DNA of 64,000 bases from contig NZ_JADOTT010000002.1 in assembly GCF_016817355.1 (NCBI RefSeq), positions 242,354 to 306,353 of the forward strand. Reading direction: 5' to 3'. Position numbers and translations under genes: made by a program. How positions within the stretch are numbered: position 1 is the stretch's first letter; the number at the start of each line of letters is the position of its first letter. The notes under the pieces were generated by a model that was not told the origin of the DNA, did no database searches, and was given only the letters and a program-made list of their open reading frames with translations. This DNA is from Maricaulis parjimensis (lineage in GTDB: Bacteria > Pseudomonadota > Alphaproteobacteria > Caulobacterales > Maricaulaceae). Shown here one piece after another: positions 1-64,000 of this stretch.

Positions 1-2
1 CC

Positions 3-605
3 ATTGTCGAGGGCGCGCTGATCGTCTTTGCCGTCGTGCTCGGTTTCGTCGTCAATGAGTGGCGCGAGGATGTCGCTGACCGGCATGCGGCGCGTCAGGC
101 CATGGCGCGTGTGGCGGCGGAGATTCAGGGCAATATCGACCAGTTGGAAGCCGTGGTCGCCTATCATGAGAGCGCGACCGGCCGCATCGATGAACGGATT
201 GCCGAGATCGAGAGCGCCGAGCTGCCGGTCCAGGGCGTCATCTTCGACGAATTCCCCCGCATCCTGCCGCGCGGCGTCAATGCGCCGGGGCTGACGCGCT
301 TTGCCTGGGACCACGCCCAGGAGCATGGCCGGCTGGACGTTCTGCCCTATGAGATCGTGGCCGAGACGGCCCGCCTCTACGACATGCAGGAGGCGGGTGT
401 GGAATCGACCTGGCGGCAGATCGTGGAATTGCTGTTTGCCGGCCCGTCCGTCATGGAGCCGCATGATCTCGTGCCCAGCCTGCGTTTCACCCGGATCGGC
501 TTTACCGAACTGGCGGCCCAGGAGCGTTTCCTGATCGGCCAGTATCAGCGCCTGCTGGAGAAGCTGGAAGCAGCGGGGCTTGCGGCCCCGGCGGACGAAG
601 GCTGA
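3..605 (+). CDS. C-terminal part of an unrecognised membrane-anchored protein
   Basis: The reading frame is already open at the left edge of the window, so the true start lies outside it; the first codons seen encode a hydrophobic stretch (IVEGALIVFAVVLGFVV) that looks like the end or middle of an N-terminal membrane helix. It is followed by a charged, largely helical soluble region of about 180 residues that begins NEWRED. This layout (one N-terminal helix, then a helical domain with the sequence NEWR just after the membrane) is common among small alphaproteobacterial proteins of unknown function. An internal GTG at 36 could be mistaken for the start, but it would cut the helix. No catalytic motif is visible and I assign no function. 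Confidence 0.75.
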   Translation: MVEGALIVFAVVLGFVVNEWREDVADRHAARQAMARVAAEIQGNIDQLEAVVAYHESATGRIDERIAEIESAELPVQGVIFDEFPRILPRGVNAPGLTRFAWDHAQEHGRLDVLPYEIVAETARLYDMQEAGVESTWRQIVELLFAGPSVMEPHDLVPSLRFTRIGFTELAAQERFLIGQYQRLLEKLEAAGLAAPADEG

Positions 606-687
606 GCCGGCAGGCTTTCAACCCTGCCGCGCCATCATGCGAATTTCCGGTCTTGCGGGGTGAGGGCGGATTGCGTACCTCCATGAT

Positions 688-1449
688 ATGACACGCATCA
701 GACAGCTCGACGGCGTCCACAATTTCAGACACTTCCACGGCTATGACGCAGCCGATGGCGCCACAGTGCGCGAAGGTCTGTTCCGTTCCGGCCATCAAAG
801 CCGCGCCAGTGAGGCCGACCGGGCCCTGTTCGACGCGCTGGGGATCAAGGTGGTCGCGGATCTGCGCAAGCGCCGTGAACGGGATAATGAGCCCTTTGAC
901 TGGCCGGACCATGTCCGCGTGATTGCCTCGGATCAGGGCAATTCCGGCGAGCCGCCGCACCTGGCTTTCCTGCGCAAGGGCATCCACACGGAAGATGCCG
1001 TGCGGGACTATATGATGTCGGCCTATCGCCGTATCCCGATGGAAGCCTGCAATCAGGAAGTCTATCGCGAAGCCTACAAGGCGCTGGCGTCGGGCGAGGC
1101 GGATTCCGGCTTTCTCGTGCATTGCGCGGCCGGCAAGGACCGGACCGGGATTTTCTGCGCTCTTGTTCTCGATGAGCTGGGCGTAGCGCATGACGAAATC
1201 GTCGAGGACTATTTGCTGACCAACAAGGCGGTGAATTTCGACGAGATCATTCCGCGCATCCAGGAACGGGTCCGCTCCGAGGACGGTCAGCCCATGCCGG
1301 ATGCGATCATGCAGATCTTCCTGGGCGTGCAGGCCGATTATCTGGAAGAGGCTTTCCGCACGATGGGCTCGACCGATCAATACGTCACGGAACAGCTTGG
1401 TATCACCGAAGAGGAACGTCAGGCCCTGCGCCAGCGCTGGCTCGCCTGA
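688..1449 (+). CDS. Tyrosine-protein phosphatase (Y_phosphatase3 type)
   Basis: A 253-residue soluble protein with the signature HCAAGKDRTG, which fits the CX5R P-loop of protein tyrosine phosphatases: Cys146 would be the nucleophile and Arg152 the phosphate-binding arginine. The N-terminal part (NFRHFHGY ... LFRSG, then VVADLR) is characteristic of the bacterial family that hydrolyses phosphotyrosine and sometimes phosphoinositides. There is no signal peptide, so it is probably cytoplasmic. It ends 8 bases before pabB and may be transcribed with it, though no functional link is evident. The family is clear; the substrate is not. Confidence 0.85.
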   Translation: MTRIRQLDGVHNFRHFHGYDAADGATVREGLFRSGHQSRASEADRALFDALGIKVVADLRKRRERDNEPFDWPDHVRVIASDQGNSGEPPHLAFLRKGIHTEDAVRDYMMSAYRRIPMEACNQEVYREAYKALASGEADSGFLVHCAAGKDRTGIFCALVLDELGVAHDEIVEDYLLTNKAVNFDEIIPRIQERVRSEDGQPMPDAIMQIFLGVQADYLEEAFRTMGSTDQYVTEQLGITEEERQALRQRWLA

Positions 1450-1457
1450 ACCCTGTC

Positions 1458-2738
1458 ATGGCCAACCCCGTCCTGAGCCTGCCCTGGCGTGATCCGCTGG
1501 CGGCCTTTGCGCCCCTGTCCGGTGAGGCGCACGCCCTGCTCTTGCATGACGGACGCCAGGGACGGGCCCGTCTCTTTGCGCGGCCGGACGCCGTGTTCGA
1601 AGGCGAGGGGCGGGAGGCTTTCGAGGCCCTGGCGGCTTCGGCCCGCGATCATGACGCCCTGCACGCCGGACTGTTCGGCTATGATCTGGCGGCTGCGTTT
1701 GAACGCCTGCCGCACCTGGACCCGCGCTGGCCGCCCCTGAGTGTCGGACGCTATCCCGTCTGGGCTCGTTTCGATCGCGAAACGGACCGGATGGAGGTGT
1801 TTGCACCGGATAGGGCGCAGGCGGACGCCTTTCTCGCAGCGCTGGGTGAGGGGCGGTCAGCCCCGCCGGCGAGCGCGGCCGGAGCTGCGAGCTGGACGCC
1901 GCGCTGGTCGAAGGCGACCTATCTTGAGGCCGCTCACAAGGCCAAGGCCTATATTCGGGCCGGCGATGTCTTCCAGGTCAATCTTTCCCAGGGTTTCGAT
2001 GCCGAGCTGGCCGCCTCAGAGACGCCCTTCGGTGTCTTTGTTCGCCTCTGCGCGCAATCCCCGGCACCCCATGCTGCCTTCTTCCGGCTGGATGACGACC
2101 GGGTCGTGATGACGAATTCGCCGGAGCGCTTTGTCGAAGTGCGCGAGGGGCGGGTCGAGGCGCGGCCGATCAAGGGGACAAGGCCGCGTTCTGCGGACCC
2201 GGTGGAAGATGCGGCCCTGTCCGCGGAGCTGGAGGCCAGCACCAAGGACCGGGCGGAAAACCTGATGATCGTCGATCTGATGCGCAATGATCTCTCGCGC
2301 GTCTGCGCGGCCGGGAGTGTGAAAGTCCCGCGGCTTTGCGATGTCGAGACCTATGCCAATGTGCACCACCTGGTCTCTGTCGTGACTGGTGATCTGGCAC
2401 CGGAATGCGATGTCTATGACCTTCTCGGCGCGGCCTTTCCACCCGGATCGATCACGGGAGCGCCGAAAGTCCGGGCCATGGAAATCATTTCCGAACTCGA
2501 AGCCGAGCCCAGAGGGCCCTATTGTGGGGCCTTGGGTTGGATTGAGGGGAGACGGGCCATGGACCTCAACGTCATGATCCGCACAGCCGCGCTGCGGCGG
2601 CAGGCCGACGGGCATTGGCGCGCCAGCGTCCGGTCCGGTGGTGGCATCGTTGCGGATTCCGTTCCCGAAGCGGAATTCGATGAGACGCTGACCAAGGCAT
2701 CTGCTCTCAAACGGGCGCTGGGGGCGGGTGATGACTGA
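1458..2738 (+). CDS. pabB: Aminodeoxychorismate synthase component I
   Basis: A chorismate-binding enzyme of 426 residues. It carries PIKGTRPR with Lys239, the lysine that distinguishes PabB-type enzymes, followed by the conserved blocks DRAENLMIVDLMRNDLSRV, FPPGSITGAPK and SGGGIVADS. Together with a glutamine amidotransferase (PabA, not in this window) it converts chorismate to 4-amino-4-deoxychorismate for folate synthesis. The N-terminal third is the less conserved domain typical of PabB. Its end overlaps the start of pabC by 8 bases, which fits a two-gene operon doing consecutive steps. Anthranilate synthase TrpE is the main alternative, but the pabC neighbour and PIKGT motif favour PabB. 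Confidence 0.9.
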   Translation: MANPVLSLPWRDPLAAFAPLSGEAHALLLHDGRQGRARLFARPDAVFEGEGREAFEALAASARDHDALHAGLFGYDLAAAFERLPHLDPRWPPLSVGRYPVWARFDRETDRMEVFAPDRAQADAFLAALGEGRSAPPASAAGAASWTPRWSKATYLEAAHKAKAYIRAGDVFQVNLSQGFDAELAASETPFGVFVRLCAQSPAPHAAFFRLDDDRVVMTNSPERFVEVREGRVEARPIKGTRPRSADPVEDAALSAELEASTKDRAENLMIVDLMRNDLSRVCAAGSVKVPRLCDVETYANVHHLVSVVTGDLAPECDVYDLLGAAFPPGSITGAPKVRAMEIISELEAEPRGPYCGALGWIEGRRAMDLNVMIRTAALRRQADGHWRASVRSGGGIVADSVPEAEFDETLTKASALKRALGAGDD

Positions 2739-3537
2739 ACCGCAAGTCTGGCTCGATGGGCACTGGCTCGATGCCGGCGCGGCCAGCTGGCCTGCCGCCG
2801 ACCGGGGTGCGCTGCTGGGCGATGGCGTGTTCGAGACACTGCGCTGGCGCGAGGGGCAGGTGGAACGTCTGGACCGCCACATGGCCCGGTTGGAAACCGC
2901 CTGCACGGCTCTCGGCCTGGTGTGCCCGATCGATCAGGATCAGCTGGCGGAACTGGCGCAGGAAATCTGCGAGCGCAACACGCTTGCCGATGCGGCCTTG
3001 CGGCTGACCGTGACGGCCGGGATCGGCCCGCGGGGGCTGGACCGGGATCCGCGCGGCAAGCCCTCTGTCCTGCTCAGCGCCGCCGCCCGCACGGCCCCGC
3101 CGTCTTCCATTGCTCTGAAAACCAGTCAGATCCGGCGATCCCCGACCAGCCTGGCCGCGGCCCACAAGACGCTGGGTTACACAGACAATCTGGCGGCGAG
3201 ACGGGAAGCCCGGGATGCCGGGGCCGGCATGGCCCTGTTGATGGATACGGGCGGGTATCTGTCCGGTGCCGACTGCGCCAATCTTTTCTGGATGCGCTCG
3301 GGCACCTTGTTCACGCCGGGACTGGAATGTGCGGTCCTGCCGGGCACGGCCCGCGCGGCCATTCTGGATGCGGTCCCGGTCGAAACCGGGGCTTTTGGCC
3401 GCGAAGCCCTGACCGGGGCGGAATGCGTGTTTGTTACGAATGCACTGATGGGCGCCGTGCCGGTCTCCGCACTCGACGGCAAGGCCGTGGCGACGGGGTC
3501 GGGCATTCCCGGTTCGATCTGGGAAGTTCTGGACTAG
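2731..3537 (+). CDS. pabC: Aminodeoxychorismate lyase-type class IV aminotransferase
   Basis: A PLP-dependent class IV (branched-chain/D-amino acid transaminase fold) protein of 268 residues. The motif HKTLGYTDNL places the PLP lysine at residue 146, and the glycine-rich phosphate-binding region near LPGTARAAIL is present. Following pabB with an overlap, it most likely releases 4-aminobenzoate and pyruvate from aminodeoxychorismate. I chose ATG 2731; a GTG directly in front (2728) is equally placed. Its stop codon overlaps the stop of the convergent pseudopilin gene. A branched-chain or D-amino acid aminotransferase function cannot be excluded by sequence alone, but the context argues for PabC. 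Confidence 0.85.
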   Translation: MTEPQVWLDGHWLDAGAASWPAADRGALLGDGVFETLRWREGQVERLDRHMARLETACTALGLVCPIDQDQLAELAQEICERNTLADAALRLTVTAGIGPRGLDRDPRGKPSVLLSAAARTAPPSSIALKTSQIRRSPTSLAAAHKTLGYTDNLAARREARDAGAGMALLMDTGGYLSGADCANLFWMRSGTLFTPGLECAVLPGTARAAILDAVPVETGAFGREALTGAECVFVTNALMGAVPVSALDGKAVATGSGIPGSIWEVLD

Positions 3538-4085
3538 TTCCGGGAGACCACGATGGACCGGCGGGGGCGGAGATAGAAGACTTCGCTGATGTCGAATTCC
3601 GAAACGCCCAGCTGATCGAACATGGTGGAATACTGATAGTCCACTTCCACCATGATCACGGACCGGTTCCGTTCCAGAACGCCGTCCGGCATGGCGACAC
3701 TGCCACCTTCCGCGAGCGGTGAGGTGTTCAGCGCGTCACTCCAGGTCACTTCCACACTGTCATCGGGATTCATGAAGACGCTGGAGATGCGGATTTGCAG
3801 CGGATCCGTGGAGAAGGGGGCCACGATGACGGCGCCGGCATTGAGAATGTCGTTCATCTCGTCATCGGTGATGATGTCATCCTGGGCCACCAGATCGGCC
3901 AGCGCGCTCGACACGCTGGTGATCTTGCGGTCGATGGACAGGGCCAGGCTGACCTCGACGGCTCCCAGATAGAGCAGGATCATGAAGGGCGCGATGAGGG
4001 CGAACTCCACCGCGGACACGCCGCGCTGCTCGCGCCGGAAGCGGCGCCATGTATGTCCCAGCGCCCTAATCATCGAAGGGCTCAT
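3534..4085 (-). CDS. TadE-family pseudopilin (second of the pair)
   Basis: A 183-residue protein with a short basic N-terminus, then RGVSAVEFALIAPF and a membrane helix. The glycine followed five residues later by glutamate matches the TadE/TadF prepilin cleavage type (G before VSAVEFAL), so CpaA probably cleaves it. The rest is predicted to be exported. TadE and TadF are minor pseudopilins needed for Flp pilus assembly. It overlaps the upstream TadE gene by 20 bases, consistent with translational coupling. A second ATG at 4073 is possible; neither has a clear ribosome binding site. It lies convergent to pabC with overlapping stop codons. Confidence 0.8.
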   Translation of the reverse strand: MSPSMIRALGHTWRRFRREQRGVSAVEFALIAPFMILLYLGAVEVSLALSIDRKITSVSSALADLVAQDDIITDDEMNDILNAGAVIVAPFSTDPLQIRISSVFMNPDDSVEVTWSDALNTSPLAEGGSVAMPDGVLERNRSVIMVEVDYQYSTMFDQLGVSEFDISEVFYLRPRRSIVVSRN

Positions 4086-4617
4086 TGCGGAAGACGGTCG
4101 CGGCCGTGATCAGGCGCTGATTGCCTTCCATGTTCGACAGGGCAATGCCGAAATTCGGGGTCATCAGGGTCCAGCGATAGAAAACGCGGACCAGGACAAT
4201 GTCGCCGGCATCCCCCGGATCCCAGCCGAAATCGGATGTATCCATCTGGCCATTGCCATCGACCGGGCTGGTCTGGTCGACATCATTGAAGTCCTCGAAC
4301 ACCTGGACGTCGATTTCCAGGCGGTCGCAATCGCCGATCACGCCGATCCGGTCACAGACTTCCTGGCGGAAACCCGCCTGGGACATGCCGCCGCCCTGGA
4401 CCTGGCCGGTCCGGATCTGGCGTGCGGCTTCCAGAACGGCGTTTTCCAGCACGGTGCTGGTGAAGAAAACCGCCGCGATTTCGATCATCGCAAAAAGAAG
4501 GAAAAAGAAGGGGGCTGCGATCATGGCGAATTCGACCGCCGTCGCGCCCTTCTGGTCACGCCGAAGCCGGCGCCAGGGCGCCGGCTTGAAAACGGGTTTG
4601 AGACGCCCAAGGCGCAT
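4066..4617 (-). CDS. TadE-family pseudopilin (first of the pair)
   Basis: A 183-residue protein starting at the ATG at 4617, which has GAGGGG seven bases upstream; a longer in-frame extension to 4665 would run into the preceding gene and lacks such a site. Sequence KGATAVEFAMIAAPFFF gives the G-x4-E-F pseudopilin cleavage site followed by a membrane helix. The exported part is rich in Asp, with two cysteines (VCDRIGVIGDCDR) that could form a disulphide. Expected role: a minor pseudopilin of the Tad pilus. It is preceded by the pilus N-domain protein and overlaps its paralogue downstream, forming a leftward three-gene operon. Confidence 0.85.
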   Translation of the reverse strand: MRLGRLKPVFKPAPWRRLRRDQKGATAVEFAMIAAPFFFLLFAMIEIAAVFFTSTVLENAVLEAARQIRTGQVQGGGMSQAGFRQEVCDRIGVIGDCDRLEIDVQVFEDFNDVDQTSPVDGNGQMDTSDFGWDPGDAGDIVLVRVFYRWTLMTPNFGIALSNMEGNQRLITAATVFRNEPFDD

Positions 4618-4639
4618 GTTCAATCCCCTCGAGCGTGAC

Positions 4640-5110
4640 TTATTGCGGCATGCCGCCGGAATCATCGCCCGCCATGGCCTGGTCGGCGATGGAAAGGCGG
4701 TTGCGCTGCTGGTCGGTCAGGCCTTCCACGCGCGTCTGTTCATCACCCACGCGCGGAATGTCTTCACAGACATCACCACAGGACAGGGTGGCGCGGTCAG
4801 CACCGCGGAACAGGGCGACCTGGCCCTCCACCGGATTGCTCACCACAATCTCGCGCGAATAGATAACGCGGCCGATGCGGTCGATGGCGATCACATTGGT
4901 GCGGCCCTGCAGGCGGCCGGTCAGGATCAGGGTGCGGCCGTCATGCACGATGGCATCGGCAATCGAGGGATTGCCCACGACAACGGCAGAGGCATCGCCG
5001 GGCAGTCGGATGACCTGGGCGTGCTCGACAGCGAGGTCGATATCGCTGGCGGCTGCGGGGGCCATGAAAGCCAGGGCCAAGGTGAACGCGGCAGCTATCC
5101 GATTGATCAT
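4640..5110 (-). CDS. Pilus assembly protein with secretin N-terminal-like domain
   Basis: A 156-residue protein with an N-terminal signal peptide (MINRIAAAFTLALAFMAPAAAS). The mature part contains VIRLPGDASAVVVGNPSIADA and TNVIAIDRIGRVIYSREIVV, which match the 'pilus formation protein N-terminal' domain also found at the N-terminus of CpaC/RcpA secretins. Here it is a stand-alone periplasmic protein followed by an acidic, glutamine-rich tail with two cysteines. It may help or regulate secretin assembly. The ATG at 5110 has GGAG about ten bases upstream and gives a good signal peptide. It heads the leftward pseudopilin operon and is divergent from the flp pilin gene. Confidence 0.8.
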   Translation of the reverse strand: MINRIAAAFTLALAFMAPAAASDIDLAVEHAQVIRLPGDASAVVVGNPSIADAIVHDGRTLILTGRLQGRTNVIAIDRIGRVIYSREIVVSNPVEGQVALFRGADRATLSCGDVCEDIPRVGDEQTRVEGLTDQQRNRLSIADQAMAGDDSGGMPQ

Positions 5111-5391
5111 GGGGGCACTCCGTCCCGGTCGGCTGAACATGTGCCCAGTCTCGCGCGCGCGTCTGAATCTTTTATAAACGGCGCCGCATTTATTTGTTTT
5201 GTAATTTGCTTTTCAGTTGGTCGCTGTCGTTATCCGTTTTTTAACTATAGCGCACAAAGTGCAGCGTACAGATTTTGGTAACCACGTATTTTTACTAGAC
5301 CGAAATTGTTCTCGTGTTTGATGGGCATCGTTCAGGAGGGGTCGGGACGGATCGGCTCCTGATGGTGAGGTACCTACACGGGAGTTTAAAA
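5111..5391. promoter_or_regulatory. AT-rich divergent promoter region between pilus operons
   Basis: This 281-base gap separates the leftward pseudopilin operon from the rightward Flp pilin gene and is clearly more AT-rich than the flanking genes, notably around 5165-5260. At 5230-5245 there is TTAT, seven bases, then TTAAC, one mismatch from the CtrA box TTAA-N7-TTAAC, immediately followed by CTATAG, a possible -10 element. In Caulobacter the pilA pilin gene is under CtrA control, so this is a reasonable candidate, but it rests on a short motif. Promoters for both directions must lie here. Confidence 0.4.
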
Positions 5392-5550
5392 ATGAAAATG
5401 ATTTCTCGCTTCTTCAAAGACGAATCCGGCGCCACCGCTATCGAGTACGGCCTGATTGCCGCTCTCATCGCAGTTGTGATCATCGGTGCCGTGACCGCCC
5501 TCGGTACGGGCGTCAGCGACAACTTCAACACGGTTGCCGGCGCGCTCTAA
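5392..5550 (+). CDS. Flp-type IVb pilin
   Basis: The 52-residue precursor MKMISRFFKDESG/ATAIEYGL carries the Flp cleavage motif: a short basic leader ending in Gly13, then a mature pilin of about 39 residues with Glu5-Tyr6 and one hydrophobic helix. This is the major structural subunit of the Tad pilus, cleaved by CpaA and polymerised by the CpaF/TadBC platform. The start at 5392 has GGAG eight bases upstream; a second ATG at 5398 is possible, and the open frame continuing upstream to 5314 is not needed. It is followed by a strong terminator, so it can be made in excess over the machinery genes. Confidence 0.95.
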   Translation: MKMISRFFKDESGATAIEYGLIAALIAVVIIGAVTALGTGVSDNFNTVAGAL

Positions 5551-5576
5551 GCGAACCCGATACCGCGTAATGACGG

Positions 5577-5612
5577 AAAGGCCGCTCCCAACGGAGCGGC
5601 CTTTTTCGTTTT
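5577..5612 (+). terminator. Strong intrinsic terminator after the pilin gene
   Basis: A perfect 12-base-pair stem (AAAGGCCGCTCC with GGAGCGGCCTTT) closes a CAAC loop at 5589-5592 and is followed by TTCGTTTT. It lies 26 bases after the pilin stop codon and would separate pilin transcription from cpaA. Confidence 0.9.
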
Positions 5613-5694
5613 GGGGCTTTCACAGGTCACATCCGCGCCAACCGGATTTTAAACCCTCTGTGCTTTTCTTCGCGCACTTGAAGGGGGGACCGGA

Positions 5695-6192
5695 ATGGGC
5701 ACCGAAATCTTGATCGTGATCTTTGTCGGCCTGGTCAGCGCTGCGGCGCTGTCGGATGCGGTGCGTTTCATCATTCCCAACTGGCTGTGCGGCGTGATCG
5801 CCCTGGTCTTTCCCTTGGCCGCGTTGATGGCCGGGTTCAGCTGGCCGGTCTTCGGTTTCCATCTCCTGGCCGGTTTTCTCGGTCTTGTGGTCGGTTTTGC
5901 CCTGTTTGCGCCGGGCTGGATCGGGGGTGGCGATGCCAAAATGTTTGCCGCCGTCGCGATCTGGATGGGTTGGGATGCTTTTTACCCCTTCCTTTTGCAC
6001 ACGGTCCTGGCCGGTGGTGGTCTGGTTCTGATGCTGATCCTGTTGCGTCACGCCGCCCCTTTGGTGCGGGTGCCAAACGGCTGGACGTCCGAAACAGCCC
6101 TCGAAAAAGGGGCGCCGGTTCCTTACGGACTGGCCATCGCGGCGGGGGTTTTCTGGACCCTTCCGTCCACACCAATTTTCAGCAGTTTTTAG
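5695..6192 (+). CDS. cpaA: Prepilin peptidase CpaA/TadV
   Basis: An A24-family aspartic peptidase of the short Tad type, 165 residues and largely hydrophobic with about five membrane helices. The two catalytic aspartates are visible as D21 in LSDAVRFIIPN and D80 in GWIGGGDAK, the conserved GxGD motif. It lacks the N-methylase domain of PilD, as usual for CpaA. It should cleave the Flp pilin and both TadE-type pseudopilins encoded nearby. The ATG has GAAGGGGGGA upstream. A 139-base gap separates it from cpaB. Confidence 0.9.
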   Translation: MGTEILIVIFVGLVSAAALSDAVRFIIPNWLCGVIALVFPLAALMAGFSWPVFGFHLLAGFLGLVVGFALFAPGWIGGGDAKMFAAVAIWMGWDAFYPFLLHTVLAGGGLVLMLILLRHAAPLVRVPNGWTSETALEKGAPVPYGLAIAAGVFWTLPSTPIFSSF

Positions 6193-6331
6193 GCGAAATT
6201 TTCAAGCGCTGCAGGCGAGTCGAAAAAACCGCCGCTTGAAACGCATTGTCTCAATAGCATTAACGCGACTTTGAGGAATTCAACGTCTCCTGTCGGACGT
6301 ATTCGTGCGTCCGAGAGGTTTGAGGCGTCCC

Positions 6332-7180
6332 ATGAACGCTGTCCGTATCGCTATCCTTGCTGCTGCCGCCATTGCGGCGATCGCGGTGGCCTTCTTTGTT
6401 CGCCAGGCCATGTCTGGCAATGAGGCGCCGCAAGTCGTCCAGGTACAGGAAGAACGACCGGCGGTCCGAATTCTCGCGGCTCGCAATGACTTGTCCATCG
6501 GTGCGCGGATCAGCGCTTCCGACCTGTACTGGCAGGCCTGGCCGGACGAGGCCGTCGCCCCGGGCTATGTCGTGGAAGGCCGCGGACAGGGTATCGAGGA
6601 TTTTGCCGGCTCGGTGGTTCGCGCCCCGATCAGCCAGAGCGAGCCGATCACCGGCCGCCGCCTGGTCCAGCCGGGCGATGCGGGCTTCATGGCCGCCGTC
6701 CTGACGCCGGGCATGCGCGCCGTGGCCGTGCCGATTTCTGCGGAAACCGGTGCAGGCGGCTTCATCCTGCCGAATGATCGCGTCGATGTAATCGTGTCCT
6801 TCGAAGAGGCGAGCGAAAGCCGCCGCGGTTCCGGCCGCAATTTCGTGGCCCGCACGATTGTCGAAAACACCCGCGTGCTGGCGATCGACCAGACCTATGG
6901 CGATGGCGAGGGCGAGGAAGTCGTGCTCGGCGAGACCGCCACCCTGGAATTGACGCCTGAACAGGCCCGCGCCGTTTCGCTGGCGGTCGCCCGCGGTGAG
7001 GTTCACCTCATCCTGCGCAGCCTGACCGACAATACGGCCGGTGGCCCGCAACTGGTCAGCGGCGGTGACGCCCTGCCGCAACCTTCCAGCCTGGACGAGC
7101 CGCGTGAAGGCCGTTCCAGCCATGTAACCCTGATCCGCTATGGCCGCGCCCAACAGGTTGCGCTGGCCGGAGACGAGTGA
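6332..7180 (+). CDS. cpaB: Flp pilus assembly protein CpaB/RcpC
   Basis: A 282-residue protein with an N-terminal membrane anchor (AVRIAILAAAAIAAIAVAFFV), then a SAF-like domain (VRILAARNDLSIGARISASDLYW) and the CpaB core with VLTPGMRAVAVPISAETGAGGFILPNDRVDVIV. RcpC/CpaB proteins sit in the periplasm and are thought to help gate or stabilise the outer membrane secretin. The ATG at 6332 has GAGGCG upstream; the open frame extends to a GTG at 6305 that I consider less likely. Its stop codon nearly abuts cpaC, the next pilus gene. Confidence 0.9.
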   Translation: MNAVRIAILAAAAIAAIAVAFFVRQAMSGNEAPQVVQVQEERPAVRILAARNDLSIGARISASDLYWQAWPDEAVAPGYVVEGRGQGIEDFAGSVVRAPISQSEPITGRRLVQPGDAGFMAAVLTPGMRAVAVPISAETGAGGFILPNDRVDVIVSFEEASESRRGSGRNFVARTIVENTRVLAIDQTYGDGEGEEVVLGETATLELTPEQARAVSLAVARGEVHLILRSLTDNTAGGPQLVSGGDALPQPSSLDEPREGRSSHVTLIRYGRAQQVALAGDE

Positions 7181-7191
7181 GGACTGACGCG

Positions 7192-8655
7192 ATGTTCCGC
7201 CCCCTGATCCTTCTCGCCGCCCTGGCAATGTCGGCCCCGGCCCTGGCCCAGGCACCCGGCACCGAGCGTGGCAACACCATGCAGGTCTATATCCGCGAGC
7301 CCGGCAATGGCCCGGTTTCGGAAAGCCTCGACCTGCCGCTGGACAAGGCCGCCGTTGTCCACCTGCCGGTGGATGTGGCCGATGTCCTGGTGACCAATCC
7401 GGAAGTGGTCGACGCTGTCGTACGCACGCCGCGCCGCGCCTATCTCATGGGCATGGGGATCGGTCAGACCAATGCCTTCTTCTTCGATGCCGATGGCCAG
7501 CTCATCCTGGATCTCGACCTGCGGGTCGAACGGGATCTGAGCCCGCTGCGCGACGCGCTTCAGCGCTTCCTGCCGAATGCGCGCGTCTCTGCGGAAGCCA
7601 TGAATGACCATATCGTCCTGTCCGGCTCCGTGCCGAGCGCCTCGGACGCCGATGCCGCCCTGCGCATCGCCCAGCGCTGGGTGGAAAACCCGGACAACAT
7701 TCTGAACATGGTCACGGTTCAGGCCCGCGAGCAGGTCATGCTCAAGGTCCGGATCGTGGAAATGCAGCGTACGATCGTGCGCCAGCTGGGCGTCAATCTG
7801 ACGGCCGGCGGCACGTCGGGCGAGTTTGGCTTTTCCGTGGCCAGCCAGCCGGACTTCTCCCGGGTGGGCCGTTTCCTGGGCGGCACGAGCGCCGTGCTGG
7901 ATTGGGTCAGCGGCAATTCCGGTGACGGGATCTCCAATGTGCAGTCCCTGCTGCAGGCGATGGAACGCGTCGGCCTGGTCCGTACGCTGGCCGAGCCGAA
8001 CCTGACCGCGATCACGGGCGAAAGCGCGAATTTCCTGGCCGGGGGTGAATTCCCGGTCCCGGTCGGCCGCGACCGCGATGGCAATATCATCATTGAATAC
8101 AAGCCCTTCGGTGTCGGCCTCGGCTTCACGCCGGTGGTGCTGTCGGAAGGCCGGATCAGCCTGCGCATTTCCACCGAAGTGTCCGAGCTGACCAATCAGG
8201 GCTCGCTGACCTATCAGTCCAGCCAGGTGACGGATGATGATGGCAATGTGATCGGGACCGTTCCGGGCCTGACCATTCCGGCCCTCAATGTGAACCGTGC
8301 CGAGACGACGGTGGAACTGCCCTCCGGTGGCTCCCTGGTCCTGGCCGGCCTGATCCAGGAAGAAACGCGTCAGAATCTCGACGGTGTCCCGGGTGTCCAG
8401 AACCTGCCCGTGCTGGGCTCGCTGTTCCGTTCGCGGGATTTTGAAAATCAGGAAACCGAACTGGTCGTGCTGGTCACCCCGTATCTGGTGGACCCGACCA
8501 ATCCGAACAATCTGTCGACCCCGGCCGATGGGTTCCGGACCGCAAGTGAGGCCTCCAGCCTGCTCTTCAACCGCATCAACCAGGTCTATTCGGTTCCCGG
8601 ATCAGACACGGGTGAGCGCGGCTGGGCCGGCCCGGTTGGCTTCCTGTTCGACTAA
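7192..8655 (+). CDS. cpaC: Tad pilus outer membrane secretin CpaC/RcpA
   Basis: A 487-residue secretin. A signal peptide (LILLAALAMSAPALAQA) precedes the pilus-specific N-domain (VVHLPVDVADVLVTNPEVVDAVV), a BON-like segment (RVSAEAMNDHIVLSGSVPS), and the C-terminal secretin barrel with VELPSGGSLVLAGLIQ and the conserved VPGVQNLPVLGSLFRS ... ETELVVLVTPYLV. It forms the pilus pore in the outer membrane. I chose the ATG at 7192 with GAGG upstream; a GTG at 7177 overlapping the cpaB stop is the alternative. The CpaD lipoprotein gene follows after 11 bases. Confidence 0.93.
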   Translation: MFRPLILLAALAMSAPALAQAPGTERGNTMQVYIREPGNGPVSESLDLPLDKAAVVHLPVDVADVLVTNPEVVDAVVRTPRRAYLMGMGIGQTNAFFFDADGQLILDLDLRVERDLSPLRDALQRFLPNARVSAEAMNDHIVLSGSVPSASDADAALRIAQRWVENPDNILNMVTVQAREQVMLKVRIVEMQRTIVRQLGVNLTAGGTSGEFGFSVASQPDFSRVGRFLGGTSAVLDWVSGNSGDGISNVQSLLQAMERVGLVRTLAEPNLTAITGESANFLAGGEFPVPVGRDRDGNIIIEYKPFGVGLGFTPVVLSEGRISLRISTEVSELTNQGSLTYQSSQVTDDDGNVIGTVPGLTIPALNVNRAETTVELPSGGSLVLAGLIQEETRQNLDGVPGVQNLPVLGSLFRSRDFENQETELVVLVTPYLVDPTNPNNLSTPADGFRTASEASSLLFNRINQVYSVPGSDTGERGWAGPVGFLFD

Positions 8656-8666
8656 TGGAGTGGGTG

Positions 8667-9338
8667 ATGGTGGCGAATAAGAAAACATACGCAGCCCTGG
8701 CTTCCCTGGCACTCGCCGCCTGGCTTCCGGCCTGCGCCACGCCGACGGCCGATCTCGGCCAGCACCAGGCAAGCGCCGTGGCGGAAACCTTCCGCTCGGC
8801 CATGGTGATCGATCCGCGCGATAACGGCCTGACCTGGGCCCAGCAGGGCCAGCTGGCGGCGATTGCCGAGGAATACCAGGCCCGTGGCCATGGTCCGCTG
8901 GTGATTTCCTACCCGCAAGGCGCGGCCAATGAAGATGCTGCCATGGGCGCCATCGCCGAGGCGCGCACCTTCCTCTATGAGCGCGGCATCAATTGGCGCC
9001 AGATTGCCGGCGGTGCCTATGACGCACGCGGCAATTCGCACGGCGAGCTGATTTTCTCCTTCACCCGTTATGCCGCTGTGGCGCCGGAATGCGGCACGAG
9101 CTGGGATAATCTGGCGATGGAATACGACAATCAGCGTCACTCCAATTTCGGCTGCGCCATGGCGGCCAATCTGGCAGCGATGGTCGCGGATCCGCGCGAT
9201 CTCGTCGCGCCGCGTACCATGGATGACCCGGATACCGGCCGCCGTCAGACCGTGATTGATCTGTACCGCGCCGGTGAATCCACGACCAGCACGCGCTCCG
9301 AACACGAGAGCGGTGCCGTCTCCAACGTGAACAACTAA
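8667..9338 (+). CDS. cpaD: Tad pilus assembly lipoprotein CpaD
   Basis: A 223-residue protein whose leader ends in LAAWLPAC, a usable lipobox although Pro is unusual before Ala-Cys; the mature protein starts with CATPTADLG. The body has the CpaD features AEYQARGHGPLVISYP-like and CGTSWDNLAMEYDNQRHSNFGCAMAANLAAMVADPRDL, the family's most conserved region, where the two cysteines flank SWDN...NFGC. CpaD assists the secretin at the outer membrane. The ATG at 8667 has GGAG six bases upstream; an in-frame ATG at 8655 overlaps the cpaC stop and is less likely. Confidence 0.9.
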   Translation: MVANKKTYAALASLALAAWLPACATPTADLGQHQASAVAETFRSAMVIDPRDNGLTWAQQGQLAAIAEEYQARGHGPLVISYPQGAANEDAAMGAIAEARTFLYERGINWRQIAGGAYDARGNSHGELIFSFTRYAAVAPECGTSWDNLAMEYDNQRHSNFGCAMAANLAAMVADPRDLVAPRTMDDPDTGRRQTVIDLYRAGESTTSTRSEHESGAVSNVNN

Positions 9339-9359
9339 TAAGAAAGGGGCCTGCGGATC

Positions 9360-10868
9360 ATGAGCAACAGCAATAAAGCCCTGAAGTCTGACGATTTCCT
9401 GGATGGTGACGACCCCTTCCTGGAGGCCGCCGATGTCGAGCGCCTCCTGCTGGGTGAAACCGAGGCCAGCGATGCCGGCCTGTTCGGTGAAGAGGGCGGC
9501 GACGCCGATCCCTTCCTGGACGACAGCGAATTCCATGTGGAAGCCGAGGCCCCGATGCCGGAGCGCCCGGAAATCCGTCCGGACATGCCCGACTTTGACG
9601 CCGTGCGCGAGGAACTCTCCGCCATGCCGGCCGGCGATGCCCTGTACGGCGAAGTCGATGACGGCGATGATTTCCTGGACCAGCCGGTCCCGCGCATCAC
9701 GATCGGTTCCTTCTGTGAGCGCCCGGAAACGGCGGCTCTGGTGGAAAGCTCCGCCGGCGACCGCCGTCTGGCCAAGGCCCATGTCGATATCGAAATGGGT
9801 GGCCTGCCAGCCGCCATCGAACGTTATCGCGGCGAATCCACGCCGAACCTGCTGATCATCGAGAGCGGCATGCGCGGTCGTGGCCTGTTCGACCAGCTGG
9901 AAGAACTGGCCGGTGTCTGTGATGCCGATACCAAGGTTGTCATCATCGGCGCGGCCAATGATATCGGCCTGTATCGCGAGCTGATGAAGCGCGGCGTGTC
10001 GGAATACATCGTTCCGCCGATGACGCCGATCACGCTGATCCGCACGATTTCCGAGCTGTTCCTGGATCCTGACCAGCCTTTCGCGGGCAAGTCGATTGCC
10101 TTTATCGGCTCCAAGGGCGGTGTCGGCTCCTCGACGATTGCCCATAACTGCACCTGGGCGCTGACCGAAAGCCTGCACTCCGATGCGGTCCTGATGGATC
10201 TGGACCTGTCCTTCGGTACGGCCGGTCTCGATTTCAACCAGGACCCGGCCCAGACACTGGGTGACGCGCTGAGCGATCCGGACCGTCTCGACGACGCGCT
10301 GCTGGACCGTCTCCTGGTGCGTTGCACGGACCGTCTGAGCCTGTTCTCGGCGCCGGCCACGCTGGACAAGGACTGGGATTTCGCGCCGCAGGAATATGAA
10401 ATGGTGCTCGACAAGGTGCGCCGTCAGGCGCCCTTCGTGACGCTGGACCTGCCGCACATCTGGTCGCCCTGGGTCCGCCAGACCCTGATGGGGGCTGACC
10501 AGGTCGTGGTCACGGTCACGCCGGACCTGGCCTCCTTGCGTAATGCCAAGAACCTGTTCGACCTGATCACCAGTGCGCGTCCCAATGACGAGCCGCCGAA
10601 AGTCGTGATCAACATGGCCGGCATGCCGAAACGCCCGGAAATCCCGGTGAAGGATTTCGCCGAGGCACTGGGTATCCAGCCGGCTCTGGTTCTGCCGTTT
10701 GAACCGCAATTGTTTGGCAAGGCAGCGAATAATGGTCAGATGATCACCGAGCTCGACGCCAAGTCCAAAGCGGCGGAAGGCTTCAATCATCTGGCAGGCC
10801 TGGTCACGGGCCGGGTTGCCGCGCCGCCGCGCAAGCGGGGCTTGTTCGGAAAAATGTTCGGAGGCTAG
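9360..10868 (+). CDS. cpaE: Pilus localisation ATPase CpaE/TadZ
   Basis: A 502-residue protein. Residues 110-235 form an atypical receiver-like domain (LLIIESGMRGRGLFDQLEEL ... GVSEYIVPPMTPITLI), and residues 245-490 a MinD/ParA-type ATPase with the deviant Walker A KGGVGSS at 252-258 and VLMDLDLSFGTAGLDF. TadZ/CpaE places the pilus machine at the cell pole. The first 110 residues are an unusually acidic extension with four D-x-F-L-D/E motifs (residues 11-15, 17-22, 50-54 and 103-107). A proline/arginine tail ends in LFGKMFGG. The gene lies between cpaD and cpaF in an unbroken operon. Confidence 0.92.
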   Translation: MSNSNKALKSDDFLDGDDPFLEAADVERLLLGETEASDAGLFGEEGGDADPFLDDSEFHVEAEAPMPERPEIRPDMPDFDAVREELSAMPAGDALYGEVDDGDDFLDQPVPRITIGSFCERPETAALVESSAGDRRLAKAHVDIEMGGLPAAIERYRGESTPNLLIIESGMRGRGLFDQLEELAGVCDADTKVVIIGAANDIGLYRELMKRGVSEYIVPPMTPITLIRTISELFLDPDQPFAGKSIAFIGSKGGVGSSTIAHNCTWALTESLHSDAVLMDLDLSFGTAGLDFNQDPAQTLGDALSDPDRLDDALLDRLLVRCTDRLSLFSAPATLDKDWDFAPQEYEMVLDKVRRQAPFVTLDLPHIWSPWVRQTLMGADQVVVTVTPDLASLRNAKNLFDLITSARPNDEPPKVVINMAGMPKRPEIPVKDFAEALGIQPALVLPFEPQLFGKAANNGQMITELDAKSKAAEGFNHLAGLVTGRVAAPPRKRGLFGKMFGG

Positions 10869-10874
10869 TCCGCC

Positions 10875-12416
10875 ATGTTCGGCAAGCGCGCCGGTGGTCC
10901 CACATCCCGTCCTACGCCTCCGGCGCCGCCTCCTGCGGCGCCGAAAGCGGATTCACGCGCGGATGCACGGCCTGAACCGCCTGCCGAGGCTCCGGCTGCC
11001 GCACCGAAACCGGCGCCAAAGCCGGCCCCCAAACCCGCTGCCAAACCCCAGGCTTTCCAGTCGGCCAAGCCAGCGGCCAAGGTGGCCCCGAAACCGCCGG
11101 CCCGTTCCGTTGCGCGCGCTGCCGCCGACCCGGGTGGGCGCTCGGAAGAATATTACGCAATCAAGACGACGATCTTCAACGCGTTGATCGACACGATCGA
11201 TCTGGGCCAGCTGGCCCGGCTCGACAATGAGACGGCCGCCGAAGAAATCCGCGACATCGTCACCGAGATCATCTCGATCAAGAATGTCGCCATGTCGATC
11301 GCGGAGCAGGAACAACTGCTCCAGGACATTTGTAACGACGTGCTGGGCTTCGGCCCGCTCGAGCCGCTTCTGGCCCGCGATGATATCGCCGATATCATGG
11401 TCAATGGCGCCGACGACGTCTTTATCGAAGTGAACGGCAAGGTCGAGAAGACCAATATCCGTTTCCGCGACAATGCCCAGCTGATGAATATCTGTCAGCG
11501 GATCGTGAGCCAGGTCGGCCGCCGGGTCGATGAAAGCTCGCCGATCTGTGACGCGCGCCTGATGGATGGTTCGCGTGTCAACGTGATCGCCCCGCCGCTG
11601 GCCCTGGATGGTCCCACACTGACCATTCGTAAGTTCAAGAAAGACAAGCTGACGATGCGGAACCTGGTGGAGTTCGGCTCCATCTCGCCGGAAGGCGCCA
11701 AGGTTCTGGAAATCATCGGTGCGTCGCGCTGTAACGTGCTGATCTCGGGCGGTACCGGTTCGGGCAAGACGACGCTGCTGAACTGCATGACCGGCTTCAT
11801 CGAGGAAGATGAGCGCGTGGTCACCTGTGAAGACGCCGCCGAACTCCAGCTGCAGCAGCCGCACGTCGTGCGCCTGGAAACGCGCCCGCCGAACCTGGAA
11901 GGGTCCGGCCAGGTCACGATGCGCGATCTGGTGAAAAACTGTCTGCGTATGCGCCCGGAACGGATCATCGTGGGTGAGGTGCGTGGCCCGGAGGCGTTCG
12001 ACCTCCTGCAGGCCATGAACACCGGTCACGACGGCTCGATGGGCACACTGCACGCCAACTCGCCGCGCGAGGGCCTGTCGCGTATCGAATCCATGATCAC
12101 GATGGGCGGCTATAACCTGCCGGCCAAGACGATCCGTGAAATGATCGTCGGCTCGATTGATGTGGTCATCCAGGCGGCCCGCCTGCGCGATGGTTCGCGG
12201 AAAATCACCCACATCACCGAAGTGATCGGCATGGAAGGCGATGTCATCGTCACCCAGGACCTCTTCCTCTACGAGATCCAGGGTGAGGACGAGCATGGCC
12301 GGATCGCCGGCCGTCACTGTTCCACCGGTATCGCCCGTCCCAAATTCTGGGATCGGGCCCGCTATTTCGGCCTCGAGCGCGAACTGGCGAATTCTCTCGA
12401 CGCAGCGGAGGCCTGA
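10875..12416 (+). CDS. cpaF: Tad pilus assembly ATPase CpaF/TadA
   Basis: A 513-residue secretion ATPase. After an 80-residue Pro/Ala/Lys-rich linker comes a helical N-domain, then the catalytic core with Walker A GGTGSGKT (residues 292-299), the Asp box CEDAAELQLQQPHVVRLETR, Walker B ERIIVGEVRGPE and the His box TGHDGSMGTLHANSPREGLSR. It powers pilus extension, and in Caulobacter probably also retraction. The ATG at 10875 follows the cpaE stop by six bases with GGAGG about eleven bases upstream. It ends two bases before tadB. Confidence 0.95.
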   Translation: MFGKRAGGPTSRPTPPAPPPAAPKADSRADARPEPPAEAPAAAPKPAPKPAPKPAAKPQAFQSAKPAAKVAPKPPARSVARAAADPGGRSEEYYAIKTTIFNALIDTIDLGQLARLDNETAAEEIRDIVTEIISIKNVAMSIAEQEQLLQDICNDVLGFGPLEPLLARDDIADIMVNGADDVFIEVNGKVEKTNIRFRDNAQLMNICQRIVSQVGRRVDESSPICDARLMDGSRVNVIAPPLALDGPTLTIRKFKKDKLTMRNLVEFGSISPEGAKVLEIIGASRCNVLISGGTGSGKTTLLNCMTGFIEEDERVVTCEDAAELQLQQPHVVRLETRPPNLEGSGQVTMRDLVKNCLRMRPERIIVGEVRGPEAFDLLQAMNTGHDGSMGTLHANSPREGLSRIESMITMGGYNLPAKTIREMIVGSIDVVIQAARLRDGSRKITHITEVIGMEGDVIVTQDLFLYEIQGEDEHGRIAGRHCSTGIARPKFWDRARYFGLERELANSLDAAEA

Positions 12417-12418
12417 GG

Positions 12419-13411
12419 ATGAGCCCGGACATGATGTTCATGCTGGCCGCCGCCGCCGCTTTTGTGGCCGTCGGCGGGATCGGATGGGTCGCTGCCGGCG
12501 CTGCTGGCGACGCCCAGTCCAAGAAGCGCGTCAATCGCGCCGTCGGGACCGGCCTGCAGCGCGGCAAGCGCCAGACCTCGGCCCTCGACCAGGCCGCGCA
12601 AAGAAAGCGTCAGGTCCAGGAATCCCTGAAGGATCTGGAACAGCGCCAGCGTGACCAGCGCAAGAAGACGCTGACCATCAAGGCCCGCATCCAGCAGGCC
12701 GGCATGTCCTTCACGCCGACCACATTCTGGATGGTGTCCGGCGGGCTGGCTGTTGGCGGCGCGCTGATCGCCTTCATCACCGGCCAGAACCTGTTCGTGG
12801 TGGGCATGGTGACGCTGATTGCCGGCCTCGGCCTGCCGCGCTGGTGGCTGGGCTTCCTGCGCGGACGCCGCCAGAAACAGTTCACCTCCGAATTCGCCAA
12901 TGCGCTGGACGTGATCACGCGGGGTGTGAAATCCGGTCTGCCGCTCAATGAGTGTCTCAAGATCATCGCGGCGGAAAGCCCGGACCCGGTCCGTGGTGAA
13001 TTCCAGCTCCTCGTCGAGGGGATCGCCGTTGGCGTGTCCCTGGCAGACGGGCTCGACAAGATGTGTGAGCGCATGCCGCTGCCGGAGCTGAACTTCTTCC
13101 GCACGGTTCTCGTCATCCAGCAGAAGACGGGCGGCAATTTGGCCGAGACGCTGTCCAACCTGTCCACCGTGTTGCGCTCGCGCAAGATGATGCGCGAGAA
13201 GATCGGCGCGCTGTCATCGGAAGCCAAGTCCTCCGCCGCGATCATCGGCTCCCTGCCGCCGGGCGTTCTGGGCATCGTCTATGCAACCACGCCGTCCTAT
13301 ATGGGCGAAATGTTCGTCAATCCGACCGGCCAGCTCATGCTGCTCGGTGGCGCGACCTGGATGTTCATCGGCATCATGGTCATGCGCGGCATGATCAACT
13401 TCAAGATCTGA
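12419..13411 (+). CDS. tadB: Tad pilus inner membrane platform protein TadB
   Basis: A 330-residue type II secretion F-domain protein. It starts with a membrane helix (residues about 4-26), has a basic glutamine/lysine-rich cytoplasmic segment (about 38-85), two helices around 95-140, and the T2SSF domain with FANALDVITRGVKSGLPLNECLKIIA and FFRTVLVIQQKTGGNLAETLSNLSTVLRSRKMMREKI. C-terminal helices follow. With TadC it makes the platform on which CpaF acts. The start follows the cpaF stop by two bases, with TGAGG overlapping the stop as the likely binding site. Confidence 0.93.
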   Translation: MSPDMMFMLAAAAAFVAVGGIGWVAAGAAGDAQSKKRVNRAVGTGLQRGKRQTSALDQAAQRKRQVQESLKDLEQRQRDQRKKTLTIKARIQQAGMSFTPTTFWMVSGGLAVGGALIAFITGQNLFVVGMVTLIAGLGLPRWWLGFLRGRRQKQFTSEFANALDVITRGVKSGLPLNECLKIIAAESPDPVRGEFQLLVEGIAVGVSLADGLDKMCERMPLPELNFFRTVLVIQQKTGGNLAETLSNLSTVLRSRKMMREKIGALSSEAKSSAAIIGSLPPGVLGIVYATTPSYMGEMFVNPTGQLMLLGGATWMFIGIMVMRGMINFKI

Positions 13412-13418
13412 GGCGGGC

Positions 13419-14417
13419 ATGTTCGGCATCAGCTTCAACGATATCCGCGATTTCCTGACCAGCCCGGAATCCCTGATCATGCTGGTCAGCGGGATTCTGG
13501 TGTTCGCGACCATCGTCACGCTGAGTGCACCGATGATGGGCTCGGACAAGCTCGACAAGCGCATCAAGTCGGTCAACAACCGTCGCGAAGAGCTGCGCCG
13601 CAAATCGCGCGAAGCCATGGAAGCGGCGGCCAACAATCGGGGCGGGCGCTCCATCCGCGGCGCGGAAGCCAAGGGGCTGATGCGCAAGGTCGTGGACTCG
13701 CTGAACCTGCAAAAGGCGTTCGAGGACCCGGCCCTGCAGGACAAGCTGCAGCAGGCGGGCATGCGCGGGCAACGCCCGGCAGTGACCTTCTATTTCTTCC
13801 GCCTGCTCTCGCCGATCATCCTTTTCCTCGGCGCGCTCTTCTACGTCTTTGTGGTCAATGATTTCGGACTGCCGCAGATCACCCGGGTGTGTTTCTCCTT
13901 CGGGCTGGGTCTGCTGGGCTATTACGCGCCGAACCTCTACATCTCGAACCTGGCGGCCAAGCGTCAGCAATCCATCATGGGAGCCTTCCCGGATGCGCTG
14001 GACCTGCTGCTGATCTGTGTGGAATCGGGCATGTCGATCGAGGCGGCCTTCCACAAGGTGTCCACCGAGATCGGTGCCCAGTCCATCGAGCTGGCCGAGG
14101 AATTGTCGCTGACGACGGCGGAGCTGTCCTATTTGCAGGATCGCCGGACGGCCTATGAGAACCTCGCCAAGCGGACCAACCATCCCGGCGTGAAAGCCGT
14201 GTGTACCTCCCTGATCCAGGCGGAGCGTTATGGTACACCTCTGGGCCAGGCCCTGCGGGTCATGGCGAAGGAAAACCGGGACATGCGCCTGGCGGCTGCC
14301 GAGAAAAAAGCGGCGTCCCTGCCGGCCAAACTGACCGTGCCGATGATCGTCTTCTTCCTGCCGGTCCTGTTCGTGGTTATCCTTGGTCCGGCCATTATCC
14401 GCGTCAACAGTATGTGA
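13419..14417 (+). CDS. tadC: Tad pilus inner membrane platform protein TadC
   Basis: A 332-residue T2SSF-domain protein, the partner of TadB. One N-terminal helix is followed by a basic cytoplasmic region (SVNNRREELRRKSREAMEAAANNRGGR), helices around 125-175, then the F domain with FPDALDLLLICVESGMSIEAAFHKV and ICTSLIQAERYGTPLGQALRVMAKENRDMRLAAAEKKAASLPAKLTVPMIVFFLPVLFVVI-type sequence, here split as TSLIQAERYGTPLGQAL and AEKKAASLPAKLTVP. The last helix ends the protein. It is the last recognisable machinery gene of this operon. Confidence 0.93.
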   Translation: MFGISFNDIRDFLTSPESLIMLVSGILVFATIVTLSAPMMGSDKLDKRIKSVNNRREELRRKSREAMEAAANNRGGRSIRGAEAKGLMRKVVDSLNLQKAFEDPALQDKLQQAGMRGQRPAVTFYFFRLLSPIILFLGALFYVFVVNDFGLPQITRVCFSFGLGLLGYYAPNLYISNLAAKRQQSIMGAFPDALDLLLICVESGMSIEAAFHKVSTEIGAQSIELAEELSLTTAELSYLQDRRTAYENLAKRTNHPGVKAVCTSLIQAERYGTPLGQALRVMAKENRDMRLAAAEKKAASLPAKLTVPMIVFFLPVLFVVILGPAIIRVNSM

Positions 14418-14478
14418 CAAATCACTCTGGCGCGGTATTTGAATAGCGTCAGACATGTTGCACAGGTGGACACAGCCC

Positions 14479-14967
14479 ATGTTTTCCGGGCGTAAAACGG
14501 CCGAGAAACGCCGAGAGGACATCCGTCTGGCCGACCAGGCGGTCGGCGAGGCCATGCATGCGCTCAGCCTGGATGATGTCGATGCGGCCCGCAGGATTCT
14601 CGCCGCCGCTCCCAAGACGCATTATGCGGACATGGGCTGGAAAGTCGGTCTGGCCAACGCAATGGTGGAGATGAAGGCCGGACGCAACCGTCAAGCCATT
14701 CAGCGCCTCATCACAGTATGTTCCCGTCTGGACGACACCTCGCTCTCGCTGGACGACAAGAATTATCTTCGCCTCTACGCGCTCTATCGCGGTTCGGAAC
14801 ATTCCAAGGATGGCCGGGCCCCGGCGGAATTGCGCGACCTGGTCGAGGATTTCCGCTTCGACCACACCATGGTGACGCCGCTGCTGCGCAAGGACTTCCC
14901 GCTGAAGACGCTGGAAGACGCCGAAGTGCCGCCTCCGCCGCCTCCGCCGCCGCTGAGCGTTTCCTGA
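14479..14967 (+). CDS. Unrecognised helical protein with polyproline tail, downstream of tadC
   Basis: A 162-residue protein with no signal peptide or membrane helix. It is mostly helical and charged (KRREDIRLADQAVGEAMHALSLDDVDAARRILAAAP), with repeat-like alternation suggestive of TPR-type helix pairs, and ends with eight consecutive prolines followed by LSVS. The ATG at 14479 has AGGTGG about nine bases upstream; the alternative at 14455 has none. It follows tadC by 61 bases in the same direction with no terminator between, so it is probably the last gene of the pilus operon. I do not recognise the family. A role in pilus regulation or localisation is only suggested by position. Confidence 0.65.
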   Translation: MFSGRKTAEKRREDIRLADQAVGEAMHALSLDDVDAARRILAAAPKTHYADMGWKVGLANAMVEMKAGRNRQAIQRLITVCSRLDDTSLSLDDKNYLRLYALYRGSEHSKDGRAPAELRDLVEDFRFDHTMVTPLLRKDFPLKTLEDAEVPPPPPPPPLSVS

Positions 14968-15025
14968 TCCGCTTGCTGACCCGGTGAAAACCGGGCTATC
15001 TGCCGGTGCCTGCCGGGAGAGGATC

Positions 15026-15499
15026 ATGACATCCCACGCCTATACCGCCCGTATCGCCTGGACCGGAAATCGCGGAACCGGCACGTCGGCCTACAAGGCC
15101 TATGACCGGACCTGGCAGGTGGAAACACCGGGCAAGCCGGTCATCGCCTGTTCCAATGATCCGCTGCTGGGCGGCGACCCGGGCCTGCACAATCCCGAGG
15201 ACATGCTTTTGTCGGCGCTCTCGGCCTGCCACATGCTCTGGTTTCTGCACCTGGCGAGCGCCGCCGGCATTGTCGTGACCGGTTATGAGGATTGCCCGGA
15301 AGGCATTGGCGAGACCGCGCCGGACGGTTCCGGCCGTTTCGTCAGCGCCACCTTGCGCCCTGTGATCACACTGGCGCCCGGCATGGATGCGGCCAAGGCC
15401 GATGCGATCCATGCCGAGATTCACACATACTGCTTCATCGCCCGGTCAGTGAGCTTTCCGGTCGATCATGCGGCGGAATACAGGTTTTCGGATCAGTAG
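15026..15499 (+). CDS. OsmC-family peroxide-detoxifying protein
   Basis: A 157-residue OsmC/Ohr-fold protein. The two family cysteines are visible, one in LLSALSACHMLWFLHLA and one in IHTYCFIARSV; in this family they form the reactive pair that reduces organic hydroperoxides. The central glycine-rich region with LLGGDPGLHNPEDML is typical of the YhfA/OsmC branch. The ATG at 15026 has GGAGAGGATC directly upstream, better than the open frame beginning at 14984. The stop overlaps that of the convergent TadD-like gene by seven bases. Not obviously connected to the pilus genes. Confidence 0.88.
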   Translation: MTSHAYTARIAWTGNRGTGTSAYKAYDRTWQVETPGKPVIACSNDPLLGGDPGLHNPEDMLLSALSACHMLWFLHLASAAGIVVTGYEDCPEGIGETAPDGSGRFVSATLRPVITLAPGMDAAKADAIHAEIHTYCFIARSVSFPVDHAAEYRFSDQ

Positions 15500-16290
15500 C
15501 CGGACGTGACCGTGTCATAGCGGCGACGCGAGGTCAGCATGGCGCGGATATAGGCCATGTTGGCTTCCGCCATTTCCGGCGTGACGTCCACACGCGCCAT
15601 GGTCTCCGCCTCGTCGAAACGGCCCTGCAGGGCGATGACGAGGGCGAGGTTCTGGCGGATCGTGGCATCGGCCCCGGGGCGAATCATCGCTTCGCGCAGC
15701 ATGCGTTCGGCGGTCTCGGCCTCACCGGTGGCAGCGTAGGACAGGGCCAGATTGGACAGGATGGACGGATTGCCCGGATCCAGCTCCATGGCCTGGCGGA
15801 AGGAGAGGCGTGCCGCTTCGGACTGGCCGGCCTGTTCCTGGGAAACACCCAGCGCGTTCAGCACGCGCCAATTGCCCGGATCCAGCTGGTTGGCCCGGCG
15901 CAGGGAATCCAGGCCCGCCGCACCGCGTCCGGCGGCGGCCAGGGCGCTGCCATGGGCCAGCAGGATGTCGGTGTCATTGGGATAAAGAGCCAGCGTCTGC
16001 TGGGCCACTTCGGCGGCACGACGGTGATTGCCCAGCTGGCGCAGGGCCCGGGACAATTCCAGCGCGGCTTCGCGGTCTGACGGGTTGAGCTCATAGGCTT
16101 CGGCCCAGAAGGCAGCCTGGGTCAGCATGTCCTGGCTCTGGATGGCCAGGCGTTCCTGGGCCGAAGCCGGAACGATCGTATTGGCGTTCATCGTGTCGAT
16201 GACGGCCTGTTCTTCCTCGGTCGCGGCAGTGGTCGCGCAAGCAGCGAGGGTGAGGGCGGTCAGCGGAAGAAGGGCATGAATCAGGCGCAT
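15493..16290 (-). CDS. tadD: TadD-like TPR lipoprotein
   Basis: A 265-residue protein with a lipoprotein signal peptide (PLTALTLAAC, Cys18). After a short linker come several tetratricopeptide repeats: AFWAEAYELNPSDREAALELSRALRQLGNHRRAAEVAQ, ALYPNDTDILLAHGSALAAAGRG, RANQLDPGNWRVLNALGVSQEQ, and so on to about residue 235. TadD is the TPR lipoprotein that assists Tad secretin function. Position at the right edge of the pilus region, although on the opposite strand, supports the call; a generic TPR lipoprotein is the alternative. It is divergent from the aminopeptidase gene. Confidence 0.8.
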   Translation of the reverse strand: MRLIHALLPLTALTLAACATTAATEEEQAVIDTMNANTIVPASAQERLAIQSQDMLTQAAFWAEAYELNPSDREAALELSRALRQLGNHRRAAEVAQQTLALYPNDTDILLAHGSALAAAGRGAAGLDSLRRANQLDPGNWRVLNALGVSQEQAGQSEAARLSFRQAMELDPGNPSILSNLALSYAATGEAETAERMLREAMIRPGADATIRQNLALVIALQGRFDEAETMARVDVTPEMAEANMAYIRAMLTSRRRYDTVTSGY

Positions 16291-16397
16291 GGTTTTGGCC
16301 GGTTTACTGTGAGCGTGCCTTGAATCTGGGCTGACCCGGTCAAAAATGGGTTAATTGATACCGACCAATCACGGTCACGGCGAAAAAGGCGGACGGC

Positions 16398-17756
16398 ATG
16401 AGCGAGATTTTTGCAAGCGCAGGCGAAGGACGGGCTCTCAAACTGGTGAGCAAGGCTGACGCTGCGGGGCTGGTCGATGCCCTGCCGGATGACCTCAAAC
16501 TGCTGGCGTCCGGCTTCAAGGGACAGGCTGGCCAGATCGTGCTGTGGCCGCCGGGGCGGGATTGTTCCGCCTGGCTGGGCATTGGTGAGGGCAAGGATGT
16601 CTTTGCGCTCGGTGCCGCCGCGCTGAAATTGCCGGAGGGTGACTGGGCAATCTCCAACCTGCCGGACGCCTGGGACCCGACCCTGGCCATGACGGCCTGG
16701 GGGCTGGGTGGCTATGGGTTCAACAAATTCAAGAAGGCCAGTCGCAAGCCGGCACGCCTGGCTCCGCTCAAGGGCGCCGACGCGGATGAGGCTGAGGCCA
16801 TCGTGGCTTCGGTCAGCCTGACCCGCGACCTGGTGAATACGCCCGCTGACCTGATGGGGCCGGAAGGCCTGGAAGCGGCTTTCCGGAATCTGGCCGATGC
16901 CTATGGCGCCCATGTCTCGGTGATCCGGGGCGATGATCTCCTGGCGCAGAATTATCCGATGATCCATGCCGTCGGCCGGGCCGCGGCCGAAGCGCCGCGT
17001 CTTCTGGAGCTGGAATGGGGTGATGAGAACCATCCCCGCCTGGCGCTGGTCGGCAAGGGCGTGTGTTTCGACACGGGCGGTCTGGACCTCAAAGCCGCTC
17101 AGTTCATGCGGCTCATGAAAAAAGACATGGGCGGTGCGGCCAATGCGATGGGCCTGGCCAAGATGATCATGGCGGCCCGCCTGCCGGTGCGTTTGCACCT
17201 TCTGGTGCCGGCCGTGGAGAATGCCGTCGGTGCCGGTGCCTTCCGTCCGGGCGATGTGCTGACCTCCCGCAAGGGACTGACGGTCGAGGTCGACAATACC
17301 GATGCTGAGGGCCGCCTCGTCCTGGCCGATGCGCTGGCCCGTGCCACCGAGCATGAGGTCGATTTCCTGCTCGATTTTGCCACCCTGACCGGCGCGGCCC
17401 GCGTGGCGCTGGGGCCTGAAGTGGCGCCCTTCTACACGGATGATGACATGCTGGCGGCCGACCTCTCGGCTGCCGCGCTGAAGGTCGCCGACCCGCTCTG
17501 GCGGATGCCGCTTTGGGACGGGTATGAGACGGATATCGACGGTGACATCTCCGACATCGTCAATTCGACCGCCATGCCGATGGCCGGATCAATCACGGCG
17601 GCGCTCTTCCTGCGCCGTTTTGTGGATGATGCCGCCTGGATGCATTTCGACATTTTTGCCTGGAATCCCAAGGAACGGCCGGGCCGTCCCAAAGGCGGCG
17701 ACATGCATGCTGCGCGCGCCGTTTACCAAATGCTCAAGGAGCGATTCCAAGATTAA
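16398..17756 (+). CDS. M17 family leucyl aminopeptidase
   Basis: A 452-residue cytosolic metallopeptidase. The C-terminal catalytic domain has LVGKGVCFDTGGLDLKAAQFMRLMKKDMGGAAN and the signature NTDAEGRL at residues 300-307, carrying the two-metal ligands and catalytic residues of the family. The N-terminal domain is diverged, as usual. It removes N-terminal amino acids from peptides. The next two genes (MarR and NlpC/P60) are in the same direction and very close; this trio may be one unit concerned with peptide or cell wall turnover, but the link is only inferred from spacing. Confidence 0.92.
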   Translation: MSEIFASAGEGRALKLVSKADAAGLVDALPDDLKLLASGFKGQAGQIVLWPPGRDCSAWLGIGEGKDVFALGAAALKLPEGDWAISNLPDAWDPTLAMTAWGLGGYGFNKFKKASRKPARLAPLKGADADEAEAIVASVSLTRDLVNTPADLMGPEGLEAAFRNLADAYGAHVSVIRGDDLLAQNYPMIHAVGRAAAEAPRLLELEWGDENHPRLALVGKGVCFDTGGLDLKAAQFMRLMKKDMGGAANAMGLAKMIMAARLPVRLHLLVPAVENAVGAGAFRPGDVLTSRKGLTVEVDNTDAEGRLVLADALARATEHEVDFLLDFATLTGAARVALGPEVAPFYTDDDMLAADLSAAALKVADPLWRMPLWDGYETDIDGDISDIVNSTAMPMAGSITAALFLRRFVDDAAWMHFDIFAWNPKERPGRPKGGDMHAARAVYQMLKERFQD

Positions 17757-17788
17757 TCCCGACGAACTGATTCTTCGGGAGACTTGGA

Positions 17789-18190
17789 ATGGCGTCGCAG
17801 GCGATGACTTCGCTTGAGATGATGCGCCGCGTGTCGGCTGACAGTGTCCGTGGGGCGACCGCGGACCTGACGGCGCGGCAGTTTGCCCTTTTGCTGTCGA
17901 TCTTCATGCGGCCCGGCCCGCATGCCGTCCGGGACTTGTCCAAACAGCTCGACCTGCCCAAACCCGCTGTGACGCGGGCTCTGGATGTGCTGGAACGCCA
18001 GGGCTTTGTCCGGCGCAAGAAGGACCAGGCCGACCGGCGCGATGTGTCGGTACACCGGACTGTCAAAGGGGCGGTGTTTCTGTACGATTACGGCGAACGC
18101 GTTGCCCTTCGTGCCGAGGAAACCCGCACATGCCCGAACTGGATCCCCGTCTCACCCCCGCAAGGCCCGATCTCGCAGCCGAGCATCTGA
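17789..18190 (+). CDS. MarR-type winged-helix regulator
   Basis: A 133-residue protein with a winged-helix core: LTARQFALLLSIFMRPGPHAVRDLSKQLDLPKPAVTRALDVLERQGFVRRKKDQADRRDVSVHRT in pieces covers the recognition helix (KPAVTRALDVLERQGFV) and wing (KKDQADRRDVSV). This is the MarR layout, probably a dimeric transcription factor binding an inverted repeat. Its last 20 residues are encoded in DNA shared with the next gene, which starts 61 bases before this stop in another frame. The tail (TCPNWIPVSPPQGPISQPSI) therefore looks like read-through rather than domain. The effector is unknown. Confidence 0.85.
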   Translation: MASQAMTSLEMMRRVSADSVRGATADLTARQFALLLSIFMRPGPHAVRDLSKQLDLPKPAVTRALDVLERQGFVRRKKDQADRRDVSVHRTVKGAVFLYDYGERVALRAEETRTCPNWIPVSPPQGPISQPSI

Positions 18191-18999
18191 GGGGGCAGGT
18201 CGAGGCCGAGCGTTTCGTCGAGCCAGTTGATTGGCAATGCCACATCCCCGCATCCCCGATTCGCCGCAGCCCGTCCCCGACGGGGGCGATGGACGACCAG
18301 GTCCTGTGCGGTGAGGTCTTCGCGGTTCTGGAAGAGGTGGATGGCTGGGCCTGGGGTTTCTCCCGGGCAGATGGCTATGTCGGCTGGGTCGATCTCAGCG
18401 GGTTTACCCATGTCGTCCTGCCGGTGAAGCGCCGGATCAGTGTGCTGCGCACCTATGCGTTCTCGGAACCCGATTTCAAAAAGGCCCCGGAATGCCTGTT
18501 GAGCCTCAATGCGGTGATCGACACGGGCCGGCGGGAGGGGCGTTTCCTGGAGGCCAAGGGGCTGGGTTGGGTGGTCGAAGAGCACACCTGCGCCCTGGAT
18601 GAGCATGCGACGGATTTCGTGGCGGTTGCCGAGGCCTTCCTGGGCAGTCCCTATCTGTGGGGCGGAAAGGAAAGCCTCGGGCTCGATTGTTCCGGCCTCG
18701 TGCAGATGGCGTTGCGGGCGGCGGGTCTGGATGTGCCGCGGGATACGGATCAGCAGGAAGCAGTGCTCAAGGCCGCCTTTCCCGATGTGACCACAGACCC
18801 TGAGCGTCAGCGTGGTGATGTCGTCTTCTGGCCCGGCCATGTCGGCATCATGACCGATAGCGAGCATCTCCTGCACGCCAATGCCAACAGCATGGACACG
18901 ACGCTGGAAGTATTCGCGGAGGCTGAAGCCCGTATCCAGGCCGCAGAGAATCCGGTGCGCACGATTGTCCGTGTCCCCTTGAGTCCGGCTTCCGGCTGA
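18130..18999 (+). CDS. NlpC/P60 family peptidoglycan hydrolase
   Basis: A 289-residue protein without a signal peptide. Residues about 35-150 carry two SH3-like segments (GEVFAVLEEVDGWAWGFSRADGYVGWV), and the C-terminal NlpC/P60 domain starts near FLGSPYLWGGKESLGLDCSGLVQ. The catalytic residues read as Cys187, His237 (GHVGIM) and His249. Such enzymes cut the gamma-D-Glu-diaminopimelate bond in cell wall peptides. Lack of a leader suggests cytoplasmic recycling or non-classical export. It overlaps the MarR gene by 61 bases and ends just before a bidirectional terminator. Confidence 0.9.
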   Translation: MPELDPRLTPARPDLAAEHLRGQVEAERFVEPVDWQCHIPASPIRRSPSPTGAMDDQVLCGEVFAVLEEVDGWAWGFSRADGYVGWVDLSGFTHVVLPVKRRISVLRTYAFSEPDFKKAPECLLSLNAVIDTGRREGRFLEAKGLGWVVEEHTCALDEHATDFVAVAEAFLGSPYLWGGKESLGLDCSGLVQMALRAAGLDVPRDTDQQEAVLKAAFPDVTTDPERQRGDVVFWPGHVGIMTDSEHLLHANANSMDTTLEVFAEAEARIQAAENPVRTIVRVPLSPASG

Positions 19000-19023
19000 G
19001 CGGACGTTGAACATCGCGCAGCA

Positions 19024-19055
19024 AAAAGGCCCGGCTGGGATCAGCCGGGCCTTTT
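19024..19055. terminator. Bidirectional terminator between NlpC/P60 and cytochrome c genes
   Basis: A perfect 14-base-pair stem, AAAAGGCCCGGCTG with CAGCCGGGCCTTTT, closes a GGAT loop at 19038-19041. The A- and T-rich ends give a terminator in both directions, serving the rightward hydrolase gene and the leftward cytochrome gene. Confidence 0.9.
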
Positions 19056-19079
19056 GCATTTCGTGTGGAAAACTGGGGC

Positions 19080-19787
19080 TTAGTGGCCGCCGTCTTCCGT
19101 CTCGGTCTCGTCATGAGCCATCTCGGCAGCGGCGTCCGTGGCTTCGTCAGCCATGTCGCCCATGGCTTCAGCAGCTTGATCCGCCATGTCCGAAACTTCC
19201 TCGGCCATCTCGTCAGCCGCCGGGAGCGGGGCCGGCAGCGGCATCGGATTGTCCGACAGGCTGCGCAGATAGACCAGGAGATCCATGCGCTGGGCTTCGT
19301 CACGAAGGCCGCGGAAGGACATGCCCGTACCCGGAGCAAAGGCGCTCGGGTTTTCGATGAAGTGGCTCAGGCGCTCAAAGTCCCAATTGCCTTCCAGGCT
19401 GGTCAGCGCGCCAGAGTAGGAGAAGCCGGCATGGGTCGCGATGTCGGCACCGACAACGCCCCACAGGTTCGGGCCAACGCCATTGGCACCGCCTTGTTCG
19501 AAGGTGTGGCAGGCGGCACAGCGGCGCGCGACGCGCTCACCATTGGACAGATCGGCAGCCGCCAGAAGTGCGCCGTAATCCGTCGGGCCGGTATCCACTT
19601 CGGCTTCGCTTCCGCCGCCACCGGATTCGATCGCGGCCCAGTCGACCGGATACGAAGTGTTCTCGGCCGTCAGCTCGTGTGCGCCATGCGACGGCACAAG
19701 CATATGGCCCAGCTCGGTGATGCCCATAACGGCCAGCACGGCACCGATGACGACACCGGCTACCTTGTTAAAGAAGAGATCGCCCAT
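19080..19787 (-). CDS. Membrane-anchored cytochrome c with acidic C-terminal tail
   Basis: A 235-residue protein with an uncleaved N-terminal membrane helix (KVAGVVIGAVLAVMGITELGHML), a glycine-rich linker, and a class I cytochrome c domain with heme motif C90-A-A-C-H94 and a probable Met156 axial ligand in GTGMSFRGL. It resembles CycM/cytochrome c552, which carries electrons between the bc1 complex and oxidases at the periplasmic face. The last 45 residues form an Ala/Glu/Met-rich tail with repeated MAD units, not usual for the family. The ATG at 19787 follows GGGGGC; a TTG at 19799 is the only longer option. Confidence 0.9.
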   Translation of the reverse strand: MGDLFFNKVAGVVIGAVLAVMGITELGHMLVPSHGAHELTAENTSYPVDWAAIESGGGGSEAEVDTGPTDYGALLAAADLSNGERVARRCAACHTFEQGGANGVGPNLWGVVGADIATHAGFSYSGALTSLEGNWDFERLSHFIENPSAFAPGTGMSFRGLRDEAQRMDLLVYLRSLSDNPMPLPAPLPAADEMAEEVSDMADQAAEAMGDMADEATDAAAEMAHDETETEDGGH

Positions 19788-20142
19788 GGACGCCCCCAAA
19801 ATCGTTCAGGTCACAATTGGTGCCGTGTTTGGCATGAGGCGCGCCAGCAGGCAACACTCCAACGCGCTCTTGTGCATGCGTTAACACGCCGCATGTCCGG
19901 AAAGTGAGTGAAATTTCATCCGAACCATCGACGGAGACCCCGGAAAACACCGTGAAGCCTGTGGGCGCTTGAAGGTCTTGGCATCACGGGTTCGGCATTC
20001 CCTCCTGCCTGAAACCTGTGAACCGCAGTCTGGCCATTTTCGCGCCTTGAACCCGCCTCCAGCGAGTCCCATCTCGGCGCTCCGCTGGGGTTTCTCACGT
20101 GTGCGGCCAAGCCGCGCCAGTTTTCAAAAAAGGCATACGCGT
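19788..20142. other. 355-base gap between divergent genes
   Basis: It must hold the promoters of the leftward cytochrome c gene and the rightward beta-barrel gene. I see no convincing small gene in it; the open frames crossing it lack ribosome binding sites. A single TTAAC at 19879-19883 with poor match in the partner half is too weak to call a CtrA box. Nothing else stands out. Confidence 0.5.
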
Positions 20143-20670
20143 ATGTATCGTTCTCTTGTTGCAGCCTCCCTCTCTGTCCTGGCCCTGTCTGCCACCGCCT
20201 CATCCCAGGACGAGCCGCAATTCACGCTCGGCGCTGGTTATGAGCGTTATGATTTCGATGGTGTCGACCTGGACAGCTTCGTCCTGCGCGGCGGTTACGA
20301 CTTCAACCAGTATTGGGGCGTGGAAGGTCAGCTGAATCTGGGCCTGGGTGATGACAGTGTCGCCGTCGGCGGGTCGACCGGCACGGTGGAGCTGAATTAT
20401 GGCGCCGGCCTGTTCGGGGTCGTGCGTCCCTGGTCCAATGAGTCCGCCAATGTCTTCCTGCGCGCGGGCTACACCGTGACCGATGCTGAAGCCTCGCTGG
20501 CCGGGATCAGCGTCTCTGATGATGACAATGCCTGGGCCTTCGGTGCCGGCGGCGAATGGTTCTTCTCCGGCAATAATGGCGTGCGCGTCGACTATACGCG
20601 CTACGAGTTTGATGAGGGCTCGGATGCCGATGTGTTCGGCATTGCCTATGTCCGCCGGTTTGGCGGCTAA
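20143..20670 (+). CDS. Small outer membrane beta-barrel protein
   Basis: A 175-residue protein with a signal peptide (SLVAASLSVLALSATASSQ) and a mature part of alternating beta strands: FTLGAGYERYDFDGVDLDSF, VLRGGYDFNQYWGVEGQLNLGLG, ANVFLRAGYTVTDAEA, and a final strand ADVFGIAYVRRFGG that fits an eight-stranded OmpA/OmpX-like barrel ending near the C-terminus. Function is unknown; such proteins serve as structural or adhesion proteins. The ATG at 20143 has AAAGG about ten bases upstream; the long upstream extension of the frame lacks a signal sequence and is discounted. Confidence 0.85.
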   Translation: MYRSLVAASLSVLALSATASSQDEPQFTLGAGYERYDFDGVDLDSFVLRGGYDFNQYWGVEGQLNLGLGDDSVAVGGSTGTVELNYGAGLFGVVRPWSNESANVFLRAGYTVTDAEASLAGISVSDDDNAWAFGAGGEWFFSGNNGVRVDYTRYEFDEGSDADVFGIAYVRRFGG

Positions 20671-20696
20671 ACCTGGCCACTTGCAACCTGACGGGG

Positions 20697-20727
20697 AGGG
20701 CCGCACCGCTTGGTGCGGCCCTTCTTT
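20697..20727 (+). terminator. Intrinsic terminator after the beta-barrel gene
   Basis: GGGCCGCACC pairs with GGTGCGGCCC (10 base pairs, loop GCTT at 20708-20711), followed by TTCTTT. It starts about 27 bases after the stop codon. Confidence 0.85.
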
Positions 20728-20940
20728 AAGGAGTCGCCGCAAGCAACCGAATGTGCTAGTCTTCCGGTCCGGGACGCTGCCGCTGAAAGCGGGCTTCCCG
20801 TGTGTGCCGCCGCGTGTCCGGCCCGGCCCTCACCGCCCTGCCGCACCGGCGCTCCCTGAGCCCGTGCGCCGGGTAGACCCAATCGCCCCGACGCCCCCGT
20901 TCAGCGGACTTTCAATAGTCAACGCATGAAAGGGAACACA

Positions 20941-21513
20941 ATGACACGTCTCACAATTTTCGATCAGACCAATGCCCCGGCGGCCGCGCGTGGCGTGCTG
21001 AGCAAGGCCAAGGCCCAGTATGGCTTCGTGCCGAATGTGCTGGGTGAAATGGCGGGCTCACCGACCGCGCTGGAAGCCTATGCCGCCATGAACCAGGCGT
21101 TTGGGCGCAGCGGGCTGACCGCGATCGAGCAGCAGATTGTGCTGCTGACGACGAGCTTTGCGAATAATTGCGAATACTGCGTGGCCGTTCATTCCACGCT
21201 CGCACTGGACGCTGGCCTGGACCGGGATGTCATCATGACCATCCGCGATGGCGAACCCATCCGTCTGGACGCGCGTCTGGAAGCCCTGCGCCAGTTCACG
21301 CTGGCGATCGTCCGCGAACGCGGACTTGTGGAGCGCTCCGATGTGGACGCTTTCCTGAAGGCCGGCTTCACCAAGGCCAATGTGCTCGACGTCATCCATG
21401 GTGTGACGGTCAAGACGATGACCAATTACATCAATCACATCGCGGAGACGCCGCTGGACGAGGCTTTCAAGGCGATGGCCTGGTCAAAGCCGATCCTGTC
21501 CCACGCCAACTGA
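20941..21513 (+). CDS. AhpD-like carboxymuconolactone decarboxylase family protein
   Basis: A 190-residue all-helical protein with the AhpD/CMD core. The redox motif CEYCVAVHS supplies the CxxC pair and the nearby histidine seen in alkylhydroperoxidase AhpD-type members; AIEQQIVLLTTSFANNC precedes it. It probably acts in peroxide reduction, though many such proteins are uncharacterised. The ATG at 20941 has AAAGGG about eight bases upstream. No partner (ahpC) is adjacent. The 270 bases before it contain the preceding terminator and presumably its promoter. Confidence 0.85.
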   Translation: MTRLTIFDQTNAPAAARGVLSKAKAQYGFVPNVLGEMAGSPTALEAYAAMNQAFGRSGLTAIEQQIVLLTTSFANNCEYCVAVHSTLALDAGLDRDVIMTIRDGEPIRLDARLEALRQFTLAIVRERGLVERSDVDAFLKAGFTKANVLDVIHGVTVKTMTNYINHIAETPLDEAFKAMAWSKPILSHAN

Positions 21514-21530
21514 CGGGCGGCCGGGCGGTC

Positions 21531-22451
21531 TCAGATCCGTCCGGCAACCCATAACTCGGCCAGTCGGCGGGCAATGGCAATGGAAGGCGGCATGGCCGCG
21601 TCCGGATGCGTGCCCGCCAGCATGGCGGCGACATCATCCCGGTGGAACCAGCGGGCGGCTTCCAGCTCGTGCGTATCCACCGTGATCGTCGGATCGCTGA
21701 CCGGCGCGATCAGCCCCATCATCAAGGATGATGCGAAAGGCCAGGGCTGGCCCATGACATAGCGGATGGCCGGAATGTCGGCGGTGACACCGGCTTCCTC
21801 ATTCAGTTCGCGGGCGCAGGCTTCCTCAAGCGTCTCGCCGGGTTCCGTGAAACCGGCCAGCGCCGACCACATGCCTTCCGGCCAGGCGGCCTGGCGGCCG
21901 AGCAGGCATTCATCCCCATTTGTCGCCAGCATGATCACGACCGGATCGACGCGTGGGAAGTGCTCCTTCTCGCATCCGGGACATTGGCGGCGTGTGCCGC
22001 CGCCCTTTACAAGGGTGGCTGTCCCGCAAGTGGCGCAAAAGCCGTGGCTTTCATGCCAGAGCAGGACAGAACGGGCATAGCCGTAGAGCGCCGCCTCATC
22101 CTGGCTGAGGCCCATGGCGGCGCGGCGCGGGTCGACCGGTTCGACCCCGTCAGGGACCGGTGCCCCGGGCGCCAGCTGGGCGGCGAAACAAGCCGAGCCG
22201 CGATAATGGCCCATGAAAATCCGGCTGGGCATCAGGTCGAGCGCGCGGGCCTCGGTCGGATGAAACCAGAAGAGATTGCCGTCCGGCTGAAGCAGGGCAT
22301 CGCCCTCTGACAGGATCAGCCACCAGCCCTCATCCCCCTCCATCAGGGCCTGGACGCGCGCCTCATCGCGGCGCAGGGCATCGCCCCGGTCCAGCGGAGC
22401 ACCGGCGAAAACCATGGGGCGTTCTCCGGCAAGCAGGGTGCGATCATTCAT
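21531..22451 (-). CDS. nudC: NAD(+) diphosphatase NudC
   Basis: A 306-residue Nudix hydrolase. A zinc ribbon (CATCGTATLVKGGGTRRQCPGC) precedes the Nudix box GFTEPGETLEEACARELNEEAGV in fragments, and GQPWPFASSLM matches the NudC-specific SQPWPFPxS motif. The enzyme splits NAD(H) and can remove NAD caps from RNA 5' ends. The N-terminal domain is the diverged NudC_N region. I chose the ATG at 22451 because homologues start close to the motif FAGAPLDR; an in-frame ATG at 22472 exists and neither has a strong binding site. Confidence 0.92.
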   Translation of the reverse strand: MNDRTLLAGERPMVFAGAPLDRGDALRRDEARVQALMEGDEGWWLILSEGDALLQPDGNLFWFHPTEARALDLMPSRIFMGHYRGSACFAAQLAPGAPVPDGVEPVDPRRAAMGLSQDEAALYGYARSVLLWHESHGFCATCGTATLVKGGGTRRQCPGCEKEHFPRVDPVVIMLATNGDECLLGRQAAWPEGMWSALAGFTEPGETLEEACARELNEEAGVTADIPAIRYVMGQPWPFASSLMMGLIAPVSDPTITVDTHELEAARWFHRDDVAAMLAGTHPDAAMPPSIAIARRLAELWVAGRI

Positions 22452-22544
22452 GGGAAAGCCTGTGCAGCGCATCGCCCGGACGGGCGTGAAATCGTGCGCC
22501 TGATGTAGGCCTTTACCGTCAGCGCATCAACATGCCGGCCATGT

Positions 22545-23909
22545 CTAGAGGTCGAAACGCTCGCGGTGTTCGGGGATGGCGCAGCTCCAGCCCAGCTCAC
22601 TCTCGATGCGGTCGCGCAGGGCGCGGGAGGCATGAGGTTCCCCGTGCACGAGGAAGGTGCGCCGGGGCGGCTGTTTGAAGTGACGCAGCCAGGCCATGAT
22701 GCCATTGGCATCGGCATGGGCTGACAGCATGGGCAGGTCGGCAACCTCCGCCTCGATATCAATTGTCCGGCCGTGAATGCGCACTTCATCCGCTCCCGCC
22801 ACGATGGCCGCACCCGGCGTGCCGGGGGCCTGGAAGCCGGAAAACAGGATCGTGTTGCGCCGGTCCGGGGCATAGGTCTTGAGATGGTGCTGCACCCGTC
22901 CGCCCGTCACCATTCCGGACGCGGCGATGATGATCTTGGGCATGGGGTCGGCGGTGATTTCCTTGGAGCGTTCCGCCTCGCGGACATATTCCACTGACGC
23001 ACTCATCGCCTCGGCATCGTCACGGCTCAGCTTGTGCTCCCCGATATGCCGGCCCAGCAGATTGCTGGCATTGATGGCCATCGGACTGTCCAGATAGACG
23101 GGGACGTGCGGCAATTGACCGGCCTGCCGCAATTTCCAAAGGAAATAGATCATCAATTGGGAACGGCCGACGGCAAAGGCCGGGATGATCACGCTGCCGC
23201 CGCGGCGCACCGTGCGTTTCACGACTTCGGCCAGGACTTCGCCGGCATCGCGGGTTTCGTGCAGCCGGTCGCCATAGGTGGTTTCCAGGATGAGGTAGTC
23301 GGCCTGGCGGATCGGTGCCGGGTCGCACATGATCGGATCACCGAACCGGCCGAGGTCGCCGGAGAAGGCAATGCTGCGGCCTTGCCAGTCCAGTGAGACG
23401 GTCGCGGCGCCGAGAATGTGCCCCGCCCGGTTGAGGCGCGCCTTGGCGCCACCGGGCAAATCGAAATCGGTGCCGAAGGCGATCGAGCGGAATGAGGACA
23501 TGGCCTCTTCCGCATCCTTCTGCGTGTACAGCGGCAGCGCCGGCTCATGCCGCGAGAAGCGCTTGCGATTGGCATATTCCGCGTCCCGTTCCTGCAGATA
23601 ACCGCTATCGCTGAGCAGGATGCGGCACAGGTCCGTGGTGGGTGGCGTGCACAGGATTTCGCCCTTGAAACCCTCCCGGATCAGGCGGGGGATATAGCCG
23701 GAATGGTCCAGATGGGCATGGGAGAGGAGAAGGGCGTCAATGCTGGACGGGTCGACACCGAAAGCCGCCCAGTTGCGGGTGCGGATATCCCGGCGTCCCT
23801 GGAACATGCCGCAATCGAGCAGGAGGCGTGTGCCGTTCGCTTCCAGCAGATGGCGCGAACCGGTAACCGTGCCGGCGGCGCCGAGGCAGGTGAGGCTGAG
23901 ATCATCCAT
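22545..23909 (-). CDS. Metallo-beta-lactamase/beta-CASP hydrolase (CPSF73-like)
   Basis: A 454-residue soluble enzyme. The metal motif HAHLDHSG (His64, His66, Asp68, His69) and a second motif GHILGAA are followed by a beta-CASP insert (ILETTYGDRLH ... VIIPAFAVGRSQLMIYFLWKLR) and the C-terminal VHGE. Related proteins are RNases of the CPSF73/YsxM type, acting on RNA ends; the substrate here is not known. The ATG at 23909 with AGGACTT upstream is preferred over an extension to 23936. A 17-base inverted repeat lies 25 bases upstream. Confidence 0.88.
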   Translation of the reverse strand: MDDLSLTCLGAAGTVTGSRHLLEANGTRLLLDCGMFQGRRDIRTRNWAAFGVDPSSIDALLLSHAHLDHSGYIPRLIREGFKGEILCTPPTTDLCRILLSDSGYLQERDAEYANRKRFSRHEPALPLYTQKDAEEAMSSFRSIAFGTDFDLPGGAKARLNRAGHILGAATVSLDWQGRSIAFSGDLGRFGDPIMCDPAPIRQADYLILETTYGDRLHETRDAGEVLAEVVKRTVRRGGSVIIPAFAVGRSQLMIYFLWKLRQAGQLPHVPVYLDSPMAINASNLLGRHIGEHKLSRDDAEAMSASVEYVREAERSKEITADPMPKIIIAASGMVTGGRVQHHLKTYAPDRRNTILFSGFQAPGTPGAAIVAGADEVRIHGRTIDIEAEVADLPMLSAHADANGIMAWLRHFKQPPRRTFLVHGEPHASRALRDRIESELGWSCAIPEHRERFDL

Positions 23910-23933
23910 GATGAAGTCCTGATAGCGTTGAAC

Positions 23934-23950
23934 CATTCTGCGTCAGAATG
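23934..23950. repeat. Perfect inverted repeat upstream of the beta-CASP gene
   Basis: CATTCTG, three bases CGT, then CAGAATG gives a perfect 7+7 dyad in the promoter region between the beta-CASP gene (leftward) and the small gene at 24036 (rightward). The size and position suit a repressor or activator site. No binding protein is identified. Confidence 0.4.
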
Positions 23951-24035
23951 CCCGGCCTGACCCGTGCAAAAGTGTCGCAAAGCCTCTTGCGTTTGAGAAT
24001 GATTTGCAAATAGGGTGATGTCAGGAGGTGAGCCC

Positions 24036-24257
24036 ATGGATTGGAAAACCGAACACACCCTGTCACCGCAGGCGGATCACACACAAATGGCGGTTCGTGA
24101 CTGGCTGGAGACCCAGTCCCGCGTGACCGGCTATTGGCGCGATCTGCTGATTTCCGGTGGCGGCAATGAAGACCTGATCGCGGCGCTGGACGAACATGCC
24201 AGCTTTCTGGCCGCCGCGGCCCATCTGGGTGGTGCAGAGATTCGCCGCTGGCAATGA
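24036..24257 (+). CDS. Small hypothetical protein, 73 residues
   Basis: A 73-residue protein beginning MDWKTEHTLSPQ, with a strong ribosome binding site (GGAGGTGA, seven bases before the ATG). It is helical with a run of small residues near the end (HASFLAAAAHLGGAEIRRW) and no cysteine, leader or known motif. I do not recognise it. It lies divergent from the beta-CASP gene and 45 bases before the SRP RNA gene, with the SRP RNA promoter just after its stop. The good binding site and normal composition argue that it is real. Confidence 0.6.
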   Translation: MDWKTEHTLSPQADHTQMAVRDWLETQSRVTGYWRDLLISGGGNEDLIAALDEHASFLAAAAHLGGAEIRRWQ

Positions 24258-24271
24258 GACCACGCCTTGCG

Positions 24272-24297
24272 TTGACGGCAGCGGCACGCGATATAGA
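24272..24297 (+). promoter_or_regulatory. Likely promoter of the SRP RNA gene
   Basis: TTGACGG at 24272-24278 followed after ten bases by CGATATAGAG fits the Caulobacter-type housekeeping promoter (TTGACGS, short spacing of 10-14 bases, then a TA-rich element). The RNA begins about five bases after it, at 24302. Confidence 0.5.
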
Positions 24298-24301
24298 GCG
24301 C

Positions 24302-24397
24302 GGAAGGCCGGCGGTGGACGGGATCCTCGCCAACCCGGTCAGGTCCGGAAGGAAGCAGCCGTAACGAGTTTTTTCCCGGGTCGCTGTCCGGTCTTCC
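24302..24397 (+). ncRNA. ffs: Signal recognition particle RNA (4.5S type)
   Basis: The universally conserved SRP helix 8 sequence is present at 24339-24363 (GGTCAGGTCCGGAAGGAAGC, then AGCCGTAACGAG), including the GGAA tetraloop and the asymmetric loop nucleotides bound by Ffh. The ends pair: GGAAGGCCGG at the 5' end with CCGGTCTTCC at the 3' end with one G-U pair. This gives a short bacterial SRP RNA of about 96 bases. It lies upstream of dnaX, the usual alphaproteobacterial position. With Ffh it targets membrane proteins to the Sec translocon. Exact ends are set by base pairing only. Confidence 0.95.
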
Positions 24398-24516
24398 ACT
24401 TCAAAAAGCCGGTGAGACGCTTCGATAAACGCGAATCTTGCTCTAGGCTTTCGGGCGAGGGCCATTGGGGCCGTCTGGCCTGATCCGCCATCCGCTTTTG
24501 CCAGCCACAGGACGTC

Positions 24517-26316
24517 ATGGACGAAACGCCGCTCCAGCCCGAAGACACCGGAGCCAGCGAAGCCCTGATGCCGGGTCTCGACCTGCCCGAAACCGCTCCG
24601 GATCCGGGCTATCAGGTTCTGGCCCGCAAATACCGCCCGTCGAAATTCGAGGACCTGATCGGCCAGGAGCCGATGGTGCGGACCCTGACCAATGCCTTTG
24701 CGGCCGGCCGGATTGCCCATGCCTACATGCTCACGGGCGTGCGCGGGATCGGCAAGACGACGACGGCCCGCCTGATCGCCCGCGCGCTCAACTATGCTTC
24801 GGACGAGATCGATGCACCGTCGATGAATCTCGCCATCCCCGGCGTGCACTGCGAAGCGATTGCCCGCTCCGCTCATGTCGATGTGATGGAAATGGACGCC
24901 GCTTCGCGCACCGGGGTCGGCGATATCCGGGAAATCCTGGAAGGCGTGCGCTATGCGCCGGTGTCGGCCCGCTACAAGGTCTACATCATTGACGAGGTAC
25001 ACATGCTCTCCACCTCGGCCTTCAACGCGCTGTTGAAGACGCTGGAGGAACCGCCGGAGCACGCCAAATTCATTTTCGCGACCACCGAGATCCGCAAGGT
25101 CCCGGTGACGGTGTTGTCGCGCTGCCAGCGTTTCGATCTCAAGCGGATTGATCGTGAAGAACTGACCGACCATCTCGAGCGTATCTGCCGGATGGAAAAC
25201 GCTTCCGTGGATCGCGAAGGCCTGTCCCTGATTGCCCGTGCCGCCGAGGGTTCTGTGCGTGATGCGTTGTCTCTTCTGGACCAGGCAATCGTGCAGGGCA
25301 GTGAAGAGGATGGACCGGTCTCTGCACCGCAGATCCGTGACATGCTGGGCCTGGCCGACCGGGCGCGCGTACTCGACCTGCTGGAACAGGCTCTGACCGG
25401 CAAGACGTCCGAGGCGCTGGACGAGTTGGCCTCGCTTTATGATGCCGGCGGTGATCCGGTCGTCATCACGCGCGACCTGCTGGATTTCGTGCACGCCCTG
25501 TCGCGCGTGAAGGCCGCCGGTTCCGGTGCCGACTTGGGTGAAGCCGCCGATACGGTGGAGCGCCTGGCCAGCCTGGCGGATGCGCAATCGCTGGGGCAGC
25601 TGACCCGGCTCTGGAAAATCCTGCTGACCGGCCTGGATGATGTGCGCAATGCCCCGGACCCGCTGGCTGCCGCTGACATGACCGTGTTGCGACTGGCGGC
25701 TGCCGCGACCCTGCCGGGACCGGAAGAGGCCGCGCGGATCCTTGCCGCCCATCCGGCTTCACCGGCTTCCGCCCCCGCCGGGGAGGCGCCGGGAAAGCCT
25801 GAGCCGGCGTCGATGGCGCCGGCCGGTGCCTTGCCGGTGCGCGACAGCGCGCCGGTCTTCGAACCGGTCAGCCCGCCTGATCGGCAGCAGCCGGACGGCG
25901 AGGTCCCGATGGACGGGCCCGCGACCTTTGAAGAGCTGATCCGCCTCCTGCGGGAAAAGCGGGATATCGCCCTGCAGACCGATGTGGAACGCTATGTCCG
26001 CCCGGCCGGGTTCAAGCCGGGCTCCTTCACCTATCAGCCGGAACCGGATTGTCCGCCGGATCTGGGTCAGCGCCTGGCCAAACGCCTGCTGGAATGGACC
26101 GGTGCACGCTGGGCCATTCTGGCGAGTGGGGATGCGCAAGGCGGAGAGACCTGGGCGGAACGCCGCAAACGCCTTGAGGAGGAACGCCTGGAACGCGCCC
26201 GCCGCGATCCGGCTGTGACCGAGGCCTTGCGCCTTTTCCCCGGCGCAGAGATTTTGTCGGTTCGCGAGTCTGACAGCGACAAGACCGAGACATCCACAAC
26301 GGAGAAACGCGCATGA
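24517..26316 (+). CDS. dnaX: DNA polymerase III subunits gamma/tau
   Basis: A 599-residue clamp-loader ATPase. Walker A is GVRGIGKTT starting at residue 74; KVYIIDEVHMLSTSAFNALLKTLEEPPEH carries Walker B (DEVH), and sensor/arginine-finger region TVLSRCQRFDL follows. Domain III and a Pro/Ala-rich tau linker (about 410-470) lead to the C-terminal tau domain that contacts DnaE. The zinc module seen in E. coli (four cysteines between Walker A and B) retains only one cysteine here, in GVHCEAI. The operon continues with ybaB and recR, the classic order. ATG 24517 has AGGA upstream. Confidence 0.95.
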   Translation: MDETPLQPEDTGASEALMPGLDLPETAPDPGYQVLARKYRPSKFEDLIGQEPMVRTLTNAFAAGRIAHAYMLTGVRGIGKTTTARLIARALNYASDEIDAPSMNLAIPGVHCEAIARSAHVDVMEMDAASRTGVGDIREILEGVRYAPVSARYKVYIIDEVHMLSTSAFNALLKTLEEPPEHAKFIFATTEIRKVPVTVLSRCQRFDLKRIDREELTDHLERICRMENASVDREGLSLIARAAEGSVRDALSLLDQAIVQGSEEDGPVSAPQIRDMLGLADRARVLDLLEQALTGKTSEALDELASLYDAGGDPVVITRDLLDFVHALSRVKAAGSGADLGEAADTVERLASLADAQSLGQLTRLWKILLTGLDDVRNAPDPLAAADMTVLRLAAAATLPGPEEAARILAAHPASPASAPAGEAPGKPEPASMAPAGALPVRDSAPVFEPVSPPDRQQPDGEVPMDGPATFEELIRLLREKRDIALQTDVERYVRPAGFKPGSFTYQPEPDCPPDLGQRLAKRLLEWTGARWAILASGDAQGGETWAERRKRLEEERLERARRDPAVTEALRLFPGAEILSVRESDSDKTETSTTEKRA

Positions 26317-26636
26317 AGGACCTGATGGGCCTGATGAAACAGGCGCAGGCCATGCAGCAGAAAATGGCTGAGGCCCAGGCCAAGCTCGATGAGGAAGTCG
26401 TCACGGGTGAGGCCGGTGCCGGCCTGATCAGTGTGACCATGACCGCCAAGGGCGACCTCAAACGCGTCAATATCGACAAGTCCCTGATCGATCCGGAAGA
26501 GCCGGAAATCCTCGAGGACCTGATCCTGGCTGCGCATAATGATGCGCGCCGCAAGGCGGAAGTGCGCCAGCAGGAAATCCTCAAGGACGCGGCGGGTGGC
26601 CTCGAGCTGCCGCCCGGCATGCAGATGCCGTTCTGA
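26313..26636 (+). CDS. ybaB: YbaB/EbfC nucleoid-associated protein
   Basis: A 107-residue protein with the family's helix [47 protein letters not shown] (in part) and C-terminal helix [20 protein letters not shown]. YbaB/EbfC dimers bind DNA and affect nucleoid structure. The ATG overlaps the dnaX stop (ATGA), a sign of translational coupling, and recR follows after 22 bases. Confidence 0.93.
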
Positions 26637-26658
26637 GCCTCGCGGAAGGAAGACTCTG

Positions 26659-27264
26659 ATGCGCAGTGCTTCGGCCGGTCCGGAAATCGAACGCCTGATC
26701 ACGCTCCTGGCGAAACTGCCGGGACTGGGGCCCCGCTCGGCCCGCCGGGCGGCGCTTCACCTGCTGGGCAAGCGGGACATGTTGATGCGGCCGCTCGCCG
26801 ACGCGCTGGCTGACGCGGCGGACAAGATCCAGGCCTGCTCGACCTGCGGCAATCTGGATGTCACCGATCCGTGTGCGGTCTGTGCCGCGCCCAACCGTCA
26901 GGATGGGGCCATCTGCGTGGTGGAAACCGTGGGCGATCTTTGGGCGCTGGAACGGGCGGGCGCCTTCAAGGGACGCTATCACGTTCTGGGCGGGGTGCTG
27001 TCGGCGCTGGACGGTATTCGTCCTGAAGACCTCAACATTGCCCGTCTGATCGAGCGCGCCGCGGACGAGGCGGTGACGGAGATCGTGCTGGCCCTCAATG
27101 CCACGGTGGATGGACAGACAACCGCCCACTATCTCGCCGACAAGCTGGAGCCTTGCGGCGTCTCTGTGACTTCGCTGGCACGGGGCGTTCCGGTGGGGGG
27201 CGAGCTGGATTATCTCGACGACGGAACACTTGCGGCGGCCTTCCGCAGCCGGTCCTCGGTCTAG
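26659..27264 (+). CDS. recR: Recombination mediator RecR
   Basis: A 201-residue protein with the full RecR layout: helix-hairpin-helix [20 protein letters not shown], zinc finger C-x2-C ... C-x2-C ([16 protein letters not shown]), and Toprim domain with [35 protein letters not shown] split across conserved glutamate and DxD-like positions. RecR works with RecO/RecF to load RecA on gapped DNA. The ATG at 26659 has GGAAGGA upstream. It ends the dnaX operon. Confidence 0.95.
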
Positions 27265-27327
27265 TTCGACTTTCCTCGCAGCCAAATCGGCCTATTGTCT
27301 TTCTCATAACCTGTGGGAGGGGCGCCC

Positions 27328-28047
27328 TTGGATCCGTCAGTCGATGCCGCGATGCATCCGGAGAAAGTCACCCGGAAAGCTTTTGTGCTGTTCTTCTGCA
27401 CCGGGCTTTTCATGGTCTCCCTCGTTCTGGCGGCCCTCACGGCCATCAAGGTCCATGAGGTCCAATTGGGGCCGATCGCGGTTCTGGTGCCCGCGGGGAC
27501 CGTTGCCTTCGGGCTGACCTATCTGGCGACCGATGTGATCAGCGAGGTTTGGGGGCGGGGCTATGCGCTGTGTGTCGTCCTGACCGGCGTCGCCATGCGC
27601 TTTCTGGTCGCCTTCCTGCTCGTCTACGCCATGCATGTGGAAGACGTCGTGCCCTTCATGACGCCGGCAGAGAGCTGGACGGCGGAACGTCAGGCGGAGT
27701 TTGTTTCAGTCTTCGCCTCAGGCAATCGTACGAATTTTGCCGGTCTTGTGGCCTTTGGTCTGAGCGCTCTGGCCGACGTGCTGATCTTCCATCACCTGCG
27801 GGTCCGCGATGAGGGCAAGAACCGGCTGTGGCTACGCAATAATATCTCGACCATCGTCTCGCAGATCCTCAATTCGACGATCTTCATCTCCGTCGCTTTC
27901 GCCGGAATTTTCAGCTGGGCGGCCATTGGCAGCCTGATCCTGGGTCAGGTCATTTTCAAGATTTCAGTCGCCGTACTGGACACGCCTATCGTCTATCTCC
28001 TGCGCAATATAGCGGAGGGGCGCTCACTGACCGATATGCGCGGCTAG
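27328..28047 (+). CDS. Queuosine precursor transporter (VUT/YhhQ family)
   Basis: A protein of about 239 residues with roughly six membrane helices. The motifs VLVPAGTVAFGLTYLATDVISEVWGRGYA and FKISVAVLDTPIVYLL match the YhhQ (PF02592) family, which imports queuosine precursors such as preQ0 across the inner membrane. The start is uncertain: TTG at 27328 has GGGAGG seven bases upstream; a GTG at 27313 and an ATG at 27352 are alternatives. The stop overlaps that of the convergent dehydrogenase gene by four bases. Confidence 0.85.
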   Translation: MDPSVDAAMHPEKVTRKAFVLFFCTGLFMVSLVLAALTAIKVHEVQLGPIAVLVPAGTVAFGLTYLATDVISEVWGRGYALCVVLTGVAMRFLVAFLLVYAMHVEDVVPFMTPAESWTAERQAEFVSVFASGNRTNFAGLVAFGLSALADVLIFHHLRVRDEGKNRLWLRNNISTIVSQILNSTIFISVAFAGIFSWAAIGSLILGQVIFKISVAVLDTPIVYLLRNIAEGRSLTDMRG

Positions 28048-29183
28048 GGGATCACCCGGTCTAGGCGCACCAGACGGCCATTGCGCGCATCCGTGAGCAG
28101 ATAGACATGCCCGTCGGGACCGAGAGCGACTTCGCGGAAACGCTCGCCCAGCCCGGTCAGCATGTCTTCCTGGGAAATGATCCGGTCGCCTTCCACTTCA
28201 AAGCGAACCAGTTTTTGCGCGACCAGGGCGGCAACCAGAAGATCGCCCTGCCAGTCGGGAAATTCCTCGCCCTGATAGAAGGTCATGGCTGATGGCGCGA
28301 TGGACGGGTCCCAGAACCAGATCGGCTGTTCCATTCCGTCGGCATGGGTGGCATCGGATACGGGCGTGCCATCATAATTGATCCCGTAAGAGATCACGGG
28401 CCAGCCATAATTGCGTCCCGGGCGCAGGATGTTGATCTCATCGCCGCCGCGTGGGCCATGCTCATTGACCCAGACCGATCCGGTCTGCGGATTGAGGGCG
28501 ATGCCCTGAACATTGCGATGCCCCCAGGAATAGATTTCCGGCAGGGCGCCGCGCGTCGTGGCGAAGGGATTGTCGAAGGGCACGGTGCCATCATCATTCA
28601 GGCGGATGATGGTGCCGAGATGATTGGCCAAATTCTGGGCCTCATCGCGGTAGCGGCCGCCTTCACCCAGTCCCAGGATCAAAGTGCCGTCCTGAAGGAA
28701 GGCCAAGCGTCCACCGAAATGGAAACCGCGCGCCTTGTCGATATTGACTCGGAACAGGGTTTCCACCGCTTCCAGGGCGCTTCCGTCTTCGCTCAGGCGT
28801 CCGCGAGCAAGAGCCGTGTGATTGGCGGCTGACCGGCCTTCAGCGAAGGCGAAATAGACCCAGCGATTGGTCTCGAATTCGGGATGCAGGGCGAGACCCA
28901 GCAGTCCGCCCTGATTGTCGACCAGAATGTCGGGCAGCCCGGCGACCGGACGCGGGCGCAGCGTGCCATCCTCGACATAGCGCAAGCGGCCCGAGCGCTC
29001 GGAAACCAGCATGTCCCCATCGGGCAGGAAGACCAGAGACCAGGGGTGATCCAGGCCTTCGGCAATCGTCACCAGGGTGAAGTCGGCCTGCTCCGTCTCA
29101 TGGATGTCGCTCTGGGCCATGGCCGCAGCGGAAACCGTACCGGTCAGAGCCGTCAGTATCAGGGCGCTCACCAATGCGCGCAT
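28044..29183 (-). CDS. PQQ-dependent sugar dehydrogenase (Yli-type)
   Basis: A 379-residue periplasmic enzyme with a signal peptide (ALVSALILTALTGTVSAAAMA). The six-bladed propeller has the family landmarks EGLDHPWSLVFLPDGDMLVSER, GGLLGLALHPEF, HFGGRLAFLQDGTL, YSWGHRNVQGIALNP and WVNEHGPRGGDEIN, which supply the PQQ-binding and catalytic His/Arg positions of soluble aldose dehydrogenases. It probably oxidises sugars to lactones using exogenous PQQ. The ATG at 29183 has AGGAG upstream; a GTG two codons earlier is possible. Confidence 0.88.
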   Translation of the reverse strand: MRALVSALILTALTGTVSAAAMAQSDIHETEQADFTLVTIAEGLDHPWSLVFLPDGDMLVSERSGRLRYVEDGTLRPRPVAGLPDILVDNQGGLLGLALHPEFETNRWVYFAFAEGRSAANHTALARGRLSEDGSALEAVETLFRVNIDKARGFHFGGRLAFLQDGTLILGLGEGGRYRDEAQNLANHLGTIIRLNDDGTVPFDNPFATTRGALPEIYSWGHRNVQGIALNPQTGSVWVNEHGPRGGDEINILRPGRNYGWPVISYGINYDGTPVSDATHADGMEQPIWFWDPSIAPSAMTFYQGEEFPDWQGDLLVAALVAQKLVRFEVEGDRIISQEDMLTGLGERFREVALGPDGHVYLLTDARNGRLVRLDRVIP

Positions 29184-29272
29184 GCTCACTTACTCCTGCA
29201 ACCCGGTCCGAGTTTAGGGAGGCGGTGTGGCGGAATGAAGGGGGAGATGCGCGAATGGTTGCGCATATCTCA

Positions 29273-30391
29273 TCACAGGCTGATGGATGCCGTGAAACTG
29301 GCCAGACGTGGCGCGAGCCTGGGCTGGAAGGCGGACACCTGAGACCAACGGCGGCGCAGACGGACCGGCAGATTGGCGAGGCGCTCCGGCATCACACCCG
29401 CCAGGCTTTCCGCCATTTCCCAGCCTTTGATGCCCGCAGATGCCAGTCCGGGCACCAGCATCCGGCCCTGGTCAAGCGGGACCTCATAGCTGGCATAGTA
29501 TTTCTTGTAGTGCGCACCGCCCCGTCCCAGATCGATGCGGCTCAGGCCGCGCTCATGGGCCTGCTCGAACAGGCCGTGCAGGAGCAGAAGGCCGGGTGAG
29601 TATTTCGACAATTCCGGGTCATAGGCCGGGAACCAGGAATGATAGATGTCACCGGCGACCAGGCCGAATTCGACGGCGGCGAGGCGGTCACCAAACCAGA
29701 GCGAAGCGGTCAGGCCGGAGAATTCCTGGCCCTCGCGGCGGCGCAGGTTTTCCAGCACGTCCTGGACCCAGCCGATCGAGAAGACGTCCAGCTTGCCGGT
29801 CGTCGTGTATTGTTCGGATTTCCAGGCCTGCAATTGGGCAAAGGCGTCGCCCTTGGGGTCGCCGAGCACCACGCGCACCGGTCCGATATCCCGTTCGGCG
29901 GCCCGCTGGCGGCGAGCCGTTTTCTTGAAGTGATCCTTGTGCAGAGCCCGTTGCGCCTGGAAGTAGGCGTCGGCACCGTCGGTCAGGTCGACCATCACAC
30001 TGCCATCACGTTCCTTGCGGGCGCGGGGCATTCCGCCCTTGGGACAATACCAATTGTCGAAGACCAGGGCTGAGGTGCCGCAATCGCGGACGATGCGTGC
30101 CAAGTCGAGCCGGGCATCGGGGCGTGCGACGACGCCCTGATAATCGCTCATCGGCGCGCCGACCGGCCGGACAATGCCGCCGCATGGAGCGTGGTGGGGG
30201 AAGAAGCCCGCGAGACCGTTCTCGTCTTCCAGAATGGCGACGCGGACATCGCTGCGCGAGCGGGCAATGGTTTCGGCGAATTCAAAGCGCAGATAGGGGC
30301 TGACCAGCTGGCCATTCCGGCACGCCCAGTCGTTCCAGAGAACAATCTCACTGGCGCTCATGTCTTCAATTGAAACGATCCGCGTCTGCAA
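29273..30391 (-). CDS. GNAT-fold acyltransferase of the FemAB/CelD type
   Basis: A 372-residue cytoplasmic protein. The central half matches the BioF2-like/CelD acetyltransferase domain: HKDHFKKTARRQRAAER, then SLWFGDRLAAVEFGLVAGDIYHSWFPAYDPELSKYSPGLLLLHGLFEQAHERGLSRIDLGRGG in pieces. Related proteins are often encoded near polysaccharide genes and are thought to acylate sugars or peptidoglycan precursors. The start appears to be TTG at 30391 with GGGAGG six bases upstream; an ATG at 30361 is the alternative. It is divergent from rmuC. Confidence 0.8.
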   Translation of the reverse strand: MQTRIVSIEDMSASEIVLWNDWACRNGQLVSPYLRFEFAETIARSRSDVRVAILEDENGLAGFFPHHAPCGGIVRPVGAPMSDYQGVVARPDARLDLARIVRDCGTSALVFDNWYCPKGGMPRARKERDGSVMVDLTDGADAYFQAQRALHKDHFKKTARRQRAAERDIGPVRVVLGDPKGDAFAQLQAWKSEQYTTTGKLDVFSIGWVQDVLENLRRREGQEFSGLTASLWFGDRLAAVEFGLVAGDIYHSWFPAYDPELSKYSPGLLLLHGLFEQAHERGLSRIDLGRGGAHYKKYYASYEVPLDQGRMLVPGLASAGIKGWEMAESLAGVMPERLANLPVRLRRRWSQVSAFQPRLAPRLASFTASISL

Positions 30392-30541
30392 CGCGTGCCT
30401 CCCTGGTCCCTCTGCCCTCGATGGAGCAAGAGGCGGGCCAGATTCTCCTGACAGGGGGTGTCAGCTTTTGTCGCGCGCATGCGCCATGCTGGCCGCTGAT
30501 CACCGACTCACGCAGAATACGCGCAAATAAAAGGCTCACAG

Positions 30542-31978
30542 ATGACTTTGAACGAGATCGCGCTTGAAACCTGGCTGATCCTGGCCGCCATTGCCCTGGT
30601 CGGTGGATTGATGGCCGTGCTGGTCCTGCGCCGCCCGCAGGCGGAAGACGGGTTCGCGGCCGACGAGGCTGAGCGGCTGCGCGAGGAACGCGATGACTGG
30701 CGTGACCGGGCGGAGGCGGCCGCCGAAGCAACGGCCAGCGTGCGTGAACAATTGGCCCGGCTGGAAAGTGCCGCGGAGGAACGCGATCGCCTACGCCTCA
30801 AACTGGACGCCCTGGAGCAGGAAAAGGACGCGCTGGACCGCGCTCATGCCAGCCTGAAAGCGGAACACCAGGCGGCACTTGATCATCATGTCGACAAGCT
30901 CGCCGAGCTGGAAAAAGCCCGGGAGCGGCTGACGGAACAGTTCAAGCTGACGGCGAATGAAATCCTGAAATCCTCCGGCGCGGAGCTCAACCGGCAGAGT
31001 TCGGAAAATCTGCAGGTTCTTCTCAAGCCGCTGCGTGACCAGCTGACCGACTTCCGGACCAAGGTGGAGACCGACGCCAAGGAACGCTCCCAGCATGGCG
31101 GCGAGATCAAGATGCTGATGGAAACGGTGCGCAAGGATGCCGCGCGCATGTCAGAAGATGCCCAGAACCTGGCCAATGCGCTGCGCTCCTCCTCCAAGGT
31201 GCAGGGGGATTGGGGCGAGATGGTTCTGGCCTCGATCCTGGAACGCGCCGGGCTGCGCGAGGGGCATGAATTCTTCACCCAGCAGAGCGAGACGACCGAG
31301 GAGGGTGCGCGCCGGCGTCCGGATATCGTGGTCGAACTGCCGGGCAAGCAGAGACTGGTGATCGACTCCAAGGTCTCGCTGACTGCGTTCGAGCGCTGCG
31401 TGAATGCCGAGGAAGAGGAAGAGCGTGGCGCGGCGCTGAAACAGCATATCCAGTCCGTGCGCAATCATATCAAGGCGCTCGGCGAGAAGGATTATGCCCA
31501 ATTCTATGAGGGTGTGAGCTTCACCCTGATGTTCGTGCCGCTGGAAGGGGCTGCTTCGCTGGCGCTGCAGAACGACCCGGATGTCACCGTCTATGCCTGG
31601 GAGCGCGATGTCATGATCGCCACGCCGACCACGCTGATGATGGCGATGCGGACGGTGCAGAATTTGTGGACGATCGACCGGCAGAACCGCAATGCGCTGG
31701 ACATCGCCAACCGGGCGGGCTCGCTCTATGACAAGCTGGAAGGCTTCGTCGGCGATCTGGAGAAGGTTGGCACGCGGATCGACCAGGCCAAGGGCGCCTG
31801 GCATGACGCCAAGAACAAGCTGTCGGAAGGCCGTGGCAATGTGATCCGCCAGGCCGAGATGCTCAAGACGCTCGGCGCCTCCACCCGCAAATCCCTGCCG
31901 GACGAGTATCTCGATGCGGCCGGTGTTGAGGCGGAGGAGCGCCCGGCCCTTTCAGCGCCGGAAGCGGTCGATTCTTGA
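30542..31978 (+). CDS. rmuC: DNA recombination protein RmuC
   Basis: A 478-residue protein: an N-terminal membrane helix ([20 protein letters not shown]), a long coiled coil (residues about 35-200, dense in Glu/Arg/Ala heptads), and the conserved RmuC nuclease-like domain with [45 protein letters not shown] and [16 protein letters not shown]. RmuC limits rearrangements between inverted repeats; its domain resembles PD-(D/E)XK nucleases. The ATG has AAGG upstream. The def gene follows after 31 bases. Confidence 0.92.
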
Positions 31979-32009
31979 ACCCTTAAGCCGTCGCGACTAT
32001 CTAGAGCCT

Positions 32010-32534
32010 ATGGCTATTCGTGAAATTCGCACCGTCCCGGACCCGATCCTGAAGGAAGTCTCCCAACCGGTTGAAAAGGTTGATGATGAGCTTCGCGCCC
32101 TGATGGACGACATGCTGGACACCATGTACGCCGCCGATGGCATCGGCCTGGCGGCGATCCAGATTGGCGTGCCCAAGCGTGTCATCGTGATGGATCTGGC
32201 CAAGCCGGACGAGGAGCCGGCGCCGAAATATTTCGTCAATCCGGTCCTGTCGGATCCGTCCGACACGTTGCAACCCTATGAAGAGGGCTGCCTGTCCGTG
32301 CCGACCGTGTTCGATGAGGTGGAGCGTCCGGACCGTATCCGCGTCCAGTACATGGACTATGACGGCAATGAGGTCGACGAGATTGCCGAGGGCATGTACG
32401 CGGTCTGCATCCAGCACGAGATGGACCATCTGGAGGGCGTGCTCTTCATCGACTATCTCTCCCGCCTCAAGCGCAATCGCGCGGTCCAGAAGGTGAAAAA
32501 GGTCGAGAAGTCCAAGGACAAGGACGCGGCCTAG
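32010..32534 (+). CDS. def: Peptide deformylase
   Basis: A 174-residue metalloenzyme with all three signature motifs: [15 protein letters not shown] (metal-binding Cys), and QHEMDHLEG (two metal His and catalytic Glu). It removes the formyl group from nascent proteins. The C-terminus is a lysine-rich tail. The ATG at 32010 is used because it gives the normal N-terminus [13 protein letters not shown]; the frame remains open into rmuC but the extra residues are not part of the family. Its partner fmt is 2.6 kb downstream. A bidirectional terminator follows. Confidence 0.95.
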
Positions 32535-32556
32535 ACCTCACCCGGACCCGCAAGAA

Positions 32557-32588
32557 AAAAGGCGCGAACCATCCGGTTCGCGCCTTTT
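32557..32588. terminator. Bidirectional terminator between def and the pirin gene
   Basis: A perfect 14-base-pair stem (AAAAGGCGCGAACC with GGTTCGCGCCTTTT) around the loop ATCC at 32571-32574. A- and T-tracts at both ends suit both convergent genes. Confidence 0.92.
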
Positions 32589-32607
32589 CCTTTGTCTGAC
32601 AGCAGGA

Positions 32608-33459
32608 CTAGAACCGCCCCGCCTGGAAGTCCCGCACGGCCTGGTGGAGTTCGGCTTCCGTGTTCATCACGAAGGGGCCGTAGCGGGCGACGGGTTCCTT
32701 GATCGGCTTGCCGGCGACCAGAAGCAGGCTGGCGCCCTCGGGTCCGGCAGTCAGCTCGATCGTGTCGCCATCTTCCAGCACGCCGAGATCGGGGTCATTG
32801 ACCCGGCCCTCGCCTGAGGAGACAGAGCCCTTGTAGACGGCGATGAAGGCCGTGTGGTCCGGATCGATCGCTTCGGTCAGGGTGGCGCCCGGTTCCAGCA
32901 CGATATCGATCAGGGTGGGCTGGATGGAGACGGATTTCGCCGGACCTTCCAGGCCGTTCATCGTGGCGCCTGCCAGAACACGCAATGTGGCACCCTCGCG
33001 CTGTTCCACCGGGATCTCGTCCTTGGAGAATTCCTGATAGCCCGGATCGGTCATTTTCAGCTCGGACGGCAGATTGACCCAGAGCTGGAAACCCCAGAGC
33101 CGGCCATCTTCCTGTTCCGGGATCTCCGAATGGACGATGCCGCGACCGGCCGTCATCCACTGGATACCGCCGCCCTCGATAACACCGGCATGCCCCTTAT
33201 TGTCGCCATGGCGCATCTTGCCGTCGAGCATGATGGTCACGGTCTCAAAGCCCCGGTGCGGGTGATTGGGGAAGCCGGCCATATAGTCGGCGCTGTCATC
33301 GGAACGGATCTGGTCCAGCATCAAAAAGGGATCAAGATCCATCAGGCCGCGATGGCCCAGCATGCGGGTCAGTTTCACGCCGGCCCCGTCCGAGGTCGGC
33401 AGGCCGCGCGACACCTTGGTGATGCGGCGCGTACGGGTGAGTGTGTCGGTAGCAGACAT
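32608..33459 (-). CDS. Pirin family protein
   Basis: A 283-residue bicupin. The N-terminal cupin has the pirin metal motif FPNHPHRGFETVTIML and, further on, TAGRGIVHSEIP, which provide the His/His/His/Glu iron ligands; the C-terminal cupin follows with FIAVYKGSV. Bacterial pirins can act as quercetin dioxygenases or as redox-linked regulators; the role here is open. The ATG at 33459 has AAGGAGG nine bases upstream, a strong site, so the longer open frame to 33909 is rejected. It is divergent from the small lipoprotein gene. Confidence 0.9.
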   Translation of the reverse strand: MSATDTLTRTRRITKVSRGLPTSDGAGVKLTRMLGHRGLMDLDPFLMLDQIRSDDSADYMAGFPNHPHRGFETVTIMLDGKMRHGDNKGHAGVIEGGGIQWMTAGRGIVHSEIPEQEDGRLWGFQLWVNLPSELKMTDPGYQEFSKDEIPVEQREGATLRVLAGATMNGLEGPAKSVSIQPTLIDIVLEPGATLTEAIDPDHTAFIAVYKGSVSSGEGRVNDPDLGVLEDGDTIELTAGPEGASLLLVAGKPIKEPVARYGPFVMNTEAELHQAVRDFQAGRF

Positions 33460-33610
33460 GGTTGTGTCCTCCTTGCCCGAGGCGCCCGGTGGGGCGCTCG
33501 TCTTGAGGGGGAAGATAGGGTGGTCGATGGTGGAAACCCAGATCGGGAGCCGAAACCTATTGTTTCCAAATCGGAAGGGATCGGGCAGGTTTTTGCGGAA
33601 CGGGGAGAAG

Positions 33611-34195
33611 ATGATGACGCGATTGATTTTGGCTTCAGTGAGCGGACTGGCCCTGGCGGGATGTTCCGCGCCTGATGAAGCGGCTGCGCCGTCAACCGGC
33701 CTGTTCGACCAGTTGAGTGCTCTGTGCGGCCAGGCCTTTGAGGGCTCTGTGGTCAGTGATGATCCACGGGATGCGGACTGGGCGTCACAGACCCTGACCA
33801 TGCATGTCCGGGAATGCTCCGATACGGAGATCCGTATTCCCTTGCATGTCGGCCAAGACCGGTCCCGCACCTGGGTCATCACACGCCAGGGTGAGGGGCT
33901 GCGCCTCAAGCATGATCACCGCCATGAGGATGGCAGCGAGGATGTGCTGACCCAATATGGGGGCGATACGGTTGGGGCTCCGGGGGCGACCCGGGCCGAG
34001 TTTCCCGCTGACGACTTCTCTCGCGAGCTGTTCGAACGCGAGGGCATTCCTGCCTCCATGGAGAATGTCTGGTCGATCACGCTGACCGAGACCCGCTTCA
34101 CCTATGCGCTCGACCGTCCCGGGCGGCACTTTGCAGCCGAGTTCGACCTGACCCGGCCCGTCGAGACACCGCCGGCACCCTGGGGATTCGAGTAG
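33611..34195 (+). CDS. Hypothetical lipoprotein
   Basis: A 194-residue protein with a lipobox (SGLALAGC) and a mature part that starts CSAPDEAAAP. The body contains LSALCGQAFEGSVVSDDPRDADWASQTLTMHVRECSD in sections, with two cysteines, then mixed beta structure including TWVITRQGEGLRLKHDHRHEDGSEDVLTQYGG. I recall similar uncharacterised secreted proteins in marine alphaproteobacteria but cannot name a function. The ATG at 33611 has GGGGAG upstream; a second ATG follows at once. It converges on the Kazal lipoprotein gene with three bases between stops. Confidence 0.75.
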   Translation: MMTRLILASVSGLALAGCSAPDEAAAPSTGLFDQLSALCGQAFEGSVVSDDPRDADWASQTLTMHVRECSDTEIRIPLHVGQDRSRTWVITRQGEGLRLKHDHRHEDGSEDVLTQYGGDTVGAPGATRAEFPADDFSRELFEREGIPASMENVWSITLTETRFTYALDRPGRHFAAEFDLTRPVETPPAPWGFE

Positions 34196-34198
34196 AGA

Positions 34199-34558
34199 TC
34201 AGTCTGCGCGGCACTGCCCGTTATGGACGACGCTGACGCCCGCGGCGGCGGCCGTGCAGGCATTGCCATAGGTCTGGCCGTCACAGCCGCAGACCGGGCG
34301 GTATTCCCGCGTGCACATTTGCGGGCGCGGCTGGCAGGTGCCCGGCGCGTCGGCCGCGCCGCACATGGCGGCGGGCTCATAATGGCAGTAATTCGTCTCC
34401 GGAGCCCCGGCACAGACACGCGGTGTCACGCGCATCCCGCCGCAGCTTTCACCGATCCCGACCTCGATCACTTCACGCGGCCCATCGGGCGCCGGCGCGT
34501 CATCCGTGGCACAGGCGGTCAGCAAAAGGGCGGGCAGGATCAGCCAGATCGCTTTCAT
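34199..34558 (-). CDS. Lipoprotein with Kazal-type protease inhibitor domain
   Basis: A 119-residue protein with a lipobox (ALLLTAC). Residues about 38-118 are cysteine-rich, and the last 35 residues contain CTREYRPVCGCDGQTYGNAC and a final Cys, matching the Kazal signature (C-x-C-D-G-x-T-Y-x-N-x-C). Kazal domains inhibit serine proteases. A second conserved cysteine-rich segment (CGGMRVTPRVCAGAPETNYC, then CGAADAPGTC) precedes it and is often found with it in marine bacteria. It is probably anchored at the cell surface or periplasm. The target protease is unknown. Confidence 0.85.
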   Translation of the reverse strand: MKAIWLILPALLLTACATDDAPAPDGPREVIEVGIGESCGGMRVTPRVCAGAPETNYCHYEPAAMCGAADAPGTCQPRPQMCTREYRPVCGCDGQTYGNACTAAAAGVSVVHNGQCRAD

Positions 34559-34639
34559 GGGTGTCGCTTTCTCTTGGCGGCAGGACGTTGGGGACGGTAT
34601 CACACGTCCAACTTCAACCGCAGATGAATGTGGATTTCG

Positions 34640-35572
34640 ATGACGCTTCGCCTCGCCTTCATGGGAACGCCGGACTTTGCCGCCCGCTCGCTGGCCGAGA
34701 TTGCTGCTGCGGGGCATGAGATCGCGCGTGTCTATACCCAGCCGCCGCGCCGCCGCGGCCGCGGGCAGAGCGAGCAGAAAACGCCGGTCCACCAGCTCGC
34801 CGAAGTGTTGGGTATTCCGGTCTCCACGCCGGAGAGTTTCCGTGACCCCGAGGTGATTGCCGATTTTGCGTCCCTGGACCTCGATCTGGCCGCCGTGGTT
34901 GCCTATGGCCAGATCCTGCCCCAGGACGCACTGGATGCGCCGCGCCTGGGCTGTCTGAACCTGCACGCCTCCCTCCTGCCGCGCTGGCGGGGGGCGGCGC
35001 CGATCCAGCGTGCCATCATGGCCGGCGATGAGGTCACGGGCGTGCAGATCCAGCAGATGGAAGCCGGGCTGGACACGGGTCCGATCCTGCTGTCGGAGAG
35101 CGTGCGCATCGCTGATACCGACACCGCCGCCAGCCTGCACGACAAGTTGATGGAAACCGGGGCCCTGATGTGGCCGCGCACCCTGTCTGCTCTGGAACGC
35201 GGCTCTCTGGAAGCCGTGCCGCAGGCGGAAGAGGGCGCGACCTACGCGAAAAAAATCTCCTCGGCCGAGGCCCGCATCGACTGGGCGCGACCGGCCAATG
35301 AGCTGGCCTGCCATGTGCGCGGCCTTTCGCCCTTCCCGGGCGCCTGGTTCGAACTGCCGACCGAGAAGGGGCCGGTCCGGGTGAAGGTTTTGATGGCTGA
35401 GGCGGCCGAAGGCCAAGGCGAGGCGGGAGTTGTGCTGGGCGATGATCTGACCGTGGCCTGCGGCTCGGGCGCCTTGCGTCTGATCCGGCTCCAGCGCGAA
35501 GGCAAGGGCGCCATGGATGCGGCCGATTTCCAGCGGGGCAATGCGGTTGCTGTGGGTACGGTGCTGAACTGA
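34640..35572 (+). CDS. fmt: Methionyl-tRNA formyltransferase
   Basis: A 310-residue enzyme with the formyltransferase core: [13 protein letters not shown] at the start, [20 protein letters not shown] with the catalytic Asn/His, and [19 protein letters not shown] with the conserved Asp. The C-terminal OB-like domain for tRNA binding ([11 protein letters not shown] ...) completes it. It formylates initiator Met-tRNA; def removes the group later. An ATG at 34640 gives the usual N-terminus; an ATG at 34628 is possible. Its stop overlaps the truA start (TGATG). Confidence 0.94.
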
Positions 35573-36318
35573 TGCCGCGCTACAAGCTCACCATTGAATA
35601 TGACGGCACGCCCTTCTCCGGATGGCAGCGCCAGGACAATGCGCCGTCGGTACAGGAAAGTCTGGAACGCGCGGCCGAGGCGCTCGATGGCGCACCGGTC
35701 CTAGTTTATGGCGCAGGCCGCACGGATAGTGGCGTGCACGCGCTGGGGCAGGTGGCCCATATCGATCTCGTGAAGGACCTCGCAGCCGACAAGGTGCGCG
35801 ATGCGCTGAACTATCACCTCAAGCCGGACCCGGTCGCCGTGTTGGAGGCAGAGCGCGTGGAGGATGAGTTCCACGCCCGTTTCTCGGCCACCAAGCGCCA
35901 CTATCTCTATCGCATGATCGACCGGCGTCCGCCGCTGACCCTGGATCGCGGCCAGGTCTGGCGCGTGCCGCGCAAACTGGACGCCGAAGCCATGCATCAT
36001 GCCGCCCAGGCCCTGGTCGGTCAGCATGACTTCACCACGTTTCGCGATGCCCAGTGCCAGGCCGACAGCCCGGTGAAGACGCTCGATGCGATCTCGGTCT
36101 CGCGCTATGGCGAAGAAGTGCAGCTGACCTGTTCCGCCCGTTCCTTCCTGCACCGCCAGGTCCGCTCCATGGTGGGCTCACTGGTCGAGGTCGGTGTCGG
36201 CAAATGGTCGGCGAAGGATTTCAAGGCGGCGCTGGACGCCGCGGACCGCTCGCGCTGTGGTCCGGTGGCACCCGCGGACGGGCTCTATCTGGTCGCGGTG
36301 GATTATCCGGACGCCTAG
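35572..36318 (+). CDS. truA: tRNA pseudouridine(38-40) synthase TruA
   Basis: A 248-residue protein with the TruA active site [17 protein letters not shown], whose Asp is the nucleophile, and the C-terminal motifs [17 protein letters not shown] and [18 protein letters not shown]. It modifies uridines 38-40 in the anticodon arm of many tRNAs. It overlaps the fmt stop and so is translationally coupled to it. The stop codon overlaps the end of the convergent membrane protein gene by four bases. Confidence 0.95.
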
Positions 36319-36881
36319 GTCGGCGCTTGCAAACTTCCCAGATAGGCCATCACGGCGAGCTCGATCGCAAGGATGGGCGCGGCGGCGGACAGCGCTGCGG
36401 TGATGGTCGGCAGGCCCAGGCTGACATAGGCCACCCGCCAGTGAACCAGCACCCGGATATAGGGATAGATGTTCAGGGCGAGGGCCGTGATGAAGGTCGG
36501 CAGGATTTGCGCCGTATAGGCCATCCAGACCGCAAACAGGTAGAAATAGAGCCAGAGCACGGCCCAATTGTGCACCACGATCCAGCGGACGAAGGCAGTG
36601 CGCGCACCGGTCACGAAACAGGCGGCCGCGGCAGCAACCGGGAAGACAAACCAGGACAGGGCCTGCACCACGAACTGGTCGAGATAGCTCATCGTGCCGC
36701 CGGCCCGGGTCGTGGCGGCCTGGATCAGCAGGATCATCGGGATGGCCGGGAGGATGGCCGCGAAGGAGCGCCAGAAGCCGCTGAGCGAGGTGTTGAACCC
36801 GTCTTCCCAGCCCGGGCGGAAGGCCAGCAGGCGAAAGCTCGCCCGGACGGCAACGAAACCCTCTGCAACCAGCCGGATCAT
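36315..36881 (-). CDS. Unrecognised membrane protein downstream of dapE
   Basis: A 188-residue hydrophobic protein with about five predicted helices (for example residues 38-57, 75-93, 103-125, 128-140 and 160-185). It begins [32 protein letters not shown] in fragments and has no recognisable motif. Its ATG overlaps the dapE stop (ATGA), so it is the third gene of a leftward operon with the SeqA-like gene and dapE. Function unknown; such genes are conserved next to dapE in some relatives as far as I recall, but that needs a search. Confidence 0.75.
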
Positions 36882-38050
36882 GCGGGCGTGTCCGTGAAAT
36901 AGCGGGTCAGGATGCGGGTGTAGATTTTCGTCAGGGTCTCGATATCGCTGACGGGCACGCGTTCATCGACCTGGTGCATGGTGGCCCCGACCAGGCCAAA
37001 CTCGGCGACCGGGCAATAGGCCTGGATGAAGCGCGCATCCGACGTTCCACCGCCCGTCGTCAGGGCGGGACGGCGTCCGGTTTCCGCTTCGATGGCATCC
37101 TGGAGCAGGGTGGTGAAATCGCCGGCCGGTGTCAGGAAGGCTTCGCCGGTGACATGGATGTCGGCTTTGACCTGACCATTGAAGCCCAGGGCGGTCTTGG
37201 CCACCTCATCCTCGATCCAATGGGTGAGTTCATCGCCCGTGTGCCGGATATTGAACCGGATATTGAAGCGGGCGGAGGCTTCGGCCGGGATCACATTCGT
37301 CGTCGGATTGCCGACATCCACCGAGGTGATCTCCAGATTGGAGGGCTGGAAGTGCGGAGCGCCCTCATCCAGCACGCGGGCATTGAGCCGCTCCAGCAGA
37401 CCCATCAGGCGCGGGATGGGGTTTTCGGCGCGTTCCGGATAAGCGACATGGCCCTGGCGTCCGGTCACGGTCAGCCGGCAATTCAGCGAGCCGCGTCGGC
37501 CGGACTTGATCGTGTCGCCCAGCGCATTCGGATTGGTCGGCTCGCCGACCAGGCAGTGGCTGAAGGTCTCGCCTTCCGCTTCCAGCGCCTTGAGCACGGC
37601 CTTGGTGCCGTTGATGGCCGGGCCTTCCTCATCGCCGGTGATCAGGAAGGCGATGGATCCGTCCGGTGTGCCGGCCTCGTCCAGGAAGCGGTGGACCGAG
37701 GCGATCATGGCCGCGATGGCGCCTTTCATGTCGGCGGCGCCGCGCCCCCACAGCATGCCGTCCTCGGCATGGGCGGCGAAGGGCGGTTGCTGCCAGTCGG
37801 CTTCCGTCCCGGGCGGGACCACATCGGTATGGCCGGCAAACAGGAAGCAGGGCTCTGCATTGCCCAGCCGGGCATAGAGATTGTCGACCTCGCCGAACGG
37901 ATAGCGTCGGCAGACAAATCCCATCGCTTCCAGCGCGGTCTGCACAACGCCCAGCGCCCCTTCATCCTTCGGCGTGATGGACGGGCGTTGGATCAGCGCC
38001 TGCGCAATCGGCAGGGGATTGGAGAGAGGGGCAATCACGTCAGAGCTCAA
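36878..38050 (-). CDS. dapE: Succinyl-diaminopimelate desuccinylase
   Basis: A 390-residue M20 metallopeptidase-family enzyme. Metal ligands are visible in [21 protein letters not shown] and ITGDEEGPA, and SGRRGSLNC and [11 protein letters not shown] match DapE rather than other M20 members. It makes LL-diaminopimelate for lysine and peptidoglycan. The start is probably TTG at 38050, with AAGGA seven bases upstream, overlapping the stop of the SeqA-like gene by 11 bases; a GTG at 38038 is an alternative. dapD is 4.3 kb to the right on the same strand. Confidence 0.93.
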
Positions 38051-38564
38051 CGATGAGGTCCTTGTCGTATTCCAGTCCGGCCAGGCGGCAGGCGGTCTTG
38101 ATGCGGGCGAGCTTCTGTTCGCGCGAGAGGTTCACATCGACATACCAGCCGTCGCAGAGTTTTTCAGCATGTTTGGTGAGTTGCGGCGAGCGGGGATAGA
38201 GCGCCTCGGGGCTGCGGGCCACAACGCGCCGGCGGCCCGTACCATCCTTCGACAGGATGTCCAGCAGGTCGGGCCTGGTTTTGGCCAGCCAGATCAGGGC
38301 CAGGCGATAGGCCGATTTCTGGCTCCCGGCGAAATATTCACGGTCATGCAGGCGGACCCGATAGCGTCCGGTCTGACGCCCGGCCGTCTCTTCCATGTCC
38401 AGCCAGTCGTGAGGGATGGGAGCAGAGGGCGGCGACGGGTCGGCGGGCAGGGGTGCATTGGCCAGGACGCGCCTCAGAATGTCCGTCTGGCTTTCGTCCA
38501 GCGACGTGCGATGGGCTTCCAAAGCCTTGTGCAAGCCGAGGTCCAGTTCGATCGTCGCGGGCAT
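38040..38564 (-). CDS. SeqA-like DNA-binding protein
   Basis: A 174-residue protein that aligns by eye with E. coli SeqA (181 residues) along its full length. Residues 4-34 ([15 protein letters not shown], then [12 protein letters not shown]) match the SeqA oligomerisation/ribbon-helix-helix N-terminus, where SeqA has TIEVDDELYSYIASH and GESASDILRRML. Residues 72-97 match the first helix of the SeqA DNA-binding domain, and G110-RRRV and W140-YVDVN145 match SeqA GRTRV and YWVITN, the loops that contact hemimethylated GATC. Asn150 of SeqA aligns with Asn145, but Asn152 aligns with Ser147. The leader ATG has GGAG about eight bases upstream. It is the first gene of the dapE operon. Confidence 0.65.
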
Positions 38565-38888
38565 CGTTTGTCTCCATTCACTTATAAGGAATATAAGTCA
38601 TCGCGGCTTCAGGTCAAGGCGTTGGGGGAGAAAGATGGGAAGTTGCGTAGAAAGTCAGTTTTGGTGCGTGCACTTCATATGTGACGCCGTGGCGGTCTAC
38701 GGGGTGACAACCGCGATGACTGGAGGCGTCGACTGATAAAATCCTTATAAGTAGATTCTCGCTGATCCCTGTTTCCATGTTGCAAGGTGGTTTCGGGGGA
38801 TCGCGACATCCGGTCTGGCGAGGCGGGTGTGCTCCGCCTATGTAGGGTGTCGAGATCGCACCCAATCACGCATCGGGGGATATGAGAG
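38565..38888. promoter_or_regulatory. 324-base divergent gap with two CTTATAAG palindromes
   Basis: This gap separates the SeqA-like gene (leftward) from the cupin gene (rightward). It has two copies of the palindrome CTTATAAG, at 38581-38588 and 38744-38751. The first is part of a wider dyad, ACTTATA-AGGAA-TATAAGT (38580-38598), 16 bases before the SeqA-like start codon and overlapping a possible -10 element read leftward. I see no gene in the gap. Confidence 0.5.
38580..38598. promoter_or_regulatory. Candidate operator at the SeqA-like gene promoter
   Basis: ACTTATA, spacer AGGAA, TATAAGT: a perfect 7+7 inverted repeat, with the inner palindrome CTTATAAG also repeated 163 bases away. Its place over the likely -10 region suits autoregulation by the ribbon-helix-helix protein encoded next to it. 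This is inference. Confidence 0.4.
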
Positions 38889-39353
38889 ATGAAAAAGTTT
38901 GCGGCCGGTGATGTCGAAGAATCGAACGGCACCAGCTATCCGCCGGAGTATGCGAAGGATGTGGCGGGCCGCCACTATCGGCGCCTGGGCGATGCGGCCG
39001 GCCTGGAACAGTTCGGCGTGAACCTGGTGCGTCTGGAACCGGGCGCCTGGTCCTCCCAGCGTCACTGGCACACGGATGAGGACGAGTTCGTCATCATCCA
39101 GTCCGGCGAAGCCGTTCTGGTCACCGAAGAGGGTGAGACCGTGATGCAGGCCGGCGATTTCGCCGGCTTCCCGGCCGGGGTCGAGGATGGCCACCATCTC
39201 ATCAACAAGTCCGAGGCGGACTGTGTCTTCCTGGTGGTCGGGGGACGGTCGGATTCAGACGCGTGCGACTATCCCGATATCGACCTGAAGGCCCTGCCGG
39301 GACGCTATTCGGGCGTGGGCGGGTTCACGCGCAAGGACGGAAGCCACTACTGA
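38889..39353 (+). CDS. Cupin-domain protein
   Basis: A 154-residue single cupin. The metal motif reads SSQRHWHTDEDEFVIIQSGE (first motif, two His and one Glu) and DGHHLINKS (second motif, His), with FPAGVEDGHH between. Similar proteins are annotated as sugar-nucleotide or aromatic-related cupins, but no substrate can be read from the sequence. The ATG has GAGAG directly upstream (GATATGAGAG). It is divergent from the SeqA-like gene and converges on the next gene with one base between stops. Confidence 0.85.
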   Translation: MKKFAAGDVEESNGTSYPPEYAKDVAGRHYRRLGDAAGLEQFGVNLVRLEPGAWSSQRHWHTDEDEFVIIQSGEAVLVTEEGETVMQAGDFAGFPAGVEDGHHLINKSEADCVFLVVGGRSDSDACDYPDIDLKALPGRYSGVGGFTRKDGSHY

Positions 39354-39354
39354 G

Positions 39355-39693
39355 CTAGTGCGAGCGGCCGTGGGTTTCCCGGTAGCGTTCCATCGAAACG
39401 GAGATCTTGAAGGTCTCGCGGTATTTCGGGGAACCGACCGGGCGCGGCGGCTTTTGCGAGGTCAGCGCCAAGATTCGCTCCAGCGTGTCATGGGCCGCTC
39501 CGGACTGGCCGGCGCCGATATAGGCGTGCAATTCCACCAGCGCGTCGGAGAGCGGGTCGCCGCCGCGAATGATGAAATAGGGCTCGTCCTTGGCCAGGCG
39601 ATTATAGACGTCGTACTCGGACGGATTGTTCGCGGAACCGTAGGGGGCGGCCGGATCGGCTGCCGGGCGTTCCTTGGTCTCGTTATCGCTCAT
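39355..39693 (-). CDS. Conserved-looking hypothetical protein, 112 residues
   Basis: A 112-residue soluble protein, MSDNETKERPAADPAAPYGS onward. The core IIRGGDPLSDALVELHAYIGAGQSGAAHDTLERILAL in part appears helical. No motif, leader or cysteine is seen. The ATG at 39693 has AAGGGG about eight bases upstream, and the composition is normal for the window, so I regard it as real. It is divergent from the P1 peptidase gene. I do not recognise it. Confidence 0.7.
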   Translation of the reverse strand: MSDNETKERPAADPAAPYGSANNPSEYDVYNRLAKDEPYFIIRGGDPLSDALVELHAYIGAGQSGAAHDTLERILALTSQKPPRPVGSPKYRETFKISVSMERYRETHGRSH

Positions 39694-39838
39694 GACGGGC
39701 CCCTTGCTTGGATAAGGGTCCCATAGCATCAGATTCGCGGGCCTTGCGGTAGCGTCGGATCACCGCAGGCGGCAGGTGACGCGGCGTTTCCCCCTGCTAT
39801 CTTCTGAACCGGCAGCAGCAATTCGAGGGAATGCCATC

Positions 39839-40999
39839 ATGAGCCCAGCCTCTTATCTGGCGGCCGCCATGGTGGCGGTGGCAATCATGGCAGGTCCGCT
39901 CCAGGCACAAGACGAAGACCAGGTCCGGGCCCGCGATATCGGGCTCGCGCCGGGCATACTGGCCCCGGGGCCGCTCAATGCGATCACGGATGTGGATGGT
40001 GTTCTCGTCGGTCATGTCACGCTGACGGGTCCGGATTTTCTGCGCACTGGCGTGACCGCGATCCGTCCGCATCCCGGTGATGAATATGCCGACCGGGTCC
40101 CCGCAGCGCTCGCCGTGGGCAATGGCTATGGCAAGCTGATGGGCGCGACCCAGATCACGGAATTGGGTGAGATCGAAACGCCGATCCTGCTGACCAATAC
40201 GATGTCCGTGCCGCGGGTGGCTGATGGGCTGCTGGACTGGTCGCTGGCGCAGCCGGGGCATGAGCAGATCGGCTCGCTCAACATGGTGGTCGGTGAGACC
40301 AATGATGGCCGGCTCAATGATATCCGGGCCCGCGCTGTTCAGCCGGAACATGCCGTTCAAGCCATTGAGGCGGCGTCGGGCGGGGCAGTGGGCGAGGGCA
40401 ATGTCGGTGCCGGGGCCGGAACCGTGGCGTTCGGCTGGAAGGGCGGGATCGGCACGTCCTCGCGGCAGCTGCCCGAAGCGCTCGGCGGCTGGACGCTGGG
40501 GGTTCTGGTGCAGTCCAATTATGGCGGTGTGCTGCAGATGGACGGTCTGCCGGTGGGTGAGGAACTGGGCCAGTTCTATCTGTCCGACCAGGTCGCCGAC
40601 GACCGGGCCGACGGCTCGATCATGATCATCATCGCGACCGATGCGCCCCTGTCCAACCGTAATCTGGAACGCCTGGCGCACCGGGCCTTTGCCGGTCTGG
40701 CGCGAACCGGAGCCTCCATGACCAATGGTTCCGGCGATTACGCCATTGCCTTTTCCACCCATCCCGATGTGCGCCGCACGCCGCAGCGGCGCAGAGAAAC
40801 GGCCATGATCGCCGATCTGCCCAATGGTCAGATGTCGCCGCTCTTCCAGGCGGTGATCGAGACGACGGAGGAGGCGATCTATAATTCCCTCCTGATGGCC
40901 CAGGACATCGACTATCCGCGTGTGGATGGTGGTGAGCCGGTCCGGGCGCTGCCGGTCGACCGGGTGCGCGCCATGATCGCGGCGCGTGAAAGCGAGTAG
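39839..40999 (+). CDS. Secreted P1-family aminopeptidase (DmpA-like)
   Basis: A 386-residue protein with a signal peptide (SYLAAAMVAVAIMAGPLQAQ). The fold of the DmpA/BapA family is recognised from NAITDVDGVLVGHVTL, LLTNTMSVPRVADGLLDW and the autoprocessing site TNGSGDYAIAFS, where cleavage before Ser298 creates the N-terminal nucleophile of the beta chain. Such enzymes remove amino acids, including beta or D residues, from small peptides. The ATG at 39839 has GAGGGA upstream and fits the leader; an upstream extension is discounted. The flavoprotein gene follows after six bases. Confidence 0.88.
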   Translation: MSPASYLAAAMVAVAIMAGPLQAQDEDQVRARDIGLAPGILAPGPLNAITDVDGVLVGHVTLTGPDFLRTGVTAIRPHPGDEYADRVPAALAVGNGYGKLMGATQITELGEIETPILLTNTMSVPRVADGLLDWSLAQPGHEQIGSLNMVVGETNDGRLNDIRARAVQPEHAVQAIEAASGGAVGEGNVGAGAGTVAFGWKGGIGTSSRQLPEALGGWTLGVLVQSNYGGVLQMDGLPVGEELGQFYLSDQVADDRADGSIMIIIATDAPLSNRNLERLAHRAFAGLARTGASMTNGSGDYAIAFSTHPDVRRTPQRRRETAMIADLPNGQMSPLFQAVIETTEEAIYNSLLMAQDIDYPRVDGGEPVRALPVDRVRAMIAARESE

Positions 41000-41005
41000 G
41001 CCCGC

Positions 41006-42223
41006 ATGACATCCCGAAGCCTTGCCATTATCGGAGCCGGACCGGCTGGCCTGATCGCCGCGGAGCATGCGTCGGGCGCCGGATTTGCCGTCGATCTCTA
41101 CGAGAAAATGCCAACCCCGGGCCGCAAATTCCTGATGGCCGGTCGTGGCGGTCTCAATCTGACCCATTCCGAACCCCTGCCGGCCTTTCTGGGCCGGTAT
41201 CGCGAGGCGTCGAACTGGCTGGGCCCGGTGATTGCGAAATTCGATCCCCCGGCCTTGCGGGCCTGGTGTGAAGGGCTGGACCAGCCGACATTTATCGGAT
41301 CCTCGGGCCGTGTCTTCCCCGAAGCGATGAAGGCCTCGCCACTCCTGCGCGCTTGGCGGGCCCGGTTGGAGGCGCAGGGCGTGCGCTTTCACCTGCGCCA
41401 TGACTGGACCGGGTGGAATGATGACGGCGCCCTGTGCTTCGACACGCCCGAAGGACCGGTCACAGCACAGGCGGATGCCACATTGCTGGCCCTGGGCGGA
41501 GCCAGCTGGCCGCGGCTGGGCTCTGATGGCGGCTGGGCGGAGATCCTGGAAGCGGCCGGCGTGGATCTCGTGCCCTTCTCGGCATCGAATTGCGGGGTCG
41601 AGATCGGCTGGAGTGCCATCACGAAAGACCGGTTTGCCGGTGCGCCGTTGAAAACGATTGCCTTGCGCCTGGACGAAGAACGGGTCGAGGGCGAGCTCAT
41701 CCTGGCGCGCTATGGTCTGGAAGGCGGGGCCGTCTACGCCCTGTCCGGACCCATCCGGGCAGCGCTGGCGAACGGGCCGCTGACCCTGTCGCTCGACCTG
41801 CGTCCGCATGTGGATGCGGCCGGACTGGGGGCAAAGCTGGGCAAGGCGAAGAAGGGGCAATCCCTGTCCAACCTCCTGCGCAAGGCCGGCCTGTCACCCC
41901 AGGCGATTTCCGTGCTGCGCGATGCCGTGCCGGACCTGCCGCGGGACGCGGCGGCACTGGCGGCGCTGATCAAGGCCGTGCCGCTGCGCGTGACCGCGCA
42001 GCGCGGTCTGGACCGCGCCATTTCATCCGCGGGTGGTATTGCCCGTGATGCAGTGGACGGGAATTTCATGCTGAAGGCCCGGCCCGGCGTGTTTGCCGCG
42101 GGTGAAATGCTGGACTGGGATGCGCCCACGGGCGGCTATCTCCTGCAGGCGAGTTTCGCCACAGGCCTGGCCGCCGCGCGGGGCATTGAGGCCTGGTTGA
42201 ACAGAGATTCTCTTCGCCCTTGA
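41006..42223 (+). CDS. FAD-dependent flavoprotein of the YhiN/HI0933 family
   Basis: A 405-residue protein with an N-terminal dinucleotide-binding motif (LAIIGAGPAGLIAAEHA) and GRKFLMAGRGGLNLTHSE typical of the HI0933-like flavoproteins; the C-terminal FAD motif GVFAAGEMLDWDAPTGGYLLQ is present. Members of this branch have no established biochemical function, though a role in quinone or rRNA-related redox steps is suggested for relatives. The last four codons and stop (SLRP-stop) lie within a hairpin repeat copy, so the repeat supplies the end of the gene. Its normal C-terminus may be shorter. Confidence 0.85.
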   Translation: MTSRSLAIIGAGPAGLIAAEHASGAGFAVDLYEKMPTPGRKFLMAGRGGLNLTHSEPLPAFLGRYREASNWLGPVIAKFDPPALRAWCEGLDQPTFIGSSGRVFPEAMKASPLLRAWRARLEAQGVRFHLRHDWTGWNDDGALCFDTPEGPVTAQADATLLALGGASWPRLGSDGGWAEILEAAGVDLVPFSASNCGVEIGWSAITKDRFAGAPLKTIALRLDEERVEGELILARYGLEGGAVYALSGPIRAALANGPLTLSLDLRPHVDAAGLGAKLGKAKKGQSLSNLLRKAGLSPQAISVLRDAVPDLPRDAAALAALIKAVPLRVTAQRGLDRAISSAGGIARDAVDGNFMLKARPGVFAAGEMLDWDAPTGGYLLQASFATGLAAARGIEAWLNRDSLRP

Positions 42224-42264
42224 TGGGCGAGGGGGACCGCGCGCATGCGCGGTGGAGTGGGTGA
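42212..42264 (+). repeat. Two-hairpin interspersed repeat, copy 1
   Basis: The first hairpin is TCGCCC-TTGAT-GGGCGA (42214-42230). After GGGGA comes the second, CCGCGC-GCAT-GCGCGG (42237-42252), then TGGAGTGGGTGA. Copy 3 at 54983 has the same order and flanks, but with a different second stem that still pairs perfectly. It overlaps the end of the flavoprotein gene. The architecture resembles REP/BIME elements. Confidence 0.8.
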
Positions 42265-42290
42265 CCCGCTAAAAACCCATCCCAGCGGGA

Positions 42291-42348
42291 TTCACCCCTT
42301 CCGTCTCGCTACTGCGTAGCGATCCACCTTCCCCATCAAGGGGAAGGA
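42291..42348 (-). repeat. Two-hairpin interspersed repeat, copy 2 (inverted)
   Basis: On the minus strand this reads CCTTCCCC-TTGAT-GGGGAAGG (42327-42347), GTGG, a second hairpin CGCTAC-GCA-GTAGCG (42307-42321), and GGGGTGAA (42291-42298). It keeps the TTGAT loop and the order of copies 1 and 3 but with different stem bases that still pair. It faces copy 1 across about 25 bases; CCCGCT at 42265-42270 and AGCGGG at 42285-42290 extend the pairing. Confidence 0.75.
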
Positions 42349-42353
42349 GGGTT

Positions 42354-43181
<828 letters not shown>

Positions 43182-43183
43182 GA

Positions 43184-43888
43184 TCAGTCTTTGTCGCTTG
43201 TCTTGGTTCGGATGCTTCCCAGGAAGGTGCTCAGGCAATCCACGGCAAAGTGGACATGATCGGGATGTTCGCCCGGTCCGGCGCTTTCCTCGTCGCGGTC
43301 GCCTTCCTTGGCCCGGATGAGCACGGTGGTAAAGCCCAATTCATGCGCCGTCTTGAGATTGCGCACACTGTCTTCAAAGAAGATGGATTGCGCGATCGGC
43401 AGGTCGAACCGGCTGGTAAACCGGTCAAAGCCTTCACGATGGGGTTTGGGGGTGAAGTCCGCGGCTTCGACATCGAAAATGTCGTGGAAGAGGTGGTCCA
43501 GGCCCAGCCGGCCCAGCACATTCTCGGCATGCCGCCGGGAGCCATTGGTGTAGACGAGACGGGTTCCCGGCAGGTCGGAAATGCGGGCGGCCAGGGTGTG
43601 GTCCGGGTCGATCACGCTGGCATCAATGTCGTGCACGAAGTCCATGAAGGCCCGCTGGTCGACATCATGATGCTCCATCAGACCGTTCAGCGTGGTGCCA
43701 TAGGTGCGCCAGTAATGCTTCTGGATTTCGCGGGCTTCTGTGTGCGGAAGGTCCAGGAATTGCGCGACGAATTCCGTCATGCGCCGGTCCACCTGGGACA
43801 TGATCGGCGCGTGGGACGGGTAGAGCGTATTGTCCAGGTCGAAGACCCAGTGGGAGATGTGCGAGAGGTCGGGACGGTCTGCGGACAT
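43184..43888 (-). CDS. Pyrimidine 5'-nucleotidase (HAD superfamily)
   Basis: A 234-residue HAD hydrolase. The first motif is FDLDNTLYP, followed by a helical cap, [20 protein letters not shown] (motif II Thr/Ser), KPHREGFD (motif III Lys) and [16 protein letters not shown] (motif IV). This pattern matches the SDT1-type pyrimidine 5'-nucleotidases commonly found next to dapD in alphaproteobacteria. It dephosphorylates UMP/CMP. The ATG follows GAGG. It lies between the DUF1036 gene (3 bases upstream) and dapD. Confidence 0.88.
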
Positions 43889-43891
43889 GGC

Positions 43892-44902
43892 TCAGCCTCC
43901 CTCGAAATCGCTCTCTTCGACGGTGATCCGGACGCCGCCATCTTCGGGGGAAGGGACTGCCCGGAACGGTGCAATGGCGTAGCCGCGTTCACCGCATTCC
44001 GTCCGCTCCTCAGCCACGAAACGGGCCGGGGCCAGGCAGAAATTGGCGTCGCCGCCGGTCATGGCGCGGCGGCCTGATGATGAAACGCGCTCGGCATAGA
44101 AATAGGCCGGGGCTTCACTGCCGGACGGTGTTTCCAGGCGGTTGCCGATCAGGCGGGCGCATTCGCCGGCATGGATGCGCCACCAGCCGCGAGACTGCCA
44201 GACCGTGCCGACCCGATAGCCAACGGCGGCGGAGATATCGCCATCCGCCTCATTGCACAGGGTCAGTCCGCTGGACCCGTTGCGTTCCAGGGCGCGGGCT
44301 TCCAGCGCGTCCATCAGGGCCGCGTCGGACGGGTCCCGGCCGATGCCGGCATCGGTGAGGAAGCGGGTGATGGCCCGGCGGGTGGAGTTGCCCTCATAGC
44401 CATCCACACCATTGACCGGGAAGCCGGCGGACTGGAGGAGGCGCTGGATGCCGGCGGTACCGGCGCGGCGGCCATAGTCGGAGGGTTCGGCCAGTACCGT
44501 GCGTTCCCGGTCTTCGCCTTCTCGGACGAAGAAGTCCCGGGAGGCCAGTCCCAGCGCGGCGCAACGGGTATTGGCGACGACTTCGAAATCGGTTTCGTCG
44601 ACGCAGAGCGGGACGGTGCCGCGCCATTCACGGACCCCGCCCAGATAGGCGGGAGAGGACTTGGCATAGAAGAAGATCGGTTGTTCGACAGACAGGTCGA
44701 CTTCCTCGGCGACGGTCTCGCATTCGCCAGGGCGGATCCGGGTCCAGCCTTCAATGGCAACGCCGCCATCGACCGTCCAGCCGGTCGCGACCTCGGCGAT
44801 GAAACTGGTTTCATTGCAGATTTCAGCGGCCTCGGAGCGCGCGGTGAAACCGAGCGCGAGAAGGGCGCAAAGACCGCTTATTTTAATGAAACGCGCCACC
44901 AT
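43892..44902 (-). CDS. Exported protein with two DUF1036 domains
   Basis: A 336-residue protein with a signal peptide (FIKISGLCALLALGFTARSEA). Two DUF1036 domains share the pattern LCNE ... W ... GW ... IRPGEC / IHAGEC (residues about 25-120 and 220-320). Between them, GTAGIQRLLQSAGFPVNGVDG followed by EGNSTRRAITRFLTDAGI resembles a peptidoglycan-binding domain 1. Each DUF1036 has paired cysteines. Function unknown; the layout suggests a periplasmic cell wall-associated protein. It overlaps the engB stop (ATGA), so it is part of the rpmH-yidC transcription block. Confidence 0.8.
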   Translation of the reverse strand: MVARFIKISGLCALLALGFTARSEAAEICNETSFIAEVATGWTVDGGVAIEGWTRIRPGECETVAEEVDLSVEQPIFFYAKSSPAYLGGVREWRGTVPLCVDETDFEVVANTRCAALGLASRDFFVREGEDRERTVLAEPSDYGRRAGTAGIQRLLQSAGFPVNGVDGYEGNSTRRAITRFLTDAGIGRDPSDAALMDALEARALERNGSSGLTLCNEADGDISAAVGYRVGTVWQSRGWWRIHAGECARLIGNRLETPSGSEAPAYFYAERVSSSGRRAMTGGDANFCLAPARFVAEERTECGERGYAIAPFRAVPSPEDGGVRITVEESDFEGG

Positions 44903-45549
44903 CAGCCAAAGTCCGGCAGGAGTTCGGCGATCTCCGCGCGCAAGAGGTCGATACCGTCGGTCTTGGAGGAAGAGGTCGCGGACACCCGGGGGAAAGCGGC
45001 GGGGCGTTTCAGGATCGCGGTGCGGATCTCCTCGCTGACCCGTTTGACGGCCGGCGGTTTGATCTTGTCGGTCTTGGTCAGCACGATCTGGTAGCTGACA
45101 GCAGCCTCGTCGAACACGTCCATGATCTTCTCGTCGACGGTCTTGAGACCATGCCGGCTGTCGATCAGGAGATAGACGCGTTTCAGATTGACCCGGCCGC
45201 GCAGGAAGGCGCGGGTGAGGCGGGTCCATTTCTCGACCACATCCTTGGGCGCCTTGGCATAGCCATAGCCCGGCAGGTCGACGATGCGCAGACCGGTATC
45301 GTCGACATTGAAGAAGTTCAGCTCACGCGTGCGGCCCGGCTCACCCGAGGCGCGGGCGAGGCCGTTCTGCCGGGTCAGCGCATTGATCAGCGAGGATTTG
45401 CCGACATTGGAGCGGCCGGCAAAGGCCACTTCGATCCGGTCCGGCGGGGGAAGGTGATCAAGGTCGACCGCACCCATGAGGAAGGTGCAGGGCCGGGAAA
45501 ACAATCGCCGGCCCTTGCCAAGGTCGAGCTCGTCAGACCCGTCGGTCAG
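44902..45549 (-). CDS. engB: Ribosome biogenesis GTPase EngB (YihA/YsxC)
   Basis: A GTPase with G1 [11 protein letters not shown]3 DLPGYG and G4 TKTD, covering the EngB family, which assists 50S assembly. The gene overlaps the yidC end. No ATG or GTG precedes the conserved start [10 protein letters not shown]: in-frame options are a TTG at 45504, which would begin inside this conserved segment, and CTG at 45549, which has GGGAGG six bases upstream and overlaps the yidC stop. I use the CTG; the protein would have 215 residues. A shorter start (ATG at 45477) would remove family residues. Confidence 0.85.
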
Positions 45550-47333
45550 GACTTGCCTCCCGTGATCTTGCCGCGGAGATGGGCGATCAGCTTGTCGAAC
45601 TGGGTCTCATTCCCGTGGCGCCGCATGATGATGTATTGCTGCAGCACGGACAGGAAGTTGTTCCAGGCCCAGTAGATCACCAGACCGGCCGCGAACGGGG
45701 CCAGGACGAAGGTGAAGACGATCGGCAGGAAGGCGAAGATGCGCGCCTGCATCGGATCCGGCGGCGGCGGGTTCAGCGCCTGCTGCGCAGCCATGGTGAT
45801 ACCCATGATGATCGGCCAGGCGCCAATGCCCAGGACACCGCCGATCAGGAACAGGCCGGACGGGTCGTAGGGGATCAGGCCGAACAGGTTCCAGACATTG
45901 GTCGGGTCCGGCGCGGACAGGTCACGGATCCAGCCGAAGAAAGGCGCGTGGCGCATCTCAATGGCGTTGAACAGGGTCTGGTAAAGCGCGAAGAAGATCG
46001 GGATCTGCGGCAGGATCGGCAGACAGCCGGCCAGCGGATTGATCTTCTCCTTCTTGTAGAGCTCCATCAGCGCTTGTTGCTGCTTTTGCTGGTCAGCCGC
46101 ATAGCGCTCCCGGATCTCAGTCATTTTCGGCTGCACCGCCTTCATCTTCGCCATGGAGGCGTAGGCGCGGTTGGCCAGCGGGAACATCAGGAGTTTGATG
46201 ATCAGGGTCAGGGCCAGGATGGCGAGGCCGAAATGGCCGGTGAAGCCTTCCAGCACGTGCAGCAGCCAGACGAAGGGACGAGCGAGGAACCAGAGCCAGC
46301 CCCAATTGATCGCCATGTCGAATTTCTCGATGCCGACCTCATTCTGAACGGCCTGGAGAACGTCGAGCTCCTTGGCACCCGCGAAGATGCGGGTGGTGGA
46401 GGTCAGGCTCTCGCCCGGTGCCAGGGCCTGGGCCTGTTCCACATAGGAGGCCTCGAACGCGTCCGTGCCGGCGCGGTCGATGGTCCGGAAACGGGCCGTG
46501 AAGCTGCGATCCTGATCGGGAATGGCTGCGGCCATCCAATAGCGCTGGGTGATGCCGACCCAACCGCCCGTGCCGCTTTCTTCCTCGGCACCATCGCCAT
46601 CTTCCAGCTTGGTGAACTTGCTCTGGATCAGCGTGCCGTCGACGACGGCCAGCGCGCCCTCGAACACGGCGATATTGCGGACGAGGTCTTCCGGCATGCC
46701 TTCATGGCGCACCAGGCCATAGCGGGACAGCTCGACCTCGGAACCGGCATTATTGGTGACGGTGTCTTCCAGGGTGAAGAGATAATTCTCATCGACGGAG
46801 ATGGTCCGTTCAAAGTGCAGGCCCGACGGGCTGTCATAGGCCAGAACGACCGGCGTCTCCGGCGTCAGTGTGTCGCCGGAGACCAGCGTCCATTCGGTGG
46901 AACCGCCCGGCAGATCATTGAAGCCCGGCGTGGCCGACTGCCAGCCATCGCGGGCATAGAAGACATGTTCGGCGCCGATCGGGTTGAGCAGGGCAACCGG
47001 GGTGTCGTCATCGACGGTGGTGGTCTGGCGCACCAGACGGATATCGTCGAAACGGGCGCCGGTCAGCGAGAAGGAGCCGATCACGGACGGGCCATCAATC
47101 GCAATGCGCGTGTTTTCGGACAGCGCGTCTTCGCGGCTGGCGAAGGTTGGCGCGGCGGGTTCAGCCGCGTCCACCGGCAGATCCGGGTCGGCCAGCTCGC
47201 CGGCAGCCTCGAGTGCGGCTTGTTCCGCTTCTCGGGCCGCTTGTTCCGGGCGTACGAAGAAGAAGTCGTAGCCCAGCATGATCACAATGATCAGGCCCAG
47301 TGCGATAAACAGATTGCGTTGATCTTCGCCCAT
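45546..47333 (-). CDS. yidC: Membrane protein insertase YidC
   Basis: A 595-residue insertase. An N-terminal helix ([20 protein letters not shown]) precedes a large periplasmic domain (about 60-330), then five membrane helices with [75 protein letters not shown] and [26 protein letters not shown]. It inserts small and YidC-dependent proteins into the inner membrane. Order rpmH-rnpA-yidC-engB is typical. Confidence 0.96.
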
Positions 47334-47347
47334 GAAAACACGGCCTT

Positions 47348-47737
47348 TCAGGCTTGTTTTGTCCCTTCACTCACGGTCTCGGCGGGCCCGAGACTCACAA
47401 GAGCGCTTTTGACATCCCCGATGAGGCGCGACCATTCCTTCTCCGGCGTGGACGCACGCGCGATGAATACATAGTCAAACCCGGACTGTCCGTGGAGGGG
47501 GAGTAGCAGCCGGGCGGCCTCGCGCAAACGCCGTTTGCTACGATTTCTGACCACGGCACCGCCAATTTTACGGGTAGCGGTGAACCCGGCACCGATCCAG
47601 GGGCCCATATGAGAAGAGCCGTCCCGTCTTCGCGCCTGAATAACGACGCTCGACCGGACGGCTTTCTTGCCCTTGGCGACGAACAAAAATTCGCGCCGCT
47701 TTGTCAGCCGTTTAACGGCTAGCGGCTGCGTGTCCAT
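47348..47737 (-). CDS. rnpA: Ribonuclease P protein component
   Basis: A 129-residue basic protein with LTKRREFLFVAKGKKAVRSSVVIQA near the start and the signature GAVVRNRSKRRLREAARLLL. It binds RNase P RNA and helps mature tRNA 5' ends. The ATG at 47737 lies six bases after the rpmH stop. The frame is open further upstream, but those residues are the reverse of rpmH and not family sequence. Confidence 0.93.
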   Translation of the reverse strand: MDTQPLAVKRLTKRREFLFVAKGKKAVRSSVVIQARRRDGSSHMGPWIGAGFTATRKIGGAVVRNRSKRRLREAARLLLPLHGQSGFDYVFIARASTPEKEWSRLIGDVKSALVSLGPAETVSEGTKQA

Positions 47738-47742
47738 CGTGA

Positions 47743-47877
47743 TTAGGCGGACAGGCGCTTGCGGCCTTTGGCCCGGCGGCGAGCCAGAACCTGACGGCCG
47801 TTTTTCGTCGCCATGCGCGCACGGAACCCGTGCCGACGCTTGCGGACGAGGTTGGACGGTTGAAATGTGCGTTTCAC
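47743..47877 (-). CDS. rpmH: 50S ribosomal protein L34
   Basis: The 44-residue protein reads [20 protein letters not shown] and continues [20 protein letters not shown], the L34 sequence in full. It starts with GTG at 47877, with GGAG about nine bases upstream. It is followed closely by rnpA. Confidence 0.96.
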
Positions 47878-48054
47878 GGTCGCGCTCCATCGGCGTTCAA
47901 TTCGAGAGCGGCGGCTAATACGCGGCTGTACCTTCCGCGTCAAGGCCCGCGACCGGTTTTGCGCAGGCAATGACAGGTCGGCCAGCCGGCCACCCAACCT
48001 TGCGCCGTGCCCGCTTGCCGCCCCTGATGGGCTGGGCTATTGGCGGACAGGTCC

Positions 48055-49509
48055 ATGGTCACAGATCCGATACCAGATAATTCCCGTGATGACACGCAGG
48101 ACGGTGCCGCGCCGCGGCCGGGCATCGGGCGTCTGATCGACAGCCTGCCCGGGCAGCTTTTCATGGTCACCGTCGGTCTGGTCTTTGCCGGTGTCGCCCT
48201 GGTCTTCTTTCCCGCGGCTGCCAGTTTCCGGGTCCAGTGGATGAGCGACCGGGCCGAGGCGGCGCATCTGGCGGCGCTGGCGGCCGATGTCGCGCCGGGC
48301 GGGGCCCTGGGCGAGAATGAGGTGCGCGCCCTGTTGATGGGGGCGGATGCCGTCGCCGTCTCGCGCGTGCGCAATGGCATGAATGAGCTGGTGCTCTATT
48401 CCGGCCCGATCGAGGCCGGTTTCGTGGAGAGCGATCTGCGCACGACCGGGCCCTGGGGCCATGTCCGCGATACGGTGGACGTTCTGTTCGCGCCGTCGGG
48501 CCGTCTCCTGCGCATCCGCGCCGAGCCCATGGGCGCACCGGGCGAAGTGATCGATGTGATCGTGCGAGAGACGCAGCTGCAGGACGAGTTGCACGATTTC
48601 TCACGCCGTCTCCTGCTCTATGCGGGTATCGGAGCGGTCCTTGCGGGAGCGGCGATCTATGCGGCCCTGTTCCATCTCTTTGTCCGTCCCATGCGGCGTT
48701 TGGCCGGGGCGATGACACGTTTCAGTGCCGATCCGTCCGACCCGGCCCGGATGATCCGGCCGTCCGGCGCGCGCAATGAGATCGGCCAGGCCGAGGCCGA
48801 GCTGGCCCGCATGCAGTCCGATATCCGCACGGCGCTGAGCCAGCGAGAGCGCCTGGCCGCGCTGGGCGGGGCTGTCGCCAAGATCAATCATGACCTGCGC
48901 AATGTGCTGGCATCCACGCATCTGGTTTCCGACCGGTTGGCCATGGACAGTGATGAGCGCGTGCGCCGCATGGGTGAACGTCTGGTGCGCGCCATCGACC
49001 GGGGCATCCGCCTGTGCGAGGCGACGCTGGAATTCGGCCGCGCCGAGGAAACGCCGCCGTCACGCCAGCCGGTTCCGGCGCGGGCCCTGGCGGATGAGGT
49101 CTCGCTCTATGCCGGCCGCAATGACACGCTGTCCTGGTCCAATGATCTGCCGGAGGATCTGGTCCTGGATGCGGACCCCGACCAGGTGCACCGGATCTTC
49201 CTCAATCTCTTCCGCAATGCCGTTCAGGCCTTGGATGAGCATGAGGGCGAAAAGCGTCTTGCCGTGTGTGGCCGCAGCGAGGACGGGTATGCGGTGATCG
49301 AGATCATCGATACCGGACCCGGCCTGCCCGCCAAGGCCCGGGACAATCTCTTCAAGGCTTTCACCGGCTCCACCCGTCGCGGCGGCACCGGTCTGGGCCT
49401 GTCCATCGCCCGCGAACTGGCGCGGGGCCATGAGGGTGATGTGGAGCTGGTGCGCACGGGCGAGGACGGCACCGTCTTCGCGGTCAGGCTGCCGGTCGCG
49501 GCCAGCTAG
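48055..49509 (+). CDS. Sensor histidine kinase
   Basis: A 484-residue kinase with an N-terminal membrane helix (LFMVTVGLVFAGVALVFF), a periplasmic domain of about 125 residues, a second helix (LLLYAGIGAVLAGAAIYAALF), HAMP (VRPMRRLAGAMTRF), the phosphoacceptor in KINHDLRNVLAS, and a HATPase_c domain with FLNLFRNAVQAL (N box), DTGPGLP (G1) and GGTGLGLSIAREL (G2). The periplasmic part binds an unknown signal. No response regulator gene is adjacent. The ATG at 48055 has GGACAGG upstream; a TTG at 48040 is possible. Confidence 0.9.
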   Translation: MVTDPIPDNSRDDTQDGAAPRPGIGRLIDSLPGQLFMVTVGLVFAGVALVFFPAAASFRVQWMSDRAEAAHLAALAADVAPGGALGENEVRALLMGADAVAVSRVRNGMNELVLYSGPIEAGFVESDLRTTGPWGHVRDTVDVLFAPSGRLLRIRAEPMGAPGEVIDVIVRETQLQDELHDFSRRLLLYAGIGAVLAGAAIYAALFHLFVRPMRRLAGAMTRFSADPSDPARMIRPSGARNEIGQAEAELARMQSDIRTALSQRERLAALGGAVAKINHDLRNVLASTHLVSDRLAMDSDERVRRMGERLVRAIDRGIRLCEATLEFGRAEETPPSRQPVPARALADEVSLYAGRNDTLSWSNDLPEDLVLDADPDQVHRIFLNLFRNAVQALDEHEGEKRLAVCGRSEDGYAVIEIIDTGPGLPAKARDNLFKAFTGSTRRGGTGLGLSIARELARGHEGDVELVRTGEDGTVFAVRLPVAAS

Positions 49510-50093
49510 ATCCGCTCGGACACTTTGATGGCGATCCGGCAGCCTGTCTTGATGGCGGCTGAGAGCAGGGAATAGCCCGGCGTTTCCTTGGCGCCTTCCT
49601 CGACGGCGAGATCACGGTGGGCGACTTCTTCTTCGCGGAAGATGTCGAACTGGTCGGCCAGTTCATCCTCACCCATGGCACGCAGCTCTTCGATCTGGCC
49701 GGCATAATGGCGTTCGATCACGGTCTCGACGGCCTCGGTGCAGGCATGGGCGGCCTTCTCGCCCATCAGGGCTGTCGCGGTGCCCAGTGCGTGCCCGGCA
49801 ATATTCCAGAAGGGGGCCAGGGCGGTGGGGCGCGTATGCTTCTCGAAGATCAGCCGGTCGAAGGCATCGAGATGGTGCTGTTCATCCGCTTCCATCTCTT
49901 CCAGCTGAGCGGCGATGCGGGCCTTGTGGGGCAGAGCGGCAAACACGGCGCGCTGGCCCTGATAGATGGCGACAGCACCATATTCACCGGCATGGTCGAC
50001 GCGGACCATCTCCTCCACCCGGCGCGCATTGCGGCGCTTGCCGGGAAGCGGCGGGCGCGTGCGGGTGTCGCGTGTGTTTCCGGTCAGGCTCAT
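49506..50093 (-). CDS. coq7: Ubiquinone biosynthesis hydroxylase Coq7
   Basis: A 195-residue di-iron protein with EEMVRVDHAGEYGAVAIY, EMEADEQHHLDAFD, CTEAVETVIERHYAGQIEEL and FREEEVAHRDLAVE, which give the E and ExxH ligands of the Coq7 family. It hydroxylates demethoxyubiquinone at carbon 5 (membrane-bound). Its ATG overlaps the dsbB stop by four bases, and its own stop converges with that of the kinase. Confidence 0.93.
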   Translation of the reverse strand: MSLTGNTRDTRTRPPLPGKRRNARRVEEMVRVDHAGEYGAVAIYQGQRAVFAALPHKARIAAQLEEMEADEQHHLDAFDRLIFEKHTRPTALAPFWNIAGHALGTATALMGEKAAHACTEAVETVIERHYAGQIEELRAMGEDELADQFDIFREEEVAHRDLAVEEGAKETPGYSLLSAAIKTGCRIAIKVSERI

Positions 50094-50620
50094 TTGCGCA
50101 GTCCCTGAACGCCGACGCAGACCGAGACGACCGCCATGGCTGCGGAGATCAGCCCATTATAGCCGGCCATGGAAATGCCCAGCAGGGTCCAGGCGGCTTC
50201 ATCGCACAACACGACCGGGCGGGACCCGTCGAGGGCGGCCAGGACATCGGTCACGGAGACGGATGCATTGCCGCCTGTCGTGCAGGTGGCGGGGCCAGCC
50301 CACCAGTCATACTCGATCCCGGCATGCCAGAAGGCAAAACCGGCCGAGTAGATCAGTACGGCGGCGATGGCGAGGATGATCCAGGGCGCGAAACGGGCCA
50401 GCTCCGGGCGCAGACCCAGCACGACGCCGCTGACCAGGCCCAGCGCGATGACGGCCATGTGGATATGGCGCTGGTCGTAGCACAGGGCGCAGGGATCATA
50501 GTGACCGATATACTCGAAGCTCCAGGCTCCCAGCAGAAGGGCCAGCGAGACACCGGCCATCAGAAGCGGCCAGCGGGTGATCGGAAACTGGGTCAGGGTC
50601 GGGGTCATCAAACCGGTCAT
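50090..50620 (-). CDS. dsbB: Disulfide bond formation protein DsbB family
   Basis: A 176-residue membrane protein of four helices. The first redox pair is CALC at residues 44-47 within YDPCALCYDQRH; the second pair lies in the next periplasmic loop (ATCTTGG and VVLCDEA). It would reoxidise a DsbA-type thiol oxidase using quinone. It is followed by coq7 in an overlapping pair, an attractive link because Coq7 makes the quinone acceptor. ATG at 50620. Confidence 0.9.
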   Translation of the reverse strand: MTGLMTPTLTQFPITRWPLLMAGVSLALLLGAWSFEYIGHYDPCALCYDQRHIHMAVIALGLVSGVVLGLRPELARFAPWIILAIAAVLIYSAGFAFWHAGIEYDWWAGPATCTTGGNASVSVTDVLAALDGSRPVVLCDEAAWTLLGISMAGYNGLISAAMAVVSVCVGVQGLRK

Positions 50621-50690
50621 GGATTACGCGTGAACTCTCTTTTTGCCGAAACCCGTGCGCGGCGGCACTGCGTCCAATTCGCGCACGGTA

Positions 50691-51308
50691 TCAGGCCAGG
50701 GATGCCAGGAAGGCCTTGATTACATCAACCAGGGTCGAACCCAAAAACAACAAAAGTGTAATCCACACCGTGCCCAGCAGAATCCCGAGTAGGATGAGAA
50801 GACCGTCCCGCGTGAGCAGGCCCAGCGCGGCGATGGCCAGGGCAATGCCCGGCACGGAATTCGTCAGCGGGAGTGGCAGCATGATCGAGGCGCAGAAAAT
50901 CAGGAAAATGACGCCGATGACCCGCTCGACCGTCGGGCCGGAGAGGAAGAGGAGACGCGGTCGCGCCAGGGCTTCCAGCCAGCCGAACCATTTGCGGCCG
51001 CCGCGCGCCATACCGGTCAGCGAGGCCTTGGACAGGGTGCGGGTCTTGAACTGGCCCGGCAGCCAGGGCTCTTCGCGCCCCATCACCATTTGGGCGGCCA
51101 GCGCCATCATGGGCAGGGACATGATCTGCGGTACGCCATAGAGAAAGGGGATCGAGACCGGCAAAGCCATGGCAAAGAGAATGACGCCGAAGGCGCGTTC
51201 GCCCAGCGCATCCACGAATTTTCCCAGGCTGAGCCCGTCATCCGGCGCGTCGTTGGCGATGGCTTCAAGGGCGCTGATCAGCCCTCGCTGTTCCGCATTA
51301 TCGCTCAT
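50691..51308 (-). CDS. Exopolysaccharide synthesis protein ExoD family
   Basis: A 205-residue protein with SLGKFVDALGERAFGVILFAMALP and three to four membrane helices, including ILLGILLGTVWITLLLFLG. This matches the ExoD family, first linked to exopolysaccharide production and alkali tolerance in rhizobia. The ATG at 51308 has GAGGAA upstream. It lies beside the AT-rich polysaccharide acetylation pair, but is normal in base composition. Confidence 0.88.
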   Translation of the reverse strand: MSDNAEQRGLISALEAIANDAPDDGLSLGKFVDALGERAFGVILFAMALPVSIPFLYGVPQIMSLPMMALAAQMVMGREEPWLPGQFKTRTLSKASLTGMARGGRKWFGWLEALARPRLLFLSGPTVERVIGVIFLIFCASIMLPLPLTNSVPGIALAIAALGLLTRDGLLILLGILLGTVWITLLLFLGSTLVDVIKAFLASLA

Positions 51309-51655
51309 GCGCACACATTTCCTCGCTACGCCCCGGCACCGCGTCGAGCCTAGCCATGGCACACCGCCCCGTCGAGCGGAATGGGTTGTTGACTTGGCAG
51401 GGCGAGTGGGGGGCATCGTGTAGCGCTTCGCGGCAGGCGAACGCATCGATCAGCACTGCCAAGAGATTTTGTTTTGCTTCAATGCGTAAGTGCTTATCAG
51501 GCTTGCCGCTGCGGCGCGGGAACTTCCGAAGAACTATCATAATTGGTCTTGTTTATCGCGCGCGGCACGCTATCACCGGAGTTTAACGGACCTGGTGCAG
51601 AAGGTGCTTGGTTATCTTGGGTGCCTAATGTCCCGACAGTTGAATGGTTTAAGCT
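51309..51655. other. 347-base gap where base composition changes
   Basis: The left half is GC-rich like the rest of the window; from about 51450 to 51655 it becomes AT-rich, leading into the low-GC pair. I see no gene, tRNA remnant or direct repeat that would mark an insertion end. It must hold the promoter of the MBOAT gene; a TTGACT at 51391-51396 is followed by nothing convincing. Confidence 0.45.
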
Positions 51656-53071
51656 ATGGTTTTCTCTGACAGAGCTTTTTTGTTCTTGTTTCTTCCTGTA
51701 GCTATATTGACTATTCTAGCGCTTTCTCGAGTCCGGTTGCGCTTGATTTCTATAACGTTGTTAAGTTTAGGATTCTATTTTTATTCATCAGGCCTACTAA
51801 TTTTAACTTTGATTTTTTGCCTTATTGTATCTTTTGTTGGGGGGATTGTCGTTGAGTTTGATAAAAGAAAGTGGGTTTTGTCATTATTCTTGATTCTGAT
51901 TTTTCTCCCACTTTTGTATTTCAAATACGCATTCTTTGTTGCTCAGTCGTTTGGTGTGCCGTCCGACTCGCAAATTGGCTCTTTGCTCCGCGTGGTTTTG
52001 CCTGCCGGAATATCGTTTTTTACTTTTCAAGCAGTTGCTTATCTGGTCGATGTGTATCGTGGAGAGCTTCGGGCGGACAGGAGCTTGTTGCGCTATGGCG
52101 CCTATCTGTCGTTTTTCCCGCAACTGATCGCTGGGCCGATTGTAAGATACAAGGATGTACACGAAGACTTTGAAGCCAACCACGAAAGTGTTGATCGCTT
52201 CACTGAGGGAGTTGTACGATTTATCCACGGGCTGCTGAAGAAGCTTCTGATAGCTGACAGCGCGGGGCGCATTGCTGACGCTTGTTTTGGGCTTGCGGGC
52301 GACGACGTCACATTTGCGGCAGCTTGGGCCGGTGCGCTCGCTTATACAATCCAAATCTATTTTGATTTTTCAGGCTATTCTGACATGGCGATCGGCTTAG
52401 GAAAAATGTTCGGAATCAAGTTTCCAGAGAACTTCCGTGCCCCATACGAAAGCCGATCGATTACAGAATTCTGGCGGCGCTGGCATATTAGTCTGTCTAA
52501 TTGGTTTCGCGACTACCTGTACATTCCTTTGGGGGGGAACAGGTCGACGCAGATGCGCGTTTACGTAAATCTCATGCTTGTGTTTGCCGCTACTGGGATC
52601 TGGCATGGTGCCGCTTGGACGTTTGTAATCTGGGGGCTTTATCACGGCGCTTTCATTCTTATGGAGCGCTTTCTGTTCGGCAGCTCTGCGCGCCGCTTTT
52701 CGTCCGAATGGGTGCGGTTTGCCTACCTTCTCCCTGTCGTAATGGTGGGGTGGGTGATATTCAGGGCAGACTCTCTAAGGCAGGCGGGGGAGTTTATCGT
52801 CGCAATGCTTGTTCCGTTTTCGAGCGAGGCGTGGACTATGCCGGATGCCGTTTGGGTGGCGGCAACGCCAGGCTCCATTCTGATGCTGCTTATCGGCTGT
52901 ACGGTCTTGTTCAAAAAAACCGATCGGCCAGTTGGGGTCTTTCTTGAAGGTGTGCTTAAGTCGTCCTTGGGTTTTTGGCTCGTTTTTGCGTACTCCGCGT
53001 TAGGAATGGCGGTGGTGTCTATCATAGCATTGAGTTCAAACTTTTCTCCTTTTCTCTATTTCCAGTTCTGA
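51656..53071 (+). CDS. MBOAT family polysaccharide O-acyltransferase (AlgI-like)
   Basis: A 471-residue membrane protein with about ten helices. LPAGISFFTFQAVAYLVDVYRGE, FPQLIAGPIVRYKDV and YFDFSGYSDMAIGLGKMFGI are typical of AlgI-type MBOAT proteins; the probable catalytic His317 is in GIWHGAAW and the second conserved His277 in FWRRWHISLSNWFRDYLYIPLGG. It transfers acetyl groups from the cytoplasm towards an exported polysaccharide. Base composition is much lower in GC than the flanks, suggesting transfer. The start at 51656 lacks a clear binding site. The partner gene follows after 3 bases. Confidence 0.9.
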   Translation: MVFSDRAFLFLFLPVAILTILALSRVRLRLISITLLSLGFYFYSSGLLILTLIFCLIVSFVGGIVVEFDKRKWVLSLFLILIFLPLLYFKYAFFVAQSFGVPSDSQIGSLLRVVLPAGISFFTFQAVAYLVDVYRGELRADRSLLRYGAYLSFFPQLIAGPIVRYKDVHEDFEANHESVDRFTEGVVRFIHGLLKKLLIADSAGRIADACFGLAGDDVTFAAAWAGALAYTIQIYFDFSGYSDMAIGLGKMFGIKFPENFRAPYESRSITEFWRRWHISLSNWFRDYLYIPLGGNRSTQMRVYVNLMLVFAATGIWHGAAWTFVIWGLYHGAFILMERFLFGSSARRFSSEWVRFAYLLPVVMVGWVIFRADSLRQAGEFIVAMLVPFSSEAWTMPDAVWVAATPGSILMLLIGCTVLFKKTDRPVGVFLEGVLKSSLGFWLVFAYSALGMAVVSIIALSSNFSPFLYFQF

Positions 53072-53074
53072 CCC

Positions 53075-54580
53075 ATGATGCCGCGCACAATTCTAATAAG
53101 CCTTTTTGTAATGTGGCTAGTCGCGCCAGTTGCAGCGCTATTTGTATTTGATCGAAACGAATATTTGGGCAATAGGGCGGTTCCTTCAATTGAAAATGCG
53201 TTGGGCGAATTTCAATCGTTTGAACTGTCCGCCTTTTCACGACTTTCTGATGCTGTGTTAGACCGTTCTATTGTTACTTCTCGCGCTATTACGGTGCGCA
53301 ATTCGATCTCGTTCTATTTGCTTAGGCATGTCGATACGCCCGATTTGATATCCGGCTCAGACGGATGGCTCTACTATAAGCCACAGTTTACATTCCCTAA
53401 TTGTGAAGCTGGAAGTTATGACCGCTCATTCATTATAGCTGCGAATGCTGCTGCCGTTTATGAAGCCATGGCAGATACGGTGGATATGAGTGTCTACTAT
53501 TCGGTTTCGCCTAATAAAAGTCGCGTTCAGAGTGAGGGGGTGGATCGTCGCGTCAATTATTATGCTGGGTGCCATTTCCAAAATGTAGAAGTGCTACAGG
53601 GTGTATTCGAAGATAGGCTGCCTTCGTTGATTGATCATGGGCGAGTGATGCTGGGGGGCGATGGTAGCGGCGAGCAATTCTATTTTCGTAACAATACCCA
53701 TTGGAATCTTTTGGGCTACACTCTAGCAATGATTCAAATGAAGAGTGTAATTGAGGAGGGTGGTGATCCGATTGTAAATGGCAATATATTGTTATCGGAT
53801 AGTTTTGATGAAAACCGGCTTATGAGTACTACTCAGAGCATGCTTTCTATTTCTCACTACGAGCGTGGTCCTGTGCCCGCGTCCGACCCATTCTTTGACG
53901 ATGAAAGCCGATGGCCGATTGCGTATGAAGGATCAGCGCTAGTTGTGCATGACTCGTTTTATGCATTTTACCCATTCACTGGCACTGTCTTTGGAGATCA
54001 AGCTGACATTGTATTCCAGAATGTCCCATCACAACGAAGCCGAATAATTCCTGCTCTTTCCCGTTCCCCAAATCTGGTGGTTTTTAATTCCGTAGAACGC
54101 TCCATGATACGGCGTTTTTCTGGAGACTGGGGCGCCCATGGAGACTTCTTTGGGCCTGTACTAGGGCGTGTCCAAGAACGCGCTCGCAGCGATTGTGCAT
54201 TTGATGCCCCCACTAGGGTGCCAATGAGCGCCTTAAGTAGTGGGGTGACATTGGATGAGCGAGATTTGGTGGTCTCAAGAAGCGATGGAGAGCTGCGTCT
54301 TAACCTTCCTGTTTCGGACCAACCGGTTTGTTTGCGGTTAGACTTCAACGCTCCGTCAGCATTCCGCATTCGATTTATCTTGCCTCCGTTGCAAGGCCAG
54401 TCGAACGTTCCTCGATTTGAAATTGGTCGGTACTTCGAGGTTGAGGCGGCGAGTGGTCATAATGATATCCGTCTCCTTTTGCCGCGTTCTTTGGGGTATC
54501 CTCAGCTTAGAATTCGCCTTGCGGCTGAGCAGGGGGACGTATTGTCGAATTTTGAAGTTTATACGGCTACGCTTCATTAA
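53075..54580 (+). CDS. AlgX/AlgJ-like SGNH-type acetyltransferase
   Basis: A 501-residue protein with a signal anchor (ILISLFVMWLVAPVAALFVF). Residues about 90-300 match the AlgX/AlgJ SGNH-like domain: SGSDGWLYYKPQF, FYFRNNTHWNLLGY (His209) and LVVHDSFYAF (Ser294). It presumably receives acetyl groups from the MBOAT partner and O-acetylates polysaccharide in the periplasm. The D-x-H-W motif reads N207-T-H-W here, an Asp-to-Asn change at a catalytic position. The C-terminal 150 residues may be a carbohydrate-binding domain. Low GC like its neighbour. Confidence 0.85.
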   Translation: MMPRTILISLFVMWLVAPVAALFVFDRNEYLGNRAVPSIENALGEFQSFELSAFSRLSDAVLDRSIVTSRAITVRNSISFYLLRHVDTPDLISGSDGWLYYKPQFTFPNCEAGSYDRSFIIAANAAAVYEAMADTVDMSVYYSVSPNKSRVQSEGVDRRVNYYAGCHFQNVEVLQGVFEDRLPSLIDHGRVMLGGDGSGEQFYFRNNTHWNLLGYTLAMIQMKSVIEEGGDPIVNGNILLSDSFDENRLMSTTQSMLSISHYERGPVPASDPFFDDESRWPIAYEGSALVVHDSFYAFYPFTGTVFGDQADIVFQNVPSQRSRIIPALSRSPNLVVFNSVERSMIRRFSGDWGAHGDFFGPVLGRVQERARSDCAFDAPTRVPMSALSSGVTLDERDLVVSRSDGELRLNLPVSDQPVCLRLDFNAPSAFRIRFILPPLQGQSNVPRFEIGRYFEVEAASGHNDIRLLLPRSLGYPQLRIRLAAEQGDVLSNFEVYTATLH

Positions 54581-54714
54581 TGCGAAAGGGAGTGGTGGGG
54601 CTCAGCGAAGTCTGGCAAGCCAGTTCCGGTTCATTTGGCGACCTATCAAGAATACAAAGTTTCAGCATAGCTTGCGCTCTGTGATTGCCAGTTTCAAAGA
54701 GGGGCGAGCTAGTG

Positions 54715-54761
54715 TTGACGACCTTTCAGGTTTGACATACCCACGCCGGCGGAGGTGCAAT
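54715..54761 (+). promoter_or_regulatory. Possible promoter of the tRNA-Leu gene
   Basis: Two -35-like hexamers precede the tRNA: TTGACG at 54715-54720 and TTGACA at 54732-54737. The second is followed after 18 bases by TGCAAT (54756-54761), the first after 13 bases by GACATACC. Either would place the start just before the tRNA. The evidence is weak. Confidence 0.35.
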
Positions 54762-54772
54762 CCTCACTGTTG

Positions 54773-54857
54773 GCCCCTGTGGCGGAATTGGTAGACGCGA
54801 CGGATTCAAAATCCGTTTCCGCAAGGAGTGTCAGTTCGAGTCTGACCAGGGGCACCA
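54773..54857 (+). tRNA. tRNA-Leu (anticodon CAA)
   Basis: Acceptor stem GCCCCTG pairs with CAGGGGC; the anticodon stem ACGGA/TCCGT holds the loop TTCAAAA, giving anticodon CAA. A long variable arm (TTCCGCAAGGAGTG), typical of leucine tRNAs, and a T arm TCAGTTCGAGTCTGA follow. CCA is encoded. It reads UUG codons. It lies just right of the low-GC region. Confidence 0.95.
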
Positions 54858-54982
54858 TTTTTGATCTCACGGCAGTTCGCTGCGCGAACGCCTCCGATGG
54901 GGCGGCGCATGGGCGCCGGCGCACGGTCGTGCTTGCGGGCCTGTGGCCCGGTGTGAGTTGGAGATCACAGGGCTGGGATCAT

Positions 54983-55036
54983 CCTCGCCCTTGATGGGCG
55001 AGGGGGACCGCTGCGCCAGCAGCGGTGGAGTGGGTG
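54983..55036 (+). repeat. Two-hairpin interspersed repeat, copy 3
   Basis: Hairpin CCTCGCCC-TTGAT-GGGCGAGG (54983-55003), then GGGA and the second hairpin CCGCTGC-GCCA-GCAGCGG (55008-55025), then TGGAGTGGGTGA. It is the same element as copy 1 at 42212, with paired changes in the second stem. It lies in the 291-base space between the tRNA and the DUF417 gene. Confidence 0.85.
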
Positions 55037-55148
55037 ATCAACTCTCAAAGCCGTCACGATTTTTTGCCGTCTCGCGGCCTCGTCAGCGCCATGATGGAGT
55101 GTTAGCCTCCGGCCTGGCTGACGTGTGGGGCGTCAAGGGAGGCCGGTC

Positions 55149-56039
55149 TTGCTGACACCCGGTAGTGCGCTCGTATTTGCGCGGTTTGCAATGGCAGTCA
55201 TGTTCGCCTGGTTCGGCGTGATGAATTTCACGCCGGTCGGGACGGGCATCACCGAATCCTGGCTGAGTAATCACGCCTTTCTGTCCGGTGTGGCGAACCA
55301 GTCCGCTTCTGCCGCGCGGGCGCTGGGTATCTACCAGCTCGTCGCCGCCGCCCTGATCGCCGCGCCCCTGCCGGGCGCGGGTTTGCGCCGGATCGGTTTC
55401 GGCATGTTCGGGCTCTACGCCGCGATCGCCCTGACCCTGATGCTGACCAATCCGGTCTGGCTGGAAGCCGAGGGCGGTTTCCCGGCCATCGGATCGGGCC
55501 AGGGCATCCTGAAATACATCGCCATGCTGGGCCTGGCCCTGTGGGCCGGGAGTTTCGAGAATTCCCGCATGTTCTCCAGCCGCTATTCGGACATGCGCCT
55601 ATGGAGCCAGCCGGTCATGTGGGCCGGGCTGTTCCTGGTCCTGTTGTGGATTGGCGGGATGAAGTTCACCGCGTCCGAAGCCGCCGGGATCGAACCGCTG
55701 GTGACGACCCATCTCATCTTCTCCTGGATGACGCCGCTGATGGGGCTGCAGAACACCTCCTATGTGATCGGCGTGATCGAACTGGTCACGGCCCTGGCGC
55801 TGACTGGATTCTGGTTCCATCGCGGGGCCTATCGGGCCGGGCTTTTCCTGTCCGCGATCACCTTCGTCCTGACGCTGAGCTTCCTGGTCAGTTTTTCCGG
55901 CAGCTGGTCGGCGGATCTGGGCGGTTTCCCGGCCCTGGGCCGCAGCGGGCATTTCCTGCTCAAGGATTTGCCGCTCCTGGCGGTGGTTCTGGCCCTGTGG
56001 GCGGAGACCGGTCCGGAGGGCACGCGGCGCGGACGTTGA
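55149..56039 (+). CDS. DUF417 (YkgB/RclC-like) membrane protein with two related halves
   Basis: A 296-residue protein with about eight helices. The second half (VMWAGLFLVLLWIGGMKFTASEAAGIEPLVTTH) matches YkgB/RclC, and the first half (FAMAVMFAWFGVMNFTPVGTGITESWLSNHAF) looks like a diverged copy of the same motif. RclC is part of the reactive-chlorine response in E. coli. Start is probably TTG at 55149 with AAGGGAGG six bases upstream; a GTG at 55125 is in frame but has no such site. Confidence 0.8.
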   Translation: MLTPGSALVFARFAMAVMFAWFGVMNFTPVGTGITESWLSNHAFLSGVANQSASAARALGIYQLVAAALIAAPLPGAGLRRIGFGMFGLYAAIALTLMLTNPVWLEAEGGFPAIGSGQGILKYIAMLGLALWAGSFENSRMFSSRYSDMRLWSQPVMWAGLFLVLLWIGGMKFTASEAAGIEPLVTTHLIFSWMTPLMGLQNTSYVIGVIELVTALALTGFWFHRGAYRAGLFLSAITFVLTLSFLVSFSGSWSADLGGFPALGRSGHFLLKDLPLLAVVLALWAETGPEGTRRGR

Positions 56040-56104
56040 CGCGCAAAATGCCGGACATGTTCTGAAACACTCATAACACTTCCCGTGAACCCGACCGCAT
56101 TCGC

Positions 56105-56129
56105 TTGACCAGACAGGGCGTCTACCTAC
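56105..56129 (+). promoter_or_regulatory. Likely promoter of the acyl-CoA synthetase gene
   Basis: TTGACC (56105-56110) followed by ten bases and TCTACCTAC fits the Caulobacter-type short-spaced housekeeping promoter. The start codon is 29 bases further. The match is moderate. Confidence 0.4.
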
Positions 56130-56157
56130 AGTTCCCGCCAAAATCGGGAGGTCATTG

Positions 56158-57951
56158 ATGGGTCTGTTCACCGCGCTTCAGCGCGAGTTTGACTATGTGA
56201 GCGGCATGCTGCGCGTGTTCAGCGCTGTGAAGAAGGTGGGCGCCGGCTCCGGTGTCCGTGTGCCGGACCATATCGAGACCACGATTGACCGTTTCCCCGA
56301 CAATCCAATGGCCCTGCTGGATGAGGGCGAGATTTCCTACCGGGAGTTCGAGGCCTATGCGAACCGGGTGGCCCATTGGGCGCTGGCGCAAGGGCTGACG
56401 CGCGGCGATACGGTCGCGCTCTTCATGGGAAATCGCTGGGAATACATCGCGATCTGGTTCGGCCTGTCCAAGATCGGCGTGGTGACGGCCCTGCTGAACA
56501 ATCAGCTCTCCGGCCATTCCCTGACGCATTGTCTCAATATCGGCGAGGCCAAGCACATCATCCTGGAAGGTGTGTTGGGCGAGGCTTTCGACAGTGCCCG
56601 GGCCTGTGAGCTCAATCCGATGGGCGCCTGGGTGCTGGATGGCGAACTGGACGGCGCGGAGGATTTCGGCGCGGCGCTGGCGGCCCAGTCCGACGCGCGG
56701 CCGGACCGGTCGGTGCGGGCCGAGGTGAAGCCGGAGGATCCGGCACTGAAAATGTTCACCTCCGGCACGACCGGCCTGCCCAAGGCGGCGGTCATGACGC
56801 ATATCCGCACGCTCTATTATCTCAACATCTTCGCCCTCGTTGCGAAGTGCCAACCCAGTGACCGCATGCTGATGGTGCTGCCGCTCTATCATGCGACCGG
56901 CGGTCTGTGCGGGGTGGGCTGCGCGATCTCCTTTGGCGGCGCGCTGATCATCCGGCCGCGTTTCTCCGCGTCCAGTTTCTGGCCGGACGTGCAGCGCTTC
57001 AAGGCGACCATGTTCATGTATGTCGGCGAGCTGTGCCGCTTCCTGGTCAATTCCGAGCCGAGTGCGGCCGAGCAGAACCACACCGTGCGCTGTGCCATCG
57101 GCAATGGCATGCGCCGCGATGTCTGGGAGGCCTTCCAGGCGCGTTTCCACCTGCCGCAGATCGTCGAATTCTATGGCTCCACCGAAGGCAATGTCGGCCT
57201 GGTCAATACGGCAAACATGCCGGGTGCTGTCGGTCGTGTGCCGGGCTATCTCAAGAACCGGTTCAATATCGACCTCGTGAAGTTCGACATGGACGCCGAA
57301 ATGCCGCTGCGCGGGGCGGACGGGTTCTGCGTGGCGTGCCAGCCGGGCGAGGTGGGTGAGGCGATCGGCCGGATCGATCCGGAGGATGCCCGTTTCCGCT
57401 TTGACGGCTATGGCTCCAAGGAAGACACGGAAAAGAAGATCCTGCGCGACGTCTATGAAAAGGGCGATGCCTGGTTCCGTACCGGCGATCTCATGTCGCG
57501 CGACAAGCTGGGCTATTATTATTTCATCGACCGGGTCGGCGACACGTATCGCTGGAAGTCGGAGAATGTCGCCACGGGTGAGGTGGCCGAGGCCTTCACC
57601 TTTGACGGGATCGAACAGGCCAATGTCTATGGCGTCGAGGTGAAGGGGCATTCCGGCCGTGCCGGCATGGCAGCCTTGGTCACCGGCGACCAGCCGCTCG
57701 ACCTGGCGGCTCTGCACGCCCATGTTCATGCCAATCTGCCCGCCTATGCCCGCCCGCTCTTCCTGCGCCTGCAGGAGCAGACGGATACGACGGGAACCTT
57801 CAAGTTCCGCAAGGTCGATTTGGTGAAGGAAGGCTTTGATCCGGCGAAGATCAGCGACCGCATCCTGTTCGATCATCCGACCGAGAACGCCTATGTTCCG
57901 CTCACGCCAGAGCTTTACGCGGCGATCCTCTCGGGCGAACTTAGGGTATGA
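56158..57951 (+). CDS. Long-chain acyl-CoA synthetase of the FATP type
   Basis: A 597-residue AMP-forming enzyme. The P-loop motif FTSGTTGLPKAAVMTH, FYGSTEGNVGLVN and TGDLMSRDKLGYYYFIDRVGDTYRWKSENVATGEV (in part) cover the A3, A5 and A8 motifs. The N-terminal region and the motif spacing fit FATP/very-long-chain acyl-CoA synthetases (FadD6-like). It activates long-chain fatty acids. The ATG at 56158 has GGGAGG eight bases upstream. It overlaps the next gene by four bases. Confidence 0.92.
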   Translation: MGLFTALQREFDYVSGMLRVFSAVKKVGAGSGVRVPDHIETTIDRFPDNPMALLDEGEISYREFEAYANRVAHWALAQGLTRGDTVALFMGNRWEYIAIWFGLSKIGVVTALLNNQLSGHSLTHCLNIGEAKHIILEGVLGEAFDSARACELNPMGAWVLDGELDGAEDFGAALAAQSDARPDRSVRAEVKPEDPALKMFTSGTTGLPKAAVMTHIRTLYYLNIFALVAKCQPSDRMLMVLPLYHATGGLCGVGCAISFGGALIIRPRFSASSFWPDVQRFKATMFMYVGELCRFLVNSEPSAAEQNHTVRCAIGNGMRRDVWEAFQARFHLPQIVEFYGSTEGNVGLVNTANMPGAVGRVPGYLKNRFNIDLVKFDMDAEMPLRGADGFCVACQPGEVGEAIGRIDPEDARFRFDGYGSKEDTEKKILRDVYEKGDAWFRTGDLMSRDKLGYYYFIDRVGDTYRWKSENVATGEVAEAFTFDGIEQANVYGVEVKGHSGRAGMAALVTGDQPLDLAALHAHVHANLPAYARPLFLRLQEQTDTTGTFKFRKVDLVKEGFDPAKISDRILFDHPTENAYVPLTPELYAAILSGELRV

Positions 57952-58541
57952 CCCCAACCCCGATTACCGCAGACGACATTCTCGCCTTCTGGTTTGACGA
58001 GATCGAACCGAAACACTGGTACCAGGCCTCGCACGAATTCGATGCCATGGTGCGGCGGCGCTTTGGCAAGACGATCGAGGCCGAGGCGCGGCGCTACAAG
58101 GAAGGCGACCATCCCTGGCTGGCAACAGCGCAGGGGTCCTTGGCCCTGATCCTGCTTTTCGACCAGTTCTCGCGCAATGTCTGGCGCGGCTCGAATGTCG
58201 CCTTTTCATGCGATCCGCTGGCGTTGGACGTGGCCCGCACCTTGATCGAGCGCGGGCTGGACTGGGCGATCCCGGACGAACACCGGGCCTTCGTCTACAT
58301 GCCCTTCATGCATTCCGAAGACCTGACCGACCAGGAGCTCTGTGTCACCTATGCGGAAGAACGTCTCAGCGATCCGTCGACAGCGCGCCATGCCCGGCTG
58401 CACCGCGACGTAATCGTGCGCTTCGGGCGCTTCCCATACCGCAACCAGGCGCTGGGGCGTGAGAGCACGGAGGGCGAGCGCGTCTATCTGGAAAGCGGCG
58501 GGTATGCACCCGGTCAAATCGAGTCGGCAAAATCGTCCTGA
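57948..58541 (+). CDS. DUF924 family protein
   Basis: A 197-residue soluble protein with ADDILAFWFDEIEPKHWYQASHEFDAMVRRRFG in fragments, LALILLFDQFSRNVWRGSNVAFSCDPLAL and FVYMPFMHSEDL, the marks of DUF924. The function of the family is not known. It is coupled to the acyl-CoA synthetase gene by a four-base overlap. A gap of 131 bases with no gene follows. Confidence 0.9.
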   Translation: MTPTPITADDILAFWFDEIEPKHWYQASHEFDAMVRRRFGKTIEAEARRYKEGDHPWLATAQGSLALILLFDQFSRNVWRGSNVAFSCDPLALDVARTLIERGLDWAIPDEHRAFVYMPFMHSEDLTDQELCVTYAEERLSDPSTARHARLHRDVIVRFGRFPYRNQALGRESTEGERVYLESGGYAPGQIESAKSS

Positions 58542-58672
58542 TGGCAGGAATGACTCGGTGGTCGCAGGCTGTGGATAAATTCAAACCATTGAAATAGCGA
58601 AATGAAATGGCGTGACCATCTGGCCTGCGCCTTGCTCCTGATGGGACACGACACCACCGGAGCCCGAATTTC

Positions 58673-58897
58673 ATGACCCCTCGCGTCCACATCACCGTTG
58701 AAGACATCCGCCAGATCGCCTGGACCATGGTGGACCTGCACGGGGCTCAGGCCATCGGCTATGCCGATGAAGCCGTCACTGATCTGGACAATCAGGGCCA
58801 ACCGGAAAGCGCCGATGCCTGGCGCGCCCTCCGCGCCGTCATGGAAGACGCCCTTGCCGGTCGCCTCGAGCGCGAAGGCTCGATCACGGTGCACTGA
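58673..58897 (+). CDS. Small hypothetical protein, 74 residues
   Basis: MTPRVHITVEDIRQIAWTMV begins a soluble protein with an N-terminal segment that looks like a short DNA-binding or scaffold helix pair (VEDIRQIAWTMVDLHGAQAIGYADEAV). No motif is recognised. GGAG lies about ten bases upstream of the ATG. Composition is normal, so it is likely real. Possibly part of a small local transcription unit with the hydrolase gene 63 bases later. Confidence 0.65.
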   Translation: MTPRVHITVEDIRQIAWTMVDLHGAQAIGYADEAVTDLDNQGQPESADAWRALRAVMEDALAGRLEREGSITVH

Positions 58898-58960
58898 TCA
58901 CGCTGCACTGCGACACCATTTCCATTGCGCCCGGCAGAGGCTGTGCTAACGCTCGCCGTC

Positions 58961-59881
58961 ATGGAAACCTGGCCCACCACACTCTCCAAATTCGGTCTGG
59001 ATGACCCGTTCGAACCGGCGCGGGCGGCGCCGCGCATGCGCAAGGCGCTGCGCGATGCGACGCCCTTCATGGATGTGAAGCCGCCGGCGCTGGAGCGGAT
59101 CGAGGACCTGACCGTGCCGGGCGCGGCGGGCGACATTCCGGCCCGGCTCTATGTGCCCTTCGGCTCGGTGACACCGGCCCCGACCTGTCTTTTCATGCAT
59201 GGTGGTGGCTATGTGGTCGGGGATATCGAAACGCATGACCGGCTGTGCCAGCGCCTGGCGGCGCATGGCGGCGTGCGTGTGCTGGCAATCGATTACCGCC
59301 TGGCTCCGGAACATGCTTTTCCGGCCGCGACCGATGATTGCCAGGCCGTGTTCGACTGGCTGGTCAGTGAGGCGGGACTGGAACGGATCGGTGCCGATCC
59401 GGCGCGCATCGCTGTGGCGGGTGACAGTGCCGGTGGCGGGCTGGCCGCCATGCTGGGCCAGACGCGCCGCGCCGCGATCAAATTCCAGCTGCTGATCTAT
59501 CCGCTCCTGCAATTGGTGGAGCGCCGCAAGCCGAAGCCGAAAGTGCTCGAGGGCCATATCCTGGCGAATTTCACGCTGGACCAGGTGGCGCGCGCCTATC
59601 TCACCGATCTGGACCAGGCGCATGATACGCGTGTCTCGCCGCTGCTGGAGAATGATCTGGCCGGTCTGCCGCCGGCCCATATCTTCGCCGCTGAACTGGA
59701 TCCGCTGCTGGATGAGGGCCAGGCCTATCGCGACCGCCTTCACGCGCATGGCATTCCCGTCGGCTACACGCTGGGCAAGGCGCTGCCGCACGGCTATGCG
59801 AATCTGACCGCCATCCTGCCGGGGACGAAAACCCTGATCGACCAGATGGCAATTGCGCTGGGTGACGGGCTGCGCGGCTGA
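58961..59881 (+). CDS. Alpha/beta hydrolase (HSL/esterase family)
   Basis: A 306-residue enzyme of the hormone-sensitive lipase type. The oxyanion-hole motif is HGGGYVVGD; the nucleophile elbow is GDSAGGG; the catalytic Asp lies in AELDPLLDEG and His in LPHGYANL. It should hydrolyse short acyl esters. I use the ATG at 58961; a TTG at 58925 is in frame. No signal peptide. Confidence 0.9.
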   Translation: METWPTTLSKFGLDDPFEPARAAPRMRKALRDATPFMDVKPPALERIEDLTVPGAAGDIPARLYVPFGSVTPAPTCLFMHGGGYVVGDIETHDRLCQRLAAHGGVRVLAIDYRLAPEHAFPAATDDCQAVFDWLVSEAGLERIGADPARIAVAGDSAGGGLAAMLGQTRRAAIKFQLLIYPLLQLVERRKPKPKVLEGHILANFTLDQVARAYLTDLDQAHDTRVSPLLENDLAGLPPAHIFAAELDPLLDEGQAYRDRLHAHGIPVGYTLGKALPHGYANLTAILPGTKTLIDQMAIALGDGLRG

Positions 59882-59920
59882 GGGTTTGCAATCCACCTGC
59901 GAAACGCCTAGCTCCGCAGG

Positions 59921-61372
59921 ATGAGTATTTCTTCGCACTACCGTCCCGATCCGCAGTTTGAAACCCTCGGCGCCGATTTCTCGGACCCGGTCGATCCGGC
60001 GGATTTCCCCGCGGCCACGCCACGCTTCTGGAATGAGCGCTGGGCGGACGAGATCGGTCTGGGGGAGTTGGATGCAGCCCAGCGCGAGGCGCATTTCTGC
60101 CGCTTCCAGCCCTTGCCGGACAATCAGGCCCAACCCCGGGCGATGCGCTATCACGGCCATCAATTCCGCACCTATAATCCTGAATTGGGGGATGGACGCG
60201 GTTTCCTGTTCGCCCAGCAGCGGGACCGGTCCGGCCGCCTGCTTGATCTGGCGACCAAGGGCTCCGGCCAGACGCCCTGGTCGCGCGGCGGGGATGGCCG
60301 TCTGACCCTGAAGGGGGCGGTGCGGGAAATCCTGGCGGCGGAAATGCTGGAAGCGCGCGGCGTCTACACGTCCAAGGCCTTTGCCGTCTATGAGACCGGT
60401 GAGGCATTGGCGCGCAATGACGAACCTTCTCCGACACGCTCGGCCGTTCTGACACGGCTGGGGCATTCCCATGTCCGCTTCGGCACTTTCCAGCGCCATG
60501 CCTATGAAGGCGCGCCGGAACGGATCGATGCGCTGGTCGATCATGCCATCGCGAATTACTACCCGTCCCTGACAGGGGCCGAGGATCGTCCGGCGGCTTT
60601 GCTGGACGCGGTGATCGGTGCGAGTGCGCGCATGGCGGCGGGCTGGATGGCGGCCGGCTTTGTCCATGGCGTCCTCAATACGGACAATCTCAACATCACC
60701 GGCGAGAGCTTCGATTATGGGCCCTGGCGCTTCATGGACCGGTATCAGCCCGGTTTCACGGCCGCCTATTTCGACCATTCCGGTCTCTACTGTTTTGCCC
60801 GGCAGCCCGAAGCGGTGTTCTGGAACCTGCAGCAATTGGCCGGCGCGCTCGCTGTGTCAGGGGACAGGCTTTCCCTGGAAGCCGCGCTGGGGACATTCCC
60901 CGCCGTCTATCGCCTGGCCCTGCTGGATGCCTTCATGGCGCGTTTCGGCGTGGCCCCGGCCGGGCAAGAACTCGATGAAGCTCTGGTCCGCGCCTTCCTC
61001 GCCTTCATGGAAGCGGCACCGGTCAGCTGGGAAGGCGTGATCTTCGACTGGTTTGGCGGCGAAACCTCCCGAGAGCGGGCGATGGCCGGGCCGCGGCGCG
61101 AACACTATGCCGGTGAAGCCTTCGACGCCTGGCAGGCGGTCCTTTCAGCGCATACGCCCGAGCGTCCGGAAAGGCTGGCGCATCCGGCCTTCACCCGCGA
61201 GGAACCGGTCGATCTGGTGATCGAAGCCGTCGAGGCGATCTGGGACCGCATCGCCGAAGAGGATGACTGGTCCGCCCTGGAGACCGTGATCGCCGATATC
61301 CGCGGCATGGGCGATGCCTATGGTCTGGGCCACGGGCGTGCGGGTTTCCTGTCAGACGATCAGCCGGACTAA
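59921..61372 (+). CDS. selO: Protein adenylyltransferase SelO
   Basis: A 483-residue pseudokinase-type AMPylase. Motifs YHGHQFRTYNPELGDGRGF, ATKGSGQTPWSRGGDGRLTLKGAVRE (in part) and VHGVLNTDNLNITGESFDYGPWRFMD identify SelO (YdiU), which transfers AMP to protein hydroxyls in redox regulation. The conserved Asp/Asn of the active site are in NTDNLNITGESFD. The bacterial form has no selenocysteine. Its stop overlaps the convergent amidase by four bases. Confidence 0.94.
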   Translation: MSISSHYRPDPQFETLGADFSDPVDPADFPAATPRFWNERWADEIGLGELDAAQREAHFCRFQPLPDNQAQPRAMRYHGHQFRTYNPELGDGRGFLFAQQRDRSGRLLDLATKGSGQTPWSRGGDGRLTLKGAVREILAAEMLEARGVYTSKAFAVYETGEALARNDEPSPTRSAVLTRLGHSHVRFGTFQRHAYEGAPERIDALVDHAIANYYPSLTGAEDRPAALLDAVIGASARMAAGWMAAGFVHGVLNTDNLNITGESFDYGPWRFMDRYQPGFTAAYFDHSGLYCFARQPEAVFWNLQQLAGALAVSGDRLSLEAALGTFPAVYRLALLDAFMARFGVAPAGQELDEALVRAFLAFMEAAPVSWEGVIFDWFGGETSRERAMAGPRREHYAGEAFDAWQAVLSAHTPERPERLAHPAFTREEPVDLVIEAVEAIWDRIAEEDDWSALETVIADIRGMGDAYGLGHGRAGFLSDDQPD

Positions 61373-62187
61373 ACCGCTTTCACAAAGTGCGAATGCACCC
61401 AGCCGGTATCGGTGGGGTCATCGCCGTCCAGCACGGTGACTGCGATCCAGACACCGCTTTCACCGGTGACGATCATCTGCGTGCCCTTGGGCAGGGCGTC
61501 GCGGATCTTGTCGAACCCGGTTCCGGGGCCGGAGCGGATATTCAGCGCGGCCGTGCATTCCACCCGTTCTTCGGTTTCGTCTTCACGGCCCATGATGCGG
61601 GAGCGGACCATCTCCATGGGAAAGGCCGGGCCGGGATCGGATTTGCGATTGGGGGCGATGTCATCATGGCCGATGACATCCTTGAGTCCGTATTCGCGCA
61701 CCAGCGCGCTGCCGATCGCGACCAGGGCCTCGATCTGGTTGAGCGTATAGCGGTGCCAGCCGCGCATCCCGCCACCATTCTTGTGGGCCGCCTCCATTCC
61801 GTCGGCTTCCGGATAGGTTTTCTGGAAGGCAGAGCGCCAGCCATCGGGGGTCTTGGTCAGGATGCCGGCATTGTCCAGCTCGATGCCGATGGAATGGGAG
61901 TTGAGACCGCTCAATCCGCGCCAGCTGGACTTGCCGGCATGCCAGGTCCGGGCATTGAAGTCGGCCAGCTGCATGATCTCGCCATCGCGGCCGATCACGA
62001 GATGGGCGGACGCCTGGGCGTCCGGATTGGTCAACCAGTCCACCGAGGAATCAAAGGATGAGCCGGCCGTGTAGTGGATCACCAGGTATTGCGGTGTGAT
62101 GGTCCGGCCCCGGGAAATATTGGGCGTCTGGCGGAAGGGCGCGGGCGTGTCATCGTCGAGCACGAGACGGTGTTGGTCGATCTTCAT
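61369..62187 (-). CDS. N-acetylmuramoyl-L-alanine amidase with C-terminal SH3 domain
   Basis: A 272-residue Amidase_2 protein. Zinc ligands are in YLVIHYTAG, NARTWHAGKS region and GHDDIAPNRKSDPGPAF; the SH3-like domain starts at CTAALNIRSGPGTGFDKIRDALPKG. It cuts the amide between muramic acid and the stem peptide. There is no signal peptide, so it may act in the cytoplasm like AmpD, but the SH3 domain is unusual for AmpD. GAGGGG precedes the ATG at 62187. Confidence 0.9.
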   Translation of the reverse strand: MKIDQHRLVLDDDTPAPFRQTPNISRGRTITPQYLVIHYTAGSSFDSSVDWLTNPDAQASAHLVIGRDGEIMQLADFNARTWHAGKSSWRGLSGLNSHSIGIELDNAGILTKTPDGWRSAFQKTYPEADGMEAAHKNGGGMRGWHRYTLNQIEALVAIGSALVREYGLKDVIGHDDIAPNRKSDPGPAFPMEMVRSRIMGREDETEERVECTAALNIRSGPGTGFDKIRDALPKGTQMIVTGESGVWIAVTVLDGDDPTDTGWVHSHFVKAV

Positions 62188-62313
62188 GGCTTTCCCCTCT
62201 CAAGGCTGAGAGCAAGAGTATAGACAACCCAGGGTATGGCCAAGGCAAAGCCGATTGACCGGGCAGGCGGGTGCGGGCCAATCTGGCTGAAATCAAACGG
62301 GAATAGAGGGCCA

Positions 62314-63096
62314 GTGCCGGATTTTCTTCGCGCCGATATTCTGGACAGGAACGGACTTGTCCACGCATTCACCACGCGCACGGGCGGGGTGAGCGAGGGT
62401 CCTTATGCCAGCCTCAACCTGACCCGGTCGCGCGGCGACAACCCGGCGCATATCGCGACCAATCGCGAACGGGCCCGCACGGCGCTGGGGCTGGACTATC
62501 TCGTCTTTGCCACCCAGGTGCATGGCCGCGCCGTGATAGAGGTGGCCACACCGCCGCGCGGCGACCAGGCCGCTGGCGAGGGCGATGCCCTGATCACCAA
62601 TCAGACGGGGATCGGTCTGGTCTGCCAGACGGCGGATTGCACGCCCATCCTCCTGTTTGATCCGCAGCAGCGCGCGATTGCGGCCATCCATTCCGGCTGG
62701 CGCGGCACGGTGCAGGATATTGTCACGGCGACGCTGGAGGCGATGCAGACGGCCTATGGCACGCAGGCGGGCCATGTCCTGGCCGCGATCGGCCCGTCCA
62801 TCTCGCCGGCCAATTACCGGGTCGGTCCGGAAGTGGTGGCGGAGTTCGAGGCCGTGTTTGCGGATACGTCCGGGATTGTCTCACCCCTGGATGAAGAGGG
62901 CGGGGCGCAGCTGGATGTGGCGGAAGCCTGCCGGCGGCAGCTGGAAAGCGCCGGCGTGCCGGCGGCTTCGATCTGGCGTTCGGAGCTGTGTACCTATGCC
63001 GAGGCGGACCGTCTCTTTTCCGCCCGCCGCTCCCACCATCGCGGGGAGAGCGGCGTGTTCGGCGGACAGGCCGGGATTATCGGGCTGAAGCCCTGA
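62314..63096 (+). CDS. pgeF: Multicopper-oxidoreductase-type YfiH/PgeF family protein
   Basis: A 260-residue protein with HAFTTRTGGVSEGPYASLNL at the N-terminus, DALITNQTGIGLVCQTADCTPILLFD and AAIHSGWRGTVQDIV. This is the YfiH/LACC1 family, described as purine nucleoside phosphorylase or as a peptidoglycan-editing enzyme. The start is probably GTG at 62314 (AGAGGG upstream), giving the family N-terminus PDFLRADIL; an in-frame ATG at 62236 would add 26 unrelated residues. Confidence 0.87.
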   Translation: MPDFLRADILDRNGLVHAFTTRTGGVSEGPYASLNLTRSRGDNPAHIATNRERARTALGLDYLVFATQVHGRAVIEVATPPRGDQAAGEGDALITNQTGIGLVCQTADCTPILLFDPQQRAIAAIHSGWRGTVQDIVTATLEAMQTAYGTQAGHVLAAIGPSISPANYRVGPEVVAEFEAVFADTSGIVSPLDEEGGAQLDVAEACRRQLESAGVPAASIWRSELCTYAEADRLFSARRSHHRGESGVFGGQAGIIGLKP

Positions 63097-63103
63097 TCAT
63101 CCC

Positions 63104-64000
63104 TCAGGCGTTCTGCAGGCGCATGCCGGGCAGGATGGAAACCAGGAAGCGGCCTGAGGTCTGCGACCAGACGCGCAGCGCCCATTCGAACGGACCCTGG
63201 TTGAAAGCGCTCAGCCAGGCGCGGGCGCCCAGGATGAGGCCGACCGAACCGAGCGCGGCCAGGCCGGTGATCTCGTAGCGGTCGAACGGACCCAGGCCCA
63301 GACCGGCGCCGGTGAAGGCGAACAGGGCCATGGCGGAACCGGCCAGATAGAGGGTCAGGGCCATGCGGCCGACCGGGGCCAGAATGCCGCTCAGGACGAT
63401 ATTCATGAAGCGGCCGCGCATCAGCAGCATGATGATGGCGGCATGGCCGATCACGATGAAGGGCTTGCCCAGCGTGGTCAGGAAATGGGCTTTCACCGAT
63501 TCCATGAAACCGCCGGCCGCCAGGCTGATGGCGACACCGCCGCAAACGGCCAGGCCAATGCCATAGGTGGCGGCCGTGGTCAGGGCGAGGGTCTCATTGG
63601 AGAGCTTCGTGAAAAAGCCGATGCGGAACAGGCCCAGGCCCAGCAGCATATAGCTGCCCGCTTCCAGGCATTTCCAGACAATGCCCGTCGACAGGCTCCA
63701 GGATTGGAAGTCCCGGATCGACTGGGCGATGTGCGCGAAATAACCCGCTTCGTGGGCGGAGGCGGCCTGTGCCAGGGCTTCGGGGGTCACCGGAGCGGTG
63801 GAGATGTCGCCCATGAAGTCGTGCGCCGCCAGAAGGACAAATCCGCCGATCCCGCCCAGAACGAGCAGGCGAGCATCCAGCCGCGACAGGATCAGCGCGA
63901 CACAGGCGGCCAGGGCGTAGACGTGCAGGATGTCGGAGGCTTCAGCCAACAGGATGACGTGGAAGACCAGGCCGAAGACGAACAGGCCGGCCGTGCGGGC
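63104..64000 (-). CDS. C-terminal part of a DUF418 family membrane protein
   Basis: The frame runs off the right edge, so only the last 299 residues are visible. They hold about seven membrane helices: GLFVFGLVFHVILLAEASDILHVYALAA at the visible N-terminal side, and the DUF418 region (MNIVLSGILAPVGRMALTLYLAGSAMALFAF and FEWALRVWSQ) at the C-terminus. The gene is cut by the window edge, not broken. Function is unknown; members may be transporters. A TTG at 63949 is not the true start. Confidence 0.85.
   Translation of the reverse strand, partial: ARTAGLFVFGLVFHVILLAEASDILHVYALAACVALILSRLDARLLVLGGIGGFVLLAAHDFMGDISTAPVTPEALAQAASAHEAGYFAHIAQSIRDFQSWSLSTGIVWKCLEAGSYMLLGLGLFRIGFFTKLSNETLALTTAATYGIGLAVCGGVAISLAAGGFMESVKAHFLTTLGKPFIVIGHAAIIMLLMRGRFMNIVLSGILAPVGRMALTLYLAGSAMALFAFTGAGLGLGPFDRYEITGLAALGSVGLILGARAWLSAFNQGPFEWALRVWSQTSGRFLVSILPGMRLQNA

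Follow-up and report, generated by a model that had tools for sequence, protein, structure and literature searches.

SeqA of E. coli and other gammaproteobacteria is built from two domains, SeqA_N (PF17206) and SeqA (PF03925), which are joined by a linker; in E. coli it prevents newly replicated DNA from being replicated again. According to PMC6225831, R116, T117, R118, N150, and N152 contact GATC, and oligomerisation involves T18, I21, and A25. A review states, in the portion available, that alphaproteobacteria have no SeqA homologue, and suggests that its function could be taken over by some unknown protein (PMC6090056). In Caulobacter, CcrM methylation has been reported, again in the accessible part of the source, to be dispensable for the control of replication initiation (PMC3973325). 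No published description of an alphaproteobacterial SeqA homologue was found in the literature covered, which consists mostly of papers available without subscription.

The window analysed here is the whole 64-kb stretch of Maricaulis parjimensis DNA from which the sequence above is taken, and the initial annotation had placed in it, by eye, a gene for a SeqA-like protein. Maricaulis is a marine genus. Judged by profile comparison and predicted structure, the gene product is a true but remote two-domain homologue of SeqA, which confirms that observation.

Gene and Locus

The open reading frame proposed at 38040-38564 is present and lies on the minus strand, which had not been specified before. 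The gene, the parts of its product, and its neighbours are as follows.

38040..38564, minus strand: seqA-like gene (ATG at 38564, TGA at 38042-38040; 174 aa; GC 0.64, GC3 0.78)
38457..38564, minus strand: N-terminal SeqA_N-like oligomerisation domain, residues 1-36 (sequence and profile comparison)
38385..38456, minus strand: variable linker, approximately residues 37-60 (family alignment)
38043..38384, minus strand: C-terminal SeqA-fold domain, approximately residues 61-174 (AF2 models with Foldseek, hhalign)
38226..38237, minus strand: residues 110-113 (GRRR), corresponding to the R116-T117-R118 contact loop of E. coli SeqA (joint alignment and the accessible part of PMC6225831)
38112..38132, minus strand: residues 145-151 (NLSREQK), corresponding to the N150/N152/K156 loop (joint alignment)
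36878..38050, minus strand: M20 peptidase-family gene, dapE according to the initial annotation (TTG start; overlaps the seqA-like gene at 38040-38050)
38889..39353, plus strand: divergent cupin-domain gene, which borders the site on its other side (gene neighbourhood)

The overlapping downstream M20-peptidase gene fits the proposal of dapE as the operon partner, and the position beside dapE, not pgm, sets the gene apart from seqA. By eye, the overlap of the seqA-like stop with the TTG start of dapE is also seen in five more loci (L002, L003, L007, L008, and L009) and is indistinct in two (L010 and L011). In the gene-less genome G009, dapE adjoins the cupin gene with a short gap between the two. 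The linker is of very different length between relatives in the family alignment, and in the G013 copy (L008:1087-1902) it is expanded by repeats, giving a total of 272 residues vs 174 in the window protein.

Homology to SeqA

With the single sequence, the N-terminal domain is matched marginally, both by phmmer against the PDB (SeqA, E 0.039) and by Pfam SeqA_N (E 0.063, 13 bits vs a cut-off of 23). At the profile level a SeqA_N oligomerisation domain is recognised. The family profile finds SeqA 3fmt in the PDB with E 0.0031, and the hhalign comparison of the N-domains with SeqA gives a probability of 96.7 and a score of 41.3, the maximum in 60 column shuffles being 12.8. With E values allowed up to 1, SeqA_N is listed for three of the eight family members, the best value being 6.3e-5, and the N-domain is 40% identical to that of E. 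coli SeqA over ~35 residues.

The C-terminal domain is reached by sequence through distant members of the family only. The window protein alone gives no hit in a PF03925 search, and the eight Maricaulis-type C-domains, compared with SeqA by hhalign, stay in one direction inside the range of 60 shuffles (probability 0.69, score 14.4, shuffle maximum 18.4; in the opposite direction, probability 13.9 and score 23.1). A set of 17 C-modules was assembled from the eight close relatives and nine more distant ones found by the family profile or tblastn. Against 21 gammaproteobacterial SeqA sequences, this set reaches a probability of 96.0, with E 4e-9 and a score of 53.3 (maximum in 60 shuffles 16.9; probability of the reversed control 0.17). 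A full-length profile comparison gives a probability of 95.1, with E 3.1e-8 over 173 columns. When E values up to 1 are allowed, four of the 17 C-modules are listed under PF03925, the best at 2.1e-6. In the PDB, the 17-row profile (hmmsearch) places SeqA first yet weakly, with E 0.013, the annexins being second with 0.16.

The predicted fold was compared for the full-length protein and for the C-domain. The full-length AF2 model has a mean pLDDT of 79 (56-69 in the N-domain blocks), and its top five Foldseek matches are SeqA chains with probabilities of 1.00-0.93, other folds reaching at most 0.25 among the matches listed. The structure 1lrr superposes on this model with an rmsd of 2.0 over 86 columns. 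The alignment of 3fmt covers both domains, with an rmsd of 20-22 that is large because the domain orientation differs. The C-domain model (pLDDT 88) has the same five SeqA chains on top, with probabilities of 1.00-0.87 and TM values of 0.46-0.61, followed by a match at 0.25. The Foldseek E-values are modest for both models (best 3e-3, none below 0.001), and the weight therefore rests on the uniqueness of the SeqA hit.

The initial annotation had suggested a SeqA profile search and a structure comparison. The latter came out in its favour, SeqA chains being the sole confident Foldseek matches of both models among the matches listed. The former gave a divided answer, as profiles detect the N-domain and, with 17 rows, the C-domain, while the single sequence yields the marginal SeqA_N match and nothing for PF03925. 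The claimed likeness over the full length thus stands for the N-domain by sequence and for the C-domain by fold and by the 17-row profile; the single-sequence match of the C-domain is not significant.

We have also considered that the resemblance arose by chance, without kinship to SeqA. Such a reading could draw on the marginal single-sequence E-values, on the C-domains of the eight close relatives, which alone fail to clearly reach SeqA by profile, and on the modest E-values of Foldseek. However, SeqA is the only confident fold, among the matches listed, for both models, the two domains stand in the correct order with a linker between them, and distant C-modules match PF03925. Chance resemblance is already largely refuted and can for practical purposes be set aside.

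Contact and Oligomerisation Residues

The window protein shares with SeqA the two domains and the linker, the predicted C-domain fold, and R118, N150, and K156, whereas its C-domain is ~15% identical and several functional residues differ. The initial annotation had aligned its GRRRV with GRTRV of E. coli. In the in-frame mapping, R116-T117-R118 correspond to G110-R111-R112, which places that alignment one residue off, while the pairing of N150 with N145 and of N152 with S147 is retained. Of the residues that touch GATC in SeqA, R118 and N150 are thus kept, while R116, T117, and N152 are replaced by Gly, Arg, and Ser, respectively.

Among the 17 C-modules, N150 is Asn in all and R118 is Arg or Lys in all. 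R116 is Arg in 13 of them, whereas L044, the window protein, and the two relatives closest to the latter have Gly at this position. At N152, 15 of the 17 have Ser, compared with Asn in 21/21 SeqA sequences. The ungapped alignment of the N-domains pairs T18, I21, and A25 with R19, L22, and Q26; the change of I21 to Leu is conservative, and the other two residues become Arg and Gln. The residue comparison indicates that the scaffold is preserved and that the base-reading loop and the filament contacts are altered.

Methylation Background

A CcrM-type background without Dam had been assumed for this gene, and the own genome (G000) bears it out. This genome has a single PF01555 match, a CcrM-type enzyme with a RAMA tail that we take, from its sequence, to be CcrM, and it has no PF02086 (Dam-type) match. 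Among the other carriers, PF02086 is matched once in G007 and twice in G018. Co-occurrence with a special methylase was considered and rejected: the own genome has two PF02384 matches, one of them strong, but this family is patchy (11/14 genomes, strong in few) and does not occur in all carriers.

One alternative is that the protein reads the CcrM mark. After replication, its C-domain would coat the new DNA at hemimethylated G-m6A-NTC and its N-domain would oligomerise, as in SeqA at GATC, the palindrome described below being merely autoregulatory. The SeqA fold with R118 and N150 kept is consistent with such a role, and so is a CcrM-type enzyme as the sole PF01555 match in a genome with no PF02086. 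In the window, GANTC is strongly avoided, being about fourfold rarer than expected (76 vs 308), while GATC shows no depletion (517 vs 446 expected). The review, in its accessible part, would allow an unknown alphaproteobacterial protein in this part (PMC6090056).

Several results, however, argue against this role. The upstream regions of the seqA-like gene at eight loci have no GANTC or GATC pattern in common, and three of the eight lack GANTC altogether. No copy of the gene was detected in 11 of the 19 Maricaulis genomes searched, and every one of these 11 has a PF01555 match. N152 is Ser in most C-modules, as described above. In Caulobacter, moreover, initiation control reportedly has no need of CcrM methylation (PMC3973325, accessible part).

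The chromosomal origin was considered as well. We take the PF03618 gene to be a neighbour of the alphaproteobacterial origin, and in 19-kb stretches at this gene, where the origin is only presumed, the density of GANTC is alike in five carriers and four non-carriers and reaches at most 3-4 sites per 400 bp. These stretches gave no DnaA box matching that of E. coli. Origin sequestration via GANTC clusters was tentatively rejected, carriers and non-carriers being alike near the presumed origin.

The sequestration or chromosome-organising role put forward by the initial annotation therefore finds no backing in shared upstream GANTC or GATC, in a carrier-specific density at the origin, or in the distribution of the gene over the genus. 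Reading of hemimethylated GANTC is possible, and the site patterns lend it no support; on balance we regard the CcrM-mark reading as rather unlikely. A wider version, in which SeqA_N-led readers of CcrM methylation exist in alphaproteobacteria in two forms (SeqA_N with a SeqA-fold domain and SeqA_N with RAMA) and the Maricaulis protein would be the missing sequestration factor of the class, binding hemimethylated GANTC after replication, appears more doubtful still.

Distribution and Origin

Within Maricaulis, 19 genomes including the own one were searched for the gene, and eight of them have a clear copy (G000, G007, G008, G011, G012, G013, G015, and G018). A ninth carrier, G030, belongs to another genus of the same family and has the seqA-like gene at dapE as well. 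In all, 11 of the 61 genomes searched gave a match, i.e., the nine carriers, G050 (C-module only), and G005. The match in G005 (L013) was discarded as spurious, being weak, with two internal stops and with no dapE within the 3.3 kb examined. The nearest named relative is Maricaulis alexandrii (84%). Profile searches gave matches in eight of 385 genomes of the class, seven of which, besides the own genome, have one domain or a fragment, and in 12 of 299 genomes of the order, six of the 12 across both domains.

Because the gene of G030 also lies at dapE, and because the identity among carriers declines in an order that largely follows the one seen for dapE, the distribution appears to be better suited by an old presence with repeated loss than by a recent gain. 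Recent import was rejected, as GC and GC3 agree with those of dapE. A mobile or phage gene was likewise rejected. The phage records contain no match at E up to 1, and peptide patterns gave no match in the viral contigs; the single plasmid match is weak and concerns the C-module alone. Nothing in the Foldseek viral library matched with confidence. Matches to DUF7208 / phrog_3315 were obtained with E 0.005-0.013. The window protein has no PADLOC hit, and a defence gene was discarded on this ground.

An ordinary gammaproteobacterial SeqA, imported and reading GATC, is very improbable. The N-domain identity to E. coli SeqA and the PF02086 matches of the carriers G007 and G018 would agree with import. 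The own genome, however, has no PF02086 match, on which ground a GATC reader was rejected in spite of the matches in these two carriers. The NCBIfam SeqA equivalog gives 14.6 bits vs a cut-off of 185, and PF03925 is above its cut-off in none of 41 genomes, the E. coli control being positive. In addition, the GC3 resembles that of the neighbouring gene, another genus has the same locus, and the order of identity among the carriers resembles that of dapE.

A Conserved Palindrome in the Promoter Region

Upstream of the gene, the following elements were found.

38590..38617, minus strand: predicted sigma-70-type promoter TTGACC-16-TATATT (1 found vs a mean of 0.2 in shuffles)
38580..38589, no strand: proximal palindrome, CCTTATAAGT in gene sense, directly 3' of the -10 hexamer
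38743..38752, no strand: distal palindrome, ACTTATAAGG in gene sense, 163 bp farther upstream

The promoter regions of eight of the nine carriers were compared, G007 being left out as its gene is split over two contigs. In 8/8 of these loci, CCTTATAAGG with at most one mismatch occurs within 400 bp upstream of the gene, with 13 sites in total, and the promoter region of the gene thus has a conserved operator-like site. In six of the eight loci, the distance of the proximal palindrome from the ATG is -24 to -30. The exceptions are L010, where it is at -100, and L008 (G013), whose single copy has one mismatch and is located at -393. Five of the eight regions have two palindromes, spaced 38-316 bp. 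The palindrome contains neither GANTC nor GATC.

The element is rare in the own genome. In the 64-kb window, CCTTATAAGG with at most one mismatch occurs only as the two promoter copies. Over its 3.35 Mb, the own genome has three copies of the core CTTATAAG, namely two at this locus and one within an acyltransferase gene, compared with 31 for the reversed control. In dinucleotide shuffles of the window, CTTATAAG is expected 0.03 times per 64 kb, equivalent to one or two copies if extrapolated to the genome, and two copies were reached in 0/100. The longer pattern TCCTTATAAGGA with up to two mismatches is unremarkable, as its two occurrences in the window are reached by 8/100 shuffles.

The promoter shows a conserved palindrome, not a GANTC or GATC pattern, and for this reason the upstream sequences suggest local autoregulation. 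We therefore favour, tentatively and at close to an even chance, the reading that this remote SeqA homologue is a dimeric, sequence-specific repressor of its own seqA-like/dapE operon. Its working parts would be the N-terminal SeqA_N dimerisation domain, the flexible linker, and the C-terminal SeqA-fold DNA-binding domain. Two linked C-domains would bind CCTTATAAGG just past the -10 element of their own promoter, with no need of a methyl mark there, and the second copy, where it is present 38-316 bp upstream, would be bound likewise. The oligomerising N-domain could bridge the paired palindromes, and dapE would be controlled together with the seqA-like gene, given the overlap of stop and start. 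No SeqA-type C-domain is known to us to recognise a palindrome of this kind.

Several observations speak against repression of its own operon by the protein. By eye, the side of the SeqA_N strand that points outward is acidic. Exact CCTTATAAGG occurs in 19 of 37 genomes, several of them gene-less (five copies in G019, three in G020, and two each in G003, G010, and G016), and the carriers G000, G007, and G013 have no exact copy. The positions of the palindrome in L008 and L010 and the unremarkable count of TCCTTATAAGGA also weigh against it. The eight Maricaulis carriers have 12 exact sites, of which six are upstream of the gene and one is elsewhere in G011. The other five belong to an intergenic stretch that G015 and G018 have next to a hydantoinase gene.

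That stretch lies between the hydantoinase gene and a fasciclin-domain gene (L140:6279-6437, L141:6518-6678, and L142:6734-6894) and is conserved in G015, G018, and the gene-less G016. It has three copies of CTTATAAG; a gap of 19-20 bp separates two of these, and the remaining one is ~130 bp off.

Another regulator could bind the palindrome instead, the SeqA-like protein being merely regulated through it and having a separate role, for example as a nucleoid or restriction-related factor. The palindromes of gene-less genomes, clustered in G016, and the fusion of a related C-module with HSDR_N in proteins of other alphaproteobacteria (L016 and L018) point in this direction. On the other hand, the palindrome accompanies the gene at the dapE locus in eight carriers and is absent from the sole gene-less dapE locus read, that of G009 (400 kb of this genome contain no CCTTATAAGG with at most one mismatch and 22 with two mismatches). 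The window protein also has no PADLOC hit, and we consider binding by another regulator unlikely.

Related Domain Architectures

The two halves of the protein recur in other combinations. Three alphaproteobacterial proteins (L020:1489-1905, L021:1486-1917, and L080:1492-1938) are, like the window protein, small and two-domain, with an N-domain that is 37-40% identical, but their C-terminal part resembles RAMA (PF18755) and not SeqA. The RAMA-like parts have E 3.7e-6 to 7.5e-6, below the cut-off, while SeqA_N of L080 is over the Pfam cut-off with E 4.5e-8. These proteins are candidate readers of adenine methylation. L019 resembles them by eye and has no Pfam hit.

Two further proteins, L016 (L016:1489-2601) and L018 (L018:1489-2589), have the C-module in common with the window protein (family profile E 2.5e-18 and 1.1e-16, respectively) and differ in the N-terminal part, which is a type I restriction R-subunit-like domain (HSDR_N, PF04313) that precedes the SeqA-fold C-module. 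L018 is just at the PF03925 cut-off. These proteins are possibly nucleases guided by methylated or particular DNA sites. In the order and the class, the C-module is also found behind N-terminal parts with no recognised domain (L012, L075, L077, L078, L079, and L017; Pfam scan of L012, L077, and L078). A C-module protein of a Variovorax megaplasmid (L044:5773-6375) has the SeqA-like spacing GRAYFAKSVEAL and an Asn-x-Asn loop.

Significance

The Maricaulis protein is, on the comparisons above, a two-domain counter-example to the statement, made in the accessible part of PMC6090056, that alphaproteobacteria have no SeqA. What is new here is the conserved palindrome, which provides a ready candidate operator at a known locus. 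The finding opens two questions, namely whether a SeqA fold may read CcrM marks and whether a SeqA fold may act as a plain operator-binding repressor; the former, if true, would be the greater discovery. The architectures described above tie the SeqA C-domain to restriction-type proteins and the N-domain to RAMA-like proteins, and this bears on the origins of SeqA.
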